A DNA stretch of 64,000 bases from Flavivirga eckloniae (GTDB lineage: Bacteria; Bacteroidota; Bacteroidia; Flavobacteriales; Flavobacteriaceae), in contig NZ_CP025791.1 of assembly GCF_002886045.1 (NCBI RefSeq), positions 1,138,001 to 1,202,000 of the forward strand. The letters run 5' to 3'. The position numbers and the translations under genes are program-made. The notes under the pieces were generated by a model, which was given only the letters and a program-made list of their open reading frames with translations, made no database searches and had not been told where the DNA came from. Of the stretch, positions 1 to 64,000 are shown one piece after another (the stretch's first letter is position 1; every line of letters starts with the position of its first letter).

Positions 1-1300
1 CTTTATGCATATTTGCGAGCACAACAGCGGTATCGCGTGCATGGTAACGTGGCGCGGGATCAAATTGCTTAAAAGATTGCTCATGCTCCTCATCAACAAT
101 AATAAGTCCTATATTATCAAATGGTAAAAATATGGAAGAGCGTGCTCCTAAAACTACTTTAGCTTTCTCAGATTTATTTAAAACATGGTTCCAGACCTCA
201 ACCCGCTCCTGAGTTGAATACTTTGAATGAAAAATGGCTACTTGTTCTCCAAAATAATTCTGTAATCTCGTAATTAATTGCGCCGTTAAAGCTATTTCTG
301 GTAATAAATAAAGAACCTGCTGCCCCATATTTAGGGCCTCTTCTATAAGCTTAACATATACTTCGGTTTTGCCAGAAGAAGTAACCCCATGAAGCAATGT
401 AACCATATATTTTTCAAAGGATTCTTTAATTTCCTTTAGGGCTGTTTCCTGATGTTCGTTAAGTTTTTTTGTAGCTTCGTTTTCTTCTCCCGAATATTGA
501 ACACGATCGGTTTGAATATAATATTCCTCAAGAACTTCTTTATCTATCAATGATTTTATAATAGCTGTGGATGCCCCGCTTTGAGCAACTAAATCTGAAA
601 CTTTTACAGGCTTTTTTGTCGTTGCCGAAACTGAAAACAAGGTTAAGATTACCTGACGTTGCTTTGGTGCCCTGCTTAAATCGTCTAATAATTTTTGAAG
701 TCCTTCTTCTGAAGAAAACCTCGAATGTAACTTGACATAACGAACCAATTTAGGCTTGTACTTTTCATATACCTCTTCTTCAACAGAAATAGCCTCCTTT
801 TCAATTAATCGCTTAATTACCGGCAACACATTTTTTTTATCGAGAATATTAGAGATATCATGAATCTTTAAAGATGATTGATGATGTAAAGCTTCATACA
901 CTAAAAACTCATCATCCTTTAATATAGATTCGTCAATGGTTTTGATGTTATTTTTTAAGATGACCGTTTCGCTTTCTAAAATAAAAGCACTGGGCAAAGC
1001 GGCACGCATTACATCCCCTAATGTACACATGTAGTAATCTGCTATCCATTGCCACAATTGCAACTGTTTGTTGTTTACTATTGGTGTGTCATCTAAAATT
1101 TGCTGGATATCTTTGGCTTCGTATGCTATAGGTGGATCGTTATGAACCCTAAAAACAATACCTGTATAGATTTTCGACTTTCCGAAGGGAACAGCAACGC
1201 GCATTCCGGGTTTTAAGAAATCAAATTCCGAAGCACTTATACTATAGGTAAAGAGCTTTTTTAAGGGTACGGGAATTATAACGTCTATAAAGTGGTTCAA
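1..1300 (-). CDS. priA: Primosomal protein N' (PriA helicase), 3' part beyond window
   Basis: PriA is the 3'-5' superfamily-2 helicase that reloads the replisome at stalled forks. About 433 N-terminal residues are visible; the rest runs off the left edge (the family is usually about 730-820 residues). The N-terminal DNA-binding part reads FIDVIIPVPLKKLFTYS and KPGMRVAVPFGKSKIYTG. The helicase Walker A is GVTSSGKTEVY near residue 303 and the DEEH box is in IVDEEHEQSFKQFDPAPRYHARD near residue 400. The zinc-binding part lies outside the window. No ATG fits. The TTG at 1300 is chosen because it gives the family-typical NHFIDV start, and the frame closes at the stop codon of the upstream gene at 1319. 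That gene is only 18 bp away and on the same strand, so the two are probably co-transcribed. Confidence 0.95.
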   Translation of the reverse strand, partial: MNHFIDVIIPVPLKKLFTYSISASEFDFLKPGMRVAVPFGKSKIYTGIVFRVHNDPPIAYEAKDIQQILDDTPIVNNKQLQLWQWIADYYMCTLGDVMRAALPSAFILESETVILKNNIKTIDESILKDDEFLVYEALHHQSSLKIHDISNILDKKNVLPVIKRLIEKEAISVEEEVYEKYKPKLVRYVKLHSRFSSEEGLQKLLDDLSRAPKQRQVILTLFSVSATTKKPVKVSDLVAQSGASTAIIKSLIDKEVLEEYYIQTDRVQYSGEENEATKKLNEHQETALKEIKESFEKYMVTLLHGVTSSGKTEVYVKLIEEALNMGQQVLYLLPEIALTAQLITRLQNYFGEQVAIFHSKYSTQERVEVWNHVLNKSEKAKVVLGARSSIFLPFDNIGLIIVDEEHEQSFKQFDPAPRYHARDTAVVLANMHK

Positions 1301-1318
1301 AAAAAGTGGGATTTTAAG

Positions 1319-1750
1319 TTATTCAATAACACGTTCCCAATATTGGGTTGCATATAAAAAGGCGATGTAACCTCTAACTTGTAGAATATTCGGATTATCT
1401 GTTAATCCTAGTCTACACTTATACGTTTTACCTTTTTCCGGATCGAAAATCGTTCCGTTCTCATAATATTCGCCATCACGCTCCATATTTTTAATTAATA
1501 CCAACCCCAAAACAGGTTTATCCTTTTCATCGCCTAAACACTTTTTACATAAAGCATCTTTTTTTTCTGGATTTAATATCTGTACTATTTTTCCAAAAAT
1601 CTTTCCGTTTTCTTTGTAAATCTCTACTATAGATTTTGCTTCTTTACTCACATCGTCAATCGTTCGCCACTTTCCAAAAATACTTTGAGAAGAAGAACTT
1701 AGGCTAATAAAAAAACAGACTATTAAAAGACCTTTCTTCAACATCAACAT
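1319..1750 (-). CDS. DUF2147 domain secreted protein
   Basis: Exported protein of 143 residues. A signal peptide (MLMLKKGLLIVCFFISLSSSSQ) is followed by a single DUF2147 domain covering about residues 24-142: FGKWRTIDD at the start, an EIYKENGKIFGKI strand, two cysteines in LCKKCLG, and the terminal YWERV. DUF2147 proteins are small beta-rich periplasmic proteins of unknown function, common in Bacteroidota and Proteobacteria. The start overlaps the stop of the YihY gene (1744) by a few bases and priA follows 18 bp downstream, so yihY, this gene and priA look like one transcript. The family assignment is firm; no role can be inferred. Confidence 0.88.
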   Translation of the reverse strand: MLMLKKGLLIVCFFISLSSSSQSIFGKWRTIDDVSKEAKSIVEIYKENGKIFGKIVQILNPEKKDALCKKCLGDEKDKPVLGLVLIKNMERDGEYYENGTIFDPEKGKTYKCRLGLTDNPNILQVRGYIAFLYATQYWERVIE

Positions 1751-2685
1751 TGTTTACGCAATTTATTTAAAGAGGCGTTTAATTCGTAGCCCAACAATAA
1801 AATATTGGCATTTAGCCACAAATAAAACAACAGAATTAATAATGCACCAATGGAACCATAAAGCTTATTGTATTGCCCGAAATTTTCAATATAAATACCA
1901 AATAAATATGACGACAGAATAATGAGTACAGTTGTAAACAAGGCGCCTACAGAAAAGAATTTAGAATGTCTGCCTTCCTGTGTTCCGAAATAGTACAGCG
2001 TTGCTGTGGCCAAGTACACCATCATAATAAAGAAAGCATATTTTGCCAAATCTGTCCACAGTACATTTTGGCTATCCACTTTATACCCCTGCCCTTCTAA
2101 CACCTCAAACAGTTCTTGTACCACATATATTTGAAAATACCCTAAAACCACTATGGTAACAATAAGTAGAAATGCCAGTATCAATGCTATGCTCAAAGCA
2201 TATAAATATTGTTTAAAAACGTTACGGGTTAATTGTTCGTGATACGAGTTTTCGAAACCGGAAAACACTGCATTTACCCCGTTTGCCATTAAAGCAATGG
2301 ATAGTACAAAAACAGATGATAACAAACCTCCACGTTGTCTTTGATCTATATTTTCGAAGATATTTTCGAAGAAAAAATCGGATGTATTTGGGGGTAAAAA
2401 GGATTCTAAAAAAGTTAGGAACTCTATTTTAAAATCGTCAATGGGTACGTACGGAATAACAATTAGTACAAATAACAAAAATGGAAATAATGCCATAAAA
2501 AAGCTAAAGGCAATGGCACTGGCACGAGTTGTTAAAGCTCCTTTTACAATTCCAATAATATACAATTCCAATAAATCGTAAAACGACAACCCTTCTAGAC
2601 CTGGTAATTTAATTCGTTTAAAAAACCGTACCAAGACATTTATTACTGGAATCTTATCAAGCTTGTCTTCAATGGGTTTGGTCAT
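1744..2685 (-). CDS. YihY/virulence factor BrkB family membrane protein
   Basis: Integral inner-membrane protein of 313 residues in the YihY/BrkB family (once mislabelled RNase BN). A soluble N-terminus of about 45 residues is followed by six predicted membrane segments: roughly 55-80, 115-140, 155-185, 213-235, 243-265 and 278-300. Family-typical pieces are ALTTRASAIAFSFFMALFPFLLF and the C-terminal GSIGALLILLFYLWLNANILLLGYELNA. The molecular function is not established. It is the first gene of a minus-strand run with the DUF2147 gene and priA, and its 3' end overlaps the DUF2147 start. Confidence 0.92.
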   Translation of the reverse strand: MTKPIEDKLDKIPVINVLVRFFKRIKLPGLEGLSFYDLLELYIIGIVKGALTTRASAIAFSFFMALFPFLLFVLIVIPYVPIDDFKIEFLTFLESFLPPNTSDFFFENIFENIDQRQRGGLLSSVFVLSIALMANGVNAVFSGFENSYHEQLTRNVFKQYLYALSIALILAFLLIVTIVVLGYFQIYVVQELFEVLEGQGYKVDSQNVLWTDLAKYAFFIMMVYLATATLYYFGTQEGRHSKFFSVGALFTTVLIILSSYLFGIYIENFGQYNKLYGSIGALLILLFYLWLNANILLLGYELNASLNKLRKQC

Positions 2686-2756
2686 TATTTAATTTAAAAG
2701 TTTAAAATTTCGTGTTTAGCACAAAAAACTAAACTAATTAAAAAAGTAATAAAGAA

Positions 2757-3617
2757 CTATTTAATAGCTTTTAAACTTATATCCATGTTATAAACAGAAT
2801 GGGTTAAAGCGCCGCACGAAATATAGTTTACACCACATTCTGCATAATGCCTGATGGTGGTTTCATTTATATTACCAGAAGATTCAATAAGACATTTATT
2901 ACCAATTAGCTCTACAGCTTTTCTGGTATCTTCATAATCAAAATTGTCAAGTAATATTCTATAAATATTATCGCTTTTTAATATCTCTTCAACCTCCATT
3001 AAATTTCTGGCCTCTACCATAATCTTTAAATCCTTATTGGTCTCTCTTAGATATAATTTTGTCATTTCAATGGCCTTGGTAATCCCGCCAGCAAAATCGA
3101 TATGATTGTCTTTAAGCATAATCATATCATACAATGCAAACCTGTGGTTTTCTCCACCTCCAATCACAACAGCCCATTTTTCCAAAACACGAATTCCTGG
3201 TGTTGTTTTACGGGTATCGAGAATTTTAGTATTCGTTCCTTTAACCAAATCAACAAAGGTTCTTGTTTTAGTAGCTATCGCACTCATACGCTGCATAGCG
3301 TTAAGAACAGTGCGTTCTGCTTTTAAAATAGATTGCGAAGACCCTTCAATATACATAACAACATCACCATAGGTAACTTCTGTGCCATCTTCGATTCTCA
3401 CGTCCAATTTTAAATTCTTATCTACGTAAGCCAGTACTTTTTTGGCAAAATTAACCCCGCCTATAATACCTTTGTCTTTAACTAAAATTTTTGCTCTACC
3501 CTTTGCGTTTTCAGGGATACAAGCTAAAGAGCTATGATCTCCGTCTCCAACATCTTCTCGTATAGCATTAGCAATTATCATTTTAACTTCTGTATCAAAC
3601 TGCTCTTGTGTTATCAT
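2757..3617 (-). CDS. nadC: Nicotinate-nucleotide pyrophosphorylase (carboxylating)
   Basis: NadC (quinolinate phosphoribosyltransferase) converts quinolinate and PRPP to nicotinate mononucleotide, CO2 and PPi in de novo NAD synthesis in the cytosol. At 286 residues it has the usual length. Visible motifs are DVGDGDHSS near the N-terminus, ERTVLNAMQRMSAIATKTR, the substrate-binding TRKTTPGIR, HRFALYDMIMLKDNHI, and the barrel end IESSGNINETTIRHYAECGVNYISCGALTHSV. It stands alone between a convergently placed yihY unit and divergent rlmH. A TAnnTTTG box on the minus strand (3657-3664) probably drives it. nadA and nadB are not in this window. Confidence 0.96.
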   Translation of the reverse strand: MITQEQFDTEVKMIIANAIREDVGDGDHSSLACIPENAKGRAKILVKDKGIIGGVNFAKKVLAYVDKNLKLDVRIEDGTEVTYGDVVMYIEGSSQSILKAERTVLNAMQRMSAIATKTRTFVDLVKGTNTKILDTRKTTPGIRVLEKWAVVIGGGENHRFALYDMIMLKDNHIDFAGGITKAIEMTKLYLRETNKDLKIMVEARNLMEVEEILKSDNIYRILLDNFDYEDTRKAVELIGNKCLIESSGNINETTIRHYAECGVNYISCGALTHSVYNMDISLKAIK

Positions 3618-3656
3618 ATAATTAGTCTGTTATTGTATAAGTTAGTTGGTTTGCAA

Positions 3657-3664
3657 CAAAAATA
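3657..3664 (-). promoter_or_regulatory. Bacteroidota -7 promoter box upstream of nadC
   Basis: Reads TATTTTTG on the minus strand, an exact match to the TAnnTTTG -7 consensus of the Bacteroidota housekeeping sigma factor. It ends 40 bp before the nadC start codon, leaving a leader of about 30-35 nt. No clear -33 TTG was found. Confidence 0.5.
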
Positions 3665-3750
3665 AGAAATTGATTTACTAAATTAAATTTACGTTTATTA
3701 AATTTTTATTTTTTTAATTATTAAATATGTTTTTCGTAAATACTAAATAG

Positions 3751-3758
3751 TAATTTTG
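3751..3758 (+). promoter_or_regulatory. Bacteroidota -7 promoter box immediately before rlmH
   Basis: TAATTTTG matches TAnnTTTG exactly. It ends only 5 bp before the rlmH ATG at 3764, so transcription would begin at or very near the start codon. The mRNA may therefore be leaderless, or the true promoter may lie further upstream. Confidence 0.4.
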
Positions 3759-3763
3759 CTATT

Positions 3764-4237
3764 ATGACTATTAAACTTCTCACCATTGGAAAGACCGATA
3801 ATAAGGAACTTAAATCCCTAATTGATGAATACACAAGGCGCTTAGGGTTTTATATAAAGTTTTCTTTAGAAATTATTCCAGATATAAAACATGTTAAAAA
3901 TTTAAGTGAAGAACAGCAAAAACAAAAGGAAGGTGAACTCATTATAAGCAAACTGAATACCACGGATGTTTTAATTTTATTGGATGAAAAGGGTAAGCAA
4001 CTGGACTCTATTGAATTTTCAAATTACTTACAAAAGCATATGAATTCTGGTATTAAACAACTGGTTTTTGTTATTGGTGGTCCTTACGGATTCTCTCAGG
4101 AAGTTTATAACAAATCTAATGGAAAAATATCCTTGTCTAAAATGACCTTTTCCCACCAAATGGTACGTTTATTTATTATTGAACAATTATATAGAGGGTT
4201 TACTATTTTAAAGAATGAACCTTATCATCATAGGTAA
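3764..4237 (+). CDS. rlmH: 23S rRNA (pseudouridine-1915 N3) methyltransferase
   Basis: RlmH is a SPOUT-fold, SAM-dependent methyltransferase that methylates the pseudouridine at position 1915 of 23S rRNA on assembled ribosomes. At 157 residues it has the family length. The C-terminal knot is clear: LVFVIGGPYGFS (SAM-binding loop), SLSKMTFSHQMVRLFIIEQLYRGFTI, and the terminal NEPYHHR. The gene is divergent from nadC and monocistronic as far as can be seen; the next gene is 455 bp away. A -7 box sits almost on the start codon. Confidence 0.97.
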   Translation: MTIKLLTIGKTDNKELKSLIDEYTRRLGFYIKFSLEIIPDIKHVKNLSEEQQKQKEGELIISKLNTTDVLILLDEKGKQLDSIEFSNYLQKHMNSGIKQLVFVIGGPYGFSQEVYNKSNGKISLSKMTFSHQMVRLFIIEQLYRGFTILKNEPYHHR

Positions 4238-4692
4238 CACCAATTAAACTTTAGTACAAGACAAAAAAGTAAACAACGACCCCTCAATCACATTAATCCC
4301 TCTCAGGTAAGTTTTTATCCCTCTGAAGTAAGTTTTTTCATCTACGTTTGTTTTTTTAACACAAACCTTTGGGTAAACATATTTAAATAGACAAGCTAAC
4401 CAGATTGTACTACCATTAAAACCGTTATCTCCATAGGTGTTTATAACATCAAGAATTCAAGTTATTTAACTTCAGTGCCAAATAGTTCTAGCACTCTAGA
4501 TAAACTCATGAATTTTTTTGATGAGCTATAAACAAAAATTGTTTTAAAAACCATTATACGCTTCAAAACTATCCCTGAATTACACTCACGAATGATAAAT
4601 TCGAGACAAAACATACTGTACAGTCAGGAGTTAGACCGAAAACCTGTAAAAACGAGTAGGTCAATAATTTTTAATTTTAAAATATTTATATT
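4238..4692. other. 455-bp intergenic region before the DUF6520 gene
   Basis: No coding potential is evident. It contains a tandem 21-bp repeat (4296-4337) and otherwise AT-rich sequence without a clear terminator for rlmH or an exact TAnnTTTG box. Its length is unusual for this compact window and suggests regulatory content for the downstream secreted protein. Confidence 0.4.
4296..4337 (+). repeat. Two tandem 21-bp direct repeats, LytTR-site-like
   Basis: Two head-to-tail 21-bp copies (4296-4316 and 4317-4337) differ at two positions. Each ends in TAAGTTTTT. That 9-mer matches eight of nine positions of the LytTR-family half-site consensus [TA][AC][CA]GTTN[AG][TG]. The 21-bp spacing (9 + 12) is the spacing known for LytTR direct-repeat operators. 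Binding by a LytTR regulator is an inference; no such regulator is encoded here. Confidence 0.4.
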
Positions 4693-4977
4693 ATGAAACG
4701 TCAATCTTTAAAAAAAGTTTTGCCTGCCTTTGTTTTTCTGCTGGCCATTGTAGCCTCATTTGCTTTTACACCTGCTCCAAATGATGTCTCGGGTGATGTA
4801 TACATCCAGAGAGCCCTTCCAACCAATTGTGAACTACAAACAATGTCACTACCATACGGTTGCTCAATCAACAACTGGGGAGCGCAATGTACGACTTTTG
4901 AGTCAGGGGTAACTCGGGACTTATATTCTAGAGCCTGGGGACTTCTATGTATGGATCCATACAGGTTGCCTCTATAA
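4693..4977 (+). CDS. DUF6520-like small secreted protein
   Basis: Small exported protein of 94 residues. A signal peptide (about residues 1-27, ending near ASFAFTPAP) is followed by a short mature part with four cysteines (in TNCEL, YGCSI, AQCTT, LLCMD) that could form two disulfides. The layout matches the DUF6520 family of Flavobacteriaceae, small secreted proteins of unknown function that often sit beside MauE/DoxX-type membrane proteins. That is also the case here (next gene at 5219). A strong terminator follows directly, so expression can be independent of the downstream gene. The DUF6520 label is by pattern and moderately sure. Confidence 0.7.
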   Translation: MKRQSLKKVLPAFVFLLAIVASFAFTPAPNDVSGDVYIQRALPTNCELQTMSLPYGCSINNWGAQCTTFESGVTRDLYSRAWGLLCMDPYRLPL

Positions 4978-4990
4978 AATAAAACTTAAT

Positions 4991-5022
4991 AAAGAAGGTT
5001 GCTTTTTTCAGCAACCTTCTTT
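4991..5022 (+). terminator. Rho-independent terminator after the DUF6520 gene
   Basis: A perfect 12-bp stem (4991-5002 with 5011-5022; AAAGAAGGTTGC arm) and an 8-nt loop are followed by a T-rich run. It starts 14 bp after the stop codon. Confidence 0.85.
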
Positions 5023-5218
5023 ATTTGTATTATTAGGAATACATATTTTTATTTTCAATAACCGAACATAGTGGCAGCATCCCACCCTTAAAAAACAGAT
5101 AAGTTTCGTTGCTAAAATTAGCATAAACTATTACCCCTTCAAAAAACCAACCCCACCCTTTCCTAAAAATTTCTTGCTCAAACATTTACCATTCAAAAAC
5201 ATTTTTTAATTCGTATTT

Positions 5219-6814
5219 ATGTTGCTAAAAAATTATTTTCACTACAATGTTATAAAAACCTACAGTAAACATAAAAATAGTTTGTTAGAACTTATTTGTA
5301 TGCTATATATACTATTGTTTGTATATGCCGCTGTAAGCAAACTTTTAGTTTTTGACGAATTTAAGATTCAAATAGGGCAATCTCCCGTTCTTACAGCTTA
5401 TGCTGGGTGGGTGGTTTGGATAGTACCTTCTGTTGAGATCCTAATTTCATTAATGTTGGTCATTCCACGATTTAGGTTACCGGCCTTGTATGCTGCTTTT
5501 ATGCTCATGGTCATGTTTACTTCCTATATTTTTATCGTTTTGAATTTTAGTGATTTTATTCCCTGTTCTTGTGGAGGTGTTTTGGAAAAATTGAATTGGA
5601 CCGAGCATTTAGTATTTAATATCATTTTTGTTGTTCTTGCCTTTATTGGGGTTATAATATTAAGTCCACAAAAAAATGACGATAACCCTAAATATGTAAT
5701 AAAGAGCCTTATGCCACATAAAAAACCATACGCTCTCCTTTTTATTTGTATGGTATGTGGTGTAGGGCTCATGTTTTTATTATTCTCTCTTTCAGAACAT
5801 AAAATACACAGGGACAATAGTTTTACACGCCTGTTTGCTGGTCATCCTGCAATAAAATCAAAAGAATTGGATCTGGCTTACAACTCTTATTATATTGCCG
5901 GAGCCGACCAGGGGAAAATATATTTGGGAAACAGCATCTCTCCATTTCATTTGATTACTTTAGATACGACACTTCAGAACAAAGAAACCATTCGTTTGAC
6001 TTTAGACCAAGACAGTCTTCCTTACAAATCTATGCAGCTCCGGGTAATCCCACCTCATTTTTTTCTTATGGATGGTGTTAAGTCTTATATTTTTAGGGGT
6101 AATACAACCGATTGGAAAGCTAGTTCTGTTATAAATAAACCAGTCTATTTTTCACAAGTAGAACCTATAGACTCAGTTAGCTTGCTTATTAGAGGCGTAA
6201 GCAGTGAGACCAGAGAAAATGTTCTGGGTAAAGTAAACCTTTTAGAATCAGGCAAGATTGACCTCACTCACGACCTGCTGCAAAAGCAAATCGACGGCAT
6301 TTTTGATACCGATGGCTCCCTCCAATACAATCGCCAGTTACAAAAGTTGGTGTATACCTATTATTATCGTAATCAATTTATAGTTGCCGATACCAATCTC
6401 CAATTAAGCCATCTTGGAAAAACCATAGACACCATAAGCCATGCTCAAATAGAAGTGGGAACCATAGCATCTAAAGATCAGCTAAAAATGGCCGCACCAC
6501 CTCTAATAGTAAATAGAAGTAGTACAACCTATGGCGACTACCTTTTTGTAAACTCTAAATTGATCGGGAAAAATGAGCCTAAACATATATGGAAACGGGC
6601 TTCAATTATTGATGTATACAACCTTGTAGATAACACTTACGAATTTAGCTTTTATGTTTATGGTATTAAAAAAGACAAACTAAGATCATTCAGGGTACTT
6701 CATGATAAGTTTATCGGGCTCGTTGGCAATCACATAGTAACTTACCAACTCAACACGAATCTGTTTAAGAATCTATTACCCGATTCAAAAGAGAACGTAG
6801 ATCCCAAAATCTAG
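5219..6814 (+). CDS. MauE/DoxX-type redox-associated membrane protein with large exported C-terminal domain
   Basis: Protein of 531 residues. Residues about 25-155 form a four-helix MauE/DoxX-like domain: YAAVSKLLVFDEFKIQIGQSP, VPSVEILISLMLVIPRFR, and CSCGGVLEKLNWTEH with its cysteine pair. A fifth membrane helix lies near 170-190. The remaining ~340 residues should be periplasmic and contain repeating beta-strand segments that look like an irregular propeller (for example GKIYLGNSISPFHLITLD). MauE proteins assist disulfide formation in methylamine dehydrogenase. In Flavobacteriaceae the family is paired with DUF6520 proteins, here the cysteine-bearing gene at 4693. A joint role in handling thiols of the small secreted protein is an inference. 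Confidence 0.7.
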   Translation: MLLKNYFHYNVIKTYSKHKNSLLELICMLYILLFVYAAVSKLLVFDEFKIQIGQSPVLTAYAGWVVWIVPSVEILISLMLVIPRFRLPALYAAFMLMVMFTSYIFIVLNFSDFIPCSCGGVLEKLNWTEHLVFNIIFVVLAFIGVIILSPQKNDDNPKYVIKSLMPHKKPYALLFICMVCGVGLMFLLFSLSEHKIHRDNSFTRLFAGHPAIKSKELDLAYNSYYIAGADQGKIYLGNSISPFHLITLDTTLQNKETIRLTLDQDSLPYKSMQLRVIPPHFFLMDGVKSYIFRGNTTDWKASSVINKPVYFSQVEPIDSVSLLIRGVSSETRENVLGKVNLLESGKIDLTHDLLQKQIDGIFDTDGSLQYNRQLQKLVYTYYYRNQFIVADTNLQLSHLGKTIDTISHAQIEVGTIASKDQLKMAAPPLIVNRSSTTYGDYLFVNSKLIGKNEPKHIWKRASIIDVYNLVDNTYEFSFYVYGIKKDKLRSFRVLHDKFIGLVGNHIVTYQLNTNLFKNLLPDSKENVDPKI

Positions 6815-6873
6815 AATAGAGTTCTGGAATCACCAGCATAAAATTAGTGAGAACATTGTTCTTATATCCTTAA

Positions 6874-6961
6874 ACCTGTGTCTGGTCGAGCACAGTCGAG
6901 ACCTCCTTAAGACCTCTCGACTTCAGTTTATGCTGAGCACAGCCGAAGTACTCGAGGAGGC
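6874..6961. repeat. Imperfect inverted-repeat (REP-like) element
   Basis: A GC-richer block in an AT-rich gap holds repeated GTCGAG / CTCGAC and GAGCACAG motifs and an imperfect hairpin (CCTCTCGACTTC at 6913-6924 opposite GAAGTACTCGAGGAGG at 6945-6960). Short dispersed elements with this word set are common in flavobacterial intergenic regions. It lies between the convergent MauE-type gene and susD, so it may also end transcription. Confidence 0.5.
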
Positions 6962-7002
6962 ATTACGTCAATATTTTACACTAGATAAAATTTTTATTGG
7001 AT

Positions 7003-7038
7003 GTCTCACTGACATAAATTTTCTTATCCAAGATTCAT
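7003..7038 (-). repeat. Dispersed ~35-bp repeat, copy 1
   Basis: Read on the minus strand, this segment (core GAATCTTGGATAAGA, then AATTTATGTC) matches 57449-57484 on the plus strand with only a few mismatches. The two copies are 50 kb apart, both in gaps between convergent genes. Nature unknown. Confidence 0.5.
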
Positions 7039-7068
7039 GGTATTTAAACTTACTTTTTATCTGGTTTC

Positions 7069-8505
7069 TTAGTAGCCTTTATTCTGCGGCAATAAATTCG
7101 GATTAAGCGTTAACTCCGCATCAGGAATGGGCAACAATACATGAGTGTCCTTCCAATTGGGTTTGATTGCTCCTAATACTTCGGCGGCTTTACCCATACG
7201 TTTTAAATCGAACCAACGGTGTCCTTGTTCTGTAAACAATTCGACACGACGTTCATGCAAAATAGCATCTAGCAATTCATTTAACGTAGCGGCATATGTA
7301 TCGCTCAAGCCAGCTCGGTTTCTGATAGCATTTATATCGGCTTGCGCTCCAGAGATGTCATCCAGGTGTGCTCTCGATTCTGCACGAATTAAATATTGTT
7401 CCGCCAAACGCAACTGTACCGAATATTCTACAGAACTATCAGTATTACCTTGTTCCTTATACTTAAAAGCATGGTGCCATGTTTGTGTATTTGTAGTATT
7501 ATTAACTTCTTTCACCCAAGAAGATTGGCGCAGATCACCAGGTTCAAATGCATCAAATAAGAGATCGCTCATCGCTATATTTAATGGAGGTCCGGTTGCG
7601 AATATAAACCTTGTTCCCTCACTAGTATTATTGCCATCGGCATTTGGTTTAAATTGCCAGATCGTTCCGGAAGCCTCTTTTAGAAAGACCTTGTTTAAAT
7701 CAGGTTCCAAAAAAGCCCCAAATTCATTAATAACCTGATCTGCCATCGCTTCTGCCAAGCCCCATTGCTCAGTATATAAATAAGCTCGAGCAAGTACTGC
7801 TTTTGCAACTGCAGCATAGGGACGTATACGCTCGCCACTAATATCATAATCAGGTAACAAGTCTATAGCCAACTTTAGATCTTCTATAATGCGATCGTAA
7901 ACCAAAGCTCTGGACATACGCGTTGCGGTTCGATTTTCTACATAATCTGTCCCAGTAATATAGGGAATGTCTCCAAAGAATTCTACAAGCAATAGATGCA
8001 GATAAGATCTTACAAACAAAGCTTCTCCTTTAAATAGATCCTTATCTTCTGAGGTAAAACTCACTGAACCCTCAACCCCTTCTATAATTGCATTGACCGT
8101 ATAAACTTGGGTATAGGCATTGTTCCACAAATCTGCAATAATAAGGTCGTTTGCTCCTACGGTATGGTTCTGGTAATTCTCTAGCGCTTCTCCCCGACCA
8201 AGCTTGTAATAATCCAACTCATCGGTATATACACCCATAGAGACATTCAAACCGTCACCAGATACCAATCCACTGGTGCGCATTTGATAGTAGACTCCAT
8301 AGATCGCGGACTCCGTCATTGATACATCTTCAAAAATGGACTCGGACGATAGTTGGTTTTTTGGTAGATCTACCTCTACAAAATCTGTACAGGCTGTTAA
8401 ACATCCCATTAAAATAATTGAGTGTAATAGATTGTACCCTCGGAAAGCTAAGGCAAAAAACCATTGATATAGCATTGTATCTCTGTATTTAAATCTCATA
8501 AACAT
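7069..8505 (-). CDS. RagB/SusD family nutrient-uptake outer-membrane lipoprotein
   Basis: SusD-type proteins are surface lipoproteins that cap a SusC barrel and capture its ligand. This one has 478 residues. A lipoprotein signal ends in the lipobox LTAC (cysteine near residue 39), followed by TDFVEVDLPKNQLSSESIFED, which is typical of SusD. TPR-like SusD core motifs follow: LFKGEALFVRSYLHLLLVEFFGDIPY, AVAKAVLARAYLYTEQWGLAEAMADQVI, and the C-terminal EQYLIRAESRAHL, ELLDAILHERRVELFTEQGHRWFDLKRMG and LLPIPDAELTLNPNL. It starts 12 bp after the susC stop, in the same transcript. No sugar-degrading enzymes are nearby, so the substrate is not predictable. Confidence 0.96.
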   Translation of the reverse strand: MFMRFKYRDTMLYQWFFALAFRGYNLLHSIILMGCLTACTDFVEVDLPKNQLSSESIFEDVSMTESAIYGVYYQMRTSGLVSGDGLNVSMGVYTDELDYYKLGRGEALENYQNHTVGANDLIIADLWNNAYTQVYTVNAIIEGVEGSVSFTSEDKDLFKGEALFVRSYLHLLLVEFFGDIPYITGTDYVENRTATRMSRALVYDRIIEDLKLAIDLLPDYDISGERIRPYAAVAKAVLARAYLYTEQWGLAEAMADQVINEFGAFLEPDLNKVFLKEASGTIWQFKPNADGNNTSEGTRFIFATGPPLNIAMSDLLFDAFEPGDLRQSSWVKEVNNTTNTQTWHHAFKYKEQGNTDSSVEYSVQLRLAEQYLIRAESRAHLDDISGAQADINAIRNRAGLSDTYAATLNELLDAILHERRVELFTEQGHRWFDLKRMGKAAEVLGAIKPNWKDTHVLLPIPDAELTLNPNLLPQNKGY

Positions 8506-8517
8506 CTAATTTTCATG

Positions 8518-11500
8518 TTAAAAACTTAGTTCTAATCCTACTGTAAAGTGTCGCAACACAGGAAGCGTCATGACTCCTGAGTGTTCCGGATCTGCCTTTA
8601 GGGATTTTGTAATCGTTAAGAGGTTCTGTCCTTGGAAAAAGATATTGGCATCCAATCCAGGAATGAACGCTTTTGGAATAGTATAACTTAAAGAGACATT
8701 TCTTAGTCGGATAAAGGAAGTGTCCGTATACATCGCACTACTATTACGATAATTAGAAAAAGCAGATATTGCCTCACTACCTACGACACTATATCTCTGT
8801 ACCGGAGCCACATCTCCATTTTTCTGCCAGCGATTTAATACAGACTCGGGTTGATTAAAAAAATCGCCAGGATAACTTGAATTATAGAAAACATTAGTTC
8901 CTCTTTGTTTCTTAAACTGGAAAAATATATCCAAGTTCAGGTTTTTATAACTAAAACTATTGTTAAGACCTCCATGAAACTCTGGAGATGTATCCTCAAT
9001 CCATTGGCGATCTTCCGAAAGAGCACTTGGATCTATATCGCCATCTTTATTATAATCTTCAAACTGATACACACCTGTCTCCGGATCGACACCGGTTGCA
9101 TGATACAGCTTCTGAATACTTAAGGGCTGCCCAACTACAAACTGATCTGCAAAAGTAGACTGCTCCAACCCATCAAATCTTACCAGCTTGTTTTTGGGTA
9201 TCGAAATATTAAAAGTTGTGGTCCATTTAAAATCGTTCTTTTCAACATTTGTAGACCGAAAGTCTATTTCGAAACCTGTATTTTCTACCGTAGCATCAAA
9301 GTTGGCATTCACAGAATTAAAACCAGTAGTTCTAGGTAAAGGAATTCCAATCAGTTGGTTTGAAGAGCGATTACTGTACCATGCAGTTGTAAATAGTACG
9401 CGATCTTTTAAAAAGCCCAATTCCAGACCTACTTCAAACTTTGTGGTTTCTTCCCATCCAAATGTTGGATTGAATAACTTGTTTGGCAGTAGTATTGATG
9501 CGATATAACTTCTATCATTCAAAGTAAAAGTATCGTAGGTATTATAAAAGCCATAATCCCCTATATTATCACTACCTGTAACCCCATAACTGGTACGGAG
9601 CTTCCCATAACTTAAAAACTCATAATCTTCTAAGAAAGTTTCTTCTGAAAAGATCCAGGCTGCTCCAACAGCGCCAAAATTACCAAATTGTCTGCCAGGT
9701 CCAAACCGACTGGAGCCATCCCGTCGACCTGTAAGATTCATAATATACTTCCCTGCCCATTTAAAATTTAGTCTCCCAAATATGGCATGGTAATTATATT
9801 TGGATTCTTGATCTATCCCATCTTCGATTTCAATGGCTGCGAAAACATCCAGGATTTGATTGTTATTTTGAAACCCTTGTCCCGTTATACTAACCTGGTG
9901 TGTTAAACGTTGCTGGAATGTGGTTCCTACCAGAATATTAAAATTAGCTTCGCCCCAGTTCTTTTCCCACTTAACCTGTGGTTCCACATTCCAGGATTGG
10001 CGCGAGGCATTATTAGTAACAATCGACGACCCATTAGCACTTGTAAACCCAAAATCAGGATTAAACATCGTATGTCGAGATGCCTTATACTCCTCCCTGC
10101 GGTAATCTGTGTAACCTAAATTGGCCTTGAATTCCAGATCAGGTATGGGGTTATAAGAAATCACTGTGCTCAATAGAAGACTTTTATTCTTTGCTCGATA
10201 TTCCCCTTCTAATAGCCTCAATGGGTTATCTACTAATGATAGAGTCCATCCATTCCAATTCAAATTGCCTTGGTCATTATAAAGGTCCGGAGCATTTGGT
10301 GCCAAGTTATAGGCTTCTACTGTAAGCTCACCAAGCGGGAGACGATTATCGTCAACAACATAATTCGTTAAGACATTTACCTGAAAACGCTCATCTGGTG
10401 ATTGGTGGTTTATATTGCTTTGTACCGAAGCCTTTCCATATTTTGAATTTCCGGGAAATACTGTAGTTTCATTTTGATAACTGCCACTAAATAAAAACTG
10501 TGTCTGTTCATTACCTCCTGAAAAAGATATCTGTCCCATATTCCGATTAGCTGTACCTCCTATAAGCTCCTCTTGCCAATCTGTATAACGATTTTGATCC
10601 CAATCAAATAAGTCCGGCATAATTTCTTGTATAGCATCCGGTGCCGTTTCAGGTGTGTAACCATCATTAGCAAGCGCTTCCAATCGCATGTTTAAATATT
10701 GCTCTGTATTTAATAAATTTATAAAACGAGGCACGCTTGCCAGTCCCGTAGAGACATTAACTCTAATTCGGGTTTTTCCTTCTTTACCTCTTTTAGTCTT
10801 GATAAGCACTACACCATTGGCGCCACGTGAGCCATAAATAGCCGTGGCATCTGCATCCTTTAACACTTCAACGCTTTCAATATCAATAGGATTTATTAAA
10901 CTAAGCGGGCTTTCTTTTGGTAAGATAGAATTAACAAGAGGAAATGACAATGATTTGGAACTATAAGGAACACCATCTACGATGTAAAGTGGTTCTGTAT
11001 CTGCATTTATAAAGTTTTTACCACGTATCTCAATCTTATAACCGCTACCGGGAAGTCCTGTGTTTTGAACAATATTGACTCCCGGAATATAACCATTCAT
11101 AGCTGCTAACGGATTAGATACGGGTTGCCTTTCTATGGTTTTAGCTTCTATTTTATAAACACTTCCTGGATTCTCTCGTTGAGATCTTTCATAGTAGTGC
11201 CCCACGATTTCTACAGTTTCTAATTTATAGACATCTTCTTCTAGGGTAATATTAATACTATTTTGATTACCGATTGTGATCTCCTCTGTTTTATAACCTA
11301 ATGATGAGAATACTAAAACTGTTTTTGGGTGAGCTTCAGTAATGCTAAACCGACCATCGGAATTGGTGACAGTTCCTTTACCCGATCCTTTTATTAAAAC
11401 GGTAGCGTCCATTATGGCTTGACCAGCCTGATTTTTAACTACACCAAAAAATCTTCGTTGTGAGTTTTTATCTTCATTTGTTTTTTTCTTAATAAAAATA

Positions 11501-11781
11501 CTTTTCCCCACTATCTTGAGATCAAAAGCCTCGGTTGGAATACAGGTATTTAATAACTTTTTAACACGAATAGTTCCTTTTTTGAGCACAACTTTAGGAT
11601 AGTCTTTAAACCAATCTTCTTCATAAAAGAACGAAAAATCCGCTTTTGTAATAATATCGAATACCTTATAAACGGTCACCTCCATGGTTGAATCTATAAC
11701 AACCTTGGTGTTTTGAGAGTTAGTATGTTTTGGTGTAAAACTGAAAAATGTGACACAAAACAACAGTATAAATGTGCGCAT
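8518..11781 (-). CDS. SusC/RagA family TonB-linked outer-membrane protein with STN domain
   Basis: TonB-dependent outer-membrane transporter of 1087 residues. In order: signal peptide (1-22), a secretin/TonB short N-terminal (STN) domain at about 40-100, a carboxypeptidase-regulatory-like beta domain at about 112-192 (FGVVKNQAGQAIMDATVLIKG...TLEED), a plug domain with YIVDGVPY and the SusC signature DADATAIYGSRGANGVVLIKTK, and a beta-barrel ending in LSF. The STN domain is the FecA-type module that signals substrate occupancy to a FecR anti-sigma factor; the fecR-like gene and ECF sigma genes lie upstream on the same strand. SusD follows 12 bp downstream. A 577-bp leader with hairpins separates susC from the regulator genes, so susC likely has its own promoter. 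Confidence 0.96.
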   Translation of the reverse strand: MRTFILLFCVTFFSFTPKHTNSQNTKVVIDSTMEVTVYKVFDIITKADFSFFYEEDWFKDYPKVVLKKGTIRVKKLLNTCIPTEAFDLKIVGKSIFIKKKTNEDKNSQRRFFGVVKNQAGQAIMDATVLIKGSGKGTVTNSDGRFSITEAHPKTVLVFSSLGYKTEEITIGNQNSINITLEEDVYKLETVEIVGHYYERSQRENPGSVYKIEAKTIERQPVSNPLAAMNGYIPGVNIVQNTGLPGSGYKIEIRGKNFINADTEPLYIVDGVPYSSKSLSFPLVNSILPKESPLSLINPIDIESVEVLKDADATAIYGSRGANGVVLIKTKRGKEGKTRIRVNVSTGLASVPRFINLLNTEQYLNMRLEALANDGYTPETAPDAIQEIMPDLFDWDQNRYTDWQEELIGGTANRNMGQISFSGGNEQTQFLFSGSYQNETTVFPGNSKYGKASVQSNINHQSPDERFQVNVLTNYVVDDNRLPLGELTVEAYNLAPNAPDLYNDQGNLNWNGWTLSLVDNPLRLLEGEYRAKNKSLLLSTVISYNPIPDLEFKANLGYTDYRREEYKASRHTMFNPDFGFTSANGSSIVTNNASRQSWNVEPQVKWEKNWGEANFNILVGTTFQQRLTHQVSITGQGFQNNNQILDVFAAIEIEDGIDQESKYNYHAIFGRLNFKWAGKYIMNLTGRRDGSSRFGPGRQFGNFGAVGAAWIFSEETFLEDYEFLSYGKLRTSYGVTGSDNIGDYGFYNTYDTFTLNDRSYIASILLPNKLFNPTFGWEETTKFEVGLELGFLKDRVLFTTAWYSNRSSNQLIGIPLPRTTGFNSVNANFDATVENTGFEIDFRSTNVEKNDFKWTTTFNISIPKNKLVRFDGLEQSTFADQFVVGQPLSIQKLYHATGVDPETGVYQFEDYNKDGDIDPSALSEDRQWIEDTSPEFHGGLNNSFSYKNLNLDIFFQFKKQRGTNVFYNSSYPGDFFNQPESVLNRWQKNGDVAPVQRYSVVGSEAISAFSNYRNSSAMYTDTSFIRLRNVSLSYTIPKAFIPGLDANIFFQGQNLLTITKSLKADPEHSGVMTLPVLRHFTVGLELSF

Positions 11782-11848
11782 AATAAATTTTGAGAGTGTT
11801 TTTATTAAATAAAAACATGGTTCACCTAATTTCTGTAATTTGACTGCT

Positions 11849-11880
11849 ATTACTTAATTAAAAAAGTTTAGTTAAGTAAT
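11849..11880 (-). promoter_or_regulatory. 9-bp inverted repeat just upstream of susC (possible operator)
   Basis: ATTACTTAA (11849-11857) is repeated as TTAAGTAAT (11872-11880) across 14 bp. It lies 68-99 bp before the susC start codon, between a terminator-like hairpin and the gene. It could be a binding site or leader hairpin; this is inference from position and symmetry only. Confidence 0.35.
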
Positions 11881-11887
11881 AAACACC

Positions 11888-11934
11888 AAAAAAAGGGAAT
11901 GTAATCTTAAACTGTTAGACGTAAGTTACATTCC
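11888..11934 (-). terminator. Terminator-like hairpin between the regulator genes and susC
   Basis: On the minus strand GGAATGTAA (11926-11934) pairs with TTACATTCC (11896-11904) across a 21-nt loop, and a run of seven T residues follows (11888-11894). It would end transcription from the fecR side, or act as a leader attenuator ahead of susC. Confidence 0.55.
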
Positions 11935-12174
11935 TTCCTTCTTAATATTTTTTATGCTTGTTTTATTTTATATTCATTTTATTTGTTCAGTTTTAATTTT
12001 TTAAAATAGTCATGCCCTTTTTCATGAGGTTAGTTCGTGCGTTTTTATTAAGTTTCGGATAAACCGATTTGTCTTCAATTTATATTATTCTTATCTTTCT
12101 CATTCATACTGATATGATTCATAAACCATCAGTTTTATTTTGCATAAGCTTTTTTTAAGATACTATACTTAATC

Positions 12175-12251
12175 AAAAAAGGGAAAAGATGATTTAAATT
12201 TTTTTATCTCTCCAATTTAATAAATCTAAAAACATTCTTGTTCCCTTTTTT
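12175..12251 (-). repeat. 11-bp perfect inverted repeat, possible terminator
   Basis: AAAAAAGGGAA (12175-12185) is matched by TTCCCTTTTTT (12241-12251) with 55 nt between. On the minus strand the second arm ends in T residues, so it may be a weak terminator for the 165-codon ORF upstream. The long loop makes this uncertain. Confidence 0.35.
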
Positions 12252-12358
12252 TAATTGATTTTTTATTTTATTTGTTTTTTATGCGCTTTTGTCTCTCGTT
12301 AGCTGGTTGTTCGTCCATCAAAATAATCCACAAGATTATTTTTTATACGTTCCATGCC

Positions 12359-12856
12359 CTATTTATCATTCATACTGTTTGGTTTCTGCACCGCACTAAA
12401 CTGTAAATCTTTAAAAAAATACAAACCTTTTTTTAGACGGCTGGCCTCAGCACTTTTACTTTTAACCTGTAACACCTTTTCGTGTAAATCATTAAATACT
12501 TGTATAAACTTAAAGCCTGAGACATCTTTTACATCCAACATATATTCTACCGAATCTGGATCATCATTATTATTAACTTTTGTTTGAAAAGAATCGGCTA
12601 ATACATCATCAATTTCAATCGCAGATGCTTTTACTGTAAAGGAAATGGTATCGATACAATTTAGACCAACGGAGATGAGATTTGGGGCTTCACCTCCTGT
12701 TGGGCCTAATTGGGACAATCCTAGTCCTGATACACCTGATAAGGTTACGATAATATCACCATCTATTTCTGTGACACCATCTCTGTTACCGGTGGTATTC
12801 GTATCAAAATCAAAAAATTTGAATAAAATTATATTTGTTTTCATGGGTAGGGCCAT
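12359..12856 (-). CDS. Hypothetical protein between fecR and susC
   Basis: 165 residues, not recognised. It has no signal peptide or membrane segment. It opens MALPMKTNIILFKFFDFDTNTTGNRDGVTEIDGDIIVTLSGVSG (a glycine- and acid-rich stretch), then an IEIDDVLADSF segment, and a more charged C-terminal third with VFNDLHEKVLQVKSKSAEASRLKKGLYFF. The ATG at 12856 is followed by an in-frame ATG four codons later. It sits 80 bp after fecR on the same strand, where susC normally follows directly, and ahead of two terminator-like hairpins. That makes it a probable third gene of the sigma/fecR transcript. It could also be a decayed remnant. Existence is moderately supported; function unknown. Confidence 0.5.
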   Translation of the reverse strand: MALPMKTNIILFKFFDFDTNTTGNRDGVTEIDGDIIVTLSGVSGLGLSQLGPTGGEAPNLISVGLNCIDTISFTVKASAIEIDDVLADSFQTKVNNNDDPDSVEYMLDVKDVSGFKFIQVFNDLHEKVLQVKSKSAEASRLKKGLYFFKDLQFSAVQKPNSMNDK

Positions 12857-12936
12857 TTAATCGTTAGTTTAATTTTTTTGTTTTATCTCTAGCTCATTCT
12901 TTAAAATAGGCTCTAGGTACTTTTACATAATGTCTT

Positions 12937-14157
12937 CTACCTAATAATAGTTAATGTTTTATCTTTTATATAATAGTCATTGATGCTATTTGAGTGTTTA
13001 ATGAATGTCATGACCTCTTCTATTGAAAAGCTTTTCTTAAATGACCCCGTAAACACTTTATCTTCCGTTTCTTTGTTTTCAAATATCACTTTCATATCAT
13101 ACCAACGGGAAAGGTCTTTCATGATATTTTTTAAGGTTTTTTTTCTGAAACTAAATTTGCCTTTTTTCCAAGAGATGTCTTTGTACGTATTGTCAACTGT
13201 TGTTACGCTTAAGTTGTTATTTTGGATGTCTAGATTTAATTGTTGGCCAGGCACAAGATGTTGTTTTTTATCTTGGAAGTCAACAAGTACTTTGTCTTCC
13301 ACTAAAGAGGTATAAGTATTTGTTTTAACAAGCACCTTGCCTTCTACTAAAGTGGTATAAATATTTGTTTCATCTTTATAGGCCTTGATATTAAACTCGG
13401 TTCCTAAAACTTCGACTTCTTGATATTGATTGTACACATTAAACTTCGCTCCTTGGTGTAATGTACTTGGTGACACATCTAAATAGGCTTCGCCATAAAT
13501 AAGCTCCACTCGCCTATTTTCCATACCATTAAATGTTACTGGATATTTTAGTTGGGACTCAGAATTTAGCCAGATTTTAGTACCATCTGATAGTTTTATT
13601 TGAAACTGCCCCCCTCGAGGAACCGTTAATATGTTATAAGCAATATCTTTTGTTCTTGTTTCTAAGTGGTCTGCCAGATATATTATTTCTTCACCGTTAC
13701 TATTAACGTTACCTGATTGGTAAACTTGACCTTTTTCTAAATACACTTCAGAACCGTCATCCAATGTTAAAATTGCTTGGTCTGTGCCTATTTTAATATT
13801 GTTTTCTGCTGTAACTACTGTATCAATTTGCAACCCTTCATTTTTATTTAAAAGAAATACAATGCCAATTAAAATGACTATAGATGCCGCAATCGCTCTA
13901 TACCAAAACGTTTTTGGTTTGAAGTAACTTTGTTTTTCTTTACCGATTATCGTTTCCCAGGCTTTTTGTTTATTTATTTTCTTTCTAAGTTCTAGACGTT
14001 CTTCTCTTTTGCTTTTATTTTTTATACTGGAAAGGATGTATTCTTTATCATCTTCGGTAAGCTCATTAAATTCCTCTAAATCAATTGGGGCTTCACCTTT
14101 TAATAACGAAGCTACAATCTTCTCCGAAAGTGATTTGATTTTATCTGAATTGTTCAT
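12937..14157 (-). CDS. FecR family anti-sigma factor
   Basis: Inner-membrane anti-sigma factor of 406 residues. An N-terminal cytoplasmic sigma-binding region (about 1-85) is followed by a single membrane helix (about 88-105, YRAIAASIVILIGIVFLL), the periplasmic FecR domain (about 165-285: LTVPRGGQFQIKLSDGTKIWLNSESQLKYP, RVELIYGEAYLDV, VEVLGTEFNIKAY) and a C-terminal DUF4974 domain (about 335-405: FSFRKKTLKNIMKDLSRWYDM). It would hold the ECF sigma factor encoded 91 bp upstream inactive until the STN domain of the SusC signals ligand. Odd feature: a 15-residue tandem duplication inside the FecR domain (VEGKVLVKTN / VEDKVLVDFQ), visible as a 45-bp direct repeat. Confidence 0.94.
   Translation of the reverse strand: MNNSDKIKSLSEKIVASLLKGEAPIDLEEFNELTEDDKEYILSSIKNKSKREERLELRKKINKQKAWETIIGKEKQSYFKPKTFWYRAIAASIVILIGIVFLLNKNEGLQIDTVVTAENNIKIGTDQAILTLDDGSEVYLEKGQVYQSGNVNSNGEEIIYLADHLETRTKDIAYNILTVPRGGQFQIKLSDGTKIWLNSESQLKYPVTFNGMENRRVELIYGEAYLDVSPSTLHQGAKFNVYNQYQEVEVLGTEFNIKAYKDETNIYTTLVEGKVLVKTNTYTSLVEDKVLVDFQDKKQHLVPGQQLNLDIQNNNLSVTTVDNTYKDISWKKGKFSFRKKTLKNIMKDLSRWYDMKVIFENKETEDKVFTGSFKKSFSIEEVMTFIKHSNSINDYYIKDKTLTIIR
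13282..13371 (-). repeat. 45-bp tandem duplication inside fecR
   Basis: Two adjacent 45-bp units (13282-13326 and 13327-13371) differ at a handful of bases and keep the frame, adding 15 residues to the FecR domain. It appears to be a recent in-frame tandem duplication. Confidence 0.75.
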
Positions 14158-14193
14158 AATTTTTTAAGAATTAATAATCTCTTATATTATAAT

Positions 14194-14225
14194 AACGTAA
14201 GGAAAAAGAAAGGGAGGGGGTAAAA
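14194..14225 (-). promoter_or_regulatory. Conserved polypyrimidine motif between sigma gene and fecR (copy A)
   Basis: A 32-bp segment, C/T-rich on the coding strand (CCCCCTCCCTTTCTTTTTCC, then TTACGTT), lies between the sigma stop and the fecR start. It matches 15015-15046, beside the second sigma gene, at 30 of 32 positions. Conservation outside coding sequence suggests a regulatory role or recent duplication. Confidence 0.45.
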
Positions 14226-14248
14226 AGTTTAAAAAACTTAAATAACTT

Positions 14249-14779
14249 TTAAATATCTCTTATATAACTGAAAGTTTTTCGGAGTGTTTTATAGGCTTCT
14301 TTCTTATACCCCTTAACCGTATTAACGGCTATGCTCATTTTTTCTGCTATTTCCTTGTTCTTATAATCTTCAATACTTAATCTCATAACCTCTTCTTGTT
14401 TATTAGGTAGTGATTTCAATGCGCTTTCAATAAGATCTGATGACACTGTTATAACGTCTTCCCATGGAAAGTAATTTTCTTTTTGTAGCGTTTTCAATTT
14501 CTCCAGAGAGTGCGTCTCAAAATATTTTACGTCTTTACTTCTTAAAAAATCGATAGCCTTATTAATTACCATTTTATAAATATAGCCTTCAATCTTGTCT
14601 TCATTTTCAAAGGGCACCTTTTTCTCCCATACTTTTACAAAGACCTCCTGAACGATATCTTTAGCCTGATCTAAATCTTTAATATACTTATATGCTAAAA
14701 GACAAAATGGTTCATATAGACGTTTGAAAACCTTTTCAAACTCCTTCAAAGTTAACTTGTATGTCTTGTTTTGATCCAT
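14249..14779 (-). CDS. RNA polymerase ECF sigma-70 factor (FecR-paired)
   Basis: ECF sigma factor of 176 residues. Sigma region 2 covers about 14-85 (FKRLYEPFCLLAYKYIKDLDQAKDIVQEVFVKVWEKK is the typical -10 recognition helix) and region 4 covers about 115-170 (LPNKQEEVMRLSIEDYKNKEIAEKMSIAVNTVKGYKKEAYKTLR, a helix-turn-helix). It is the Bacteroidota FecI-like type. The partner fecR-like gene starts 91 bp downstream on the same strand, and the likely target is the STN-containing susC beyond. A paralogue of identical length lies directly upstream at 15057-15587; similarity extends into the flanks on both sides. Confidence 0.95.
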   Translation of the reverse strand: MDQNKTYKLTLKEFEKVFKRLYEPFCLLAYKYIKDLDQAKDIVQEVFVKVWEKKVPFENEDKIEGYIYKMVINKAIDFLRSKDVKYFETHSLEKLKTLQKENYFPWEDVITVSSDLIESALKSLPNKQEEVMRLSIEDYKNKEIAEKMSIAVNTVKGYKKEAYKTLRKTFSYIRDI

Positions 14780-15014
14780 CTATTCGCTAAAAAAATGTTC
14801 GTAAGAGAAACATCCATTTTAAATAAGAACGATCACTGTATCTTTGGGGATACTAAAAATTTGTCTTCAAAAAAACTTAGCAATGAATTATCTGTTTTTT
14901 CCAGAATAATAAAGGATTTAATTTTATCTGAACCGTCAAAAAATCAAAAAATAATTACGTTTGCACATCTCTGTATATAGTCGTTTAAAATTGTATACAG
15001 TTGTTTATAACTAT

Positions 15015-15046
15015 AACGTAAAGAAAAAGAAAGAGAGGGGGTAAAA
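15015..15046 (-). promoter_or_regulatory. Conserved polypyrimidine motif beside second sigma gene (copy B)
   Basis: Same motif as 14194-14225 at the equivalent place after the second sigma gene, but here no fecR follows. It marks the downstream edge of the duplicated block. Confidence 0.45.
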
Positions 15047-15056
15047 GATTAAAAAA

Positions 15057-15587
15057 TTATTTAATCCTTAAGTAACTTAAAGCTTTTCGGAATTTTTGGT
15101 ATGCCATTTTCTTATACTCCTTGACCGTATAAATGGATATGTTCATTTCTTCGGCTATTTCTTTGTTTGTATAATTTTCAATGCTTAATCTCATAGCCTC
15201 AGCGCATTTGTTAGGCAGCGATTTCATTGTTTTTTCAATAACATCCGATGTTTCTATTAGAATAGCTTCCGATAAAAAGTAATTTTCCGTTTGTAGAGTC
15301 TCTAAATCCTCTGAAGTATAAGCCTTAACATCTTTAGCATATTTGCTTCTTAAATAATCGAGGGATTTATTTTTTACCGCAGTATAAAAAAAGCCTACTA
15401 TCCTATCTTCGTCACGAAACACAACCTTGTCTTCCCACACTTTTATAAACACATTCTGAACGATATCTTCAGAAACACCTAAATCATTAACGTACTTATG
15501 GGCAAAAAGACATAGTGAATCGTATAGACGATTGAAAATCTCTTCAAACTCCTTCGAGGTTAACTTGCGTAGCTTGTTTTGATCCAT
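15057..15587 (-). CDS. RNA polymerase ECF sigma-70 factor, tandem paralogue without FecR
   Basis: 176 residues, the same length and architecture as the neighbour at 14249: region 2 about 14-85 (YDSLCLFAHKYVNDLGVSEDIVQNVFIKVWEDK) and region 4 about 115-170 (LPNKCAEAMRLSIENYTNKEIAEEMNISIYTVKEYKKMAYQKFRKAL). The two proteins look roughly half identical along their whole length, and their upstream sequences share a block around GATCACTGTA. No anti-sigma gene lies next to this copy; the next gene downstream is the other sigma factor. It could share the single FecR, be unregulated, or have diverged to another target. Both reading frames are intact. Confidence 0.93.
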   Translation of the reverse strand: MDQNKLRKLTSKEFEEIFNRLYDSLCLFAHKYVNDLGVSEDIVQNVFIKVWEDKVVFRDEDRIVGFFYTAVKNKSLDYLRSKYAKDVKAYTSEDLETLQTENYFLSEAILIETSDVIEKTMKSLPNKCAEAMRLSIENYTNKEIAEEMNISIYTVKEYKKMAYQKFRKALSYLRIK

Positions 15588-15763
15588 CTATTCGTTTTAG
15601 AAAAGGTCCTTAGGGAAAACACCTATTTTAAATAACGATCACTGTACCTTTCGGGGTTTAAAAATACATGTTTAGGAAACTGTTAGTATAATTAAAGTCT
15701 TTCCGAAAAAACAAAGAATTTATCGAAATGAATTATTAAGGTGTCTTTTAAATATTTAGTTAG

Positions 15764-16123
15764 TTATAAATTCTCTAATTCTAATCGCTCTTTCTTGGTA
15801 AGTTTAGCTACAACTAAGTTATAGGAAACATCCAACCATTCATATAAGATTTTATCTGGAATTGAGCCATCAACCACAACGCTACTCCAATGCTTTTTAC
15901 TAAAATATGACGGCTCTTGTAAGGCATCATACTGCGCACGAAGTTCCTCTATAGTTTCCGGCTCGCATTTAATACTAAAACTTTTAAACGTATCTACATC
16001 TGTAGCCGTAAACATTTTCCCTTTTACCTTAAAGACAAGAACACTGGGTAGCTTAGGAAATGGGATAGATTCGGTTACTCCTTTTTTAGATAAGCAATAC
16101 TGCCTATACGTTTCAATATTCAT
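15764..16123 (-). CDS. MmcQ/YjbR family protein
   Basis: Small cytosolic protein of 119 residues with the YjbR/CyaY-like fold: N-terminal helix MNIETYRQYCLSKKGVTESIPF, strands LPSVLVFKVKGKMFTATD and SIKCEPETIEELRAQYDALQEPSYFSKKHWSSVVVDGSI, and the terminal helix ILYEWLDVSYNLVVAKLTKKERL. The family binds DNA in some members; its role is not established. It lies 21 bp after the HPF gene on the same strand, so the two may be co-transcribed. Confidence 0.9.
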   Translation of the reverse strand: MNIETYRQYCLSKKGVTESIPFPKLPSVLVFKVKGKMFTATDVDTFKSFSIKCEPETIEELRAQYDALQEPSYFSKKHWSSVVVDGSIPDKILYEWLDVSYNLVVAKLTKKERLELENL

Positions 16124-16144
16124 AAATATATATCTGAACCTTGA

Positions 16145-16444
16145 TTAATGCGTTTTAAAAACCTCTTTCCTTTTCTGCAACTGACGCTCTAAATCACTAA
16201 TGGTTTCTCTTACCGACACTTCAAAGTTACGTTCGTTAGATGTTGCAAAAATACGAGGCCCAGGTAAACTCAACTCTATATTACAAATCTTCCCAGTATC
16301 ATGTTGGTTCTCATCCTGTTTAAAGTACACTGTTGCACTTATTAAAAACTCGTACTTCTTAAATATTTTCTTTAACTTTTCTTCTGTAAACTTTGAAAGT
16401 GTTTCACTTACATCTACTCCAACATATTGAATATTTACTGTCAT
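16145..16444 (-). CDS. hpf: Short-form ribosome hibernation-promoting factor (HPF/YfiA)
   Basis: 99-residue ribosome-associated inhibitor of the HPF/YfiA (RaiA) family. The single beta-alpha-beta-beta-beta-alpha domain is visible: MTVNIQYVGVDVSETLSKFTEEKLKKIFKKYEFL, ICNIELSLPGPRIFATSNERNFEVSVRETISDLERQLQKRK. It binds the decoding centre of the 30S subunit during slow growth or stationary phase. The length is that of the short HPF/YfiA form, lacking the dimerising C-terminal domain of long HPF. It is divergent from rdgB. Confidence 0.92.
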   Translation of the reverse strand: MTVNIQYVGVDVSETLSKFTEEKLKKIFKKYEFLISATVYFKQDENQHDTGKICNIELSLPGPRIFATSNERNFEVSVRETISDLERQLQKRKEVFKTH

Positions 16445-16565
16445 ATCTATTTCTCTTTATTGGTTTTAATTATGTATCTAAAATACACGAATTTTAAGTA
16501 ATTAACCGTAACAAAAGTCATAAAAAAGTCATAAAAAAATTTTTACTTATAAATCAATATATATG

Positions 16566-16573
16566 TATTTTTG
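16566..16573 (+). promoter_or_regulatory. Bacteroidota -7 promoter box upstream of rdgB
   Basis: TATTTTTG, an exact TAnnTTTG match ending 22 bp before the rdgB ATG; predicted leader about 15 nt. Confidence 0.55.
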
Positions 16574-16595
16574 AAGATTAAAATTTATTTCATTC

Positions 16596-17168
16596 ATGCA
16601 ACTCGTTTTCGCAACCAACAATCTTAACAAAATAAAAGAAGTACAAGCCTTAATTCCAGAGCATATTAAGCTATTAAGCTTAAATGACATTGGATGCCTA
16701 GAAGATATTCCCGAAACCCAAGATACCATTGAAGGCAATAGTATTCAAAAGGCAACTTACGTAAAGAAACATTACGGCTATGATTGTTTTGCCGACGATA
16801 CCGGACTGGAAGTAGATGCTTTAAACGGTGCTCCGGGCGTGTACTCTGCTCGTTATGCAGGCGAACAACGCGATGCTAATGACAATATGGATAAATTACT
16901 AACTGAACTAAATGCTAAAACCAACCGAAACGCACAATTTAAAACCGTAATCACACTTCAACTTAATAACAAACAACATACCTTTACTGGTATTTGTGAA
17001 GGAGAAATAACCAGCTCCAAAAGTGGCGAGCAGGGTTTTGGTTACGATCCTATTTTTAAGCCAAAAGGACACCAAGAAACGTTTGCAGAAATGGATTTAA
17101 AGCTAAAAAACAGTATCGGACACCGTGGTAAAGCCATTCTTCAATTAGTAAATTTTTTAAATGCTTAA
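16596..17168 (+). CDS. rdgB: Non-canonical purine NTP diphosphatase (RdgB/HAM1)
   Basis: 190-residue XTP/dITP pyrophosphatase that hydrolyses ITP, dITP and XTP to the monophosphates and keeps deaminated purines out of nucleic acids. Motifs: LVFATNNLNKIKEVQAL at the N-terminus, DCFADDTGLEVDALNGAPGVYSARYAGE with the catalytic acid residues, SGEQGFGYDPIFKPKG, and the terminal GHRGKAILQL. Length and motif order are standard. It is followed 71 bp later by the relA/spoT-type gene on the same strand. Confidence 0.96.
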   Translation: MQLVFATNNLNKIKEVQALIPEHIKLLSLNDIGCLEDIPETQDTIEGNSIQKATYVKKHYGYDCFADDTGLEVDALNGAPGVYSARYAGEQRDANDNMDKLLTELNAKTNRNAQFKTVITLQLNNKQHTFTGICEGEITSSKSGEQGFGYDPIFKPKGHQETFAEMDLKLKNSIGHRGKAILQLVNFLNA

Positions 17169-17239
17169 TCTTAATAAAAGAGGGATAAAAAACCAAATTT
17201 CATGTTGGTGATTAATATTCTTTATGTTACTTTTAATTT

Positions 17240-19459
17240 ATGACAGAGGAAGATATAGAAAAAGAGAATGCAGCAATTACTAAAGCCTACAAAGAATTAT
17301 TAAAAGTTAGTTACACGACATTATCTGATGATGATAAAAAACTAATTCGTAAAGCTTTTGATGTTGCCATAGACGGTCATAAGGATCAACGTAGAAAGTC
17401 TGGTGAAGCTTATATTTTTCACCCTTTAGCTGTAGCTAAAATAGTGGCCCAGGAAATTGGGCTGGATGCCACATCTATTGCAGCTGCCCTACTCCACGAT
17501 GTTGTTGAAGATAGTCCGGATTATACAGTAAAAGATATTGAGAAACTTTTTGGAAAAACTATAGCCACTATAGTAGATGGACTCACAAAAATATCCTCAC
17601 TAAGTAAGGAAAAAGACATGAATGTGTCTTTGCAAGCAGAAAACTTTCGTAAAATGCTGCTTACCCTTAATGACGATGTTCGAGTTATTATAATAAAAAT
17701 TGCAGACAGACTCCATAATATGCAAACCATGGAGTCTATGCGTCCCGATAAACAAGAAAAAATAGCTTCGGAAACCTTATATATTTATGCGCCCTTAGCA
17801 CACAGAATCGGTTTGTACAATATAAAGACCGAACTGGAGGATCTTGGTTTAAAATATACAGAACCGGATGTTTATAATGATCTTTTCGATAAAATAAAAG
17901 AAAGCAAGGAAGAGCAAGATACATATATTGAAGAATTTAGTGAAGTTATAAAAACCTCATTAAATAAAGAAAATTTTGAATATACTATAAAAGGACGCCC
18001 AAAGTCTATTTTTTCCATTCGAAAAAAAATGCTTAAACAAGGCGTGTCCTTTGACGAAGTTTACGATAAATTCGCAATACGGATTATTTATAAAAGCGAC
18101 GAGGTTAATGAAAAGTTTTTCGCATGGAAAATATACTCTGTAGTAACAGACCATTTTCGTCCCAACCCCATACGTCTCCGCGATTGGATTTCTTCACCTA
18201 AATCTACAGGCTACGAGGCTTTGCATATTACCGTTATGGGGCCAAAAGGTCGTTGGGTTGAAGTTCAAATACGTAGCGAGCGCATGAATGAAATTGCAGA
18301 AAAAGGCTATGCCGCTCATTACAAATACAAACAAGGAAGCGAAAAAGAAGACAATTTAGAAAGCTGGATTAATAAACTACAGGAAGCCTTAGAAAACCCA
18401 GATATCAATGCTGTAGATTTTGTTGAGCAATTTAAACTCAACCTCTATTCGCAAGAAATATTTGTGTTTACGCCCACAGGAGAATTAAAATCCTTACCTA
18501 AAGGTGCCACATCCTTAGACTTTGCTTTTAACATTCATACCGAAGTTGGTATGAGAACCAGAGGTGCTAAGGTTAATGGTAAATTGGTACCGTTGAGCCA
18601 TGAACTACAAAGTGGCGACCAAGTAGATATCTTAACCTCAGAGAGTGCCAAGCCTAATGCAAACTGGTTAGACTATGCTACCACGGCCAGAGCTAGAAGT
18701 AAAATTAAATCTGCTTTAAGAGAAGATAAAAAACGTATTGGCGAAGATGGTAAAGAAATTCTTAGAAGAAAACTAAAACAACTAAAAATTACGCTGAATG
18801 AAGCTTCTACAAACGAACTAGTTAATTATTTTAAGCTTAGAACGAGCCTCGATCTGTTTTATAGAGTCGGCATTGGTACTATCGACAATACCATGCTTAA
18901 AAACTATGCAACGTCCAGAAGTAACGTTTTAATGAGTTTTATTAAAAATAAAATTTCAAGAAAAACAGTTATTAATAAGGAAGAGTTAGAAAAAGAAGAA
19001 GTTACAGCCAAATACGATTCTTTAGTTTTTGGTAAAGAGGAAGAAAAACTAGACTATAAAATATCGAATTGCTGTAACCCGATTCCGGGCGACGACGTTT
19101 TTGGTTTTCTAACTGTTAACGAAGGAATTAAGGTACATAAAAAAAATTGTCCCAATGCACTTAGTTTGCAATCTAATTATGCTTATAGAATTATGTTGGC
19201 CAAGTGGGTCGACTCTTCCCAACAAGAATTTTTAGCCCAAATTAGAATTACAGGAATAGATCATATTGGACTGGTAAGCGACATTACATCTATTGTTTCA
19301 GACAACATGCATGTTAATATGAAAAGCCTAAGTTTTGAAAGTGAAGATGGGTTATTTTCCGGAAAAATCAGTGTAATTGTTAAAAATAACACGATAATTA
19401 AAAAACTTTTGGAAAAACTTAAAAAAATTAATGGTATAGATAAGGTTACCAGAGTGTAA
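17240..19459 (+). CDS. relA: Bifunctional (p)ppGpp synthetase/hydrolase (Rel/SpoT)
   Basis: 739-residue long RSH enzyme making and degrading the alarmone (p)ppGpp. The HD hydrolase domain covers about 45-190 with an intact HD box (AALLHDVVEDSPDYT) and KIADRLHNMQTM. The synthetase domain covers about 240-370 (KFAIRIIY, RLRDWISSPKSTGYEALHITV, WVEVQIRSERM). The basic RLRD resembles the RxKD of bifunctional enzymes rather than the acidic version of RelA. TGS (about 408-470, IFVFTPTGELKSLPKGATSLDFAF), a zinc-finger-like region (NCCNPIPGDDVFGFLT) and a C-terminal ACT domain (about 665-737) follow. Both active sites look intact. fur lies 26 bp downstream, but with its own promoter box. Confidence 0.96.
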   Translation: MTEEDIEKENAAITKAYKELLKVSYTTLSDDDKKLIRKAFDVAIDGHKDQRRKSGEAYIFHPLAVAKIVAQEIGLDATSIAAALLHDVVEDSPDYTVKDIEKLFGKTIATIVDGLTKISSLSKEKDMNVSLQAENFRKMLLTLNDDVRVIIIKIADRLHNMQTMESMRPDKQEKIASETLYIYAPLAHRIGLYNIKTELEDLGLKYTEPDVYNDLFDKIKESKEEQDTYIEEFSEVIKTSLNKENFEYTIKGRPKSIFSIRKKMLKQGVSFDEVYDKFAIRIIYKSDEVNEKFFAWKIYSVVTDHFRPNPIRLRDWISSPKSTGYEALHITVMGPKGRWVEVQIRSERMNEIAEKGYAAHYKYKQGSEKEDNLESWINKLQEALENPDINAVDFVEQFKLNLYSQEIFVFTPTGELKSLPKGATSLDFAFNIHTEVGMRTRGAKVNGKLVPLSHELQSGDQVDILTSESAKPNANWLDYATTARARSKIKSALREDKKRIGEDGKEILRRKLKQLKITLNEASTNELVNYFKLRTSLDLFYRVGIGTIDNTMLKNYATSRSNVLMSFIKNKISRKTVINKEELEKEEVTAKYDSLVFGKEEEKLDYKISNCCNPIPGDDVFGFLTVNEGIKVHKKNCPNALSLQSNYAYRIMLAKWVDSSQQEFLAQIRITGIDHIGLVSDITSIVSDNMHVNMKSLSFESEDGLFSGKISVIVKNNTIIKKLLEKLKKINGIDKVTRV

Positions 19460-19467
19460 AAAAAGTG

Positions 19468-19475
19468 TAAATTTG
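19468..19475 (+). promoter_or_regulatory. Bacteroidota -7 promoter box upstream of fur
   Basis: TAAATTTG, an exact TAnnTTTG match in the short gap after relA, ending 10 bp before the fur ATG. It suggests fur can be transcribed independently with a very short leader. Confidence 0.5.
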
Positions 19476-19485
19476 CGATGGAATT

Positions 19486-19938
19486 ATGAATGCAAAGGCA
19501 GATACAAAAAATCAAGACATAGTTAAAAGCGTATTTACCAGCTTTTTAGAAGGCAACGGGCACCGCAAAACCCCCGAAAGATACGCTATACTGCAAGAAA
19601 TTTATAACAGTACGGAACACTTCGATATAGAATCGCTATATCTTACTATGAAAAACAAAAAGTATCGTGTGTCTCGTGCTACACTTTATAATACCATAGA
19701 ATTGCTTCTGGAATGTGGTTTGGTAAGAAAACATCAGTTCGGACAAAACCAAGCCCATTACGAAAAATCGTATTTCGACAGACAGCACGATCATGTGATA
19801 CTTACAGACACTGGGGAAGTTATAGAATTTTGTGATCCCAGAATACAATCCATAAAAAAAACTATCGAAGAAATTTTCGATATCGAAATCAATAACCATT
19901 CACTCTATTTTTACGGAAATAGAAAAACAACTAAATAA
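19486..19938 (+). CDS. Fur family transcriptional regulator
   Basis: 150-residue metal- or peroxide-responsive repressor. The winged-helix DNA-binding domain covers about 15-90 ([41 protein letters not shown]) and the C-terminal dimerisation/metal domain about 95-150 ([41 protein letters not shown]). The regulatory metal ligands HYE and HDH are present. The usual first CxxC pair of the structural zinc site is missing (ILTDTG where Fur/PerR have xCxxCG), so it probably lacks structural zinc. Whether it senses iron, zinc or peroxide cannot be told. purA follows 12 bp downstream. Confidence 0.92.
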
Positions 19939-19950
19939 TTAATTTTTACG

Positions 19951-21237
19951 ATGGCAGTAGATTTACTACTAGGACTACAATGGGGAGACGAAGGCAAAGG
20001 AAAAATTGTTGATGTACTTACCTCTAACTACAATATTATTGCTCGTTTTCAAGGAGGTCCAAATGCAGGACATACTTTAGTGTTTAACGGAAGAAAACAT
20101 GTTTTACACACCATTCCTTCAGGAATATTTCATGACGATGCAACTAATTTAGTCGGTAATGGCGTAGTTATAGACCCAGTTATTTTTAAAGGAGAGCTGG
20201 ATAAGTTAGAAGAACAACATGTAGATTACAGAAAATCCTTGGTAATTTCTCGTAAAGCCCACATCATTTTACCTACGCACCGCTTATTAGATGCGGCAAG
20301 CGAAGCTTCTAAAGGAAAAGCTAAAATAGGTTCAACCCTAAAAGGCATTGGTCCAACTTACATGGACAAAACCGGCAGAAATGGTATTCGTGTAGGTGAT
20401 TTAGAACTAAGTGACTGGAAAAAACGTTATAGAGCTTTGGCTGATAAGCACGAATCTATGATCGCTTATTACGATGTAGATATAGAATACGATTTAGCAG
20501 AACTTGAAGTAGAGTTTTTTAAAGCCGTTGAAACTTTAAAATCTTTAAAATTCATAGATTCTGAAGAATACATTTATCAGGCTCAAAAATCAGGACAAAC
20601 TATTCTTGCCGAAGGTGCGCAAGGCTCGTTATTAGATATTGATTTTGGAACTTATCCGTTTGTAACATCAAGTAATACAACAGCTGCAGGAGCTTGTACC
20701 GGATTAGGTGTATCACCAAACCAAATTGGTGAAGTATTCGGTATATTTAAAGCTTACACAACCCGTGTAGGTTCTGGACCTTTCCCAACAGAGCTTTTTG
20801 ATGAAGATGGTAAAACTATGGCACGTGTCGGTAATGAATTTGGTGCTACCACAGGACGTCCAAGACGTTGTGGCTGGTTAGATTTAGTTGCCTTAAAATA
20901 TGCATGTCAGGTTAATGGTGTTACCCAATTAATGATGATGAAAGGCGATGTACTTTCTGGTTTTAAAACCTTAAAAGTATGTACCGCTTATAAATATAAA
21001 GGTGAAACCATTAAACATTTCCCTTATAATATTGAACCGGAAAATGTAGAGCCTATTTACACAGAAGTGAATGGTTGGGAAGAAGATTTAACTACGATGT
21101 CTGAAACCTCTCAATTACCACAAGCCTTAAACGAGTATATCGACTTTTTAGAAAAAGAATTGGAAATTCCTATTACTATTGTTTCTGTAGGACCAGATAG
21201 AAAACAGACTATTTTTAGGGAGCAGTTGGTTTCTTAA
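19951..21237 (+). CDS. purA: Adenylosuccinate synthase
   Basis: 428-residue enzyme joining IMP and aspartate with GTP to adenylosuccinate, the first committed step to AMP. Motifs: LLGLQWGDEGKGKIVDVL (GTP/catalytic loop), ARFQGGPNAGHTLV, STLKGIGPTYMDKTGRNGIRVGD, LAEGAQGSLLDIDFGTYPFVTSSN, GEVFGIFKAYTTRVGSGPFPTE, and GATTGRPRRCGWLDL. Length is normal. It follows fur with a 12-bp gap and ends at a strong terminator. guaB, the competing IMP enzyme, is elsewhere in this window (57707). Confidence 0.98.
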   Translation: MAVDLLLGLQWGDEGKGKIVDVLTSNYNIIARFQGGPNAGHTLVFNGRKHVLHTIPSGIFHDDATNLVGNGVVIDPVIFKGELDKLEEQHVDYRKSLVISRKAHIILPTHRLLDAASEASKGKAKIGSTLKGIGPTYMDKTGRNGIRVGDLELSDWKKRYRALADKHESMIAYYDVDIEYDLAELEVEFFKAVETLKSLKFIDSEEYIYQAQKSGQTILAEGAQGSLLDIDFGTYPFVTSSNTTAAGACTGLGVSPNQIGEVFGIFKAYTTRVGSGPFPTELFDEDGKTMARVGNEFGATTGRPRRCGWLDLVALKYACQVNGVTQLMMMKGDVLSGFKTLKVCTAYKYKGETIKHFPYNIEPENVEPIYTEVNGWEEDLTTMSETSQLPQALNEYIDFLEKELEIPITIVSVGPDRKQTIFREQLVS

Positions 21238-21258
21238 AAATTATAATATTTTTTATAA

Positions 21259-21295
21259 AAAAAGCCTTGTAAATTCATTATTTACAAGGCTTTTT
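21259..21295 (+). terminator. Rho-independent terminator after purA
   Basis: A perfect 15-bp stem (AAAAAGCCTTGTAAA with its complement) and a 7-nt loop end in TTTTT. It starts 21 bp after purA. The A-tract also makes it able to work toward the convergent DUF285 gene. Confidence 0.9.
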
Positions 21296-21375
21296 AGATG
21301 GTTTAGCAAAGAACTATAAAAGCGACTACTCTATTTTATTTAAGGTATAGAACTACCATCAACAATTCTTGTAGC

Positions 21376-23238
21376 TTATTCCGGCAATCCGTTTACAACC
21401 CATCCATCACTTATTAGTGCTTTCATCGCTGTCAATGCCTCTTTTGAAGCAGGCATAACATCTGCATCCAATACAACATTTTTTTGATGTGGTTGATTCG
21501 CAAAATTGATTAACGCCTGCTCATAATTTTCAACAGAAAATGAAACAGCTCCGGTAAACATCTCTTTCATATTTGTTACATTTCCAATGTTCCAATTGCT
21601 AACATCAGGCTCAGCCAATGTGGCTCCTTTAAACATTTTCCACATATCTGTTACGTTCGAAACATCCCATTTACTCACATCTGGATCGGCAGATACAGCG
21701 TCTTCAAACATAAATCTCATAGTTGTTACGTTCGAAGTATTCCAGTTACTTACATCTGGGTTCGCTAAAGTTGTGTTTTCAAACATAGACTGAAAACTTG
21801 TAACATTTGAAACATCCCAATTACTAACATCCGGATCTGCTAAGGGTGTATTAGCAAACATATAATACGCTCGTGTAACATTTGAAACATTCCAATTGCT
21901 TACATCGGGGTTTGCAGATAGTGCCCCATCAAACATACGTCCCATTGTTGTTACTTTAGAAACATTCCAGTTACTCACATCAGGATTAGCTAATTGAGAA
22001 TCATTAAACATATTGGCCATAACGGTTACGTTTGAAACATCCCAGTTACTTACATCAGGATTAGCCAACACAGTCTCTTCGAACATAAACCTCATATTGG
22101 TTACCTTAGAGACATCCCATTTACTAACATCGGGGTTAGCCGCTTTTGCTCCACTAAACAAAAAAGACATATCTGTTACATTAGAAACATCCCAACTACT
22201 AACATTGGGATTCGCAGATTCTGTATCTGAAAATACAGAAATCATTTCAGTTAAATGTGAGACATTCCAGTTACTAACATCTGGATTAGCAGATAAAGCT
22301 TTATCGAACATTCCATTTATACTTTCTACTTTTGAAATATCCCATTTACTAACATCTGGGTTCAATAGTTGTGTTTCCGAAAACATAGCTGTCATGTCTG
22401 TTACATTTGAAACATCCCAGTTACTAACATCGGTTTTACCTAATGTTGCTCCGTAAAACATATAAGCCATGTTTGTTATGGTTGAAACATCCCAATTACT
22501 TGTATTCAATGCTTCAGCATGAGCCCTATAAAACATTCCGCCCAGACTTGTAGTTTTACTCAAATTAGGAGCATCGGTTGCCCGGACAATAAGGTTGGTA
22601 CAATAATAATACGACTGATCCATAGATTCCCATTCTCCAGTTCCCCATTGATCTATAGAGATAATTTTATCTCGATTCTCTGGCTCCGAAACGGAAAAAA
22701 GAATATAGGGAAAGCGTCCGCTAATTCGAATGGTATGCTCTCCATAAGACTTAAACTTGTGCGTTACATCACCAGTGATTCCGATTTCATCAACAATGCC
22801 ATCATTATCCCAGTCAATATTATAATCATATTTATAAAAAGGCCATGTAGGTATAGTTATTTCCTCTCCTATCCAGGTAGTAATAAACTCTGTTCCTGGG
22901 GCAGGTTGGTTTTCTACGGCTAGAATCCATTTAAGAGTTTTTCCTTCCGGTGTTTCTGCTTTAATGGTAACTTCTCCTAAAGCAACACCTTTAACAAGCC
23001 CTGTGTCATCTACCGTTGCGACTGAAGCGTCATCACTGCTCCAAATAATATTTTTATTTCCATACGGCATATCGGCTAGTTTCAATTGTCTTGTTAATCC
23101 TTTTAAAACAATTTTAGTTTCTATCTCTTTTTCTACCGTTTCTTTTTTTAAGGCAGCCTCGTCGGGCTGCTCTTCTTTTGAGCATGATACCATAACTAAT
23201 ACCGTACATAGCATTGCAATTTTAAATAGTTTAATCAT
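21376..23238 (-). CDS. BspA-like DUF285 repeat surface lipoprotein (13 repeats)
   Basis: 620-residue lipoprotein. The signal peptide ends in the lipobox VSC near residue 19, then SKEEQPDEA, an acid-rich sequence resembling the surface-export signal of Bacteroidota lipoproteins. About 36-110 is a bacterial Ig-like (Big_2) domain (IIWSSDDASVATVDDTGLVKGVALGEVTI). A PKD-like segment (about 115-180, YDYNIDWDNDGIVDEIGITGDVTHKF) follows. Residues about 243-561 are 13 copies of a 25-residue DUF285 repeat (consensus NPDVSNWDVSNVTDMxxMF), a BspA-type leucine-rich-repeat-like solenoid. A conserved C-terminal cap ends in DGWVVNG. It is a paralogue of 23553-24770. An adhesive or binding role is likely from the family but not proven. 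Confidence 0.93.
   Translation of the reverse strand: MIKLFKIAMLCTVLVMVSCSKEEQPDEAALKKETVEKEIETKIVLKGLTRQLKLADMPYGNKNIIWSSDDASVATVDDTGLVKGVALGEVTIKAETPEGKTLKWILAVENQPAPGTEFITTWIGEEITIPTWPFYKYDYNIDWDNDGIVDEIGITGDVTHKFKSYGEHTIRISGRFPYILFSVSEPENRDKIISIDQWGTGEWESMDQSYYYCTNLIVRATDAPNLSKTTSLGGMFYRAHAEALNTSNWDVSTITNMAYMFYGATLGKTDVSNWDVSNVTDMTAMFSETQLLNPDVSKWDISKVESINGMFDKALSANPDVSNWNVSHLTEMISVFSDTESANPNVSSWDVSNVTDMSFLFSGAKAANPDVSKWDVSKVTNMRFMFEETVLANPDVSNWDVSNVTVMANMFNDSQLANPDVSNWNVSKVTTMGRMFDGALSANPDVSNWNVSNVTRAYYMFANTPLADPDVSNWDVSNVTSFQSMFENTTLANPDVSNWNTSNVTTMRFMFEDAVSADPDVSKWDVSNVTDMWKMFKGATLAEPDVSNWNIGNVTNMKEMFTGAVSFSVENYEQALINFANQPHQKNVVLDADVMPASKEALTAMKALISDGWVVNGLPE
21555..22530 (-). repeat. 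13 coding tandem repeats of 75 bp (DUF285)
   Basis: A 75-bp periodicity within the lipoprotein gene encodes 25-residue units. The DNA word CATCCCA(A/G)TTACT recurs on the plus strand at each unit. Copies are diverged rather than identical. Confidence 0.9.
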
Positions 23239-23273
23239 AATTTGGGGGTTTTAAGATTTTTAAGTTGAAACTG

Positions 23274-23336
23274 TTATAAACTTAGACAATATAAAACCCC
23301 ACTTAAAATTAATATGGTCAGTGGGGTTGTTTTCAT
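23274..23336 (-). CDS. Putative 20-residue leader peptide upstream of DUF285 gene
   Basis: A short ORF starting MKTTPLTILIL, mostly hydrophobic after a lysine at residue 2, lies 35 bp before the DUF285 lipoprotein start. A related 16-residue ORF (MKTILFTILILL...) holds the same place before the paralogue (24815-24865). Both share the DNA words CATGGTTAA and a 15-bp identical core at the TILIL codons. It may be a translated micro-protein, a leader controlling the gene, or a conserved untranslated element that happens to be open. It overlaps an 8-bp inverted repeat (AACCCCAC / GTGGGGTT, 23295-23328). Confidence 0.35.
   Translation of the reverse strand: MKTTPLTILILSGVLYCLSL
23295..23328 (-). 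promoter_or_regulatory. Hairpin in the DUF285 leader
   Basis: AACCCCAC (minus, 23321-23328) pairs with GTGGGGTT (23295-23302) across 18 nt and is followed by TTATAT on the minus strand. It could act as an attenuator within the leader. It is not conserved in the paralogue's leader. Confidence 0.35.
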
Positions 23337-23410
23337 GGTTAATTAATAAAATGAAATGGTGAATGGCATCCTTAAAAAAGCAGCCTCATAATTACAATTT
23401 ACTTAATTAA

Positions 23411-23444
23411 AAAGCCCCGCAGTTACTAAAAACGACGAGGCTTT
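23411..23444 (-). terminator. Terminator after the 405-residue DUF285 gene
   Basis: On the minus strand AAAGCCTCG pairs with CGGGGCTTT (one G-U pair), with a 16-nt loop and a T-rich tail. It lies about 110 bp after the stop codon at 23553. Confidence 0.65.
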
Positions 23445-23552
23445 CGAGGCTATATAAGGTCTAAAAAGCTGTTACTATTTAATTTATCAGGTTGTGAGCT
23501 ATTAAACTGTAACTAAAAGTAGAACATACTTCTTGGGCCTTTTCACATTATA

Positions 23553-24770
23553 TTATGGCGTATTATTACCATCCTTTATAATCCAACCGTCATTAATTAA
23601 AACTTGTCTTGCAGCTATTGCTTCGGCAGATACAGCCGTCGCTTCTGTTGTAAGTAACATATACCCTCGATGCGGCTGGTAAGCAAAGTTTATTAAAAGT
23701 TTCTCGTAATTTGCATTAGAAAATGCCGGAGCTTCCCTAAACATACCATTCATGTGGTAGAGACTAGTTATTCTCCATTTACTTACATCGGGGTTTGCAG
23801 ATTTCGCTCCGCTAAACATACCGTCCATATCTATAACTTTTGAAACGTCCCAGTTACTTACATCTGGATTAGCCAATACTGTTCCTGCAAACGTATGATC
23901 CATTTTAATCACATTTGAAACATCCCAGTTGCTTACATCTGGATTAGCCGATGTTGCCCAAGCAAACATTAAACTCAGGTCATATGCACTGGAAACATCC
24001 CAATTACGCACATCAGGATCAGCCGATACCGCCGCCATGAACATTTGATCCATGTCTTGCACTTTTGAAACATCCCATTTACTAACATTAGGATTGGCCG
24101 ATTTTGCGTGATAAAACATAGCTTCCATGTCTATAACATTTGAAACATTCCAATTACTTACATTTGGGTTGGCAAATGATGTTTCTCTAAACATATGTGA
24201 CATATTGGTAATATTTGAAACATCCCAATTACTCGCATCAAAACTACCTACGCCTGAATTATAAAACATTGCTCCCAAAGAGGTTGCTTTACTTAAATTT
24301 GGAGCATCGGTTGCCATTATTTTGAGGTTACTGCAAGATGTAAAAGCAAAACTAAAGCTTTCCCAGGCATTAATTCCCCATTGGTCTATTGAGATAATTT
24401 GATCAGCATTTTCCTCACTGGAAAGATTAAAGTTAATTGAAGGAAACAAGCCTGTAATTCGAATAGTATGTTTTCCAGGTGTGTCGAATGTATGAGTTAC
24501 ATCGCCCGTAATTCCGGTTTGGTCTGCAATGCCGTCGTTATCCCAATCAACATTATAACTATAAGTATTAACAGGAGCTGTAGGTATGGTAATCTCTGTA
24601 CCTTCCCAGGTAGTAATAAACTCAGAGCCTTTTGTAATTTTGGCTACTTTTCCTTCTAGAGCTTCGGGTGAAATTGTGTCTGCACTTGGTTCTAAGTTCG
24701 GTTCTTCCTTAGAACAAGAAACTAATATGGCAACTGTAAGTGCCATTGTAATTTTAGATAATTTAATCAT
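23553..24770 (-). CDS. BspA-like DUF285 repeat surface lipoprotein (7 repeats)
   Basis: 405-residue paralogue of the downstream 620-residue protein. The signal peptide ends in the lipobox VSC near residue 19, followed by acidic SKEEPNLEPSAD. It lacks the Big_2 domain. The PKD-like segment (about 50-115: SYNVDWDNDGIADQTGITGDVTHTFDTPGKHTI) and ISIDQWG are nearly the same as in the paralogue. Seven 25-residue DUF285 repeats follow at about 175-345 (NPDVSNWDVSNVIKMDHTF and relatives), then the shared cap ending in LINDGWIIKDG. The gene pair arose by duplication with gain of the Ig-like domain and repeats in one copy, or loss in the other. Probably anchored on the cell surface. Confidence 0.92.
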   Translation of the reverse strand: MIKLSKITMALTVAILVSCSKEEPNLEPSADTISPEALEGKVAKITKGSEFITTWEGTEITIPTAPVNTYSYNVDWDNDGIADQTGITGDVTHTFDTPGKHTIRITGLFPSINFNLSSEENADQIISIDQWGINAWESFSFAFTSCSNLKIMATDAPNLSKATSLGAMFYNSGVGSFDASNWDVSNITNMSHMFRETSFANPNVSNWNVSNVIDMEAMFYHAKSANPNVSKWDVSKVQDMDQMFMAAVSADPDVRNWDVSSAYDLSLMFAWATSANPDVSNWDVSNVIKMDHTFAGTVLANPDVSNWDVSKVIDMDGMFSGAKSANPDVSKWRITSLYHMNGMFREAPAFSNANYEKLLINFAYQPHRGYMLLTTEATAVSAEAIAARQVLINDGWIIKDGNNTP

Positions 24771-24814
24771 AATTTGGGGGGTTAAAAATTTATTTTTATT
24801 TCATATAAACTTAG

Positions 24815-24865
24815 TCAGTTAAAAAAGTACAGTAAAATTAATATGGTAAACAGTATCGTTTTCAT
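24815..24865 (-). CDS. Putative 16-residue leader peptide upstream of DUF285 gene
   Basis: A short hydrophobic ORF starting MKTILFTILILL, 44 bp before the DUF285 lipoprotein start, is the positional and sequence counterpart of 23274-23336. Coding status is unproven. The identical DNA core at the TILIL codons could instead be a conserved regulatory sequence. Confidence 0.35.
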   Translation of the reverse strand: MKTILFTILILLYFFN

Positions 24866-25025
24866 GGTTAACCAATACAAAAAAAGGGTAAGCGATTTCT
24901 ATAACTACACATAAACCATTTTTATTTATTTTAAATTGAATCTTGTTTAAAAAAGGGCATTCAAAAAATATTTTACTCAAATCATAAAAAAATGGTAACA
25001 CATAATTAAACATTATTATAATCGT

Positions 25026-25033
25026 TATTTTTG
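25026..25033 (+). promoter_or_regulatory. Bacteroidota -7 promoter box before the OstA-like gene
   Basis: TATTTTTG, an exact TAnnTTTG match. It overlaps a TTG at 25031 that could be read as a start codon. If it is the promoter, translation must begin downstream, at the TTG at 25052. Confidence 0.55.
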
Positions 25034-25051
25034 CGACAAACTTTTTATATT

Positions 25052-26848
25052 TTGAACAAACTACACGTTTTACTTTTTATTCTTCTTATTGGATTTGTTT
25101 CAATAACAAAGGCACAAGAGAAAAAGAAAATAGAAATTAAGTATTCGGGATTTTTACACGTAGATGAAGAAAATTATCCGGGCGCCAAAGTTTTAACGCG
25201 CGACGATGCGCAGCAAGTACATATAGAACATAAAGGAGCCAACATGTGGTGCGATAAAGCCATACACTACGGCAAAGAAAACTTTATTGAGGCTTATGGT
25301 AATGTAATCATAAAACAAGGTGATACCATTAACATGACTTCAAAATATGTTGAGTATAGCGGTGCAACTGGCTTGGCCTTTGCCAGTGGCGATGTTATTT
25401 TAAAAGATCCAAACTCTACAATATCTTCAGACACTTTATATTTCGATCGTATTAAGCAACAAGCCTATTATAAAAATGGTGGTACGGTTGTAAAAGACTC
25501 TTCTGGAACGATTACCAGTAAAATTGGGCGCTACTACATGGCCATACCAAAATATCAGTTTGTTGAAGATGTAGTACTGGTAAACAAGGAATCAACTATT
25601 AACTCTAATTTTTTCGATTTCTATCCAGATAGTGGTTATGCTTATTTATATGGCCCTTCAACAATAACAACCGAAACAAGTGTTACCTATTGCGAAAAAG
25701 GATTTTACGACACCAAGAGTGACGTAGGGTATGCTGTAAAAAAAGCAAGAATTGATTACGACAACCGTATTGTAGAAGGAGACAGCTTATATTTTGATAA
25801 TAATACAAGTTTTGCTTCGGCAAGTAACAATATAAAGGTTACCGATACCATTAACAATAGTGTTATAAAAGGCCATTATGCCGAGGTTTTTAAAGAAAAA
25901 GATTCCGTATTTATTACCAAACGCGCTTTAGCTATTACCAAACAAGAAAACGATTCTATTTATATACACGCCGATAAGATTATGGTAACCGGCAAACCCG
26001 ATCACCGTATTGTCCGGGCTTATTACAATGCTAAACTATATAAAACCGATCTTAGCGGAAAAGCAGATTCCATATGTTCAAATCAAAAAACCGGGATTAC
26101 CGAATTAATAAACTTAGACCGATTTTCGTCCAGAGATAAGTTTTCTACCAAACGTAGACCTATTCTCTGGAATGTTGCAAACCAAATGACTGGAGATACC
26201 ATTCATTTAATTTCAAATTCCGAAACAGAACGCATAGACTCCTTAAGAGTTTTCAATAATGCCTTTATTATTAGTAAAGATACTATAAGCGAAAACGGAT
26301 ATAACCAAATTTCCGGTATGAGATTAATTGGGTTGTTTAACGACGAGAATGAATTACGACAAGTAGATATTATTAAAAACGCCCAATCTATTTTTTACAC
26401 ACGTAACGATAAGCAAGAACTTATAGGTATAGACAAAGCTAAATCCGGAAGCATATCCATGCTTTTTGCCGATGGCGATATTGAAGAATACAACAGAATA
26501 AATCAAGTTGATGGTAAACTGCATCCAGAATCTAAATACCCTGAAAAAGAAAAGATTTTAAAAGGTTTTGATTGGCGCGAAAATGAACGTCCCATGAGTG
26601 TTGAAGATCTGTTTAGTGACGACCCACCTCTGGATTTACCAGTTATAAAAGGGTTGGAAGATTATGTTCCACAAGAGGATTTCTTTGATGAAGACATGCG
26701 AAAACGTGTTGAAGCTGCCGATAAAAGGGATAAAGCTGACAAAAAGACACCTTCGAAGGCGTCAAGGCATATACCTGCTCCTATAAAAAAGGTGCCAAAA
26801 CCTGCATCAATACCAAATGTTTTAAAAAAGACTGAAGAAAAAAGTTAA
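25052..26848 (+). CDS. OstA-like (LptA/LptD N-terminal domain) LPS-transport protein
   Basis: About 598 residues. The signal peptide (NKLHVLLFILLIGFVSITKAQ) is followed by repeated OstA/LptA-type beta-jellyroll strands over about 30-480: VHIEHKGANMWCDKAIHYGKENFIEAYGNVIIKQGDTINMTSKYVEY, GDVILKDPNSTISSDTLYFD, and RIVEGDSLYFDNN. The C-terminal tail is charged and proline-rich. OstA-fold proteins bridge LPS through the periplasm to the outer membrane. In Bacteroidota this long OstA-like protein is widely conserved, but its exact place in LPS transport is not shown here. I prefer the TTG at 25052 over the TTG at 25031 because a promoter box overlaps the latter. It is followed 17 bp later by an aminotransferase. 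Confidence 0.87.
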   Translation: MNKLHVLLFILLIGFVSITKAQEKKKIEIKYSGFLHVDEENYPGAKVLTRDDAQQVHIEHKGANMWCDKAIHYGKENFIEAYGNVIIKQGDTINMTSKYVEYSGATGLAFASGDVILKDPNSTISSDTLYFDRIKQQAYYKNGGTVVKDSSGTITSKIGRYYMAIPKYQFVEDVVLVNKESTINSNFFDFYPDSGYAYLYGPSTITTETSVTYCEKGFYDTKSDVGYAVKKARIDYDNRIVEGDSLYFDNNTSFASASNNIKVTDTINNSVIKGHYAEVFKEKDSVFITKRALAITKQENDSIYIHADKIMVTGKPDHRIVRAYYNAKLYKTDLSGKADSICSNQKTGITELINLDRFSSRDKFSTKRRPILWNVANQMTGDTIHLISNSETERIDSLRVFNNAFIISKDTISENGYNQISGMRLIGLFNDENELRQVDIIKNAQSIFYTRNDKQELIGIDKAKSGSISMLFADGDIEEYNRINQVDGKLHPESKYPEKEKILKGFDWRENERPMSVEDLFSDDPPLDLPVIKGLEDYVPQEDFFDEDMRKRVEAADKRDKADKKTPSKASRHIPAPIKKVPKPASIPNVLKKTEEKS

Positions 26849-26865
26849 GGTTTAGGTTAAAAATA

Positions 26866-28044
26866 ATGACGTCTGATTTTTTTAAATATCAAGCACAAAC
26901 AACCCCTCACCCATTGGCTATGGAAATTTCCCATGCCAATGGTTCTTATATTTACGATATTAATAACAAAGCCTATCTGGATTTTGTTGCTGGTGTTTCT
27001 GCTTGCCCCTTAGGACATAATCACCCTAAAGTTATAAATGCTATTAAAAAGCAACTGGATAGCTATTTACACGTTATGGTTTATGGCGAATACATATTAA
27101 AACCAGCCGTAGAACTCACTAAATTATTAGCAAAAAACCTACCCCTCCCTTTAGAAAAAACATATTTAACCAATTCTGGTACCGAAGCTATTGAAGGTGC
27201 CTTAAAACTAGCTAAACGAGCTACTGGGAGAAGTCAAATCATAGCCGCAAATAAGGCATACCATGGCAACACCATGGGGTCTATGAGTGTTATGGGGTAT
27301 GAAGAAAGAAAACAAGCCTACAGACCACTACTTCCCGATGTGCAATTTATTTCATTTAACAATGAAGCCGATCTAGAGCACATCACCACAAAAACTGCAT
27401 GTGTTATCTTAGAAACCATACAAGGCGGTGCTGGTTTTATAGCACCTCAAAATGGGTATCTAGAAAAGGTAAGGAATCGCTGCAACGCAGTAGGTGCACT
27501 TTTAATTTTAGATGAAATACAACCCGGTATTGGCAGAACAGGAAAACTCTTTGGTTTTGAGCATTATAACTGCACTCCAGACATATTAGTTACTGGTAAA
27601 GGTTTAGGCGGCGGTATGCCTATAGGCGCTTTTACAGCATCTGCCAAACTCATGGACTTATTGCAGGATAAACCTAAACTAGGACACATTACCACTTTTG
27701 GTGGCCACCCGGTTATAGCGGCATCTGCCTTAGCGACCTTACAAGAAATTACAGAAAGCAACCTCATGCATGACGCATTGGAAAAAGAAACGTTGTTCCG
27801 TCAACTTTTAGTCCACCCGCTCATTAAAGAAGTTAGAGGTATAGGGCTCATGCTTGCTCTTATAATGACTTCAGAAGACATTGCAAATACCCTAATTCTT
27901 AAATGCCAAGAAGCAGGTTTAATACTATTCTGGCTCCTTTTTGAACCTAAAGCTGTAAGAATTACGCCTCCATTAACCATTACAAATGAAGAAATAACTA
28001 AAGGGTGTGCTATAATTATTGATGTTTTAAACAGCATCTCATAA
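26866..28044 (+). CDS. Class III PLP-dependent aminotransferase
   Basis: 392-residue fold-type I aminotransferase of the acetylornithine/4-aminobutyrate family. Visible: cofactor-site YLTNSGTEAIEGALKLAKRATGR, KAYHGNTMGSMSVMG, CVILETIQGGAGFIAPQNGYLEKVRNRC, LLILDEIQPGIGRTGKLFGFEHYNCTPDILVTGKGLGGGMPIGAF with the PLP lysine in VTGKGLGGG, and GHITTFGGHPVIAASALATL. The substrate cannot be assigned; no arginine or lysine biosynthesis genes are adjacent. It follows the OstA-like gene by 17 bp and is probably co-transcribed, an arrangement common in flavobacteria. Confidence 0.92.
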   Translation: MTSDFFKYQAQTTPHPLAMEISHANGSYIYDINNKAYLDFVAGVSACPLGHNHPKVINAIKKQLDSYLHVMVYGEYILKPAVELTKLLAKNLPLPLEKTYLTNSGTEAIEGALKLAKRATGRSQIIAANKAYHGNTMGSMSVMGYEERKQAYRPLLPDVQFISFNNEADLEHITTKTACVILETIQGGAGFIAPQNGYLEKVRNRCNAVGALLILDEIQPGIGRTGKLFGFEHYNCTPDILVTGKGLGGGMPIGAFTASAKLMDLLQDKPKLGHITTFGGHPVIAASALATLQEITESNLMHDALEKETLFRQLLVHPLIKEVRGIGLMLALIMTSEDIANTLILKCQEAGLILFWLLFEPKAVRITPPLTITNEEITKGCAIIIDVLNSIS

Positions 28045-28206
28045 CATTTTTGTCAGTTCAATGTTCTGAAAACCACAATAAAGGGTGACAAACTTAGCAA
28101 AAGGCATAGTTGTTGATTACTTTGTTAAAAACATTTGCTTTGTCTGTCGACATAAAGACAAATAGAAGCTTAAATTTATTCGAAGTAGAAACTTATAAAA
28201 GTGCTT

Positions 28207-29595
28207 ATGGAGTTTAGTCATAATGACAACAACAATTTGCCTCTATCAAAATTTGAATCGATGTTAAAAACAAACCATGTTTTGTTTTTCGATTCAGAAG
28301 AATTTGAAAACATTATTCACCACTATCTTAATCAGGGAAAGATTGCCTTAGCAAAAAAGGCTATCAAATTAGGATTAGACCAGCACACCACCTCAATTAA
28401 CTTAAGGCTTTTTAAAGTTGAAGTTTATGTATTAGAAGATAAGTTAATAGAAGCAGATACCTTACTTAACGAACTCCATAGTTTAGATCCTACGAATGAG
28501 GAAATCTACATTCAAAAAGCAAATATACTATCGAAAAAAGATGAGCACCAACAAGCCATTGATGTATTAAAAAGAGCATTAGAGCTTACCGACGATGTTG
28601 TAGACTTATACTCTCTAATTGGTATGGAGTATTTGTTTTTAGACCAATTTGAAGAAGCCAAAGTGTACTTCATGAAATGTTTGGAAGTAGATTTAGAGGA
28701 TTATTCAGCACTATATAATGTTATCTATTGCTTTGAGTTCTTAGGACAGAATGAAGAAGCCATTACCTATTTAAATATATTTTTAGATAAAAACCCGTAT
28801 TGCGAAGTAGCCTGGCATCAATTAGGAAAACAATACTACGCATTAGGCAATTATAAAAAAGCCCTTGCTGCTTTCGATTTTGCAATTATCTCAGACGATT
28901 CCTTTGTAGGAGCATACCTTGAAAAAGGAAAAGTTCTTGAAAAATTGAACCGTTACGAAGATGCTATCGAAAATTACAGTATTTCCTTAAAACTAGACGA
29001 ACCAACATCCTTCGCTTTATTGCGTATTGGTAGTTGTTACGAACAGTTAAAAAATGATAGTTTGGCAGTTCAGTACTATTATAGAACCGTACATGAAGAT
29101 CCCTTATTAGATAAAGGGTGGATTGCCATAACGAAGTATTACAACAGAAAGAAAAATTACCAAAAAGCTTTGTACTACATAAACAAAGCAATCAATATAG
29201 ACACCGAGAATGTTATCTATTGGAAACTATACTCGCAAATTAACCAACGCCTTAATCTTTACGAAGAAGCAGAACGCGGATTTAAAAAAACTTTAGAGTT
29301 AGGAAATTACGAACTCAACACATGGCTATCTCGAGGTGATTTATTAATTAAACTCGGCGAATCACAAGCCGCTATTTATAATTTTGAACAAGCTTTGGAA
29401 TTTTATCCAGAAAACGCAGAATTGGAATATCGTCTGGCAGGTTTATACTTTTCTTTAAATGAAATTGACAAAGGTACTTTTCATTTAAAAAACGGTATAC
29501 GCTACAATGAAGATTACGCTTTTATAATTGAAGAACTTTTCCCCGAAGTGTCCAATAGAATCTTGGTAAAAAAACTACTTAAAACAAGTCTATAA
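28207..29595 (+). CDS. Tetratricopeptide repeat protein
   Basis: About 462 residues made of successive TPR units from about residue 40 to the end, for example ALAKKAIKLGLDQHTTSINLRLFKVEVYV, AIDVLKRALELTDDVVDLYSLIGMEYLFLDQFEEAKVYFMKCLEVD, and AIYNFEQALEFYPENAELEYRLAGLYFSL. No signal peptide or membrane helix is seen, so it is probably a cytosolic scaffold. The ATG at 28207 is chosen over a GTG two codons earlier. It is preceded by a 162-bp gap. The function is unknown; many Bacteroidota have this long TPR protein near the OstA-like gene. Confidence 0.88.
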   Translation: MEFSHNDNNNLPLSKFESMLKTNHVLFFDSEEFENIIHHYLNQGKIALAKKAIKLGLDQHTTSINLRLFKVEVYVLEDKLIEADTLLNELHSLDPTNEEIYIQKANILSKKDEHQQAIDVLKRALELTDDVVDLYSLIGMEYLFLDQFEEAKVYFMKCLEVDLEDYSALYNVIYCFEFLGQNEEAITYLNIFLDKNPYCEVAWHQLGKQYYALGNYKKALAAFDFAIISDDSFVGAYLEKGKVLEKLNRYEDAIENYSISLKLDEPTSFALLRIGSCYEQLKNDSLAVQYYYRTVHEDPLLDKGWIAITKYYNRKKNYQKALYYINKAINIDTENVIYWKLYSQINQRLNLYEEAERGFKKTLELGNYELNTWLSRGDLLIKLGESQAAIYNFEQALEFYPENAELEYRLAGLYFSLNEIDKGTFHLKNGIRYNEDYAFIIEELFPEVSNRILVKKLLKTSL

Positions 29596-29701
29596 GCTAA
29601 CGTATCATATAATTTTGTTATCCTTTAAAGAAATTAGAGATACATTAATATAAAGTTATTCTTTCTCCCTATAGAATTTTTAATAGCAGCATATTAAAAC
29701 A

Positions 29702-29709
29702 TACCTTTG
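29702..29709 (+). promoter_or_regulatory. Bacteroidota -7 promoter box upstream of the DUF368 pair
   Basis: TACCTTTG, an exact TAnnTTTG match ending 22 bp before the ATG at 29732. It would drive the DUF368-DUF368-aroE unit. Confidence 0.5.
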
Positions 29710-29731
29710 ATTATCATTTAAAAATTAGAAC

Positions 29732-30652
29732 ATGCAAAGACGCTTAATTGATTATTTCGTTATTTCTCTAAAAGGTTTAGCTATGGGAGCAGCAGACGCC
29801 GTACCAGGGGTCTCAGGAGGTACCATTGCGTTTATATCTGGTATTTATGAAGAATTAATTTCCTCAATCAGTAATATAAACGCATCGCTTTTTAAAACAC
29901 TTTTCAGTAAAGGTTTTAAGGCCTTCTGGCAACAATTAAATGGTAACTTCCTACTAGCACTGGCATCTGGCATTATAGTAAGTTTTGTTTCTTTTATGAG
30001 GCTAGCTAAGTATTTATTAGAAAATCACCCTATTTTAATTTGGTCGTTCTTTTTTGGGCTCATAGTAGCCAGTATATATTTTGTTGGAAAACAGATCACC
30101 AAATGGAGCATACCAATAATCCTGGCTTTAATTATAGGAGCCAGTATAGCGTTTTACATTACAAGACTTCCTGCTTTAGCATCGAACGAAAGCTCAATGT
30201 TTTTGTTTTTAGCAGGTTCTATTGCTATTTGCGCCATGATATTACCTGGTATTTCAGGATCTTTTATATTAATAATACTAGGCGCCTATAAAACTCTCAG
30301 TAATGCCATTCACGATGTAGATATAAAAAAGATCGCAATCTTTGCCAGTGGTGCCGTAATTGGTCTTCTTAGTTTTAGTCATGTTTTAAAGTGGCTTTTC
30401 AAACACTATCACAATATTACACTAGCATTACTTACCGGTTTTATTTTTGGATCACTGAACAAAGTATGGCCTTGGAAAAAAACCTTAACATGGCACACAA
30501 ATTCCAAAGGCATAAAAACGCCTGTTTTACAAGAAAGCATTTCTCCTTTTTCTTTCGATGGCGAAAATCAACTTATGTTTTCCATAATTTTAATGATTGT
30601 TGGTTTTTTAACTATTTTTATTCTAGAAAAAATAGGTTCAAAAAAACAATAA
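29732..30652 (+). CDS. DUF368 (PopT-type polyprenyl-phosphate transporter) membrane protein 1
   Basis: 306-residue multipass inner-membrane protein. DUF368 shows an internal two-fold pattern of GADAVPGVSGGT-like re-entrant motifs. Here these are GLAMGAADAVPGVSGGTIAFISG near residue 15 and ICAMILPGISGSFILIILG near 165, with about eight further hydrophobic segments. Members of this family (PopT) have been shown to recycle undecaprenyl phosphate, the lipid carrier of wall and surface glycans, across the membrane. The stop abuts the ATG of a second DUF368 gene at 30653. Confidence 0.92.
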   Translation: MQRRLIDYFVISLKGLAMGAADAVPGVSGGTIAFISGIYEELISSISNINASLFKTLFSKGFKAFWQQLNGNFLLALASGIIVSFVSFMRLAKYLLENHPILIWSFFFGLIVASIYFVGKQITKWSIPIILALIIGASIAFYITRLPALASNESSMFLFLAGSIAICAMILPGISGSFILIILGAYKTLSNAIHDVDIKKIAIFASGAVIGLLSFSHVLKWLFKHYHNITLALLTGFIFGSLNKVWPWKKTLTWHTNSKGIKTPVLQESISPFSFDGENQLMFSIILMIVGFLTIFILEKIGSKKQ

Positions 30653-31669
30653 ATGGAGAGTACCAGAACACTTGCCGATAAAATTTTTCTTATTCTAAAA
30701 GGATTGGGCATGGGAGCAGCTAATAAAGTTCCCGGTGTATCTGGCGGTGTTGTTGCTTTTGTGGCTGGCTTTTACGAAGAATTTATATACTCTCTTAAAA
30801 AAGTAAACAGTAAAGCATTTAAACTATTTATAAACGGCCGGTTTAAAAGCTTTTTCAATTACATAAACGGTCGGTTTTTAGGCCTTCTCTTTTTAGGGAT
30901 GGTTATTAGCTATTTTAGTATTTCTAAAGTTTTAGATTATTTAATAAAGCACTACGAGCTTTATGTTTGGAGTGTTTTCTTCGGAATGATTGTCGGCTCC
31001 ATTTATTACATCAATAAAGATTTTAAAGATTGGAATTATAAAACCTACACATCCTTAGCCATTGGAATCATAGTAGGTTTAGGCATTAGCTTTTTTAACC
31101 CAGCAAAGGAAAACGATAATCTTTGGTTTGTATTCTTTTGCGGCATCATAAGCGTATCTGGCATGACACTTCCTGGGTTTTCCGGGTCTTTTATACTTAT
31201 ACTCCTTGGTAATTACGTATTACTACTGGTAGATTCGGTAAATGCGCTTTACGACACTTTTTATGAAATTCTAGGAGGAAATTTCACCTTTGTTAATAAT
31301 ACAGAACGCATAAGAATGCTTAAAGTATTAGTCGTATTTACCTTAGGGTCTATAACCGGTTTGGTTACTTTTTCGCATGCCTTAAGCTATATTTTAAAGC
31401 ACTACAAGAGTATAACATTATCTGCCATTATAGGCTTTATTATTGGGTCGTTAGGGGTTGTATGGCCATGGAAAGAAACAACATATAAAAAAGCTACAGA
31501 TGGCAGCTATGTATTAGATTCTACAGGCCAAAAAATAATAGAAAATTACGAGCGCTTCATACCAGAACTAAATACTGAAACTTATTACGCCATAGCATTC
31601 ACGTTTTTAGGAATTATTATTGTATTGGCTTTAGAATGGTATGGACAAAAAACTAGAAAAAATAAATGA
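30653..31669 (+). CDS. DUF368 (PopT-type) membrane protein 2
   Basis: 338-residue paralogue of the preceding gene. Both signature loops are present (GLGMGAANKVPGVSGGVVAFVAG near residue 17, SGMTLPGFSGSFILILLG near 175), followed by FSHALSYILKHYKSITLSAIIGFIIGSLGVVWPWKE. The insertion of about 30 residues after the second loop (DTFYEILGGNFTFVNNTERIR) is not in the first copy. It starts directly after the first gene and overlaps aroE by 4 bp (ATGA), so the three genes are translationally coupled. Two tandem copies suggest either heteromeric use or lipid-carrier specialisation; that is inference. Confidence 0.92.
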   Translation: MESTRTLADKIFLILKGLGMGAANKVPGVSGGVVAFVAGFYEEFIYSLKKVNSKAFKLFINGRFKSFFNYINGRFLGLLFLGMVISYFSISKVLDYLIKHYELYVWSVFFGMIVGSIYYINKDFKDWNYKTYTSLAIGIIVGLGISFFNPAKENDNLWFVFFCGIISVSGMTLPGFSGSFILILLGNYVLLLVDSVNALYDTFYEILGGNFTFVNNTERIRMLKVLVVFTLGSITGLVTFSHALSYILKHYKSITLSAIIGFIIGSLGVVWPWKETTYKKATDGSYVLDSTGQKIIENYERFIPELNTETYYAIAFTFLGIIIVLALEWYGQKTRKNK

Positions 31670-32403
31670 ACAAATTAGGATTATTAGGCAAGGATATCTC
31701 ATACTCGTTTTCGAGAACATATTTTAAAAAGAAATTCGAAAACGAAAACATAACAAATACAACCTACGAAAACTTCGATATAAAAAGCATCGATTTATTT
31801 CCTTCCATAATAAAAAACACATCAGACTTAAAAGGTTTAAACGTAACAATTCCGTACAAAGAAGTTGTTATGCCATACCTTGACAAAGTAAACAAAAAAG
31901 CAAAGGCTATTGGCGCAGTAAACACAATTAAAGTTACTAAAAAAGGGAAACTGGTAGGATACAATACAGACTGTTACGGGTTTAAAAAATCCATTGAACC
32001 TTTTTTAAAACCACACCACAAAAGCGCTTTAATTTTAGGTACAGGAGGTGCCAGTAAAGCCATAGCATATACCTTAAAAAAATTAGGCATTACGTATCAA
32101 TACGTATCAAGAAAACAATCTGAAGGTATTGGTTTTACCTACGATTTGTTAACAGAAGATGCCATAAAACAACATCAAATAATTATAAATTGCACACCGC
32201 TGGGAACATTTCCTAATGTAGACGATTGCCCTGATATCCCATATCAAGCCATATCCAACCAACACATTTTATTCGACCTAATATATAATCCAGAAGAAAC
32301 TAAATTCCTAAAATCTGGCAAATCGAACGGTGCTATAACAATTAATGGGTTAAATATGTTAAAATTACAAGCCGAAAAAGCTTGGTCTATATGGAATTTA
32401 TAG
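31666..32403 (+). CDS. aroE: Shikimate dehydrogenase
   Basis: 245-residue NADP-dependent enzyme reducing 3-dehydroshikimate to shikimate in aromatic amino-acid and folate synthesis. Motifs: LGLLGKDISYSFSRTYF (substrate site SxS), LKGLNVTIPYKEVVMPYLD with the catalytic lysine, VGYNTDCYGFKKSIEPF with the catalytic aspartate, and the NADP loop ALILGTGGASKAIAYTLKKLG. It is shorter than the E. coli enzyme (about 272) but typical for Bacteroidota. It overlaps the second DUF368 gene by 4 bp. Confidence 0.95.
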   Translation: MNKLGLLGKDISYSFSRTYFKKKFENENITNTTYENFDIKSIDLFPSIIKNTSDLKGLNVTIPYKEVVMPYLDKVNKKAKAIGAVNTIKVTKKGKLVGYNTDCYGFKKSIEPFLKPHHKSALILGTGGASKAIAYTLKKLGITYQYVSRKQSEGIGFTYDLLTEDAIKQHQIIINCTPLGTFPNVDDCPDIPYQAISNQHILFDLIYNPEETKFLKSGKSNGAITINGLNMLKLQAEKAWSIWNL

Positions 32404-32511
32404 ATAAAATGCGTTTGTAATAGTTAAAACCCCTTCTTAATCTTTGTAAATACTAGACTTGTTAGTATCTTTAAAGTCGAAAGTATTTGATGAACCTTAA
32501 CATTTTTCAAA

Positions 32512-34776
32512 ATGTCTGATATTAACAAACTTCAAGAAGTAGGGGAAAGTAACGAAGATAAAACCGTAAGTCAATCTAAAAACGACTCAACGAATGACAC
32601 TTCACAAGAAATAGATAACACTCAAAAAGCAGATACTGCCAATCCTGAGGAAACGATTAATGTAACTAATGAAGTTGTTGAAGAAGCCCCAAGTGAAAGT
32701 GATGAAACGCCTAATGCAAGCGAAGATGTTGGGACAGATGAAAAAACTGAAGCTTCAGTAACAGAAGAAAGTAACACTGAGGTTACAGATCAAACCGATG
32801 AAAGCTCAGCGCCTGAGGTTGAAACCCAAAAAGTAGAAACTGCTGCCACTCCAGAGGAAGTAGATAACACTTCCACCGAACCGACTAATGAAGCTCCGGA
32901 TGAAGCCATTGAAAAGCCAGATACAAATGAAAATGTTGAGGCAGAGAAAAAGGATGAAACTTCTGAGGCAAAAGAAAATGATGAAGTTATTAATGAAATA
33001 GAAGAGTCTAACGCCGAAGACGCCGAAGACGAAGGTAACAAAGAGCGACACACTATAGAGGTTAAAGAGTACGATGGCATGTCGTTAGAAGCTTTAGCTA
33101 TTGAGTTAGAGAAGCTTATAAAAAACGAAAAAGTACAAGCTATAAAATCTCATGTAGATAAGATAAATAATGTATTTAAAAGCAAGTTTCAAGCTCTTAT
33201 AGACGAAAAAAAGGAAGAATTTTTAAATGATGGCGGCAACGAAATCGATTTCTACTACTCTTCCCCTATTCAAAAAAGGTATAAGGAAGCTTACAGAGGC
33301 TATAGAAAAAAGCTAAACGAGCATTACCAAAGTTTAGAAAAAAACCTAAAGCAAAACTTAGTTGATAAACTCGCGATTATTGAAGAATTAAAAGGCTTAA
33401 TTAATCTCGAAGAGAACATAAATACCACGTACAAACACTTTAAAGAATTACAAGAACGTTGGCGTGCAACAGGACCTATTCCAAGAGACAAGTACAATAA
33501 TGCCTGGAATAGTTACCACCACCATGTAGAGATATTTTACGATTTCTTACACCTAAACAGAGACTTACGCGATTTAGATTTCAAACATAACTTAGAAAAG
33601 AAGTTAATGATTATTAATCGTGCTGAAGAATTGGCTCAGGATGATAATGTAATGCGTGCTTTTAGAGAGCTGCAAGAGTTACATAAAATGTGGAAGGAAG
33701 AACTTGGACCTGTAGCTAGAGAGCACAGAGAAGAGATTTGGGAACGCTTTAAAGCTGCCACAAAAATTATTAACGATAAACGACAGGTTTACTACCAAGA
33801 AATAGATAAGGTCTACGAAAAAAATCTTGAAACTAAGCTTGAGATTATAGCTGGTATTGATGCTATTAACACACAAGAAAGCAAATCGCACAGTGCTTGG
33901 CAAAAGAAAATCAAAGAAGTTGAAGAACTACGTAATGCGTTTTTTAATGCTGGAAAAGTTCCTATAAAAGTAAACGAAAGTACATGGGCTAAATTTAAAG
34001 AGTCTGTACGTCATTTTAACAGACAAAAAAATGCGTTTTACAAAGGACTTAAAAAAGAACAGTACAAAAATCTACAGCTCAAATTAGATTTAATTAAAAT
34101 AGCCGAAGATAACAAGGACAGTGAAGATTTTGAAACTATCACGCCTTTAATGAAGAAAATCCAAAGTGATTGGAAAAAAATCGGCCACGTCCCTAGAAAA
34201 GACAGTGATAAAATCTGGAAGCAATTTAAAGCAGCATGTAACTATTATTTTGATAAACTACATACCAAAAGAAATGCTGCAAGTCAAGAAAATATTGATG
34301 CCTTTAATAAAAAGAATGAGTTCTTAAATACCCTAAAAGATTTAGAATTATCAGGGTCTAAGGATGAAAATCTGGCAGCTATAAAAGAACAAATCGCAAA
34401 GTGGAGAAACATTGGAAAAGTACCTAACGACAAACGCTATATAGAAGGTAAGTTTCAAAAAGCGATTGATGGCTTGTTTGCTAGCTTAGAAATGGATAAG
34501 AACGAGGTTGAAATGATTAAGTTTGAAAACAAGCTGGATAATATCAACGAGTCTGATGTCGATCACAGAAATTTAGACAATGAACACTCCTTTATTCGTA
34601 AGAAAATAGACGAGGTAAAAAGTCAAATCAACCAGTTGGAAAACAATTTACAGTTTTTCACCAATGTTAATGACGACAACCCGCTTGTAAAGGAAGTGCA
34701 TCAAAACATTAAAACTCATAAAGAAGCTCTTAAGCTTTGGGAAACCAAGCTTAAAAAAATTAAAGGGTTTTATTAA
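32512..34776 (+). CDS. DUF349 domain protein with long acidic N-terminal tail
   Basis: 754 residues. Residues 1-180 are a low-complexity, disordered tail rich in Glu, Asp, Thr, Ser and Asn. The rest is at least five DUF349 helical repeats of about 75 residues, each with a conserved tryptophan motif such as LQERWRATGPIPRDKYNNAWNSYH, LHKMWKEELGPVAREHREEIWERF, WAKFKESVRHFNRQKNAF, IQSDWKKIGHVPRKDSDKIWKQF and IAKWRNIGKVPNDKRYI. It is predicted to be long coiled-coil helices and cytosolic. The molecular role of DUF349 is not established. It has a 108-bp gap to aroE and may be transcribed separately. Confidence 0.92.
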   Translation: MSDINKLQEVGESNEDKTVSQSKNDSTNDTSQEIDNTQKADTANPEETINVTNEVVEEAPSESDETPNASEDVGTDEKTEASVTEESNTEVTDQTDESSAPEVETQKVETAATPEEVDNTSTEPTNEAPDEAIEKPDTNENVEAEKKDETSEAKENDEVINEIEESNAEDAEDEGNKERHTIEVKEYDGMSLEALAIELEKLIKNEKVQAIKSHVDKINNVFKSKFQALIDEKKEEFLNDGGNEIDFYYSSPIQKRYKEAYRGYRKKLNEHYQSLEKNLKQNLVDKLAIIEELKGLINLEENINTTYKHFKELQERWRATGPIPRDKYNNAWNSYHHHVEIFYDFLHLNRDLRDLDFKHNLEKKLMIINRAEELAQDDNVMRAFRELQELHKMWKEELGPVAREHREEIWERFKAATKIINDKRQVYYQEIDKVYEKNLETKLEIIAGIDAINTQESKSHSAWQKKIKEVEELRNAFFNAGKVPIKVNESTWAKFKESVRHFNRQKNAFYKGLKKEQYKNLQLKLDLIKIAEDNKDSEDFETITPLMKKIQSDWKKIGHVPRKDSDKIWKQFKAACNYYFDKLHTKRNAASQENIDAFNKKNEFLNTLKDLELSGSKDENLAAIKEQIAKWRNIGKVPNDKRYIEGKFQKAIDGLFASLEMDKNEVEMIKFENKLDNINESDVDHRNLDNEHSFIRKKIDEVKSQINQLENNLQFFTNVNDDNPLVKEVHQNIKTHKEALKLWETKLKKIKGFY

Positions 34777-34829
34777 TCTAGAATGCATTATAGCGTACTA
34801 AACTAGAACCATTTAGAACAGAAATTATA

Positions 34830-34857
34830 ACTCACGATTTTGCCTAAGATCGTGAGT
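34830..34857 (+). terminator. Hairpin after the DUF349 gene
   Basis: Perfect 9-bp stem ACTCACGAT / ATCGTGAGT with a 10-nt loop, 53 bp after the DUF349 stop. The T-tract is weak, so termination efficiency is uncertain. Confidence 0.55.
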
Positions 34858-35022
34858 ATCATTTACATTTTCAGATTCGAATCGATCGTAAACCTATTAA
34901 AAAACCTTCTTCATTTATCTTATTTGAAGAATATTCACTGCATACTTTTCTTTTAATTATAATGCTAGGTAATAGTAATCGGAACAATTATTGTAGTAAG
35001 CTTCATGTTCAAATCTTAAAAA

Positions 35023-35421
35023 ATGAAAAGACTACTATTGTTAACATTGGTTCTATGCTTTGGAAATACCTTTTATGGGCAAAGTATTTATTACAAAGGA
35101 AGTAAGATTGGTAAAATTGAAAACGATGGAGATGTTTATGTAAATGGCTCCCGTGAAGGTGAGTTCGAGTCTGATGGGGATGTTTATATAGGAGGTTGTA
35201 AAATCGGTAAGATTGAAAGTGATGGTGACGTATACAAAAAAGGGGCAAAAATTGGTAAAATTGAATCTGATGGCGATGTATACATGAAAGGTTCAAAGAT
35301 AGGTAAAGTTGAAAATGATGGAGATGTTTATTATAAAGGAAGTAAAATTGGTAAATGCGAAGATGGTAATCGTAAATGGACCGCAGGATTCTTCTTTTTC
35401 TTTTTCAAGGATGCTTATTAG
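35023..35421 (+). CDS. Small secreted 16-residue-repeat protein (beta-flower-like)
   Basis: 132 residues. A signal peptide (1-20, ending FYGQS) is followed by five and a half tandem copies of a 16-residue unit (GSKIGKIENDGDVYVN, GSREGEFESDGDVYIG and so on), about residues 26-115. Each unit has a G-x-K-I-G-K turn and a D-G-D-V-Y strand, so a closed five-bladed beta ring is a plausible fold; short repeat proteins of this kind in Bacteroidota have been called beta-flower proteins. The C-terminal stretch FFFFFFKDAY is strongly hydrophobic. Function unknown. It is convergent with mazG. Confidence 0.8.
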   Translation: MKRLLLLTLVLCFGNTFYGQSIYYKGSKIGKIENDGDVYVNGSREGEFESDGDVYIGGCKIGKIESDGDVYKKGAKIGKIESDGDVYMKGSKIGKVENDGDVYYKGSKIGKCEDGNRKWTAGFFFFFFKDAY

Positions 35422-35447
35422 ATATATGTGAGATATTACATCAAACC

Positions 35448-36221
35448 TTAAAGCTTCTTAGCCTCCTCCCAAAATACATCCATTTCTGCTAAAGACATAT
35501 CTTTTAAAGGCTTATTAATGGCCGTAGCCTTTTCTTCTAAGTATTGAAATCGTTTTGAGAACTTTTTATTGGTTCGTTCTAAAGCGTTTTCTGGGTTTAT
35601 ATTTAAAAATCTAGCATAGTTTACCATAGAAAACATAACATCTCCAAATTCGCTTTCTATAGCGTCTTGATTACCAGATTGTACCTCTGCTTTAAATTCG
35701 GCCAACTCCTCCTCTACTTTTTCCCAAACTTGATTAGGCTCTTCCCAATCGAAACCAACTCCGGCTACCTTTTCCTGAATTCTATTAGCTTTTACTAATG
35801 CAGGTAAACTTTTGGGCACACCTTCTAAAACACTTTTTTTACCTTCTTTTAGCTTTAAATTTTCCCAATTTCGTTTAACATCTTCCTCGTTCTCAACTTT
35901 TACATCGCCATAAATATGCGGGTGTCTGTTAATTAGTTTTTCGCAAATACTATTGCAAACATCGGCAATATCAAAATCGTTAGTTTCACTTCCTATTTTT
36001 GAATAAAAAACAATGTGCAACAACACATCCCCCAACTCTTTTTTTATTTCATCCAGATCGTTATCCAAGATAGCATCTCCTAACTCATAAGTTTCTTCAA
36101 TAGTCAAATGACGAAGCGTTTCCATGGTTTGTTTTTTATCCCATGGGCATTGCTCACGAAGTTCATCCATTATGGTTAACAGTCTATCGAAGGCTTTAAG
36201 TTGGTCTTGTCTGGAATTCAT
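35448..36221 (-). CDS. mazG: Nucleoside triphosphate pyrophosphohydrolase
   Basis: 257-residue MazG, which hydrolyses NTPs and dNTPs to monophosphates and pyrophosphate and can lower (p)ppGpp signalling under starvation. Two MazG-fold halves are visible. The N-terminal half (about 10-105) has QCPWDKKQTMETLRHLTIEETYELGDAI and the metal-binding EIKKELGDVLLHIVFY. The C-terminal half (about 150-245) has VEEELAEFKAEV and the second EFGDVMFSMVNYARFLNINPENALERTNKKF. Length is normal. It is transcribed toward the beta-flower-like gene, 26 bp apart, without a visible terminator between them. Confidence 0.96.
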   Translation of the reverse strand: MNSRQDQLKAFDRLLTIMDELREQCPWDKKQTMETLRHLTIEETYELGDAILDNDLDEIKKELGDVLLHIVFYSKIGSETNDFDIADVCNSICEKLINRHPHIYGDVKVENEEDVKRNWENLKLKEGKKSVLEGVPKSLPALVKANRIQEKVAGVGFDWEEPNQVWEKVEEELAEFKAEVQSGNQDAIESEFGDVMFSMVNYARFLNINPENALERTNKKFSKRFQYLEEKATAINKPLKDMSLAEMDVFWEEAKKL

Positions 36222-36404
36222 TTTAGAAATTTTTGTAAAAATACAATTTTGACAGCCTTAAATTGATAATAATTTATTCAAAAGCAATTAACAAATAATT
36301 TGTCCCCAAAAATTTAGTAGGAGCATTAAATACATTGTTTGATGTTGTAAGAAAAATACATTAACTTCGTTTAACAACCGATAAAGGTCATTAAAAACGA
36401 CTTA

Positions 36405-36412
36405 TATTTTTG
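36405..36412 (+). promoter_or_regulatory. Bacteroidota -7 promoter box upstream of the frameshifted C1-like gene
   Basis: TATTTTTG, an exact TAnnTTTG match ending 18 bp before the ATG at 36431. An intervening ATG at 36418 opens only a 3-codon frame. Confidence 0.55.
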
Positions 36413-36430
36413 CATCATGGGGAATTAAAA

Positions 36431-36583
36431 ATGGAAGAAGATATTGAAAAAGTATTAGAAGAGAATAAGCTTTTAAAGAGTAAGCTCAAAGATTATGAAA
36501 CTCTTGAGGAGGAGTTGATGGCTAAAAGAGTATTTGAAAAAGCTAAAAAAAACTTGTTCAATGGTACACAATTGGAGGAATAA
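36431..36583 (+). CDS. N-terminal 50-codon part of a frameshifted membrane-anchored C1-like protein
   Basis: This short ORF begins MEEDIEKVLEENKLLKSKLKD and is a charged amphipathic, probably coiled-coil, segment ending in TQLEE. It stands 18 bp after a promoter box with a well-placed ATG. At codons 39-41 it runs through A AAA AAC (36547-36553). A -1 slip there continues as KKLVQWYTIGGITLFVIGLFGIK, giving a transmembrane helix and then the papain-like ORF that otherwise has no ATG. I therefore read it as the 5' part of one gene. Without slippage it would yield a 50-residue peptide. Confidence 0.7.
   Translation: MEEDIEKVLEENKLLKSKLKDYETLEEELMAKRVFEKAKKNLFNGTQLEE
36547..36553 (+). other. Candidate -1 frameshift slippery heptamer A_AAA_AAC
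   Basis: The bases AAAAAAC lie in the frame A AAA AAC within an eight-A run. A slip by one base puts translation into the frame of the downstream ORF, which is open from 36547 onward. No convincing stimulatory stem-loop or internal Shine-Dalgarno was recognised. An 8-A run is also a common site for real indels, transcriptional slippage or sequencing error. Confidence 0.55.
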
Positions 36584-36585
36584 CC

Positions 36586-37491
36586 TTGTTTGTGATAGGG
36601 CTATTTGGAATTAAATCAGTTATTGACTATTCAAAAGAAATTGCTCAAAAGAGACTTAACGAAATTACAGAAGAACAGCTAAATCAGCTTTTACGGAATG
36701 AAACAGAAAACCAAGTAGCCACTCTTTTAAACTCAAAACAATCGATAATTGAAAGCCAATTAGAGGTATATACTAGACAGAAAATTTCCGAAATTAATAT
36801 CTCAACATCCCCAATTTCTGGATCAAGAAATACAATTTTAGACACTACAGTTGTTAGCGATATAAAAAGTAATGTTGATCATTCTAGCGATTATGGAATT
36901 GTTAAAGATCAAGGTTCAGAAGGTTCAACAGTAGCATTTGCGGTTACATCAGCCATAGAATTTTTATACTTAAAAAAGCAATCACTTAAGATAGATTTGA
37001 GTCCTAGATACTTATACAATAATATTAATAATGGACAGGATTATGGTGCTACTTTCGTTGATGCTTTTAATTTTTCTATAAAAACGGGAATTATAGAAAG
37101 TAGGTTTTGGGAATATAAGCCAGGGGAATATAAGCTAAAACCTCCCTCAGAGTCAAAAGATAAAAGACATTTTAAAATAAAATATTTCAGAAGAACTTCT
37201 AGTTCTATAGAAGAAACCAAGAATCTTCTAAATATAAATAAGGCTATTGTGTCAGGTTTGATTATTTATCAATCAAATTACAATAATAAGAATGGACTAA
37301 TGACTTACCCGAAAGTTGATGAACAACCTATGGGTGGACATGCTATTTGCTTGGTAGGATATGATGATAATAAACAACTTATCAAGTTTAAAAATTCATG
37401 GGGTAAAAATTGGGGTGATAATGGATATGGATATATAAGTTATGCAGATTTTGAAAAACTAGTAAAAGAATCATACTTAATCGAAATATAA
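36586..37491 (+). CDS. C1 (papain)-family peptidase-like protein with catalytic Cys replaced by Thr
   Basis: From the TTG at 36586 the frame gives 301 residues. It begins inside a membrane helix (LFVIGLFGIKSVI), continues with a coiled-coil stretch (about 15-70), then a papain fold (about 100-300). Compared with papain, the oxyanion glutamine is kept (KDQGSEGSTVAF, Q109). The cysteine of GSCWAF is threonine (T115) and the CG disulfide cysteine is glutamate. The histidine (GGHAICLVGYDD, H252) and asparagine (FKNSWGKNWGDNGYGYI, N270) are kept. It is probably a non-catalytic binding protein, membrane-anchored. The natural N-terminus is likely the ATG at 36431 joined by a -1 shift. The gene stands alone between mazG and a terminator. 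Confidence 0.8.
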   Translation: MFVIGLFGIKSVIDYSKEIAQKRLNEITEEQLNQLLRNETENQVATLLNSKQSIIESQLEVYTRQKISEINISTSPISGSRNTILDTTVVSDIKSNVDHSSDYGIVKDQGSEGSTVAFAVTSAIEFLYLKKQSLKIDLSPRYLYNNINNGQDYGATFVDAFNFSIKTGIIESRFWEYKPGEYKLKPPSESKDKRHFKIKYFRRTSSSIEETKNLLNINKAIVSGLIIYQSNYNNKNGLMTYPKVDEQPMGGHAICLVGYDDNKQLIKFKNSWGKNWGDNGYGYISYADFEKLVKESYLIEI

Positions 37492-37580
37492 AATCACTGG
37501 CAGCCTTACTTCTAATAAAAAAGCAAAATAACACTCGTTTAAACAAGCCACTAGCCAAGAGTTTAGACTGAGAATAAAAA

Positions 37581-37613
37581 AGACCTGTCAGGTTTTAAAA
37601 ACCTGACAGGTCT
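37581..37613. terminator. Bidirectional terminator between the C1-like gene and acnA
   Basis: A nearly perfect 33-bp palindrome with a 16-bp stem (AGACCTGTCAGGTTTT arm) separates two convergent genes and ends in T-rich sequence on both strands. Palindromes with this ACCTGACAGGT core recur in flavobacterial genomes. Confidence 0.8.
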
Positions 37614-37634
37614 CTACAAAAACTTAAACCTTAA

Positions 37635-39902
37635 TTAAGCGTTTTGTTTCTTAATCAAATTCAATGCAGAACCTTCTTTAAACCATTCTATCTGAGAATC
37701 GTTGTACGTATGGTTCAATTTAATTTCATTTTTACTACCGTCTGCATGTACAACTTCTAATGTTAGTTGCTTGCCGGGAGCAAATGCATTTAAATCTAGG
37801 AAGTTAAAGGTATCGTCTTCTTGAATTAAGTCGTAATCTGTCTCATTAGCAAATGTTAACCCTAACATCCCTTGCTTTTTAAGGTTTGTTTCATGAATTC
37901 GGGCAAACGACTTTACGATTACAGCTGCTACACCCAAGTGCCTTGGTTGCATGGCGGCGTGCTCGCGAGAAGATCCTTCTCCATAGTTATGATCACCAAC
38001 AACAATCGTTTTTATGCCTTCCTTTTTATATGCTCTTTGCACATCTGGTACGCCTCCGTAATCGCCTGTCAATTGGTTTTTAACAAAGTTTGTTTTTTGG
38101 TTAAAGGCATTTACTGCTCCAATCAACGTATTGTTAGCTATATTATCTAAATGACCACGGAAACGTAACCAAGGTCCCGCCATAGAAATATGGTCTGTAG
38201 TACACTTACCAAATGCTTTAATTAATAGTTTAGCACCAGTAATAGTATCTCCAAGAGGTACAAAAGGTGTTAATAATTGTAAGCGCTCCGAATCGTCTTT
38301 TACAACCACATTAACTCCGCTACCATCTTCAACTGGTTCTAAATAGCCATTATCTTTTACATCAAAACCTTTTGGAGGTAATTCCCATCCTGTTGGTTCA
38401 TCTAACATCACCTCTTCTCCATTTTCGTTGATAAGCTTATCTGTTAATGGATTAAAATCCAAACGTCCAGCAATAGCTATCGCGGCTGTTAATTCAGGTG
38501 AAGCAACAAATGCATGTGTATTTGGATTACCATCCGCACGTTTAGCAAAGTTTCTGTTAAACGAATGCACTATGCTGTTTTTAGGTGCATTTTTTGGATC
38601 GCTATATCTAGCCCATTGCCCTATACATGGCCCACAGGCATTCGTAAATATTTTGGCTTCTAATTTTTCGAATACTTCTAAAATACCATCGCGCTCTGCA
38701 GTAAAACGTACTTGCTCTGAGCCCGGATTAATACCAAACTCAGCTTTTGTTTTTAAGCCTTTATCTAAAGCTTGTTGGGCAATTGATGATGCGCGCGACA
38801 AATCTTCGTAAGATGAATTGGTACAAGACCCTATTAAGCCCCATTCTACTTTTAATGGCCATTCATTTTCAGTTGCTTTTTTGGTCATATCTGAACCAAC
38901 CTGAGTAGATAAATCTGGAGTAAATGGTCCGTTTAAAAGTGGCCCAAGTTCAGATAAATTTATATCAATAACCTGATCAAAATACTGTTCTGGATTCGCG
39001 TATACTTCGTCATCTGCAGTTAGATAATCTCTAACTTCATTAGCAGCATTAGCCACATCTGCTCTGTCTGTAGCTCGTAAATAACGATCCATAGATTCAT
39101 CATAGCCAAACGTAGATGTGGTCGCACCAATCTCTGCGCCCATGTTACATATAGTTCCTTTACCTGTACACGACATTGCTATTGCTCCCGGACCAAAATA
39201 TTCAACTATTGCCCCGGTTCCTCCCTTTACAGTAAGAATTTCGGCTACTTTTAAAATCACGTCTTTCGGAGCTGTCCAACCAGATAGTTTTCCTGTTAAT
39301 CGTACACCAATTAATTTAGGGAATTTTAACTCCCAAGCCATACCTGCCATAACATCTACGGCATCGGCTCCACCAACACCAATAGCAACCATTCCTAGTC
39401 CGCCAGCATTTACGGTATGTGAATCTGTACCAATCATCATCCCTCCAGGGAATGCATAATTTTCTAATACCACCTGATGGATAATACCGGCTCCTGGTTT
39501 CCAGAAACCTATACCATATTTATCAGAAACGGACTCTAAGAAGTTAAAAACTTCACTACTAACATTGTTAGCGTGTTTTAAATCTACAGCCGCTCCTACC
39601 TTTGCTTGAATTAAGTGATCGCAATGCACCGTTGTTGGCACTGCGACTTTAGATTTTCCAGCTTGCATAAATTGCAATAAAGCCATTTGCGCCGTAGCAT
39701 CCTGACATGCAATTCTATCTGGTGCAAAATCCACATAATCTTTTCCTCTTTCAAAGGCCTTGGTAGGTGTACCATCCCAGAGGTGATTGTACAATATTTT
39801 TTCAGAAAGTGTTAGTGGTCGTCCAACAATTTCTCGGGCAGCATCTACGCGGTCTTTCATTTTAGCGTAAACCCCTTTTATCATATCAATATCAAATGCC
39901 AT
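37635..39902 (-). CDS. acnA: Aconitate hydratase (AcnA/mitochondrial type)
   Basis: 755-residue [4Fe-4S] aconitase interconverting citrate and isocitrate in the TCA cycle, closest in length and pattern to the mitochondrial-type enzyme. The N-terminal iron-sulfur domains show [47 protein letters not shown], and the cluster cysteines in [13 protein letters not shown] and [10 protein letters not shown]. The C-terminal swivel domain carries [10 protein letters not shown] and [18 protein letters not shown]. It is 253 bp downstream of acnB on the same strand, separated by an inverted-repeat element. Confidence 0.94.
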
Positions 39903-39998
39903 AAAAGTGTATTATTATTTTTGCTTAAGTGCTCCACCAAGATACAAAATATGTACACGATTGAAAAACAGAAAATCGCTCCTGCATAAACGTAAAAA

Positions 39999-40126
39999 AG
40001 GCTGTCTAAAAAGTTTTTTAATTGTCATTTTGAGCGCAGTCGAAAAATCTCAATACCCTAATAAACAAATGTTTAATTTTTAAGAGATTCTTCACTATGT
40101 TCTGAATGACACTTTTTAGACAGCCT
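39999..40126. mobile_element. 128-bp MITE-like inverted-repeat element between acnB and acnA
   Basis: Perfect 16-bp terminal inverted repeats (AGGCTGTCTAAAAAGT at 39999-40014, complement at 40111-40126) enclose imperfect inner arms of about 28 bp (GTCATTTTGAGCGCAGTCG and the opposing GAATGAC). The element has no ORF. The words match dispersed flavobacterial repeats of the TGAGCGCAGTCGAA type. The transcript of either strand would fold into one long hairpin. It lies in the acnB-acnA leader, where it could cut or stabilise the mRNA. Confidence 0.6.
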
Positions 40127-40155
40127 CCTTCTTTTTATAATGGTTTAACTTTAAA

Positions 40156-42930
40156 TTACATTACTAACTGTTTCTGCGATGGCTTGAATTTAGTTAATAC
40201 GATGCCTTCAACAGCCTTTTCATATTCTTCCATAGTAGGTGTTCTACCTAATATTGTAGACAACACTACTACTGGTGTTGATGATAATAAGGACTCTCCC
40301 TTTTTCTCTCCAGAATCTTTAACAACCCTTCCCTGGAATAAACGTGTAGATGTAGCCATTACAGTATCACCTGGTTCAGCTTTTTCTTGGTTACCCATAC
40401 ATAAGTTACATCCTGGACGCTCTAGGTACAGCATGTTTTCATATTTAGTACGTGCTAATCCTTTTGGAGCATTATCATCAAATTCAAAACCTGAGTATTT
40501 TTGTAACACTTCCCAATCGCCTTCTTCTTTTAACTCGTCAACAATATTATATGTCGGTGGTGCAACTACCAATGGTGCGTTAAACTCAACTTTACCCTGT
40601 TGCGCCTCAATGTTCTTTAACATTTGAGCTAAAATTTTCATATCGCCTTTGTGAACCATACAAGATCCTACAAATCCTAAATCTACTTGTTTAGTGCCTC
40701 CATAATAAGATAATGGTCTAATGGTATCGTGGGTATAACGCTTAGAAACATCTTCGTTGTTTACATCTGGATCCGCAATCATTGGTTCTGCAATCTCATC
40801 CAAATCTATCACAACCTCTGCATAGTACTCAGCATTAGCGTCTGGTCTTAAAGCTGGTTTAATTCCGGTTTTCACCTCTTGAATTCTCGTATTAGCTTTA
40901 TCAACTAAGCCTTGCAACACCTGCTTATCGTTATCCATGCCTTTTTTAATCATGATTTCGATACGATCTCTAGCAATCTCTAACGATTCGATTAGCGTTT
41001 CGTCTTCCGAAATACAGATAGATGCTTTCGCCTTCATTTCTGCCGTCCAATCTGTAAATGTAAAGGCTTGATCTGAGGTTAAAGTACCAATATGTACCTC
41101 AATAACTCTTCCTTGGAATACGTTTTCACCAGCATACTGCTTTAGCATTTGTTGTTGTGTAGCGTGAACCACATCACGGAAGTCCATGTAACTTCTCATA
41201 TTTCCTTTAAACGTTACTTTTACAGACTGTGGAATTGGCATAGTAGCCTCACCAGTTGCCAAGGCTAAGGCTACTGTTCCTGAATCTGCTCCAAAAGCAA
41301 CTCCTTTAGACATACGTGTGTGAGAATCTCCACCAATAATGATATCCCAATCTCCTACTGTAATATCATTTAATACTTTATGAATGACATCGGTCATAGC
41401 ATGGTATGCTCCTTTTGGATCACGTGCTGTAATTAACCCGAAGTCGTTCATAAACTTCATTAACTTTGGAATATTAGCTTTAGACTTATCATCCCAAACA
41501 GACGCTGTATGACACCCAGACTGGTAAGCACCATCTACAATTGGAGAAATAATTGTGGCAGCCATCATCTCTAATTCCTGCGACGTCATTAATCCTGTAG
41601 TATCTTGAGACCCTACAATATTTACTTCAACACGAACATCTGAACCGGCATGTAATGTTTTACCTGGGGTACTTCCCACAGCATTCTTATTGAATATTTT
41701 TTCTACTGCTGTTAAGCCTTGTCCTTCAATAGAAATCTCTTTTGAAGTAGCATACACTTGAGGCACATCAATTCCTAATGTTTTAGCCGCAAATGTTTGT
41801 AATTTTTTACCGAAAACAACTGCATAAGATCCACCTGCTTTAATGAACTCCATTTTTTGTGGCGTTAATGCCGCAGAAATATCCTTTAATTCTTGGTCTC
41901 CGTTATAAAGTTTCTTTGTCTTTGTATTAATGGTAAGAACGGTTCCTGTTTCAACAGAATATTCTTGTTTTAAAATTGGTTCTCCATCTTCGTCAACAAT
42001 AGTATTTCCTTCGGCATCTTTTTGCTTTACCCAGTTTTTTAAATCGATACCGATACCTCCTGTTACGCCAACAGTGGTTAAAAAGATTGGAGAAATTCCA
42101 TTTGTTCCTGCAATTACTGGCGCAATGTTTATGAATGGTACGTAAGGACTTGATTCAACGCCTGTCCATAAAGCTACGTTATTTACACCAGACATTCTTG
42201 AAGACCCTACTCCCATGGTTCCTTTTTCTGCAACCAACATAACACGTTTATCTGGATGTTGTTCTTTAAGCGCTAAAAGCTCTTTTTGCATGTCTTTATT
42301 GTGCTCGAAAATAGACTGACCATGTAATTCTCTATCTGATCTGGAGTGTGCATCTGCACCTGGCGATAATAAATCTGTAGAAATATCACCTACTCCTGCA
42401 ATGAAAGTTACTATTTGAATTTCTTCTTCAACCTCTGGTAACTTTGTAAAGAATTCCGCTTTAGCGTAACTTTCAATAACTTCTTTAGCTATAGGGCTTC
42501 CTGCTTTCATCGCACTTTCTAACCTTTCCGTATCAGCTTCGTATAAAAACACCTGCGTCTTCAATACTTTAGCAGCTTCTTCTGCAATTGCTGCATCATC
42601 TCCCAAAGCTAAATCAAGAAGTACCCCGATAGATGGTCCACCTTTCATATGAGATAATTGCTCAAATGCAAAGGTTGGTGTGATTTCTTTAACTACCGAT
42701 TCACCAAGAATAATTTCCTTTAAAAATTTTGCCTTTACTCCAGCAGCACTTGTGGTTCCTGGCAAGGTATTATAAATAAAGAATTTAAGAGAATCTTCAC
42801 GGTGCGCATTATTGGTATCTTTTATTTGCGTGATAATCTCGCTTAATAATTCAGCACCATCAATTGGCTTAGGGTGTAACCCTTGAGCTTTTCTTTCTTC
42901 AATTTCCTTAACGTAATCGTTGTAGTTCAT
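40156..42930 (-). CDS. acnB: Bifunctional aconitate hydratase 2/2-methylisocitrate dehydratase
   Basis: 924-residue AcnB-type aconitase, a TCA-cycle [4Fe-4S] enzyme that can also dehydrate/hydrate in the methylcitrate pathway. The N-terminal HEAT-like AcnB domain (about 1-160) is followed by the swivel domain (about 165-380) with ADAHSRSDRELHGQSIFEHN and GVGSSRMSGVNNVALWTG. The catalytic domains carry IIGGDSHTRMSKGVAFGADSGTVALALATGEATMPIP and the cluster ligands in LGFVGSCMVHKGDM and LERPGCNLCMGNQEKAEPGD. Length is close to the family (about 865) plus insertions. It precedes acnA on the same strand. Confidence 0.95.
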   Translation of the reverse strand: MNYNDYVKEIEERKAQGLHPKPIDGAELLSEIITQIKDTNNAHREDSLKFFIYNTLPGTTSAAGVKAKFLKEIILGESVVKEITPTFAFEQLSHMKGGPSIGVLLDLALGDDAAIAEEAAKVLKTQVFLYEADTERLESAMKAGSPIAKEVIESYAKAEFFTKLPEVEEEIQIVTFIAGVGDISTDLLSPGADAHSRSDRELHGQSIFEHNKDMQKELLALKEQHPDKRVMLVAEKGTMGVGSSRMSGVNNVALWTGVESSPYVPFINIAPVIAGTNGISPIFLTTVGVTGGIGIDLKNWVKQKDAEGNTIVDEDGEPILKQEYSVETGTVLTINTKTKKLYNGDQELKDISAALTPQKMEFIKAGGSYAVVFGKKLQTFAAKTLGIDVPQVYATSKEISIEGQGLTAVEKIFNKNAVGSTPGKTLHAGSDVRVEVNIVGSQDTTGLMTSQELEMMAATIISPIVDGAYQSGCHTASVWDDKSKANIPKLMKFMNDFGLITARDPKGAYHAMTDVIHKVLNDITVGDWDIIIGGDSHTRMSKGVAFGADSGTVALALATGEATMPIPQSVKVTFKGNMRSYMDFRDVVHATQQQMLKQYAGENVFQGRVIEVHIGTLTSDQAFTFTDWTAEMKAKASICISEDETLIESLEIARDRIEIMIKKGMDNDKQVLQGLVDKANTRIQEVKTGIKPALRPDANAEYYAEVVIDLDEIAEPMIADPDVNNEDVSKRYTHDTIRPLSYYGGTKQVDLGFVGSCMVHKGDMKILAQMLKNIEAQQGKVEFNAPLVVAPPTYNIVDELKEEGDWEVLQKYSGFEFDDNAPKGLARTKYENMLYLERPGCNLCMGNQEKAEPGDTVMATSTRLFQGRVVKDSGEKKGESLLSSTPVVVLSTILGRTPTMEEYEKAVEGIVLTKFKPSQKQLVM

Positions 42931-43213
42931 AAAAAGTTATTTCAATGTTAAACTAGCTTGACAACAATCTTATGAGAGGAATAGCTTCGACACCTTAATA
43001 TTATAAGTGTATTTTCCTGTCATCATATCGATGTCAATGCCATAGATATTTTTTAGTTTTTGTTTTTTTACAAAGTCATGCAAATTACAAAATAAACTAT
43101 GCATTTCAATATCCAGTAATACTAATTTATTATAGTAGCATTTTTAATTATTATGATTTGTGTTTTTATCATTTTTAGTTCATCAAAAATGACGATTTTG
43201 CAAGTATGACATG

Positions 43214-44338
43214 CTAAACAAACCTTTTTTTGATAAAACTGGAATCTCTTAGCCTGGTCATTGGGTGTTCAAAAAACTTATAAAGCACATAAGAAGCAAG
43301 TATTGTTAAAGAGAGATATACTACGATATAAACTATAACATCGAACTCCGATAAATTAATAGCTGGTATAAAGTATTGAAGTAAATGTAATATCACAGAA
43401 TAGTGCAACACATAAATTGCATACGAAGTAATACTGATAAAGGTAACTGGTCTTGAAATTATTGCTGGTGCCGTATTTATTTGACTCAATAAAGGAAACA
43501 TTAACAGCATAATAACGGAGTTAATTGGCAGGTATAATACATTCCACACAAAAGGATTGTTTTCTATGTTTACGCCTCCCAGAAACATTAATCCGTTCAA
43601 CCCTAAAAACAGAAGTAACCCCAAACCAAAGGCGGGATATTTTATCTTCTTCCAAAGCTTATTTTTCACAATCGAAATATAGGCTGCTAAAACACCATAA
43701 TAAACGGCATCAATTCTATAAATAACAACAGATTTAAGACTATTATTCCAATTAATTAATGTACGTTCTGCCTCGTTAAAATTGTAAACTATTTTAGTTA
43801 TTATAAATAGAAGAATAATTAATAGTGTAATGGCTAAAAACATATTGGGTTTCGGAATCCTTGTTTTTATAAAGAGGGTTAAAAACAAAAGCAGAGGACC
43901 TAATACATAGGTGAACTCTTCAATAGACAAACTCCAGGATTCCATAAAGAATCCAGGTGTTTCCGAAGAAAAATTCTGTATAAAAAAAGCATATTTCCAC
44001 AAACCTTCGGGCAGTGCCATTCCAATATAAACGGCTACACCAATATTAATGAGCAATACCAGATAGTAATTTGGCAATGTTCTTAACCAGCGTCTAATCC
44101 AAAAGTGGAGCATACTTGAAAAACTAAAATCATCGGAAGTATATATTCTAAATATAATCCTACCGATTAAAAACCCACTAAGAACAAAAAAGATTTCTAC
44201 ACCAAGCACTCCAAAAACACTCAGTATATCCAACAGTGTTTCTCTATGCTTAGGAATGACCCAAGCCACATGCGATAGTACAACCATGACTATGGCAATT
44301 GCCCTAACTAAATCTAAGCCAAAAACCCTTTGCTTCAT
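43214..44338 (-). CDS. Acyltransferase family 3 (OafA/YrhL-type) membrane protein, copy 1
   Basis: 374-residue membrane O-acyltransferase with about ten helices. Family marks are FGLDLVRAIAIVMVVLSHVAWV with the catalytic histidine near residue 23, IFFVLSGFLIGRIIF, FWIRRWLRTLPNYYLVLLINI, and ESWSLSIEEFTYVLGPLLL. Such enzymes add acetyl or acyl groups to surface polysaccharides, lipids or peptidoglycan. It starts 1 bp after the stop of the multipass gene upstream (44340-45395), so the two form an operon. A paralogue lies at 47240-48364; the target is unknown. Confidence 0.9.
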   Translation of the reverse strand: MKQRVFGLDLVRAIAIVMVVLSHVAWVIPKHRETLLDILSVFGVLGVEIFFVLSGFLIGRIIFRIYTSDDFSFSSMLHFWIRRWLRTLPNYYLVLLINIGVAVYIGMALPEGLWKYAFFIQNFSSETPGFFMESWSLSIEEFTYVLGPLLLFLTLFIKTRIPKPNMFLAITLLIILLFIITKIVYNFNEAERTLINWNNSLKSVVIYRIDAVYYGVLAAYISIVKNKLWKKIKYPAFGLGLLLFLGLNGLMFLGGVNIENNPFVWNVLYLPINSVIMLLMFPLLSQINTAPAIISRPVTFISITSYAIYVLHYSVILHLLQYFIPAINLSEFDVIVYIVVYLSLTILASYVLYKFFEHPMTRLRDSSFIKKRFV

Positions 44339-44339
44339 G

Positions 44340-45395
44340 TTACTTTTTATAATATTGTAAATGGGTAGTATGTTCTCCTGTAAAAGTTTCTATATAATCT
44401 TGTAAATACAAATAAACACGGTCTTGTGGATAGCATAACAGATTTACATAAATAAGACTCCATTCATTTACATTTATATAATATTTTCCCTCATGCTCCC
44501 TCATAATGCTTTGCATTTTTTCTGGTAACTTGTCTCGATCATCTTTACTTGAAAAGAAAATATTGCAATACGATGGCTTTCCAGAAAAATAACTAAATGC
44601 CAACAAATGATCGTAATAACCAACCAAGTTTAAAGCTGGTAATAGTAAAGCATAAAAAGCAATGATTCGTATTTTTAAACTTTTATGAGTCTTTAATTTA
44701 AATATGTTCCAATCAAACCCACGATATAGCATAAAAAGCAATATCACGTTAATCATGTTTAATGGAAACACCGTAAACCCTACTCCTGCATAGGTTAAGG
44801 TTATTAAAACCATGGTGTGCATGATTGCCAGCAAATAAATACCCCATTTTCTGGTTTTATTAAATAGTAATGCTACTCCAAATGAGGCTTCTAAAAAAGG
44901 CACCAGCCAAGTAAAAACCTGTCTGAAAAAAACGGGTACAAATGGTATTCTTTTATTTAAGCCTTCAAACCAAAACTCATAAAAAGTACCATTCATTTTG
45001 TGTAAACCGCTCCAGATATAGGTTCCTGCCATTAGCAGGAAAAAGGCAATTTTAAAATGATTAAAATTGTTTCGGAATGCATAATAAAAGAAAATAATTA
45101 CTACAATTTCAAAATAGAAGGGTTGAATTCGAGTTTGATCGAAAACGGATAACAGCACGTAAATAAGAAAAAAACATAACCCGCCACTGCCCATATCTTT
45201 TAAAAGAAACCAAATTGCCGAAATACAAAAAATTAGCAATAGCGCTAAATCTATATAATAATGAAACTCTAAATGCTTAAAAAATAGTGGTGTTGTGGGA
45301 AACCCTCTGCTGGATAGCCATACGGGAAAACTTAACATTAACGGAATTACAAAACTGATAATTAATAAGATTCTAATCAGTAATCGTTTTGTCAT
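44340..45395 (-). CDS. Multipass membrane protein (HTTM/DoxX-like, function unknown)
   Basis: 351 residues with about eight to nine hydrophobic segments spread over residues 5-265, followed by a soluble ~85-residue C-terminal tail (YFSGKPSYCNIFFSSKDDRDKLPEKMQSIM...). The stretch FLLMAGTYIWSGLHKMNGTFYEFWF resembles the vitamin K-dependent carboxylase-like HTTM family, in which a histidine-lysine pair follows a membrane helix. That family assignment is tentative. It is coupled to the acyltransferase gene downstream (1-bp gap) and divergent from the PHM-like gene at 45475. Confidence 0.7.
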   Translation of the reverse strand: MTKRLLIRILLIISFVIPLMLSFPVWLSSRGFPTTPLFFKHLEFHYYIDLALLLIFCISAIWFLLKDMGSGGLCFFLIYVLLSVFDQTRIQPFYFEIVVIIFFYYAFRNNFNHFKIAFFLLMAGTYIWSGLHKMNGTFYEFWFEGLNKRIPFVPVFFRQVFTWLVPFLEASFGVALLFNKTRKWGIYLLAIMHTMVLITLTYAGVGFTVFPLNMINVILLFMLYRGFDWNIFKLKTHKSLKIRIIAFYALLLPALNLVGYYDHLLAFSYFSGKPSYCNIFFSSKDDRDKLPEKMQSIMREHEGKYYINVNEWSLIYVNLLCYPQDRVYLYLQDYIETFTGEHTTHLQYYKK

Positions 45396-45474
45396 TATTA
45401 TTCTAATAGTTTTAATCGTTATTTTTTATGTGAAAAAGCGTTATTTTCGTTATCCTACTGTAATGGCTCTTTAA

Positions 45475-46635
45475 ATGAAATCTAAAGTAACAAAATATTT
45501 TGTCTTTCTAATTTTAATAGTAAACACCGTTGGTGGGCTCTATTATCTTAGCCTGACTAACAGACACAAAGCCATTGTAAAAACTTATCTGGCACATAAA
45601 CTTGGAATTGTTGATAATACATGGCATATAACTTCTACAGATCATTCTATTTCGTTAATCACGCCAACTATGGTTATAGACAACATTTATAAATCTATGG
45701 AAGGCCCTCAGGTTATAAAATCGTTTCAGTTAAATTCTGAGAAGTCAAATTTGGTTTGGTTAACTTCCTTTGAAACCAAAGCCATCGATGATGATGAAAG
45801 CAAGGCTATTTCGAATGATTTTATTTGCCATACAAATATTGATTTTTACGATGGCGAGCACTATGCCAGATGGAACTTAAATAATAGAATTGGTTTACGA
45901 TACCCACGTTTAACAACTATGACTACTGGTATTGAAAGCTATAAGTTCCCTAAAGGGTTTGGCTTTCCTGTGTTTAACAATGAAAATTTATTTTTATCTA
46001 CTCAAACCCTAAATCATAATGTTGTTGGTAAAACTTTTTCTGTTAAGCATCAAATAAATATAGGTCTCGAAAAGCACCATAAAAGTATAAGACCGCTGAT
46101 GCCCAAAACGGTTATGATCGTTTTACCCTATGACACGGAAAACCCTTTTGAAGGACCTACAGAGGAAAACCCGAATATGTGCTTACCTATTGAAACTAAA
46201 AATCATAGCTACACTTATAACGACGGTATTACCTATTCTGGACACTGGGTTGTTTTTCCTGGTGAGGCTACTTATAAAGCCAATATTACAGAACAATTGC
46301 AATTGCTAGAGGACACAACTTTGCACCTTATCGCCTCTCATTTACATCCTTTTTCTGAATCGCTTTCTTTTAGAGACAAAACCATAGATTCTACACTATT
46401 TACCAGTAAGGCAAAAAACTATAAAAACAAAATAGGATTAAAAGAGGTTACTTATTTTTCCAGTGAAACTGGTATAAAGCTTTATACCGACCATGACTAT
46501 GAATTAGTTTTAAAAACAAATAACACCTCAAAAATTAATCAGGATATGATGGCCAGTATGTTTATGTTTTTATATGACAAAGAAATGGATGAACGCTTGA
46601 AAACATATAACCCACAAACGGATGAAGCACTTTAA
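45475..46635 (+). CDS. Exported PHM-like (copper type II monooxygenase-like) protein
   Basis: 386 residues with one N-terminal membrane anchor or signal (about 5-27, KYFVFLILIVNTVGGLYYLSL) and an exported domain. The C-terminal third resembles the second copper domain of peptidylglycine monooxygenase (PHM): an HxH motif in LIASHLHPFSESLSFRD, and a methionine-bearing end NTSKINQDMMASMFMFLYDKEMD matching the region of the PHM copper methionine. The gene overlaps the SCO gene by 14 bp; SCO proteins handle copper, which fits a copper-binding role. Enzymatic activity is unproven and the first copper site is not clear. Confidence 0.6.
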   Translation: MKSKVTKYFVFLILIVNTVGGLYYLSLTNRHKAIVKTYLAHKLGIVDNTWHITSTDHSISLITPTMVIDNIYKSMEGPQVIKSFQLNSEKSNLVWLTSFETKAIDDDESKAISNDFICHTNIDFYDGEHYARWNLNNRIGLRYPRLTTMTTGIESYKFPKGFGFPVFNNENLFLSTQTLNHNVVGKTFSVKHQINIGLEKHHKSIRPLMPKTVMIVLPYDTENPFEGPTEENPNMCLPIETKNHSYTYNDGITYSGHWVVFPGEATYKANITEQLQLLEDTTLHLIASHLHPFSESLSFRDKTIDSTLFTSKAKNYKNKIGLKEVTYFSSETGIKLYTDHDYELVLKTNNTSKINQDMMASMFMFLYDKEMDERLKTYNPQTDEAL

Positions 46636-47215
46636 GTTTATTGTTTTTCTGCTTGTTTTAAGCTGCCAGAACGACTCAAAAAAACTCCCAGTTTTAAGTT
46701 ATAAAATTGATAGCTCTGGTAACAAAGCACCTTATTCCATTACATACAGTGGATTTACAAATCAATTAAATAAGCCTTTTAATTCTAAAAATATTGATAA
46801 TAAAGTATTTGTTTCAAATTTCTTCTTTACCCACTGCCCCAGTATTTGTCCGCCAATACGACAAAAACTAATAGAGGTTGCTAATACTTTTAAAAACGAT
46901 AATGATTTTATAATTATTTCACATACTATCGATCCTGAAAACGATAGTATTCCCGTTTTGAAATCTTATGCCGAGGCCACTGGAATTCCAAACGACAAAT
47001 GGCAATTTTTATATGCTGACGTTAATAAAGCCAAAGCTCAAGCCAATCAGTTTATGACCAATTTTAGAGCTAAGAAGGACGGTACCGACTTTTACCATAG
47101 TAGTTATGTGTCTTTAGTTGACAAAAAACAGGCCATAAGAGGATTTTATAATATTTTGGTTAGCAAAGAGGTTACACGGTTAAAGGGGGATATTTCTATT
47201 CTACTATCGGAGTAA
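46622..47215 (+). CDS. SCO1/SenC family copper chaperone lipoprotein
   Basis: 197-residue thioredoxin-fold lipoprotein: signal peptide with lipobox LSC near residue 14 (VFLLVLSCQND). The copper/redox motif CPSIC lies in NFFFTHCPSICPPIRQKL, and the distal histidine in GTDFYHSSYVSLVDKK completes the CxxxC...H ligand set. SCO proteins deliver copper to periplasmic cuproenzymes, classically cytochrome oxidase. Overlap with the upstream PHM-like gene (14 bp) suggests a dedicated role in loading that protein rather than, or besides, cytochrome oxidase. No cytochrome oxidase gene is nearby. Confidence 0.92.
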   Translation: MKHFKFIVFLLVLSCQNDSKKLPVLSYKIDSSGNKAPYSITYSGFTNQLNKPFNSKNIDNKVFVSNFFFTHCPSICPPIRQKLIEVANTFKNDNDFIIISHTIDPENDSIPVLKSYAEATGIPNDKWQFLYADVNKAKAQANQFMTNFRAKKDGTDFYHSSYVSLVDKKQAIRGFYNILVSKEVTRLKGDISILLSE

Positions 47216-47239
47216 ATTATGATACTCACCAATCTTTTT

Positions 47240-48364
47240 CTATTGTTTAAAAATCTTTAGGTCTCTTAATTTCGTCATCGGGTTTTCAAAGTATTTGAAT
47301 AATAAGTGTGATAACCCAAATGATAAAAACCAATATGCTAACAGAATAAATAGTTTAACCATTATTGGTTTGCTTTCTACCTCTATAAAGTATTGAATGG
47401 TTAGTAAAACTATCGAGTAATTAATTAGGTACAACGCATAAGACAAAACACTAATTCTGGTAATTAGGTTCTTAAAAAGTTTCCCGGTCTTCCATGTGCT
47501 AAAAAAAGGAAAAAAGAACAGTAAACTTATTGATAATAGCGGCAAGTAAAACACATTATAAAACAGCTGTGAATTTTCCGGTTGTGCTTTAAACAAGAAA
47601 ATATAGCTGTGTATCCCCAAAAACAATACGCTCCCTAATACGAAAAACATTTTTTTATAATACTGCCAAGATGCATAATATGCGTGTGCTAAAAATGCTG
47701 CAAGGAAACCGTAATAAATACTATCAATTCTATAAATAACCACTTTTCTAACATGTCTGCTCCAATCGTGATGCGAAACTATATCATGATTTAAATGAAA
47801 GTTTATGCGCAAAAGCGTTATTGTTATTATTATTACCAACAGCATGGTTATATATAGAACCTTTTTTGAAATGTTTTTAAAAAAGGCGATTAACAGAAAT
47901 AATATTAAAGGCCCCAAGATATAAGCATACTCTTCGATAGATAAACTCCAAGATTCTGTGAAAAAATCTGGGTACGGGCCTGAAAAGTTTTGTAAAAACA
48001 CAAAAAAGTAAGCAATACTTTCTATAACTCTTTCATGTAAAAAATAAAAGAGTAAGATGTTAATAACAAGGATTAAAAAATAATTTGGCAGGGTTCTAAA
48101 CCACCTTCGTATCCAAAAATACAGGAAGTCTTTAAACTTTGTTTTCCCTTGGTTAATTTGCTTTAGCAAAATGCCCCCAATAAGGTAACCGCTTAAAACA
48201 AAAAAAAGATCTACGCCAACGGTTCCAAAAAACTGAACAACGGTAATATAAAATTCTGTATTATTGGGAAAAAGTAAGAGTGTAGAATGTGAGCATAACA
48301 CCAATAAAATAGCTAGTGCTCTAATAATATCTAGTCCAAAAATTCTATGCTTGTTTATATACAT
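47240..48364 (-). CDS. Acyltransferase family 3 (OafA/YrhL-type) membrane protein, copy 2
   Basis: About 374 residues, a close relative of the gene at 43214: FGLDIIRALAILLVLCSHSTLL with the catalytic histidine, LFFVLSGYLIGGILL, FWIRRWFRTLPNYFLILVINILLF, ESWSLSIEEYAYILGPLILFLL, and a similar C-terminal FKYFENPMTKLRDL. I use the ATG at 48364, which aligns with the paralogue start; a TTG seven codons earlier is possible. Convergent with the SCO gene (25 bp) and downstream of moxR on the same strand. Acts at the inner membrane; substrate unknown. Confidence 0.9.
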   Translation of the reverse strand: MYINKHRIFGLDIIRALAILLVLCSHSTLLLFPNNTEFYITVVQFFGTVGVDLFFVLSGYLIGGILLKQINQGKTKFKDFLYFWIRRWFRTLPNYFLILVINILLFYFLHERVIESIAYFFVFLQNFSGPYPDFFTESWSLSIEEYAYILGPLILFLLIAFFKNISKKVLYITMLLVIIITITLLRINFHLNHDIVSHHDWSRHVRKVVIYRIDSIYYGFLAAFLAHAYYASWQYYKKMFFVLGSVLFLGIHSYIFLFKAQPENSQLFYNVFYLPLLSISLLFFFPFFSTWKTGKLFKNLITRISVLSYALYLINYSIVLLTIQYFIEVESKPIMVKLFILLAYWFLSFGLSHLLFKYFENPMTKLRDLKIFKQ

Positions 48365-48389
48365 CGAAACGATCTCAATGTACAAAAAT

Positions 48390-49343
48390 TTAGAATAGAC
48401 TCTTAATGATTTCTTCTTCTGTGATGCCTTCTGCTTCTGCTTTATAGTTTTTAATAAGTCTATGTCTTAAAATACTATAAGCTACGGCTTGAACATTTTC
48501 AATATCCGGAGAGAACTTACCATTTATAGCGGCATGTGTTTTAGCTGCCAAAATTAAATTTTGAGAAGCTCTTGGCCCTGCTCCCCAATCTATGTAGGTT
48601 TTAACCAAATCTGTAGCGGTATCTTCGTTTGGTCTTGTTTTAGCTACCATAGTTACCGCATACTCAATAACATTATCTGCTACTGGGATACGACGAATAA
48701 GATGTTGAAAATCGATTATTTGTTGTGCTGTAAATAGCGGATTCACTTTTACTTTGGTATCGCTAGTCGTTGCTTTAACAACCTCTACTTCCTCGCTAAA
48801 AGAAGGATAGTCCAAGTAAACAGCAAACATAAAACGGTCTAATTGCGCTTCGGGTAATGGATAGGTTCCTTCTTGCTCAATAGGGTTTTGTGTTGCTAAA
48901 ACAAAATATGGTAAGCTTAATTTATAATGGTGACCGGCAACGGTTACGGCTCTTTCTTGCATAGCTTCTAAAAGTGCTGCCTGCGTTTTTGGTGGGGTTC
49001 TATTAATTTCATCTGCTAAAATGATATTTGAAAAAATAGGTCCCTTTATAAATTTAAAATGACGTTCTTCATCTAAAATCTCACTACCCAATATATCACT
49101 TGGCATTAAATCTGGAGTGAATTGAATACGTTTAAAATCCAATCCTAATGCCTGTGCAATCGTATTAACCATTAAGGTTTTTGCTAATCCGGGAACTCCA
49201 ATTAAAAGCGAATGTCCGCCGGAAAAAATAGAGATTAATATTTGATTTACTACTGCATCTTGACCAATGATTACTTTGGCTATTTCAGTTTTTAAATTTT
49301 TATATTGTTTTACGAATTGTTCAATCGCAACGACGTCTGACAT
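48390..49343 (-). CDS. MoxR family AAA+ ATPase
   Basis: 317-residue MoxR-type chaperone ATPase. Walker A is LLIGVPGLAKTLMVNTI near residue 45, Walker B is ILADEINRTPPKTQAALLEAM near 110, sensor-1 is FVLATQNPIEQEGTYPLPEAQLDRFMF, and the lid contains the AAA_lid helices (about 230-310). MoxR proteins mature or activate partner proteins, often with von Willebrand factor A (BatA/B) proteins. Here no vWA gene follows; instead the parvulin genes lie immediately upstream (4-bp gap). A link to envelope protein folding is possible but inferred. Confidence 0.95.
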   Translation of the reverse strand: MSDVVAIEQFVKQYKNLKTEIAKVIIGQDAVVNQILISIFSGGHSLLIGVPGLAKTLMVNTIAQALGLDFKRIQFTPDLMPSDILGSEILDEERHFKFIKGPIFSNIILADEINRTPPKTQAALLEAMQERAVTVAGHHYKLSLPYFVLATQNPIEQEGTYPLPEAQLDRFMFAVYLDYPSFSEEVEVVKATTSDTKVKVNPLFTAQQIIDFQHLIRRIPVADNVIEYAVTMVAKTRPNEDTATDLVKTYIDWGAGPRASQNLILAAKTHAAINGKFSPDIENVQAVAYSILRHRLIKNYKAEAEGITEEEIIKSLF

Positions 49344-49347
49344 ATAT

Positions 49348-50805
49348 TTACTTTTTTAACCAATTACCGGAAAATTCACAATCTCTATATGTTCCACTAA
49401 TTTTTATGTATGTATCTAATATTTTTCCTTCTTGCCACTTCTCAATAGCTTTAATTTTCTTTTCTGTAAGCGCCAGATCTTTAATTTTCATAAAATCTCG
49501 TGCGTAAGTTGCTTTATGCTCATCTATTCTATCTGTAACCCTCATAATTTTAAACGAAACATTTCCTTTACGATCTTGTTCTGTTAAAACCTGACTCACT
49601 TCATTATCCTTTAAATTTTGAATTTGGGAGTACTGCTCTGGTCCCATTTTCGTTAAATCAAAATTATAATCTTGAGTTCTCGGGTTAATAAGTTGCCCAC
49701 CATCTCCTCGGGTTTCTTTTTCGTCACTATATTGCTTTGCTGCATCTGCAAACGATATATCACCACCAACAATACGCTTTCTTAATTCTTCTAAACGATC
49801 TTTTGCCTCTTTTACGGCTTCATCGGACACTTTAGGGAATAACAATACATGACTTACATCGTATTCCTGTCCTCTAATTTTTTCACAATATATAATATGA
49901 TAGCCAAACTCCGTTTCGAAAGGATCGGATACCTCGCCTTCCTGAAGCGAAAAAGCGACTTGCCTAAACTCTTTTACCATTCTAGGCTTTTTCCTGTTCA
50001 ATGTATAAATATAGCCCGATTCAACCATCCCCGGATCTTGCCCGTAAAGCACTACTTTAGAACGGAAGCTTGTTCCGCTTTCTACCACATCGGCTTTAAT
50101 TTGTTTTAAACGATCAATAACCTTTTGCTTTTCTTGTTGAGATACTTTTGGCTTGGCTACAATTTGGGCCACTTTAAGCTCGGTACCAAAGAAAGGGCGT
50201 TCGTCTTCTGGTATTTTATCAAAAAATATTCGAACCTCCTCTGGCGTTACTTCAACCTCTTCTACAATCTTAGCTTGCATCTTCGCAGAAAGCTTGTTTC
50301 CTTTAATAACTTCGAATATATAGTCTCTTAAACCTTTTTCATCTTCTTGCTTATAAAACTTTACAAGTTCGTCAATATCTGGCTTTTGCTGTAAGAATTG
50401 CTGAATTGTATAATCGACTTCTTGTCTTATCTCTGCATCAGATACCTGAATACTATCTTGTATGGCATGATGTTCATATAACTTATCTTCAAGTAAAGAT
50501 CCTAACAACTCACAATCTGTAACACCGTCTATCGAACCTCCTGCTGCTTTAATCTGCTCACGTTTTTTAGGTACGTCAGATTCTAAAATAATAAAATCAC
50601 CTACAACAGCTGCAACACCATCAACCTTTTTAGCGTTTTGAGATTTTGTTGAATCTACCTTTTTAACGACTTCTTCTTTAACCTTTACCTCTTCTTCAAT
50701 AATCTCCTGCGCAGACATAACATTTACCAATAGTAAAGCCATGCATAAAGCTGATATGTGTTTCAAATTAATCGTAAATTTCAAATTGTTTATTTTTAAT
50801 AGCAT
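49348..50805 (-). CDS. SurA-like peptidylprolyl isomerase (parvulin chaperone)
   Basis: 485-residue periplasmic chaperone. Signal peptide (to MSAQ), a SurA N-terminal helical domain (about 60-175: KVDGVAAVVGDFIILESDVPKKREQI), then two parvulin PpiC domains (about 205-300, ELKVAQIVAKPKVSQQEKQ...TEFGYHIIYCEKIRGQ; and about 310-410, DVSHVLLFPKVSDEAVKEAKDRLEELRKRI). It escorts outer-membrane proteins. The ATG at 50805 overlaps the preceding gene by 38 bp. An in-frame TTG at 50766, one base after that gene's stop, gives a compact signal peptide and is an equally good start. moxR follows 4 bp downstream. Confidence 0.92.
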   Translation of the reverse strand: MLLKINNLKFTINLKHISALCMALLLVNVMSAQEIIEEEVKVKEEVVKKVDSTKSQNAKKVDGVAAVVGDFIILESDVPKKREQIKAAGGSIDGVTDCELLGSLLEDKLYEHHAIQDSIQVSDAEIRQEVDYTIQQFLQQKPDIDELVKFYKQEDEKGLRDYIFEVIKGNKLSAKMQAKIVEEVEVTPEEVRIFFDKIPEDERPFFGTELKVAQIVAKPKVSQQEKQKVIDRLKQIKADVVESGTSFRSKVVLYGQDPGMVESGYIYTLNRKKPRMVKEFRQVAFSLQEGEVSDPFETEFGYHIIYCEKIRGQEYDVSHVLLFPKVSDEAVKEAKDRLEELRKRIVGGDISFADAAKQYSDEKETRGDGGQLINPRTQDYNFDLTKMGPEQYSQIQNLKDNEVSQVLTEQDRKGNVSFKIMRVTDRIDEHKATYARDFMKIKDLALTEKKIKAIEKWQEGKILDTYIKISGTYRDCEFSGNWLKK

Positions 50806-51619
50806 CTTTTGTTATATCTTTTTCTAATTCCCTAATAAGCTCAAGCTTCCTTTTATTAATAACTATTTGATCTATGGTAGGTTTAACATACTCGAGAGGA
50901 GCATTGTCATTTCTCAATAAAACATCATTAATTTGCATCAAATATACTCCTAATGAATCTTTGAGTTGTAAAAAATTAGATTTTTTTAACAGTTGACTTT
51001 TATTTTCGGCAGTTACAACCGGAATCTTGTCTACTATTTGATTTAGTTTTATCCATATAGAGTCATTTAATGAATAGGATTTAAACTGTATCGATATGGA
51101 ATCCAACTCCTTTTTATCTTCTTGATTATAACGTTTAAACTTTTCTTTAATGCTTTTAAAGTCTATAATATCTTCGTCTACATGTATGTAACGAAATTTT
51201 ATAAGTTCTTCATTTAGTTTAAAAACTTCCTTGTTATTTTTATAATATTCCTGAGCTTCACTTTTATTAACTACAGTATCTATACTCCTTTTTATTAAGG
51301 CTTCTATGTATGCCTTGGTGTATAAATCGTTTTTATACTGTACTGTTAGTTTATTAAATTCTTCTTGTTTTTCTTCATTTAAATTAAGTATTGCGCCATC
51401 TACGAATAACTGTTGTGTTGCCCAGCGATTAATAAAATTCTGTACTACAAGTAAACTGTCTTCTTTCGATGTCCCCTCAGATACCAGATCCTTAATGTCT
51501 TCATAATATAAATATGTTTCATTTACCCTGGCAACAGGAATCTGTCCTTCTGTTTTTTTAAAAAAATTACACGACAATACTGTTAATAATAAAAAAAATA
51601 TAATGATTTTATCCCCCAC
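50768..51619 (-). CDS. SurA-N-like lipoprotein without a clear parvulin domain
   Basis: 283-residue lipoprotein: lipobox LSC near residue 17 (LLTVLSCNFFKK), then a SurA-like N-terminal helical region (PVARVNETYLYYEDIKDLVSEG...FINRWATQQLFVDGAI). The middle part occupies the PPIase position but has no good PpiC signature; the C-terminus is helical (APLEYVKPTIDQIVINKRKLELI). It lies between two parvulin genes with 7 bp and a 38-bp overlap at its ends, so it is probably part of the same chaperone operon with a lost isomerase core. The start is a GTG at 51619. Confidence 0.78.
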   Translation of the reverse strand: MGDKIIIFFLLLTVLSCNFFKKTEGQIPVARVNETYLYYEDIKDLVSEGTSKEDSLLVVQNFINRWATQQLFVDGAILNLNEEKQEEFNKLTVQYKNDLYTKAYIEALIKRSIDTVVNKSEAQEYYKNNKEVFKLNEELIKFRYIHVDEDIIDFKSIKEKFKRYNQEDKKELDSISIQFKSYSLNDSIWIKLNQIVDKIPVVTAENKSQLLKKSNFLQLKDSLGVYLMQINDVLLRNDNAPLEYVKPTIDQIVINKRKLELIRELEKDITKDAIKNKQFEIYD

Positions 51620-51626
51620 CTATCAC

Positions 51627-53576
51627 CTACTTTTTAATTTGTTTCTTTATGTTTTTTAATGCGTCTTGATTAATTTGTATTTTATATTTGTCCCCTAAAT
51701 CCTTTAACCAATTTTCTTCCTTATAAGATTGATAATCGCTAATAACAGCGCCTTTAGCCTCTTCGAAAGTCTGCTCTTTTTCTTGTAATATGTCTTTAAC
51801 CTGAACAACTACAAAAGCATCATTATGTTTATATGTTTTTGAAACACCTTCTTTAAATTGGAACGATTTAGGAAGGGCTTGATGCTCGGCATCCATAATA
51901 TCTGATGTAAATATCACGTCTATCTTATCATTACTATTAATAAGTGCCTTAATTTGATCGATTGCCATACCCTGTTTTAGTAATTTAGATACTTTTTTTA
52001 GGGTTTTCTGCTTTGCAGAAGATGCCACCACGGCATCAACACGCTTAGGCAACACGTAATCACTTTTATGCGTTTTATAATAATCCTGAATTCCTGTAGA
52101 ATCTGTTTTAGCAGCATTCCAAATAGTAGTTTCCATTAAATCGAATAACAACAGACCATCTCTGTACTCATCAACAATATGAGCAAACTCTTCGTTTTCG
52201 GTTTCTAAATTGTCTTCATGATATCTAACCAAATTACTATTTAAAAACTCTTCGTATTTCTTTGAAACTAATAGTTGAATTGATCCGCTTGCACCTCTTC
52301 TACGTTGCGACTTTAATAAATAATTACCAAAATCCTTATATAAAAACTGTTTCTTGCCAATTTTAACTAATGGTTCATCGCCAGTAAACTCGTTAGGTAA
52401 TTTCCATATAGTTTTAAAATAATCATCGTTAAGTATAGATTCGAAATACTTTAATGCGGGTTGATCACCTATATTGTATTTCTTTTTTAAGGATGCATAT
52501 AATGCTTCATCTATTAATTTAGAACGGTCGTCTCGTTTTATTTTCTGCTCTAATTCTCCTTTAACAGCATCAAACTCACGTACAGGTTTTTTCGCGATTA
52601 GTTTTGCAATATGCCAACCATATTGTGTTTTAAATGGCTCGGATATAGCATCTACCTCTTCTAAACCAAAAGCAACCTCTTCGAATTCTGGCGAACCTAA
52701 TTGTCCGCTAGAAAACGACTTTAACACCCCGCCTTTTGAAGCCGAACTTCTATCGTCGGAAAACTGTTTAGCCAAAGCCTCAAAGTCTTCTCCTTGATTA
52801 ATCTTTTTATAAATATCCTGAATTCTAACTTCTGGTTTCTCGGCTAAAGTATCGCCTTTTTTCTCAACCACCATAATATGGGCTACAGTACGCTCTCCTC
52901 TGGATTTACGTTTATCTAAAACATTAACTATATGGTATCCAAAACGTGTTCTAAAAGGTTGCGATATGTCACCTACATTGGTATTAAAAGCAGCTGTTTC
53001 AAACTTATAAACCATTCTAAAACCAGAAAAATAACCTAACTCTTCGCCAAAAACCGTTCTTCCATTGTGTACTTCTTTCCTAACGATTTCAAACCCTTCG
53101 CTTAAGGTTCTATTTCTTAGCTTTACAATATCATTATAAGCAGCAAGTGTATCTTCCGGACTAGCGTTTTCGCCAACTTTAACCAAAATATGATTGGCTT
53201 TTATATCGTAAGAAATACGTTCGTAAGCTTCCTTAACCATAGCTTCAGAAACCTTAGCATCTGTCATATAACTTTTTGCTAGTTGTTTTTTATAATTGGA
53301 AAGCTCTCGTTTATACGATGATTTATTATGAAGCTCTAGTGCTTTGGCTTCTTTTAATTTTAATTTGTAATTGGTAAAAAGTGTTAAATACTCATCAACA
53401 TCTTTTTGGGATTCGTCTTGAACTAAATCAAGGTTTTTGTTGTAAACTCTTAAAAATTCTGATGTATAAACAGGTTCATCATCAACGTAAAAAAGGACAT
53501 CTTTTTGTACGGATTGCGCTTCAACACCTAATATTAAAGCGATTAATATTAAAGTAAGTCTATATCTTAATTTCAT
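51627..53576 (-). CDS. Peptidylprolyl isomerase with two PpiC domains
   Basis: 649-residue exported parvulin. Signal peptide (about 1-20, LGVEAQS), a helical N-terminal chaperone part (about 35-120), PpiC domain 1 at about 125-220 (SYDIKANHILVKVGENASPED...FRTRFGYHIVNVLDKRKS) and PpiC domain 2 at about 225-330 (RTVAHIMVVEKKGDTLAEKP...FKTQYGWHIAKLIAKKPV), then a long helical C-terminus. It is first of a three-gene chaperone set followed by moxR, probably for outer-membrane or secreted protein assembly. A promoter box lies at 53605-53612, divergent from the cytochrome operon. Confidence 0.92.
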   Translation of the reverse strand: MKLRYRLTLILIALILGVEAQSVQKDVLFYVDDEPVYTSEFLRVYNKNLDLVQDESQKDVDEYLTLFTNYKLKLKEAKALELHNKSSYKRELSNYKKQLAKSYMTDAKVSEAMVKEAYERISYDIKANHILVKVGENASPEDTLAAYNDIVKLRNRTLSEGFEIVRKEVHNGRTVFGEELGYFSGFRMVYKFETAAFNTNVGDISQPFRTRFGYHIVNVLDKRKSRGERTVAHIMVVEKKGDTLAEKPEVRIQDIYKKINQGEDFEALAKQFSDDRSSASKGGVLKSFSSGQLGSPEFEEVAFGLEEVDAISEPFKTQYGWHIAKLIAKKPVREFDAVKGELEQKIKRDDRSKLIDEALYASLKKKYNIGDQPALKYFESILNDDYFKTIWKLPNEFTGDEPLVKIGKKQFLYKDFGNYLLKSQRRRGASGSIQLLVSKKYEEFLNSNLVRYHEDNLETENEEFAHIVDEYRDGLLLFDLMETTIWNAAKTDSTGIQDYYKTHKSDYVLPKRVDAVVASSAKQKTLKKVSKLLKQGMAIDQIKALINSNDKIDVIFTSDIMDAEHQALPKSFQFKEGVSKTYKHNDAFVVVQVKDILQEKEQTFEEAKGAVISDYQSYKEENWLKDLGDKYKIQINQDALKNIKKQIKK

Positions 53577-53604
53577 GTGAAGTGAAAATTTGTTCTATGG
53601 TTTA

Positions 53605-53612
53605 CAAAAATA
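53605..53612 (-). promoter_or_regulatory. Bacteroidota -7 promoter box for the parvulin operon
   Basis: Reads TATTTTTG on the minus strand; exact TAnnTTTG match, ending 28 bp before the ATG at 53576. Confidence 0.55.
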
Positions 53613-53681
53613 GCAATATATAGCTATAATACAAGTTGTTTTACTAACGATTAAAAAAGACTATTATTGAGCTTTTTGGAT

Positions 53682-53689
53682 TATATTTG
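53682..53689 (+). promoter_or_regulatory. Bacteroidota -7 promoter box for the cytochrome/MFS operon
   Basis: TATATTTG, an exact TAnnTTTG match ending 23 bp before the ATG at 53713. It is divergent from the parvulin promoter about 70 bp away. Confidence 0.55.
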
Positions 53690-53712
53690 ACTTCAAATTA
53701 TCACTTACCTTT

Positions 53713-53949
53713 ATGCTAAAGTTTAAACTTATTTGGGATTTCCGTGGTCCAAATGCCTGGAAGATAGCAGAACACCATGAAATTCATTTAAAAGAATATA
53801 TACAATTAGAAAACCTTGATATTTCTATTACCGGTGTGGAACAAATAAGTGATAATCATGTTATTACTTTTCTGATTGTGAATAAAGATAAAATGAAACT
53901 TATAAGAGATGCTTTAAAACCAAACCGTGGACAAATTTATAATGACTAA
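53713..53949 (+). CDS. Conserved small protein of unknown function
   Basis: 78-residue soluble protein with no signal or membrane segment: MLKFKLIWDFRGPNAWKIAEHH, EYIQLENLDISITGVEQIS, ITFLIVNKDKMKLIRDALKPNRGQIYND. The pattern suggests a small alpha/beta fold. It has its own promoter box 23 bp upstream and overlaps the cytochrome gene by 8 bp, so the two are translationally coupled. The gene is well supported; the function is not recognised. Confidence 0.75.
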   Translation: MLKFKLIWDFRGPNAWKIAEHHEIHLKEYIQLENLDISITGVEQISDNHVITFLIVNKDKMKLIRDALKPNRGQIYND

Positions 53950-56161
53950 AAATTTGAATGATTCTCTAAAAAATACGTGGTTTCTTGTTATACCATTTCT
54001 TTTGGTTTTTGCTTGTAAAAAACAAGAATATAGATCGCAAAACACAGTTCAAAATAAAACCGAGCATCCAAAATTTGTAGGTAAAGCGGCTTGTATAGAT
54101 TGCCATAAATCGGAATATGATCATTGGAATGGTTCGCACCATCAACAGGCTATGAGCCTTGCAGATTCTACTACTGTTTTAGGCAATTTTAATAATACAG
54201 TATTTAACCATAAAGGGGTTAAAAACACTTTCTTTAAAAAAGGAAATGATTTTTATGTGAACACTACAGATAAAAATGGAAACTACCGTGATTATAAAAT
54301 AGTATACACTTTTGGGGTAACACCTTTACAGCAATACATTGTTAAGTTTCCAGATGGTGCCTATCAATGTTTAATAACCGCCTGGGATACTGAAAAGAAC
54401 ACATGGTTTCATTTACAGCCTGATTTAGAGTTAGCGCACGACGAATGGATAAACTGGACGGGAGGCGCTATGCGATGGAATACGGCTTGTGCCGACTGCC
54501 ACTCTACAAACCTTGAAAAAGGTTTCGATGCTAAAACAAACGTGTTCAATACCACTTTTAATGAAATTAATGTAAGTTGCGAAGCTTGCCATGGTCCTGC
54601 AAGTAAACATGTATCGTTTTATAAAAATTACGATGAAAACACTAAGGCTACGCCTCCAAAATTATATATGGGGAAATCACAGGAGTCTAAAGATCTCGTT
54701 CAAAAATGTGCGAGATGCCACTCAAGACGGTCTCAAACAACAAAGAAATTCGATTATAACGGCCATTTTCTAGATCATTATAGTCCTGCGCTTCTTGTTG
54801 ATCCGTTGTACGAACTAGACGGTCAAATAAAGGACGAAGTTTATGTTTATGGTTCCTTTATGCAAAGTAAGATGTACCAAAACAATGTGGCTTGTGTAGA
54901 TTGCCACGACGCCCATTCGTTAAAACTTAAACAAACAGGTAACAACCTTTGCATGAGTTGCCACGAACCGAAATATAATAGTGAAGCTCATCATTATCAT
55001 CCTATTAATTCGGAAGGTGCCCAATGTATTAATTGCCATATGACCGGAAAAATATATATGGGTAACGATTACAGGCGCGACCATAGTTTTAGAGTACCTC
55101 GACCAGACCAAACTGTAAAGTATGGTACTCCTAATGCTTGTAACGAATGCCATAAAGACAAATCTCCAGAATGGGCCAGTGCATTTATTAATTCTAAATA
55201 TGGCACTAAACGTCCAGACCATTTTTCTAATTATCTGTTAGAAGGGTATCACAACAATCATGAAGCTTTATTCACATTATTGTCTCAAAGCAAGTTTCCT
55301 GAAATTGCGCGGGCAACGGCCTTGTATCAATACACAAACAATTCGTTAACTCATGATGAAATAAATGATATTAGGAAATTTCTAAATGACCCTTCTATTC
55401 TTGTAAGAAATGAAGCGGTACGTTCTTTTGAAAAGATTCGCGATAAAAACTACCATGCCGATATTGCGCCTTTATTAAAGGATTCCATTAGATTGGTAAG
55501 AATCGCTGCGGTTAAATATTTTAATAGCATTGGTGCTAACATGACGGGCAATGATGCTTTTAATAAAGCAGAAAAAGAATATTTAGAGGATTTGGATATG
55601 AATGCTGATTTTGCTTCCGGACAGCATCAAATAGCTGTTTATAATGAAATGAAAGGCCATACAGATTTAGCTATTAAGGCTTACAGAAAATCTTTAGAGA
55701 TCGATAATCGCTATAATATATCCCGAATGAATTTAGCTTTGTTAGTTTATAAGCAAGGACATATAGAAGAAGCGAAAAGTCTTTATCTTAAAGTGATTGA
55801 GCTAGAGCCTGAATACAGCAATTCTTATTATATGCTGGGGTTACTATTTAACGAGGTTGGAGACACTAAAAATGCTTTAAAATACTTGGCTGAGGCATGC
55901 AACAAAAAGCCTGCTAATATTAGAGCCTTTTATAATTACGCCTTAAAGCTTCAGGCAGAAAATTTAAATCAGAAATCAGTAGAGGTTATCAATAAAGCAC
56001 TAGCTATTTTTCCTAATAATGAAAACTTACTGTATGTAAGATTGATTGGAGAAATTAATCTTAAACAAGATATTGAAGCTTATAACACCTGTTCTCAACT
56101 TATTAAACTTGCACCAAATAATGCTAATTATAAACAAATTCTGGAAAGCTTGAATACTTAA
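53942..56161 (+). CDS. Octaheme c-type cytochrome lipoprotein with HEAT and TPR repeats
   Basis: About 739 residues. The signal peptide ends in a lipobox near VFAC (residue 24), so it is a lipoprotein. Eight CXXCH heme motifs are visible (CIDCH, CADCH, CEACH, CARCH, CVDCH, CMSCH, CINCH, CNECH) in a cytochrome c554-like part (about 45-385). HEAT-like helices (FLNDPSILVRNEAVRSF) lie at about 430-520 and TPRs at about 550-735. It probably transfers electrons in the periplasm while the repeats dock a partner. The ATG at 53942 overlaps the preceding gene; a GTG five codons upstream is less likely. No cytochrome maturation genes are nearby. The MFS gene follows directly. Confidence 0.88.
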   Translation: MTKNLNDSLKNTWFLVIPFLLVFACKKQEYRSQNTVQNKTEHPKFVGKAACIDCHKSEYDHWNGSHHQQAMSLADSTTVLGNFNNTVFNHKGVKNTFFKKGNDFYVNTTDKNGNYRDYKIVYTFGVTPLQQYIVKFPDGAYQCLITAWDTEKNTWFHLQPDLELAHDEWINWTGGAMRWNTACADCHSTNLEKGFDAKTNVFNTTFNEINVSCEACHGPASKHVSFYKNYDENTKATPPKLYMGKSQESKDLVQKCARCHSRRSQTTKKFDYNGHFLDHYSPALLVDPLYELDGQIKDEVYVYGSFMQSKMYQNNVACVDCHDAHSLKLKQTGNNLCMSCHEPKYNSEAHHYHPINSEGAQCINCHMTGKIYMGNDYRRDHSFRVPRPDQTVKYGTPNACNECHKDKSPEWASAFINSKYGTKRPDHFSNYLLEGYHNNHEALFTLLSQSKFPEIARATALYQYTNNSLTHDEINDIRKFLNDPSILVRNEAVRSFEKIRDKNYHADIAPLLKDSIRLVRIAAVKYFNSIGANMTGNDAFNKAEKEYLEDLDMNADFASGQHQIAVYNEMKGHTDLAIKAYRKSLEIDNRYNISRMNLALLVYKQGHIEEAKSLYLKVIELEPEYSNSYYMLGLLFNEVGDTKNALKYLAEACNKKPANIRAFYNYALKLQAENLNQKSVEVINKALAIFPNNENLLYVRLIGEINLKQDIEAYNTCSQLIKLAPNNANYKQILESLNT

Positions 56162-57349
56162 ATGGAACAGCGAGGTGTAATACTAAAAGTTATAGTAATT
56201 TCACAATTCTTATGCACATCTGTTTGGTTTGCTAGTAATGGTGTTATCAATGATCTCATAGCTAACTTTAAACTTACAAATAATGCTTTAGGTCATTTAA
56301 CATCATCTGTTCAATTCGGTTTTATTTTAGGCACACTAATCTTTGCTATCTTAAATATTGCAGATCGCTACGCACCTTCAAAGGTATTCTTTATTAGCGC
56401 CTTGTTATCTGCGCTTTTTAATATTGGCGTTTTATGGCAAGGAAGTCATTTAACCAGTTTATTAATATTTCGGTTTTTCACTGGTTTTTTTCTCGCTGGT
56501 ATCTACCCTGTAGGTATGAAAATAGCTGCCGATTACTATAAAGAAGGGCTTGGGAAATCGCTTGGTTTTTTGGTCGGCGCATTGGTATTGGGAACAGCTT
56601 TGCCTCATTTGTTAAAAGGAATTACAAATACACTTCCCTGGAAATCTGTAATACTTATAACAACATGTCTTTCAATAGCAGGTGGGGTGTTAATGTTAAT
56701 TATGGTTCCTAACGGACCGTATAGAAAACAAAGCCAGAAACTAAATCTTTTAGCTTTTTTTAGTGTATTCCGTAATCATAAATTTCGTTCCTCTGCTTTT
56801 GGATATTTTGGACACATGTGGGAACTCTATGCCTTTTGGGCATTTACACCAATCATACTGAAGACATATAGCGATTTACATCCTGAAACCATATTTAATA
56901 TCCCCATTTTATCCTTTTTTATTATAGGAATAGGCGGATTGGCCTGTATTTTAGGTGGCTACATTTCTCAAACAATAGGAGTTAAAAAAACGGCTTTTAT
57001 TGCATTGTTATTGTCATGCGTATGTTGCCTCATTTCGCCATTGATGTTTACACTTCAATCTGAAAACCTATTTATCATTTTTCTTATCTTTTGGGGTATG
57101 GTAGTTATTGCCGATTCTCCTCTTTTCTCAACTTTAGTAGCGAAAAATGCAGTGCCAGAAATAAAGGGGACTGCTCTAACCATAGTGAATTGTATTGGGT
57201 TTGCAATAACCATAATTAGTATTCAAATCGTAAATAGCATAGGAAGTTTTGCAGATGCAAATAATGTTTATGTCCTACTCGCTATAGGTCCTCTATTAGG
57301 AATAATAGCATTAAGTACAAAACCTAAATCGGCAAAAAAACTTAAGTAG
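56162..57349 (+). CDS. Major facilitator superfamily transporter
   Basis: 395-residue inner-membrane transporter with about 12 helices. The MFS loop-2/3 region shows ILNIADRYAPSKVFFISALLSALF and the second half GGYISQTIGVKKTAFIALLLSC. Start ISQFLCTSVWFASNGVINDLIANF resembles nitrate/nitrite- or cyanate-type MFS proteins found in Bacteroidota, but the substrate cannot be assigned. The ATG directly follows the cytochrome stop codon (same base run), which indicates tight co-expression, so the substrate may feed or follow the redox reaction. Confidence 0.92.
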   Translation: MEQRGVILKVIVISQFLCTSVWFASNGVINDLIANFKLTNNALGHLTSSVQFGFILGTLIFAILNIADRYAPSKVFFISALLSALFNIGVLWQGSHLTSLLIFRFFTGFFLAGIYPVGMKIAADYYKEGLGKSLGFLVGALVLGTALPHLLKGITNTLPWKSVILITTCLSIAGGVLMLIMVPNGPYRKQSQKLNLLAFFSVFRNHKFRSSAFGYFGHMWELYAFWAFTPIILKTYSDLHPETIFNIPILSFFIIGIGGLACILGGYISQTIGVKKTAFIALLLSCVCCLISPLMFTLQSENLFIIFLIFWGMVVIADSPLFSTLVAKNAVPEIKGTALTIVNCIGFAITIISIQIVNSIGSFADANNVYVLLAIGPLLGIIALSTKPKSAKKLK

Positions 57350-57448
57350 CTCTTTTGTAAGCACACTACTCTATTCTATTTCAATTGAGTATTAAAAACA
57401 GTTCGGAAGCTATTGAGATATGGTTAAATATGTAACCTAAATTAATGT

Positions 57449-57484
57449 GAATCTTGGATAAGAGAATTTATGTCGGTGTGTGTC
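57449..57484 (+). repeat. Dispersed ~35-bp repeat, copy 2
   Basis: GAATCTTGGATAAGA then AATTTATGTC matches the minus strand of 7003-7038 with few mismatches. See the finding on the dispersed repeat. Confidence 0.5.
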
Positions 57485-57626
57485 CCAGACTTGTTTCAGA
57501 ACTATTTTTTTACTGTCACAGTGCTCTCCTCTTTAAATTAAAGCCGAGAAATGAATTTCGATTTTGATAAAAATTGGAAGAAAGAGGAGTTTTATTAAAA
57601 ATAACAAACCAATATAACCCTCCGAA

Positions 57627-57668
57627 TCCCGATCTCATCGGGATCCACCTCCCTTTTTAATAGGGAGG
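57627..57668. repeat. Two adjacent hairpins between convergent genes
   Basis: A 7-bp stem TCCCGAT / ATCGGGA with a 3-nt loop (57627-57643) stands next to a 7-bp stem CCTCCCT / AGGGAGG (57648-57668). GGGATCCACCTCCC-type words are common dispersed sequences in flavobacterial gaps. The pair probably terminates guaB and/or the MFS transcript. Confidence 0.5.
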
Positions 57669-57706
57669 AACACCTTGAATTCTTAAGCAAGAATACGTTA
57701 AATTAT

Positions 57707-59179
57707 TTATCTAGAATAGTTAGGCGACTCTTTAGTAATAGTTACATCATGCGGATGGCTCTCATTAATACCACTAGCCGTAATTTTTACAAAGCGTCCA
57801 TTTTCCTTTAATGTTGCTATATCTTTAGCACCACAGTACCCCATACCGGCACGTAACCCCCCTATAAACTGGTGAATACTTTCGTATAAGTCACCTTTAT
57901 AAGGTACACGACCTACAATACCTTCTGGCACCAACTTTTTAATATCGTCTTCTACATCCTGGAAATAACGGTCTTTACTACCTTGTTTCATAGCTTCTAC
58001 AGACCCCATACCACGGTACGACTTAAACTTTCTTCCTTCGTAGATTATAGTTTCACCCGGAGATTCTTTAGTTCCTGCCAATAGCGATCCTAACATAACA
58101 GTATCTGCTCCTGCTGCAATCGCTTTTGGTATATCTCCTGTATAACGAATACCACCATCTGCAATCACTGGTACTCCAGAACCTTTTATAGCCTCGGCAA
58201 CTTCTAAAACGGCCGAAAACTGTGGAAAACCTACTCCTGCAACAACACGAGTAGTACAAATAGAACCTGGTCCAATACCCACTTTTACGGCATCGGCTCC
58301 TGCTTCTACCAAATACTTAGCAGCTTCGGCAGTAGCAATATTTCCAACTATAACTTCCAGTTCCGGGAACTTAGATTTAATTTCCTTTAATACCCCAACC
58401 ACACCTTTGGTATGCCCATGAGCCGTATCAATTACAACAGCATCAACACCAGCACCTACTAAAGCTTCTGCTCTTTCAACGGCATCTCCGGTAACACCAA
58501 TCGCCGCAGCAACACGTAAACGTCCGTACTGATCCTTATTAGCTATTGGTTTCTGGCTAAGTTTAGTAATATCTCTAAACGTAATTAAACCCGATAATTT
58601 ATAGTTATCGTCAACAATAAGTAGTTTTTCTATTTTGTGTTTTTGAAGGATTTCTTCTGCATCTTTTAAAGACGTACCAACAGCAGATGTTACCAGGTTT
58701 TCCCCTGTCATAACCTCAACAATAGGTCTTGAATTATCATGCTCGAAACGTAAATCACGATTGGTTACAATACCTTTTAAAGTTCCTGTTTCATCAACAA
58801 TAGGAATACCACCAATACCATGTTCTGACATACTTTGTTTAGCATCACTAACAATAGCAGTAAGTGGCAACGTAACCGGATCGATAATCATACCGCTCTC
58901 TGCACGTTTTACTTTTCTAACTTTTAAAGCTTGCGCCTCAATCGTCATATTTTTGTGTAAAACACCAATCCCTCCCTCTTGTGCCATGGCAATAGCCATT
59001 TTACTTTCGGTAACCGTATCCATCGCTGCCGAAATGATAGGCACATTAATTGTGATGTTACGAGTAAACTTTGTTTGGATATTAACTTCGCGCGGAAGGA
59101 CTTCTGAAAATGCTGGAACTAAAAGGACGTCATCGTAGGTTAAACCTTCTCCTACTATTTTGTTTTGATGTGCGGTCAT
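57707..59179 (-). CDS. guaB: Inosine-5'-monophosphate dehydrogenase
   Basis: 490-residue enzyme oxidising IMP to XMP with NAD, the first step to GMP. Two CBS (Bateman) regulatory domains lie at about 95-215 ([37 protein letters not shown] and [37 protein letters not shown]). The barrel has the IMP loop [20 protein letters not shown] with the catalytic cysteine, and the flap [13 protein letters not shown] and [11 protein letters not shown]. Length is standard. A -7 box lies at 59205-59212 and a 7-bp inverted repeat sits between it and the ATG. Confidence 0.98.
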
Positions 59180-59182
59180 GAT

Positions 59183-59201
59183 GCAATTACGTTATAATTG
59201 C
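59183..59201 (-). promoter_or_regulatory. 7-bp inverted repeat in the guaB leader
   Basis: GCAATTA / TAATTGC with a 5-bp spacer sits just upstream of the guaB ATG, within the predicted transcript start region. It may be a repressor site or weak leader hairpin; the symmetry is real but the function is inferred. Confidence 0.4.
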
Positions 59202-59204
59202 GTG

Positions 59205-59212
59205 CAAATCTA
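59205..59212 (-). promoter_or_regulatory. Bacteroidota -7 promoter box for guaB
   Basis: Reads TAGATTTG on the minus strand; exact TAnnTTTG match ending 25 bp before the ATG. Confidence 0.55.
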
Positions 59213-59339
59213 CGCATTTTTTTTCATTTGGATTCACAAAATTTAAATGAAAAAAATAATATAGCGGATTCTCTCTGGCTTTCATGTTAAATAAAAAACT
59301 CAGGGAAAACATACAATTAAATTCTAAGATACTATGGTA

Positions 59340-60044
59340 TTATTTGTACCTGTTTTTGCAATATGGTTTAAGTACTTCAATAGCATATTTATAGCGCGTT
59401 TCCGCTTTGGAAAGATCTCCTTTAAATCTGATGGCTCTTGGCAAAAATAAACCGTATAAACATTTTCCTTTGGCAATACGCTTTAAGGTTTTTAAACTTT
59501 TGGCATTCATAGTTTTATAAATGCGATCTATCCATTCGTATTGTTCTTTCTTTAAAATCGCCCTATCCCATACTGTAGCCTTATCTGTTTTTAATACTAA
59601 TTTAGAATTATATAATTTTTGTAATTCTTCAAACGCATTATTAAAAACCAATTCGCTGCCCTGTCTGGCATAGGTCTTAACCTCTTTTTTTGAGAAGATC
59701 GAATATGGAAATATCTCCATGAGATGCATTTTCTTTGAAATAAAGTATGCCATTTGCACCCAAACAACGTCATGACCTTTTTTATTTAATTCATAGAAGA
59801 ACCATTTATAAAAGTCGCGCCGTTGCGAAATATTCTTATATTCTCGAGATAAGTTATTTTTAAGATTAAACACATTTGCCTCTTGCCACACCAAGGTGTT
59901 CTTAATACGATCTCGTTTTAACCAATCGGATGGCAACAACTTTTCCCGTTGCGTTTCCTTTTGATAAACTCTAAGACTCTTCCACTCTTTGGCAGATACT
60001 GTATTGCTAAAAATTAATATGAAGTAAACTATAATCCATCGCAT
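59340..60044 (-). CDS. Exported protein of unknown function
   Basis: About 234 residues with a signal peptide (MRWIIVYFILIFSNTVSA) and a mature part rich in tryptophan and lysine: WKSLRVYQKETQREKLLPSDWLKRDR, FYKWFFYELNKKGHDVVWVQMAYFISKKMH, and the basic C-terminus IKFKGDLSKAETRYKYAIEVL-like sequence. No domain was recognised; similar exported proteins occur in many flavobacteria. The ATG at 60044 is chosen over a GTG two codons upstream. It follows the membrane protein/FMN-binding pair by about 33 bp on the same strand and may belong to that operon. Confidence 0.78.
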   Translation of the reverse strand: MRWIIVYFILIFSNTVSAKEWKSLRVYQKETQREKLLPSDWLKRDRIKNTLVWQEANVFNLKNNLSREYKNISQRRDFYKWFFYELNKKGHDVVWVQMAYFISKKMHLMEIFPYSIFSKKEVKTYARQGSELVFNNAFEELQKLYNSKLVLKTDKATVWDRAILKKEQYEWIDRIYKTMNAKSLKTLKRIAKGKCLYGLFLPRAIRFKGDLSKAETRYKYAIEVLKPYCKNRYK

Positions 60045-60077
60045 AAGCACATAAAAATACGAGAATTATATTGATAG

Positions 60078-60566
60078 TTATTTTTTTACTAGTAGCTGTT
60101 TTAAAATAATAAGTATTGAGGCTGTAAAAGTAAGTGTCATTAAAATGCCCGAAAACATAACAATGTACTTCATCCATAGCATACCAACCCAGAGCATGTA
60201 TAACCCTCCAAACGTTAGTATAACAGATATAAAAGGTTCTACTATTAAAAATAGTTTTAGTTTTTTATTAAGCTGGGTTATAGAAACTATTAGGCCAACT
60301 AAAAAGAATATAATTGACATTGATAGTATATGATTATGAACTAAAGTGAGCATTTCCTGATCGCTTTTTTTAAAGCGCATAACCTCAGCATTTTCATCAT
60401 CTTCATTCCCTAAATAGTGTTCTTCAATGCCATTAGGATTAGCCGAAGAGGTTTCGCCAACAAATAACAATCCTGTATAAAAGCCAATACTCAATACGAT
60501 TACAAATACACCTATTAACAGTTTAATTTCTTTAGGAAGTGTAAATATTAACCCATTTAGCTGCAT
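60078..60566 (-). CDS. Four-helix membrane protein coupled to FMN-binding protein
   Basis: 162 residues with four hydrophobic helices (about 15-35, 78-100, 105-128 and 135-158). A hydrophilic loop between helices 1 and 2 (GETSSANPNGIEEHYLGNEDDENAEVMRFKKSDQEML) precedes LVHNHILSMSIIFFLVG, which carries two histidines that could hold heme or metal. The start directly follows the FMN-binding gene stop. It is probably the membrane partner of the exported flavoprotein; the exact family is not recognised. Confidence 0.75.
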   Translation of the reverse strand: MQLNGLIFTLPKEIKLLIGVFVIVLSIGFYTGLLFVGETSSANPNGIEEHYLGNEDDENAEVMRFKKSDQEMLTLVHNHILSMSIIFFLVGLIVSITQLNKKLKLFLIVEPFISVILTFGGLYMLWVGMLWMKYIVMFSGILMTLTFTASILIILKQLLVKK

Positions 60567-61094
60567 TTACAGAACGTTTTTTGAATGAAGAATTTTTAAT
60601 GATTTTAATAGGTCATTCATGGCATTTGTCATAGATCGTACAGATATGGTAGCCCCAGAAATCGCTATGATGTTATCGCCATACTTAAGCTCATCGCCTC
60701 CTTTTTTACCAATAAATTGTTTAAGCCAACGTTTACTGCCTATTTCTCCACCATACTCCTCTCTATACACCAGTACCTTGGATTTTAATACAATTAAATC
60801 TTTATCAAGTAAAACCAGATAATCAAATTGAGCCGTTTTACTAGCCGCTTGAGATAGGTAGGCATACCCCAAAAGATTATTACCTGCTTCTATTTTAAAT
60901 AGATTGTCTTCTCCAAATTTAGAAGGTAAGTCCTGAGTAATCTCCGAGGAAATAGCGACACTTGTGAATTCAAACGTTTCTACACTAAAGATGTTTTTAA
61001 TTTCCTTATCTACTTTCTTCTGAATATTTTTTGGTAAACCGAAAGACATTAACAGTAATAGTACTGATAATAATGGCATGTATTTAGAATTCAT
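60567..61094 (-). CDS. Exported FMN-binding domain protein
   Basis: 175 residues: N-terminal signal or anchor (MPLLSVLLLLMSFGLP region, about 5-21) and an FMN_bind domain (about 70-165). The signature region IAISGATISVRSMTNAMNDLLKSL contains the SGAT[IL]S motif whose threonine/serine is covalently flavinylated by ApbE in this family (as in RnfG/NqrC). It thus likely carries FMN at the outer face of the inner membrane and takes part in electron transfer with the downstream four-helix protein. A -7 box at 61099-61106 nearly abuts the ATG, so a leaderless transcript is possible. No apbE gene is in view. Confidence 0.88.
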   Translation of the reverse strand: MNSKYMPLLSVLLLLMSFGLPKNIQKKVDKEIKNIFSVETFEFTSVAISSEITQDLPSKFGEDNLFKIEAGNNLLGYAYLSQAASKTAQFDYLVLLDKDLIVLKSKVLVYREEYGGEIGSKRWLKQFIGKKGGDELKYGDNIIAISGATISVRSMTNAMNDLLKSLKILHSKNVL

Positions 61095-61098
61095 AATG

Positions 61099-61106
61099 CA
61101 AAAGTA
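61099..61106 (-). promoter_or_regulatory. Bacteroidota -7 promoter box immediately before the FMN-binding gene
   Basis: Reads TACTTTTG on the minus strand; exact TAnnTTTG match ending 4 bp before the ATG at 61094. Transcription would begin at about the start codon. Confidence 0.45.
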
Positions 61107-61142
61107 TTATTTTTTTAGTGTTACTCACAACTTAAATGCCAA

Positions 61143-61178
61143 ATAGCTAATTAAGAAAGGTTATTTCTAATTAGCTAT
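61143..61178 (-). terminator. Hairpin between porin gene and FMN-binding gene
   Basis: ATAGCTAATTA arms (61143-61153 and 61168-61178) extended by GAAA/TTTC with a one-base bulge and a 5-nt loop. It lies about 113 bp after the porin stop and likely terminates it before the FMN gene promoter. The trailing T-run is short. Confidence 0.55.
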
Positions 61179-61290
61179 AGGGCTTCTAATTTTAACGTTA
61201 ATCTTAAATAGGCATTCTTATTAAAGAATTTGGGGCTCGGGACAAAAAAAGCTAACCAACATTAATCGTTAATATATTGTTTACTTTATT

Positions 61291-62472
61291 TTAGAACCAA
61301 ACGCCGATTCCAAAATTAAGTCTATTGTCTACATCAGCACCAGATTGAGCATTATCTCTAAACTGATAATCTCCTTTTAAAACAACTCCTGGAGCAACGT
61401 GATAGCTTATACCTGTTGTTAAATCGTTTCTATTATAAGTATCGTTTTTAATTAAAGCGCCATCTGTACCTGCATGTGTATCGTATTGCTCGTATCTAGC
61501 AAAAGCAAACAAACGTTGTGATTTTTCTTGTGGTAATAAATTGTAAGCTGCTTCTATATACCACCCTTGTAGAGCACTACCTAAACCTTCGTTTGGATTA
61601 GTTGCTAAATCGTAATACAAATTATTATAATCTTCGGTATCACTTAAACTTGCGTGAATAAATTGTCCACGAGCTGTAAAACGTTGGTAAGCGTAACGTG
61701 CATCTACACCAACCATAGCGATTCCTATATCAGATCCGTCTATCATATCAACATCGTCTTCGGCTTGTGTACGACCAAAATAACCCGATAACCCTAAACG
61801 TAAACCAGGGATTCCATAATAATCTAACTTGGCAGATAAATTAGGTGAGTTTATAGTCGATTTAATTCCTTTCTGTCTTCCATTTCTTAATCCACTCTTT
61901 CCGCCTAAAACTTTAGTACCATTTACAGATTGGAATCCGTTAAATACATAAGCTTGGTATCCTAAAGAAATGTCGTTAAATCTACCAGTAACACCAACAC
62001 CTATTTCACGCCATGTAGTTGGTACGATAGCATTATCTACTGCAGGTCTCTCTACCCCATTAAATGTTGTTGGCTCATGAAACTCATTTACAATCCCCAT
62101 AGGTACCAACATTAAACCACCTCGTAAACTTACATTTGGTGCTATGGCATAGTTTACAAAAGCTTGTTCTATAAATACTTCTTCAACATGCTCAAATTCT
62201 ACCTCTGTTACAAATTGTGTTTTATCATTAAACTTATAACCAAAAAGTAATACCAAACGCTGTACATCTAATTCGCCATTATCTGCTTCAGGCTGGTTAT
62301 ATGTTACCTCCCCGTAAGCGCCTACTGTAACAGATTTACCATAGTTACCAGATAGTATACGCTGTGCTGCATTTAATTGTTTTTGAGGGTCGAATGTAAT
62401 AGAATCCTGTACTGTTTGAGCATAAGTCATTGATGCTATAAAAATTGTAAAAAGTAAGGTTAGTCTTTTCAT
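61291..62472 (-). CDS. Outer-membrane porin (OprP/OprO-like beta-barrel)
   Basis: 393 residues. The signal peptide (to MTYAQ) is followed by alternating beta-strands across the whole protein: TVGAYGEVTYNQPEAD, LDVQRLVLLFGYKFNDKTQFVTEVEFEHVEEVFIEQAFVNYAI, RFTARGQFIHASL, GWYIEAAYNLLPQEKSQRLFAFARYEQYDTHAG, and a C-terminal aromatic GIGVWF that suits BAM recognition. The layout matches phosphate-selective-type porins. The substrate is not known. A promoter box lies about 62 bp upstream. The FMN-binding set follows downstream behind a hairpin, suggesting a functional neighbourhood but a separate transcript. Confidence 0.87.
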   Translation of the reverse strand: MKRLTLLFTIFIASMTYAQTVQDSITFDPQKQLNAAQRILSGNYGKSVTVGAYGEVTYNQPEADNGELDVQRLVLLFGYKFNDKTQFVTEVEFEHVEEVFIEQAFVNYAIAPNVSLRGGLMLVPMGIVNEFHEPTTFNGVERPAVDNAIVPTTWREIGVGVTGRFNDISLGYQAYVFNGFQSVNGTKVLGGKSGLRNGRQKGIKSTINSPNLSAKLDYYGIPGLRLGLSGYFGRTQAEDDVDMIDGSDIGIAMVGVDARYAYQRFTARGQFIHASLSDTEDYNNLYYDLATNPNEGLGSALQGWYIEAAYNLLPQEKSQRLFAFARYEQYDTHAGTDGALIKNDTYNRNDLTTGISYHVAPGVVLKGDYQFRDNAQSGADVDNRLNFGIGVWF

Positions 62473-62533
62473 TTTAAGTTTGTATTGTTATCTTTATTTA
62501 GACTTGTTATAAATAATATTTGATTTGAAGTTG

Positions 62534-62541
62534 CAAATATA
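62534..62541 (-). promoter_or_regulatory. Bacteroidota -7 promoter box for the porin gene
   Basis: Reads TATATTTG on the minus strand; exact TAnnTTTG match, giving a leader of about 55 nt before the ATG at 62472. Confidence 0.55.
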
Positions 62542-62644
62542 AAATTCAAAATTGCTTTAGCAAAGTTTATTTAGATTAAATTTAAATAAACTTTTAAGAC
62601 ATAAGTTAAAAAACTAATAAACAATAACTTATACTGATAAAAAA

Positions 62645-63508
62645 TTAATGATAAAAATTAAAAACCTTAGAAGCTTCATTAAAAGCACTCTCAAAACTAA
62701 GAGCATTTAAACTATTATTTTTATTAGAAGTAAAGTAAGATAATAGTTTTTCGGTAGGCATATTACCCGTTAATTCATCTTTTGCCATAGGGCATCCGCC
62801 AAAGCCTTGAATAGCACCATCAAAACGGTTGCAACCTGCTTTATATGCAGCATCAACTTTTTCGAACCATGTACTTGGTGTTGTGTGTAAGTGAGCTCCA
62901 AATTCAATATCTGGATATAGAGGTATTAAATTTGAAAAAAGGTAATCAATACTTTCGGCATTAGAACTGCCAATGGTATCGCTTAACGACAGTATTTTAA
63001 CTCCCATCTTTGATAATTTTTCGGTCCACTCTCCTACTATATCAACATTCCAGGGGTCTCCGTAAGGGTTACCAAATCCCATAGATATATACACAACGAC
63101 TTCTTTATTAGATTTGTTGGCGATTTCCAGTATTTCTGAAAGTGTATCGACAGATTGCGCAATGGTTTTATGTGTATTACGCATCTGGAAGTTTTCTGAA
63201 ATTGAAAACGGATACCCTAAATAATCTATTTCAGGATGTGTACTTGCATCATTTGCTCCTCTCGTATTTGCAATAATAGCGAGTAACTTGCTTGTTGTTT
63301 TTGATAAATCGAGTTTAGATAATACCTCGGCCGTATCAACCATTTGAGGAATCGCTTTAGGAGATACAAAACTCCCAAAATCAATAGTATCGAAACCAAC
63401 GCGAAGCAGCGATTGTATGTACTGCACCTTTTTCTCTGTTGGAATAAAGGTCTTAATACCTTGCATGGCATCTCGCGGGCATTCAATAATCTTTACTTCG
63501 TTTTGCAT
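62645..63508 (-). CDS. mvaB: Hydroxymethylglutaryl-CoA lyase
   Basis: 287-residue DRE-TIM metallolyase cleaving HMG-CoA to acetyl-CoA and acetoacetate in leucine or ketone-body catabolism. Motifs: IIECPRDAMQGIKTFIPTEKKVQYI with the N-terminal ECPRD, TIDFGSFVSPKAIPQM, ILSLSDTIGSSNAESI, FGAHLHTTPSTWFEKV with the HxH metal ligands, and the GGCP loop CNRFDGAIQGFGGCPMAKDELTGNMPTEKLL with the active-site cysteine. Length is standard (about 290). It stands alone upstream of the porin on the same strand and is divergent from the spondin-domain gene. Confidence 0.95.
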   Translation of the reverse strand: MQNEVKIIECPRDAMQGIKTFIPTEKKVQYIQSLLRVGFDTIDFGSFVSPKAIPQMVDTAEVLSKLDLSKTTSKLLAIIANTRGANDASTHPEIDYLGYPFSISENFQMRNTHKTIAQSVDTLSEILEIANKSNKEVVVYISMGFGNPYGDPWNVDIVGEWTEKLSKMGVKILSLSDTIGSSNAESIDYLFSNLIPLYPDIEFGAHLHTTPSTWFEKVDAAYKAGCNRFDGAIQGFGGCPMAKDELTGNMPTEKLLSYFTSNKNNSLNALSFESAFNEASKVFNFYH

Positions 63509-63644
63509 TTAGTTCAAAAAATAGGAGGATAAAAATACTATTAATTTAGTTAAGCTTTTAACATTAAAATAAAGATTTTTTAATTAAGCTGTAAGTTTAT
63601 TCATAATTAAACGACCCTATCTTTAACATCTAAAATAACCAACC

Positions 63645-64000
63645 ATGAAAAAAATTACACTGCTGTTTTTTTGCATATGTTTTATTCCATTACTTTCATT
63701 TAGTCAAAGTACAGCTAATTATACTGTTGAATTTGCAAGTATATGGGAAGAAGTTAGTACAAACCCAACCGATGGCCAAAGTACCATTAACCTACCCAAT
63801 AGTGCGCATTGGTCACCATTAGCCTTGGTTACACACCAAACTGCAGATACTTTCTTTAAGGTGGGAGCAGCTGCCTCACCCGGCATTGAAGATATTGCCG
63901 AAACAGGTGGCACAAATATTTTTCAAAATGAAGTTAATACAAATGCAGATGCAGACAAAGTAGTTGTAGGTAGTGGACTTGGTAGCGCTAAAGGCTCCAT
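63645..64000 (+). CDS. Spondin-domain secreted protein, 5' part
   Basis: Only the first ~118 residues are in the window; the gene runs off the right edge. A signal peptide (MKKITLLFFCICFIPLLSFSQ) is followed by a Spondin_N domain: ANYTVEFASIWEEVSTNPTD, INLPNSAHWSPLALVTHQTADTFFKVGAAASPGIEDIAETG. Bacterial spondin-domain proteins are exported and bind calcium or surfaces; a C-terminal sorting or anchoring domain would lie beyond the edge. The ATG at 63645 is preceded by AT-rich sequence with a near-consensus TATCTTTA box at about 63618. Confidence 0.85.
   Translation, partial: MKKITLLFFCICFIPLLSFSQSTANYTVEFASIWEEVSTNPTDGQSTINLPNSAHWSPLALVTHQTADTFFKVGAAASPGIEDIAETGGTNIFQNEVNTNADADKVVVGSGLGSAKGS

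Follow-up and report, generated by a model that had tools for sequence, protein, structure and literature searches.

A gene of Flavivirga eckloniae changes reading frame within a stretch of eight A residues and is thereby split in two. The split is best explained, at a probability of about 0.56, by an indel in the poly-A tract of one accessory gene for an anchored pseudopeptidase. Such a gene would encode a protein that begins with a coiled coil and continues through a single transmembrane helix and another helical stretch into a papain-fold domain lacking its catalytic Cys; this protein would probably be anchored in the membrane and serve there for binding. Roughly 115 nt past the start, the poly-A tract would have changed its length through a replication-slippage indel, and the frame would have been split by this event. 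The change in tract length may be recent, or it may be phase-variable. Two features were not expected: the loss of the catalytic Cys, and the predicted anchor architecture. All positions refer to the window, the 64,000-nucleotide stretch of DNA that was analysed (contig NZ_CP025791.1, positions 1,138,001 to 1,202,000 of the forward strand).

Geometry of the two frames

36431-36583, + strand: ORF A, with an ATG start, 50 codons, and a TAA stop at 36581-36583
36545-36552, + strand: 8-A run, where the frames switch, read from the sequence
36547-36553, + strand: A_AAA_AAC heptamer, in the X_XXY_YYZ slippery phase
36547-37491, + strand: -1 frame ORF of 314 codons, with its first ATG not before 37300

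Re-reading of the sequence confirmed the split-frame geometry given in the initial annotation, including all coordinates, the -1 offset, and the overlap. An in-frame TAA (36544-36546) directly precedes the -1 frame ORF, whose overlap with ORF A begins within the 8-A run and is confined to 36547-36583 (37 nt). The heptamer, which had been claimed as slippery, is in the correct phase and lies inside this overlap. Across 312 codons, the -1 frame contains no second lesion. The downstream ORF had been described as lacking an ATG; none is present before 37300, but the non-ATG starts TTG 36586 and GTG 36592 had not been mentioned. It had also been expected that the frame would be unbroken at 7 or 9 A, which is incorrect, as just one of these run lengths would join the frames.

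The overlap is so short (37 nt, with its beginning in the A run) that either event, indel or slip, would be placed within it; the coincidence of the heptamer with the switch therefore cannot tell them apart. The in-phase AAAAAAC is also common in this genome (55 in 215 ORFs, 95,168 codons). The case calls for caution: where the overlap begins in an A run, finding a heptamer in the correct phase at the switch is alone no argument for programming.

Coding signal and likely transmembrane helix

The codon-usage model was trained on 133 ORFs of at least 300 codons, drawn from a 360-kb part of this genome. The favoured frame changes at the A run, from frame 0 to the -1 frame. The first 40 codons of ORF A, which by eye form a charged, heptad-like stretch, had a codon score of 11.7. 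This value was reached by none of 1,792 stop-free off-frame windows; 91% of 2,095 coding windows, scored on largely the ORFs used for training, were at or below it. From 36551 to 36585, the scores were undecided between the frames (+1.1 over 10 codons vs +1.9 over 11 codons).

36556-36624, + strand: likely transmembrane helix VQWYTIGGITLFVIGLFGIKSVI, in the -1 frame, predicted by hydropathy; incomplete if the start is TTG 36586

The best 19-residue hydropathy (KD) was 1.92 for the product joined across the junction, and 1.01 for a product starting from the TTG. A helix that is complete only across the junction had been taken as an argument for one gene. This argument holds, but it is of moderate weight: random -1-frame pieces put upstream did as well in 202 of 1,442 cases (KD) and 89 of 1,442 cases (GES), a chance of 6-14%. 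Since both parts look coding and the helix is completed across the junction, ORF A and the -1 frame likely belong to a single gene, although this is not proven. Codon use, the helix across the junction, and a structural model that combines long low-confidence helices with a confident papain fold (see below) all agree with the one-gene reading of the initial annotation.

A papain-fold domain with Thr in the catalytic Cys column

36616-36798, + strand: long helical linker, with a second coiled-coil-like stretch (AlphaFold2)
36859-37488, + strand: papain (C1) fold domain (Pfam PF00112, AlphaFold2, Foldseek)
36928-36930, + strand: ACA (Thr) in the catalytic Cys column (alignment to relatives)

The domain matches PF00112 with E=7.1e-19 (69.2 bits vs a cut-off of 20.7); no NCBIfam family was assigned. 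The AlphaFold2 model, built from eight sequences, had a mean pLDDT of 78.4. Blocks of the papain domain ranged from 72 to 97, mostly at least 87, and the helices 2-39 and 42-84 were of low confidence (block pLDDT 45-67). The best Foldseek match for the papain domain was xylellain 3ois (E=1.1e-20).

The joined product (P0001) retains Gln122, His265, and Asn283, as the oxyanion Gln and the catalytic His and Asn, respectively. The alignment comprised 66 relatives with at least 150 domain residues, from the genus, GTDB-contig, family, and order-sample loci; class-sample loci were left out. The catalytic column is Cys in 62 of the 66 relatives; L013, L014, and L041 are out of register at this column and have a Cys nearby. 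His is found in 65 relatives, Asn in 66, and Gln in 66. The remaining one of the 66, L028, has Ser there; its protein looks secreted and lipoprotein-like. The second C1 gene in the same genome (L005) has its Cys, and so do the three plasmid relatives that were read (3 of 53 records). The peptidase fold named in the initial annotation was found, but with Thr in place of the catalytic Cys the domain is, on sequence grounds, most likely catalytically dead. On a Priestia megaterium plasmid, a C1 peptidase gene (L148) is followed by a gene annotated as an I42 protease inhibitor.

The C-terminal 210 residues share fold and sequence with the papain family C1 and xylellain 3ois, and the Gln, His, and Asn positions are the same. 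The protein differs from the C1 family in the Thr, and also in its predicted coil-TM-coil start, where many relatives have a signal- or lipoprotein-like peptide. By eye, other relatives have neither type of N-terminus, and no coil-TM-coil start was seen among the first 70 residues of the relatives.

Distribution and genomic context

No orthologue with this N-terminus was found in 12 genus, 397 family, 395 order, 395 relatives, and 345 class genomes; these samples overlap, and the own genome is counted in each. Matches, nearly all to the C1 domain only, were obtained in 3 of 12 genus and 44 of 397 family genomes. In the other samples, such matches came from 47 of 395 genomes of the order (joined query, E up to 0.01), from 35 of the 395 relatives, and from 71 of 345 genomes of the class. 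Among non-self matches of at least 150 residues, identity was at most 39%. Searching GTDB contigs by peptide patterns returned nine C1 loci, none with this N-terminus, and no match was found in viral contigs. The tblastn searches of plasmids and phages gave 53 and 36 records, respectively; the best 20 of each were looked at, and there was no orthologue among the matches listed.

Several candidates were rejected. The plasmid record H4, with 90% of the query covered among the matches listed, is by eye a Cys-bearing C1 protein without this N-terminus; H10 and H1, read alongside it (3 of 53 records), are also Cys-bearing C1 proteins by eye. G264, from the family sample, aligned from residue 31 (E=1.3e-28). 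By eye, its frame of 1,068 residues combines a C1 domain that has the Cys with a stretch resembling a coiled coil; no TM helix was seen in the part read. The match in G1030 reaches ahead of the domain, from residue 75. The N-terminal part also drew weak matches (E 0.01-1), which resemble ordinary coiled coils. Among the genomes searched, the gene is known from one species so far; there may be orthologues beyond the sampled genomes and the first-look search filter.

The split gene stands alone in the interval between two genes that we take, from their translations, to be mazG and acnA (36221-37635). While mazG was found in 12 of 12 genus genomes, own genome included, the papain-fold gene is absent from the mazG-acnA site in 11 of 11 siblings. 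In the sibling loci (L044-L060), the gap measures 113-306 bp in 6 of 11 siblings, and 2.8-4.3 kb with other genes in 5 of 11. These other genes presumably encode large secreted-looking proteins and, in some siblings, a small YtxH-like protein. The site is thus variable, and the split papain-fold gene at it is accessory. Synteny was also considered as a key to the split; it accounts for the presence or absence of the gene, not for the frame.

Slippery motif and A-run statistics

Motif counts were compared with synonymous shuffles of the 215 ORFs (95,168 codons), sampled from 400 kb of the own genome. The in-phase AAAAAAC was not avoided (55 observed vs 46.2±6.1 expected), and the in-phase AAAAAAG was in excess (62 vs 36.9; z 4.45). 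Long A runs were depleted in ORFs: 38 vs 76.8 expected for runs of at least 8, and 3 vs 26.0 expected for runs of at least 9. The heptamer is tolerated and long A runs are avoided; the genome statistics therefore direct attention to the A tract, as a site of polymerase slippage or of indel mutation, and away from a ribosomal motif. These counts also add a per-genome measure of avoided slippery motifs. TTTAAAG in slippery phase was over-represented in the own genome (z 3.69), and long T runs were depleted.

No stimulatory structure was detected in the 87 nt downstream, where non-pseudoknot folding was no better than that of shuffles (z=0.31). IS3-type transposases, as native controls for -1 frameshifting, were searched by PF13276 in the 12 genus genomes, and none were found. 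In E. coli, A_AAA_AAC is described as far less shift-prone than A_AAA_AAG in the sections consulted of PMC5009743 and PMC4066793; the latter includes one IS cluster with A_AAA_AAC as a proven frameshift case. The initial annotation had proposed a programmed site at the heptamer. This proposal was not supported: the samples gave no orthologue in which the heptamer and split frame could be seen to be conserved, no downstream structure was found, the heptamer is not avoided, and AAC-ended heptamers are weak in E. coli. The site resembles dnaX- or IS-type -1 programmed ribosomal frameshifting in the in-phase X_XXY_YYZ heptamer and in the longer -1 ORF. However, the second codon is AAG in those systems and AAC here, and no downstream stimulator was found here.

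For transcriptional slippage, the portion used of Baranov 2005 (PMC1088944) reports selection at 9 A in a large share of genomes, and terms 8 A a non-slippery pattern; slippage-prone runs are commonly at least 9, and the tract here has 8 A. The same portion also holds that IS elements with 8 A suggest productive slippage, and that disrupted genes are rescued at A runs. These 'pseudo pseudogenes' likewise consist of two frames joined at an A run. They differ from the present case, in which the run is of the length called non-slippery there, no unbroken relative is known, and the gene is seen as sequence alone. In E. coli and Buchnera, transcription insertions climb exponentially with homopolymer length, according to the part covered of PMC5574713; in Buchnera, that part reports no frame-restoring transcription error.

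Origin of the frame split

36574-36594, + strand: possible re-initiation site, with GGAGGA at 36574-36579, TAA at 36581-36583, TTG at 36586, and GTG at 36592

An isolated assembly or base-calling error, with the real gene unbroken, is very improbable. Sequencing errors arise at homopolymers, and the A run is a site of this error-prone kind. However, when 261 sibling ORFs were compared with 360 kb of this genome, 101 of them matched at full length (at least 65% identity) and no frameshift pair appeared; the reverse comparison of 237 ORFs gave 100 full-length matches and no such pair. An internal stop was flagged once per direction; the one in the own genome is the end of a gene, which we take to be FabH-like. 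The assembly completeness is 99.99%. With 101 conserved genes matched at full length and not one frameshift pair, homopolymer errors of a systematic kind are unlikely. An overlap scan of the 360 kb (no GTG filter, score limit 0.05) gave six overlapping frame pairs in which the downstream frame has no ATG nearby; a run of 8 lies in the overlap of this gene solely, a run of 7 in that of one other, and this too argues against an isolated error. There is slightly more room, although still little, for two overlapping genes: a 50-residue protein, and a papain-fold protein re-initiated at TTG 36586 (or GTG 36592). The TTG is 2 nt past the stop of ORF A and 6 nt past GGAGGA, and the codon scores of 36551-36585 show no clear frame preference. 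The consulted part of the GeneTack survey (PMC3711429) expects about 33% of orphan singletons to be gene overlaps, and the rest to be sequencing errors or indels, with recoded orphans possible. Nevertheless, GGAGG occurs ahead of 0 of 215 first-ATG ORFs in this genome, and AGGAG ahead of 1 of 215; ribosomes of Bacteroidia reportedly do not recognise Shine-Dalgarno sequences, as stated in the excerpt used of PMC9976891. The hydrophobic stretch of the re-initiated product would also be truncated, and the TM-like residues upstream of the TTG would be accidental, for which the chance is the 6-14% given above.

Slippage might instead produce some full-length anchored protein together with the 50-residue peptide; RNA polymerase, slipping at the A run, would be a likelier agent than a ribosome shifting by -1. 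We regard slippage of either kind as possible, yet rather unlikely. The tract and phase are correct, and selection against transcriptional slippage predicts the depletion of A runs of at least 8. The passages cited above on 8-A IS elements and A-run rescue (PMC1088944), on insertions growing with run length (PMC5574713), and on the proven IS cluster (PMC4066793) are also favourable. However, indel mutability predicts the same depletion, and the passages on selection often evident only from 9 A (PMC1088944), on poor shifting by AAC-ended heptamers (PMC5009743, PMC4066793), and on Buchnera (PMC5574713) are unfavourable, as are the tolerated heptamer, the downstream fold, and the result of the IS3 search. 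A plain indel in the 8-A run, which the initial annotation had named as the rival, accounts for the split no less well than a programmed slip would. It is consistent with the change of frame in codon usage at the A run, with the hydrophobic helix completed across the junction, and with the depletion of A runs of at least 8 and at least 9, as expected for unstable tracts. It also agrees with the absence of the gene between mazG and acnA in all 11 siblings and of orthologues with this N-terminus in the samples. In the consulted part of the GeneTack survey (PMC3711429), the clusters number 146 for recoding candidates and 4,010 for pseudogenes; for singleton frame transitions, the main causes expected there are errors, indels, and overlapping genes. 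The fit to the singleton classes in that part is imperfect, because the downstream part of the gene has database relatives and the upstream part has none, unlike the orphan class. Any lesion must also be recent, since no other lesion occurs in 312 codons. Moreover, slippage would equally need an 8-A tract and a matching heptamer exactly at the switch, and an unbroken ancestor is an assumption, as no unbroken relative was found.

The geometry is real and the two frames are probably one gene. Short of demonstrated expression, the most likely reading is a split accessory gene of an ordinary kind. It adds a papain-fold protein without its nucleophile, with an unusual predicted membrane-anchor architecture. 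If slippage were shown, this would be recoding outside mobile elements, in a phylum for which a literature search found little on that combination. It is conceivable, although doubtful, that slippage at the 8-A tract of this non-mobile gene fixes how much free coiled-coil peptide is made relative to membrane-anchored pseudopeptidase, with pairing through the shared coil as a dose regulator. A reversible A-tract length could add phase variation to such ratio control.

Flanking sequence elements

36405-36412, + strand: -7-like box TAtttttg, 18 nt from box to the ATG of ORF A
37579-37615, - strand: terminator-like palindrome AGACCTGTCAGGTTTT, between the papain-fold gene and acnA, 3' of acnA on the minus strand

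ORF A had been assigned its own promoter box. The TAtttttg resembles the Bacteroidetes -7 consensus TAnnTTTG, but no matching -33 element was seen upstream of it by eye. A generic sigma-70 scan was uninformative (8 sites vs 7.0 expected), and an Rfam search gave no match. One terminator-like palindrome was found, with 0.6 expected. Palindromes resembling that at 37579-37615 are also present in the mazG-acnA gap of the siblings L048 and L049, and a variant is present in L053.
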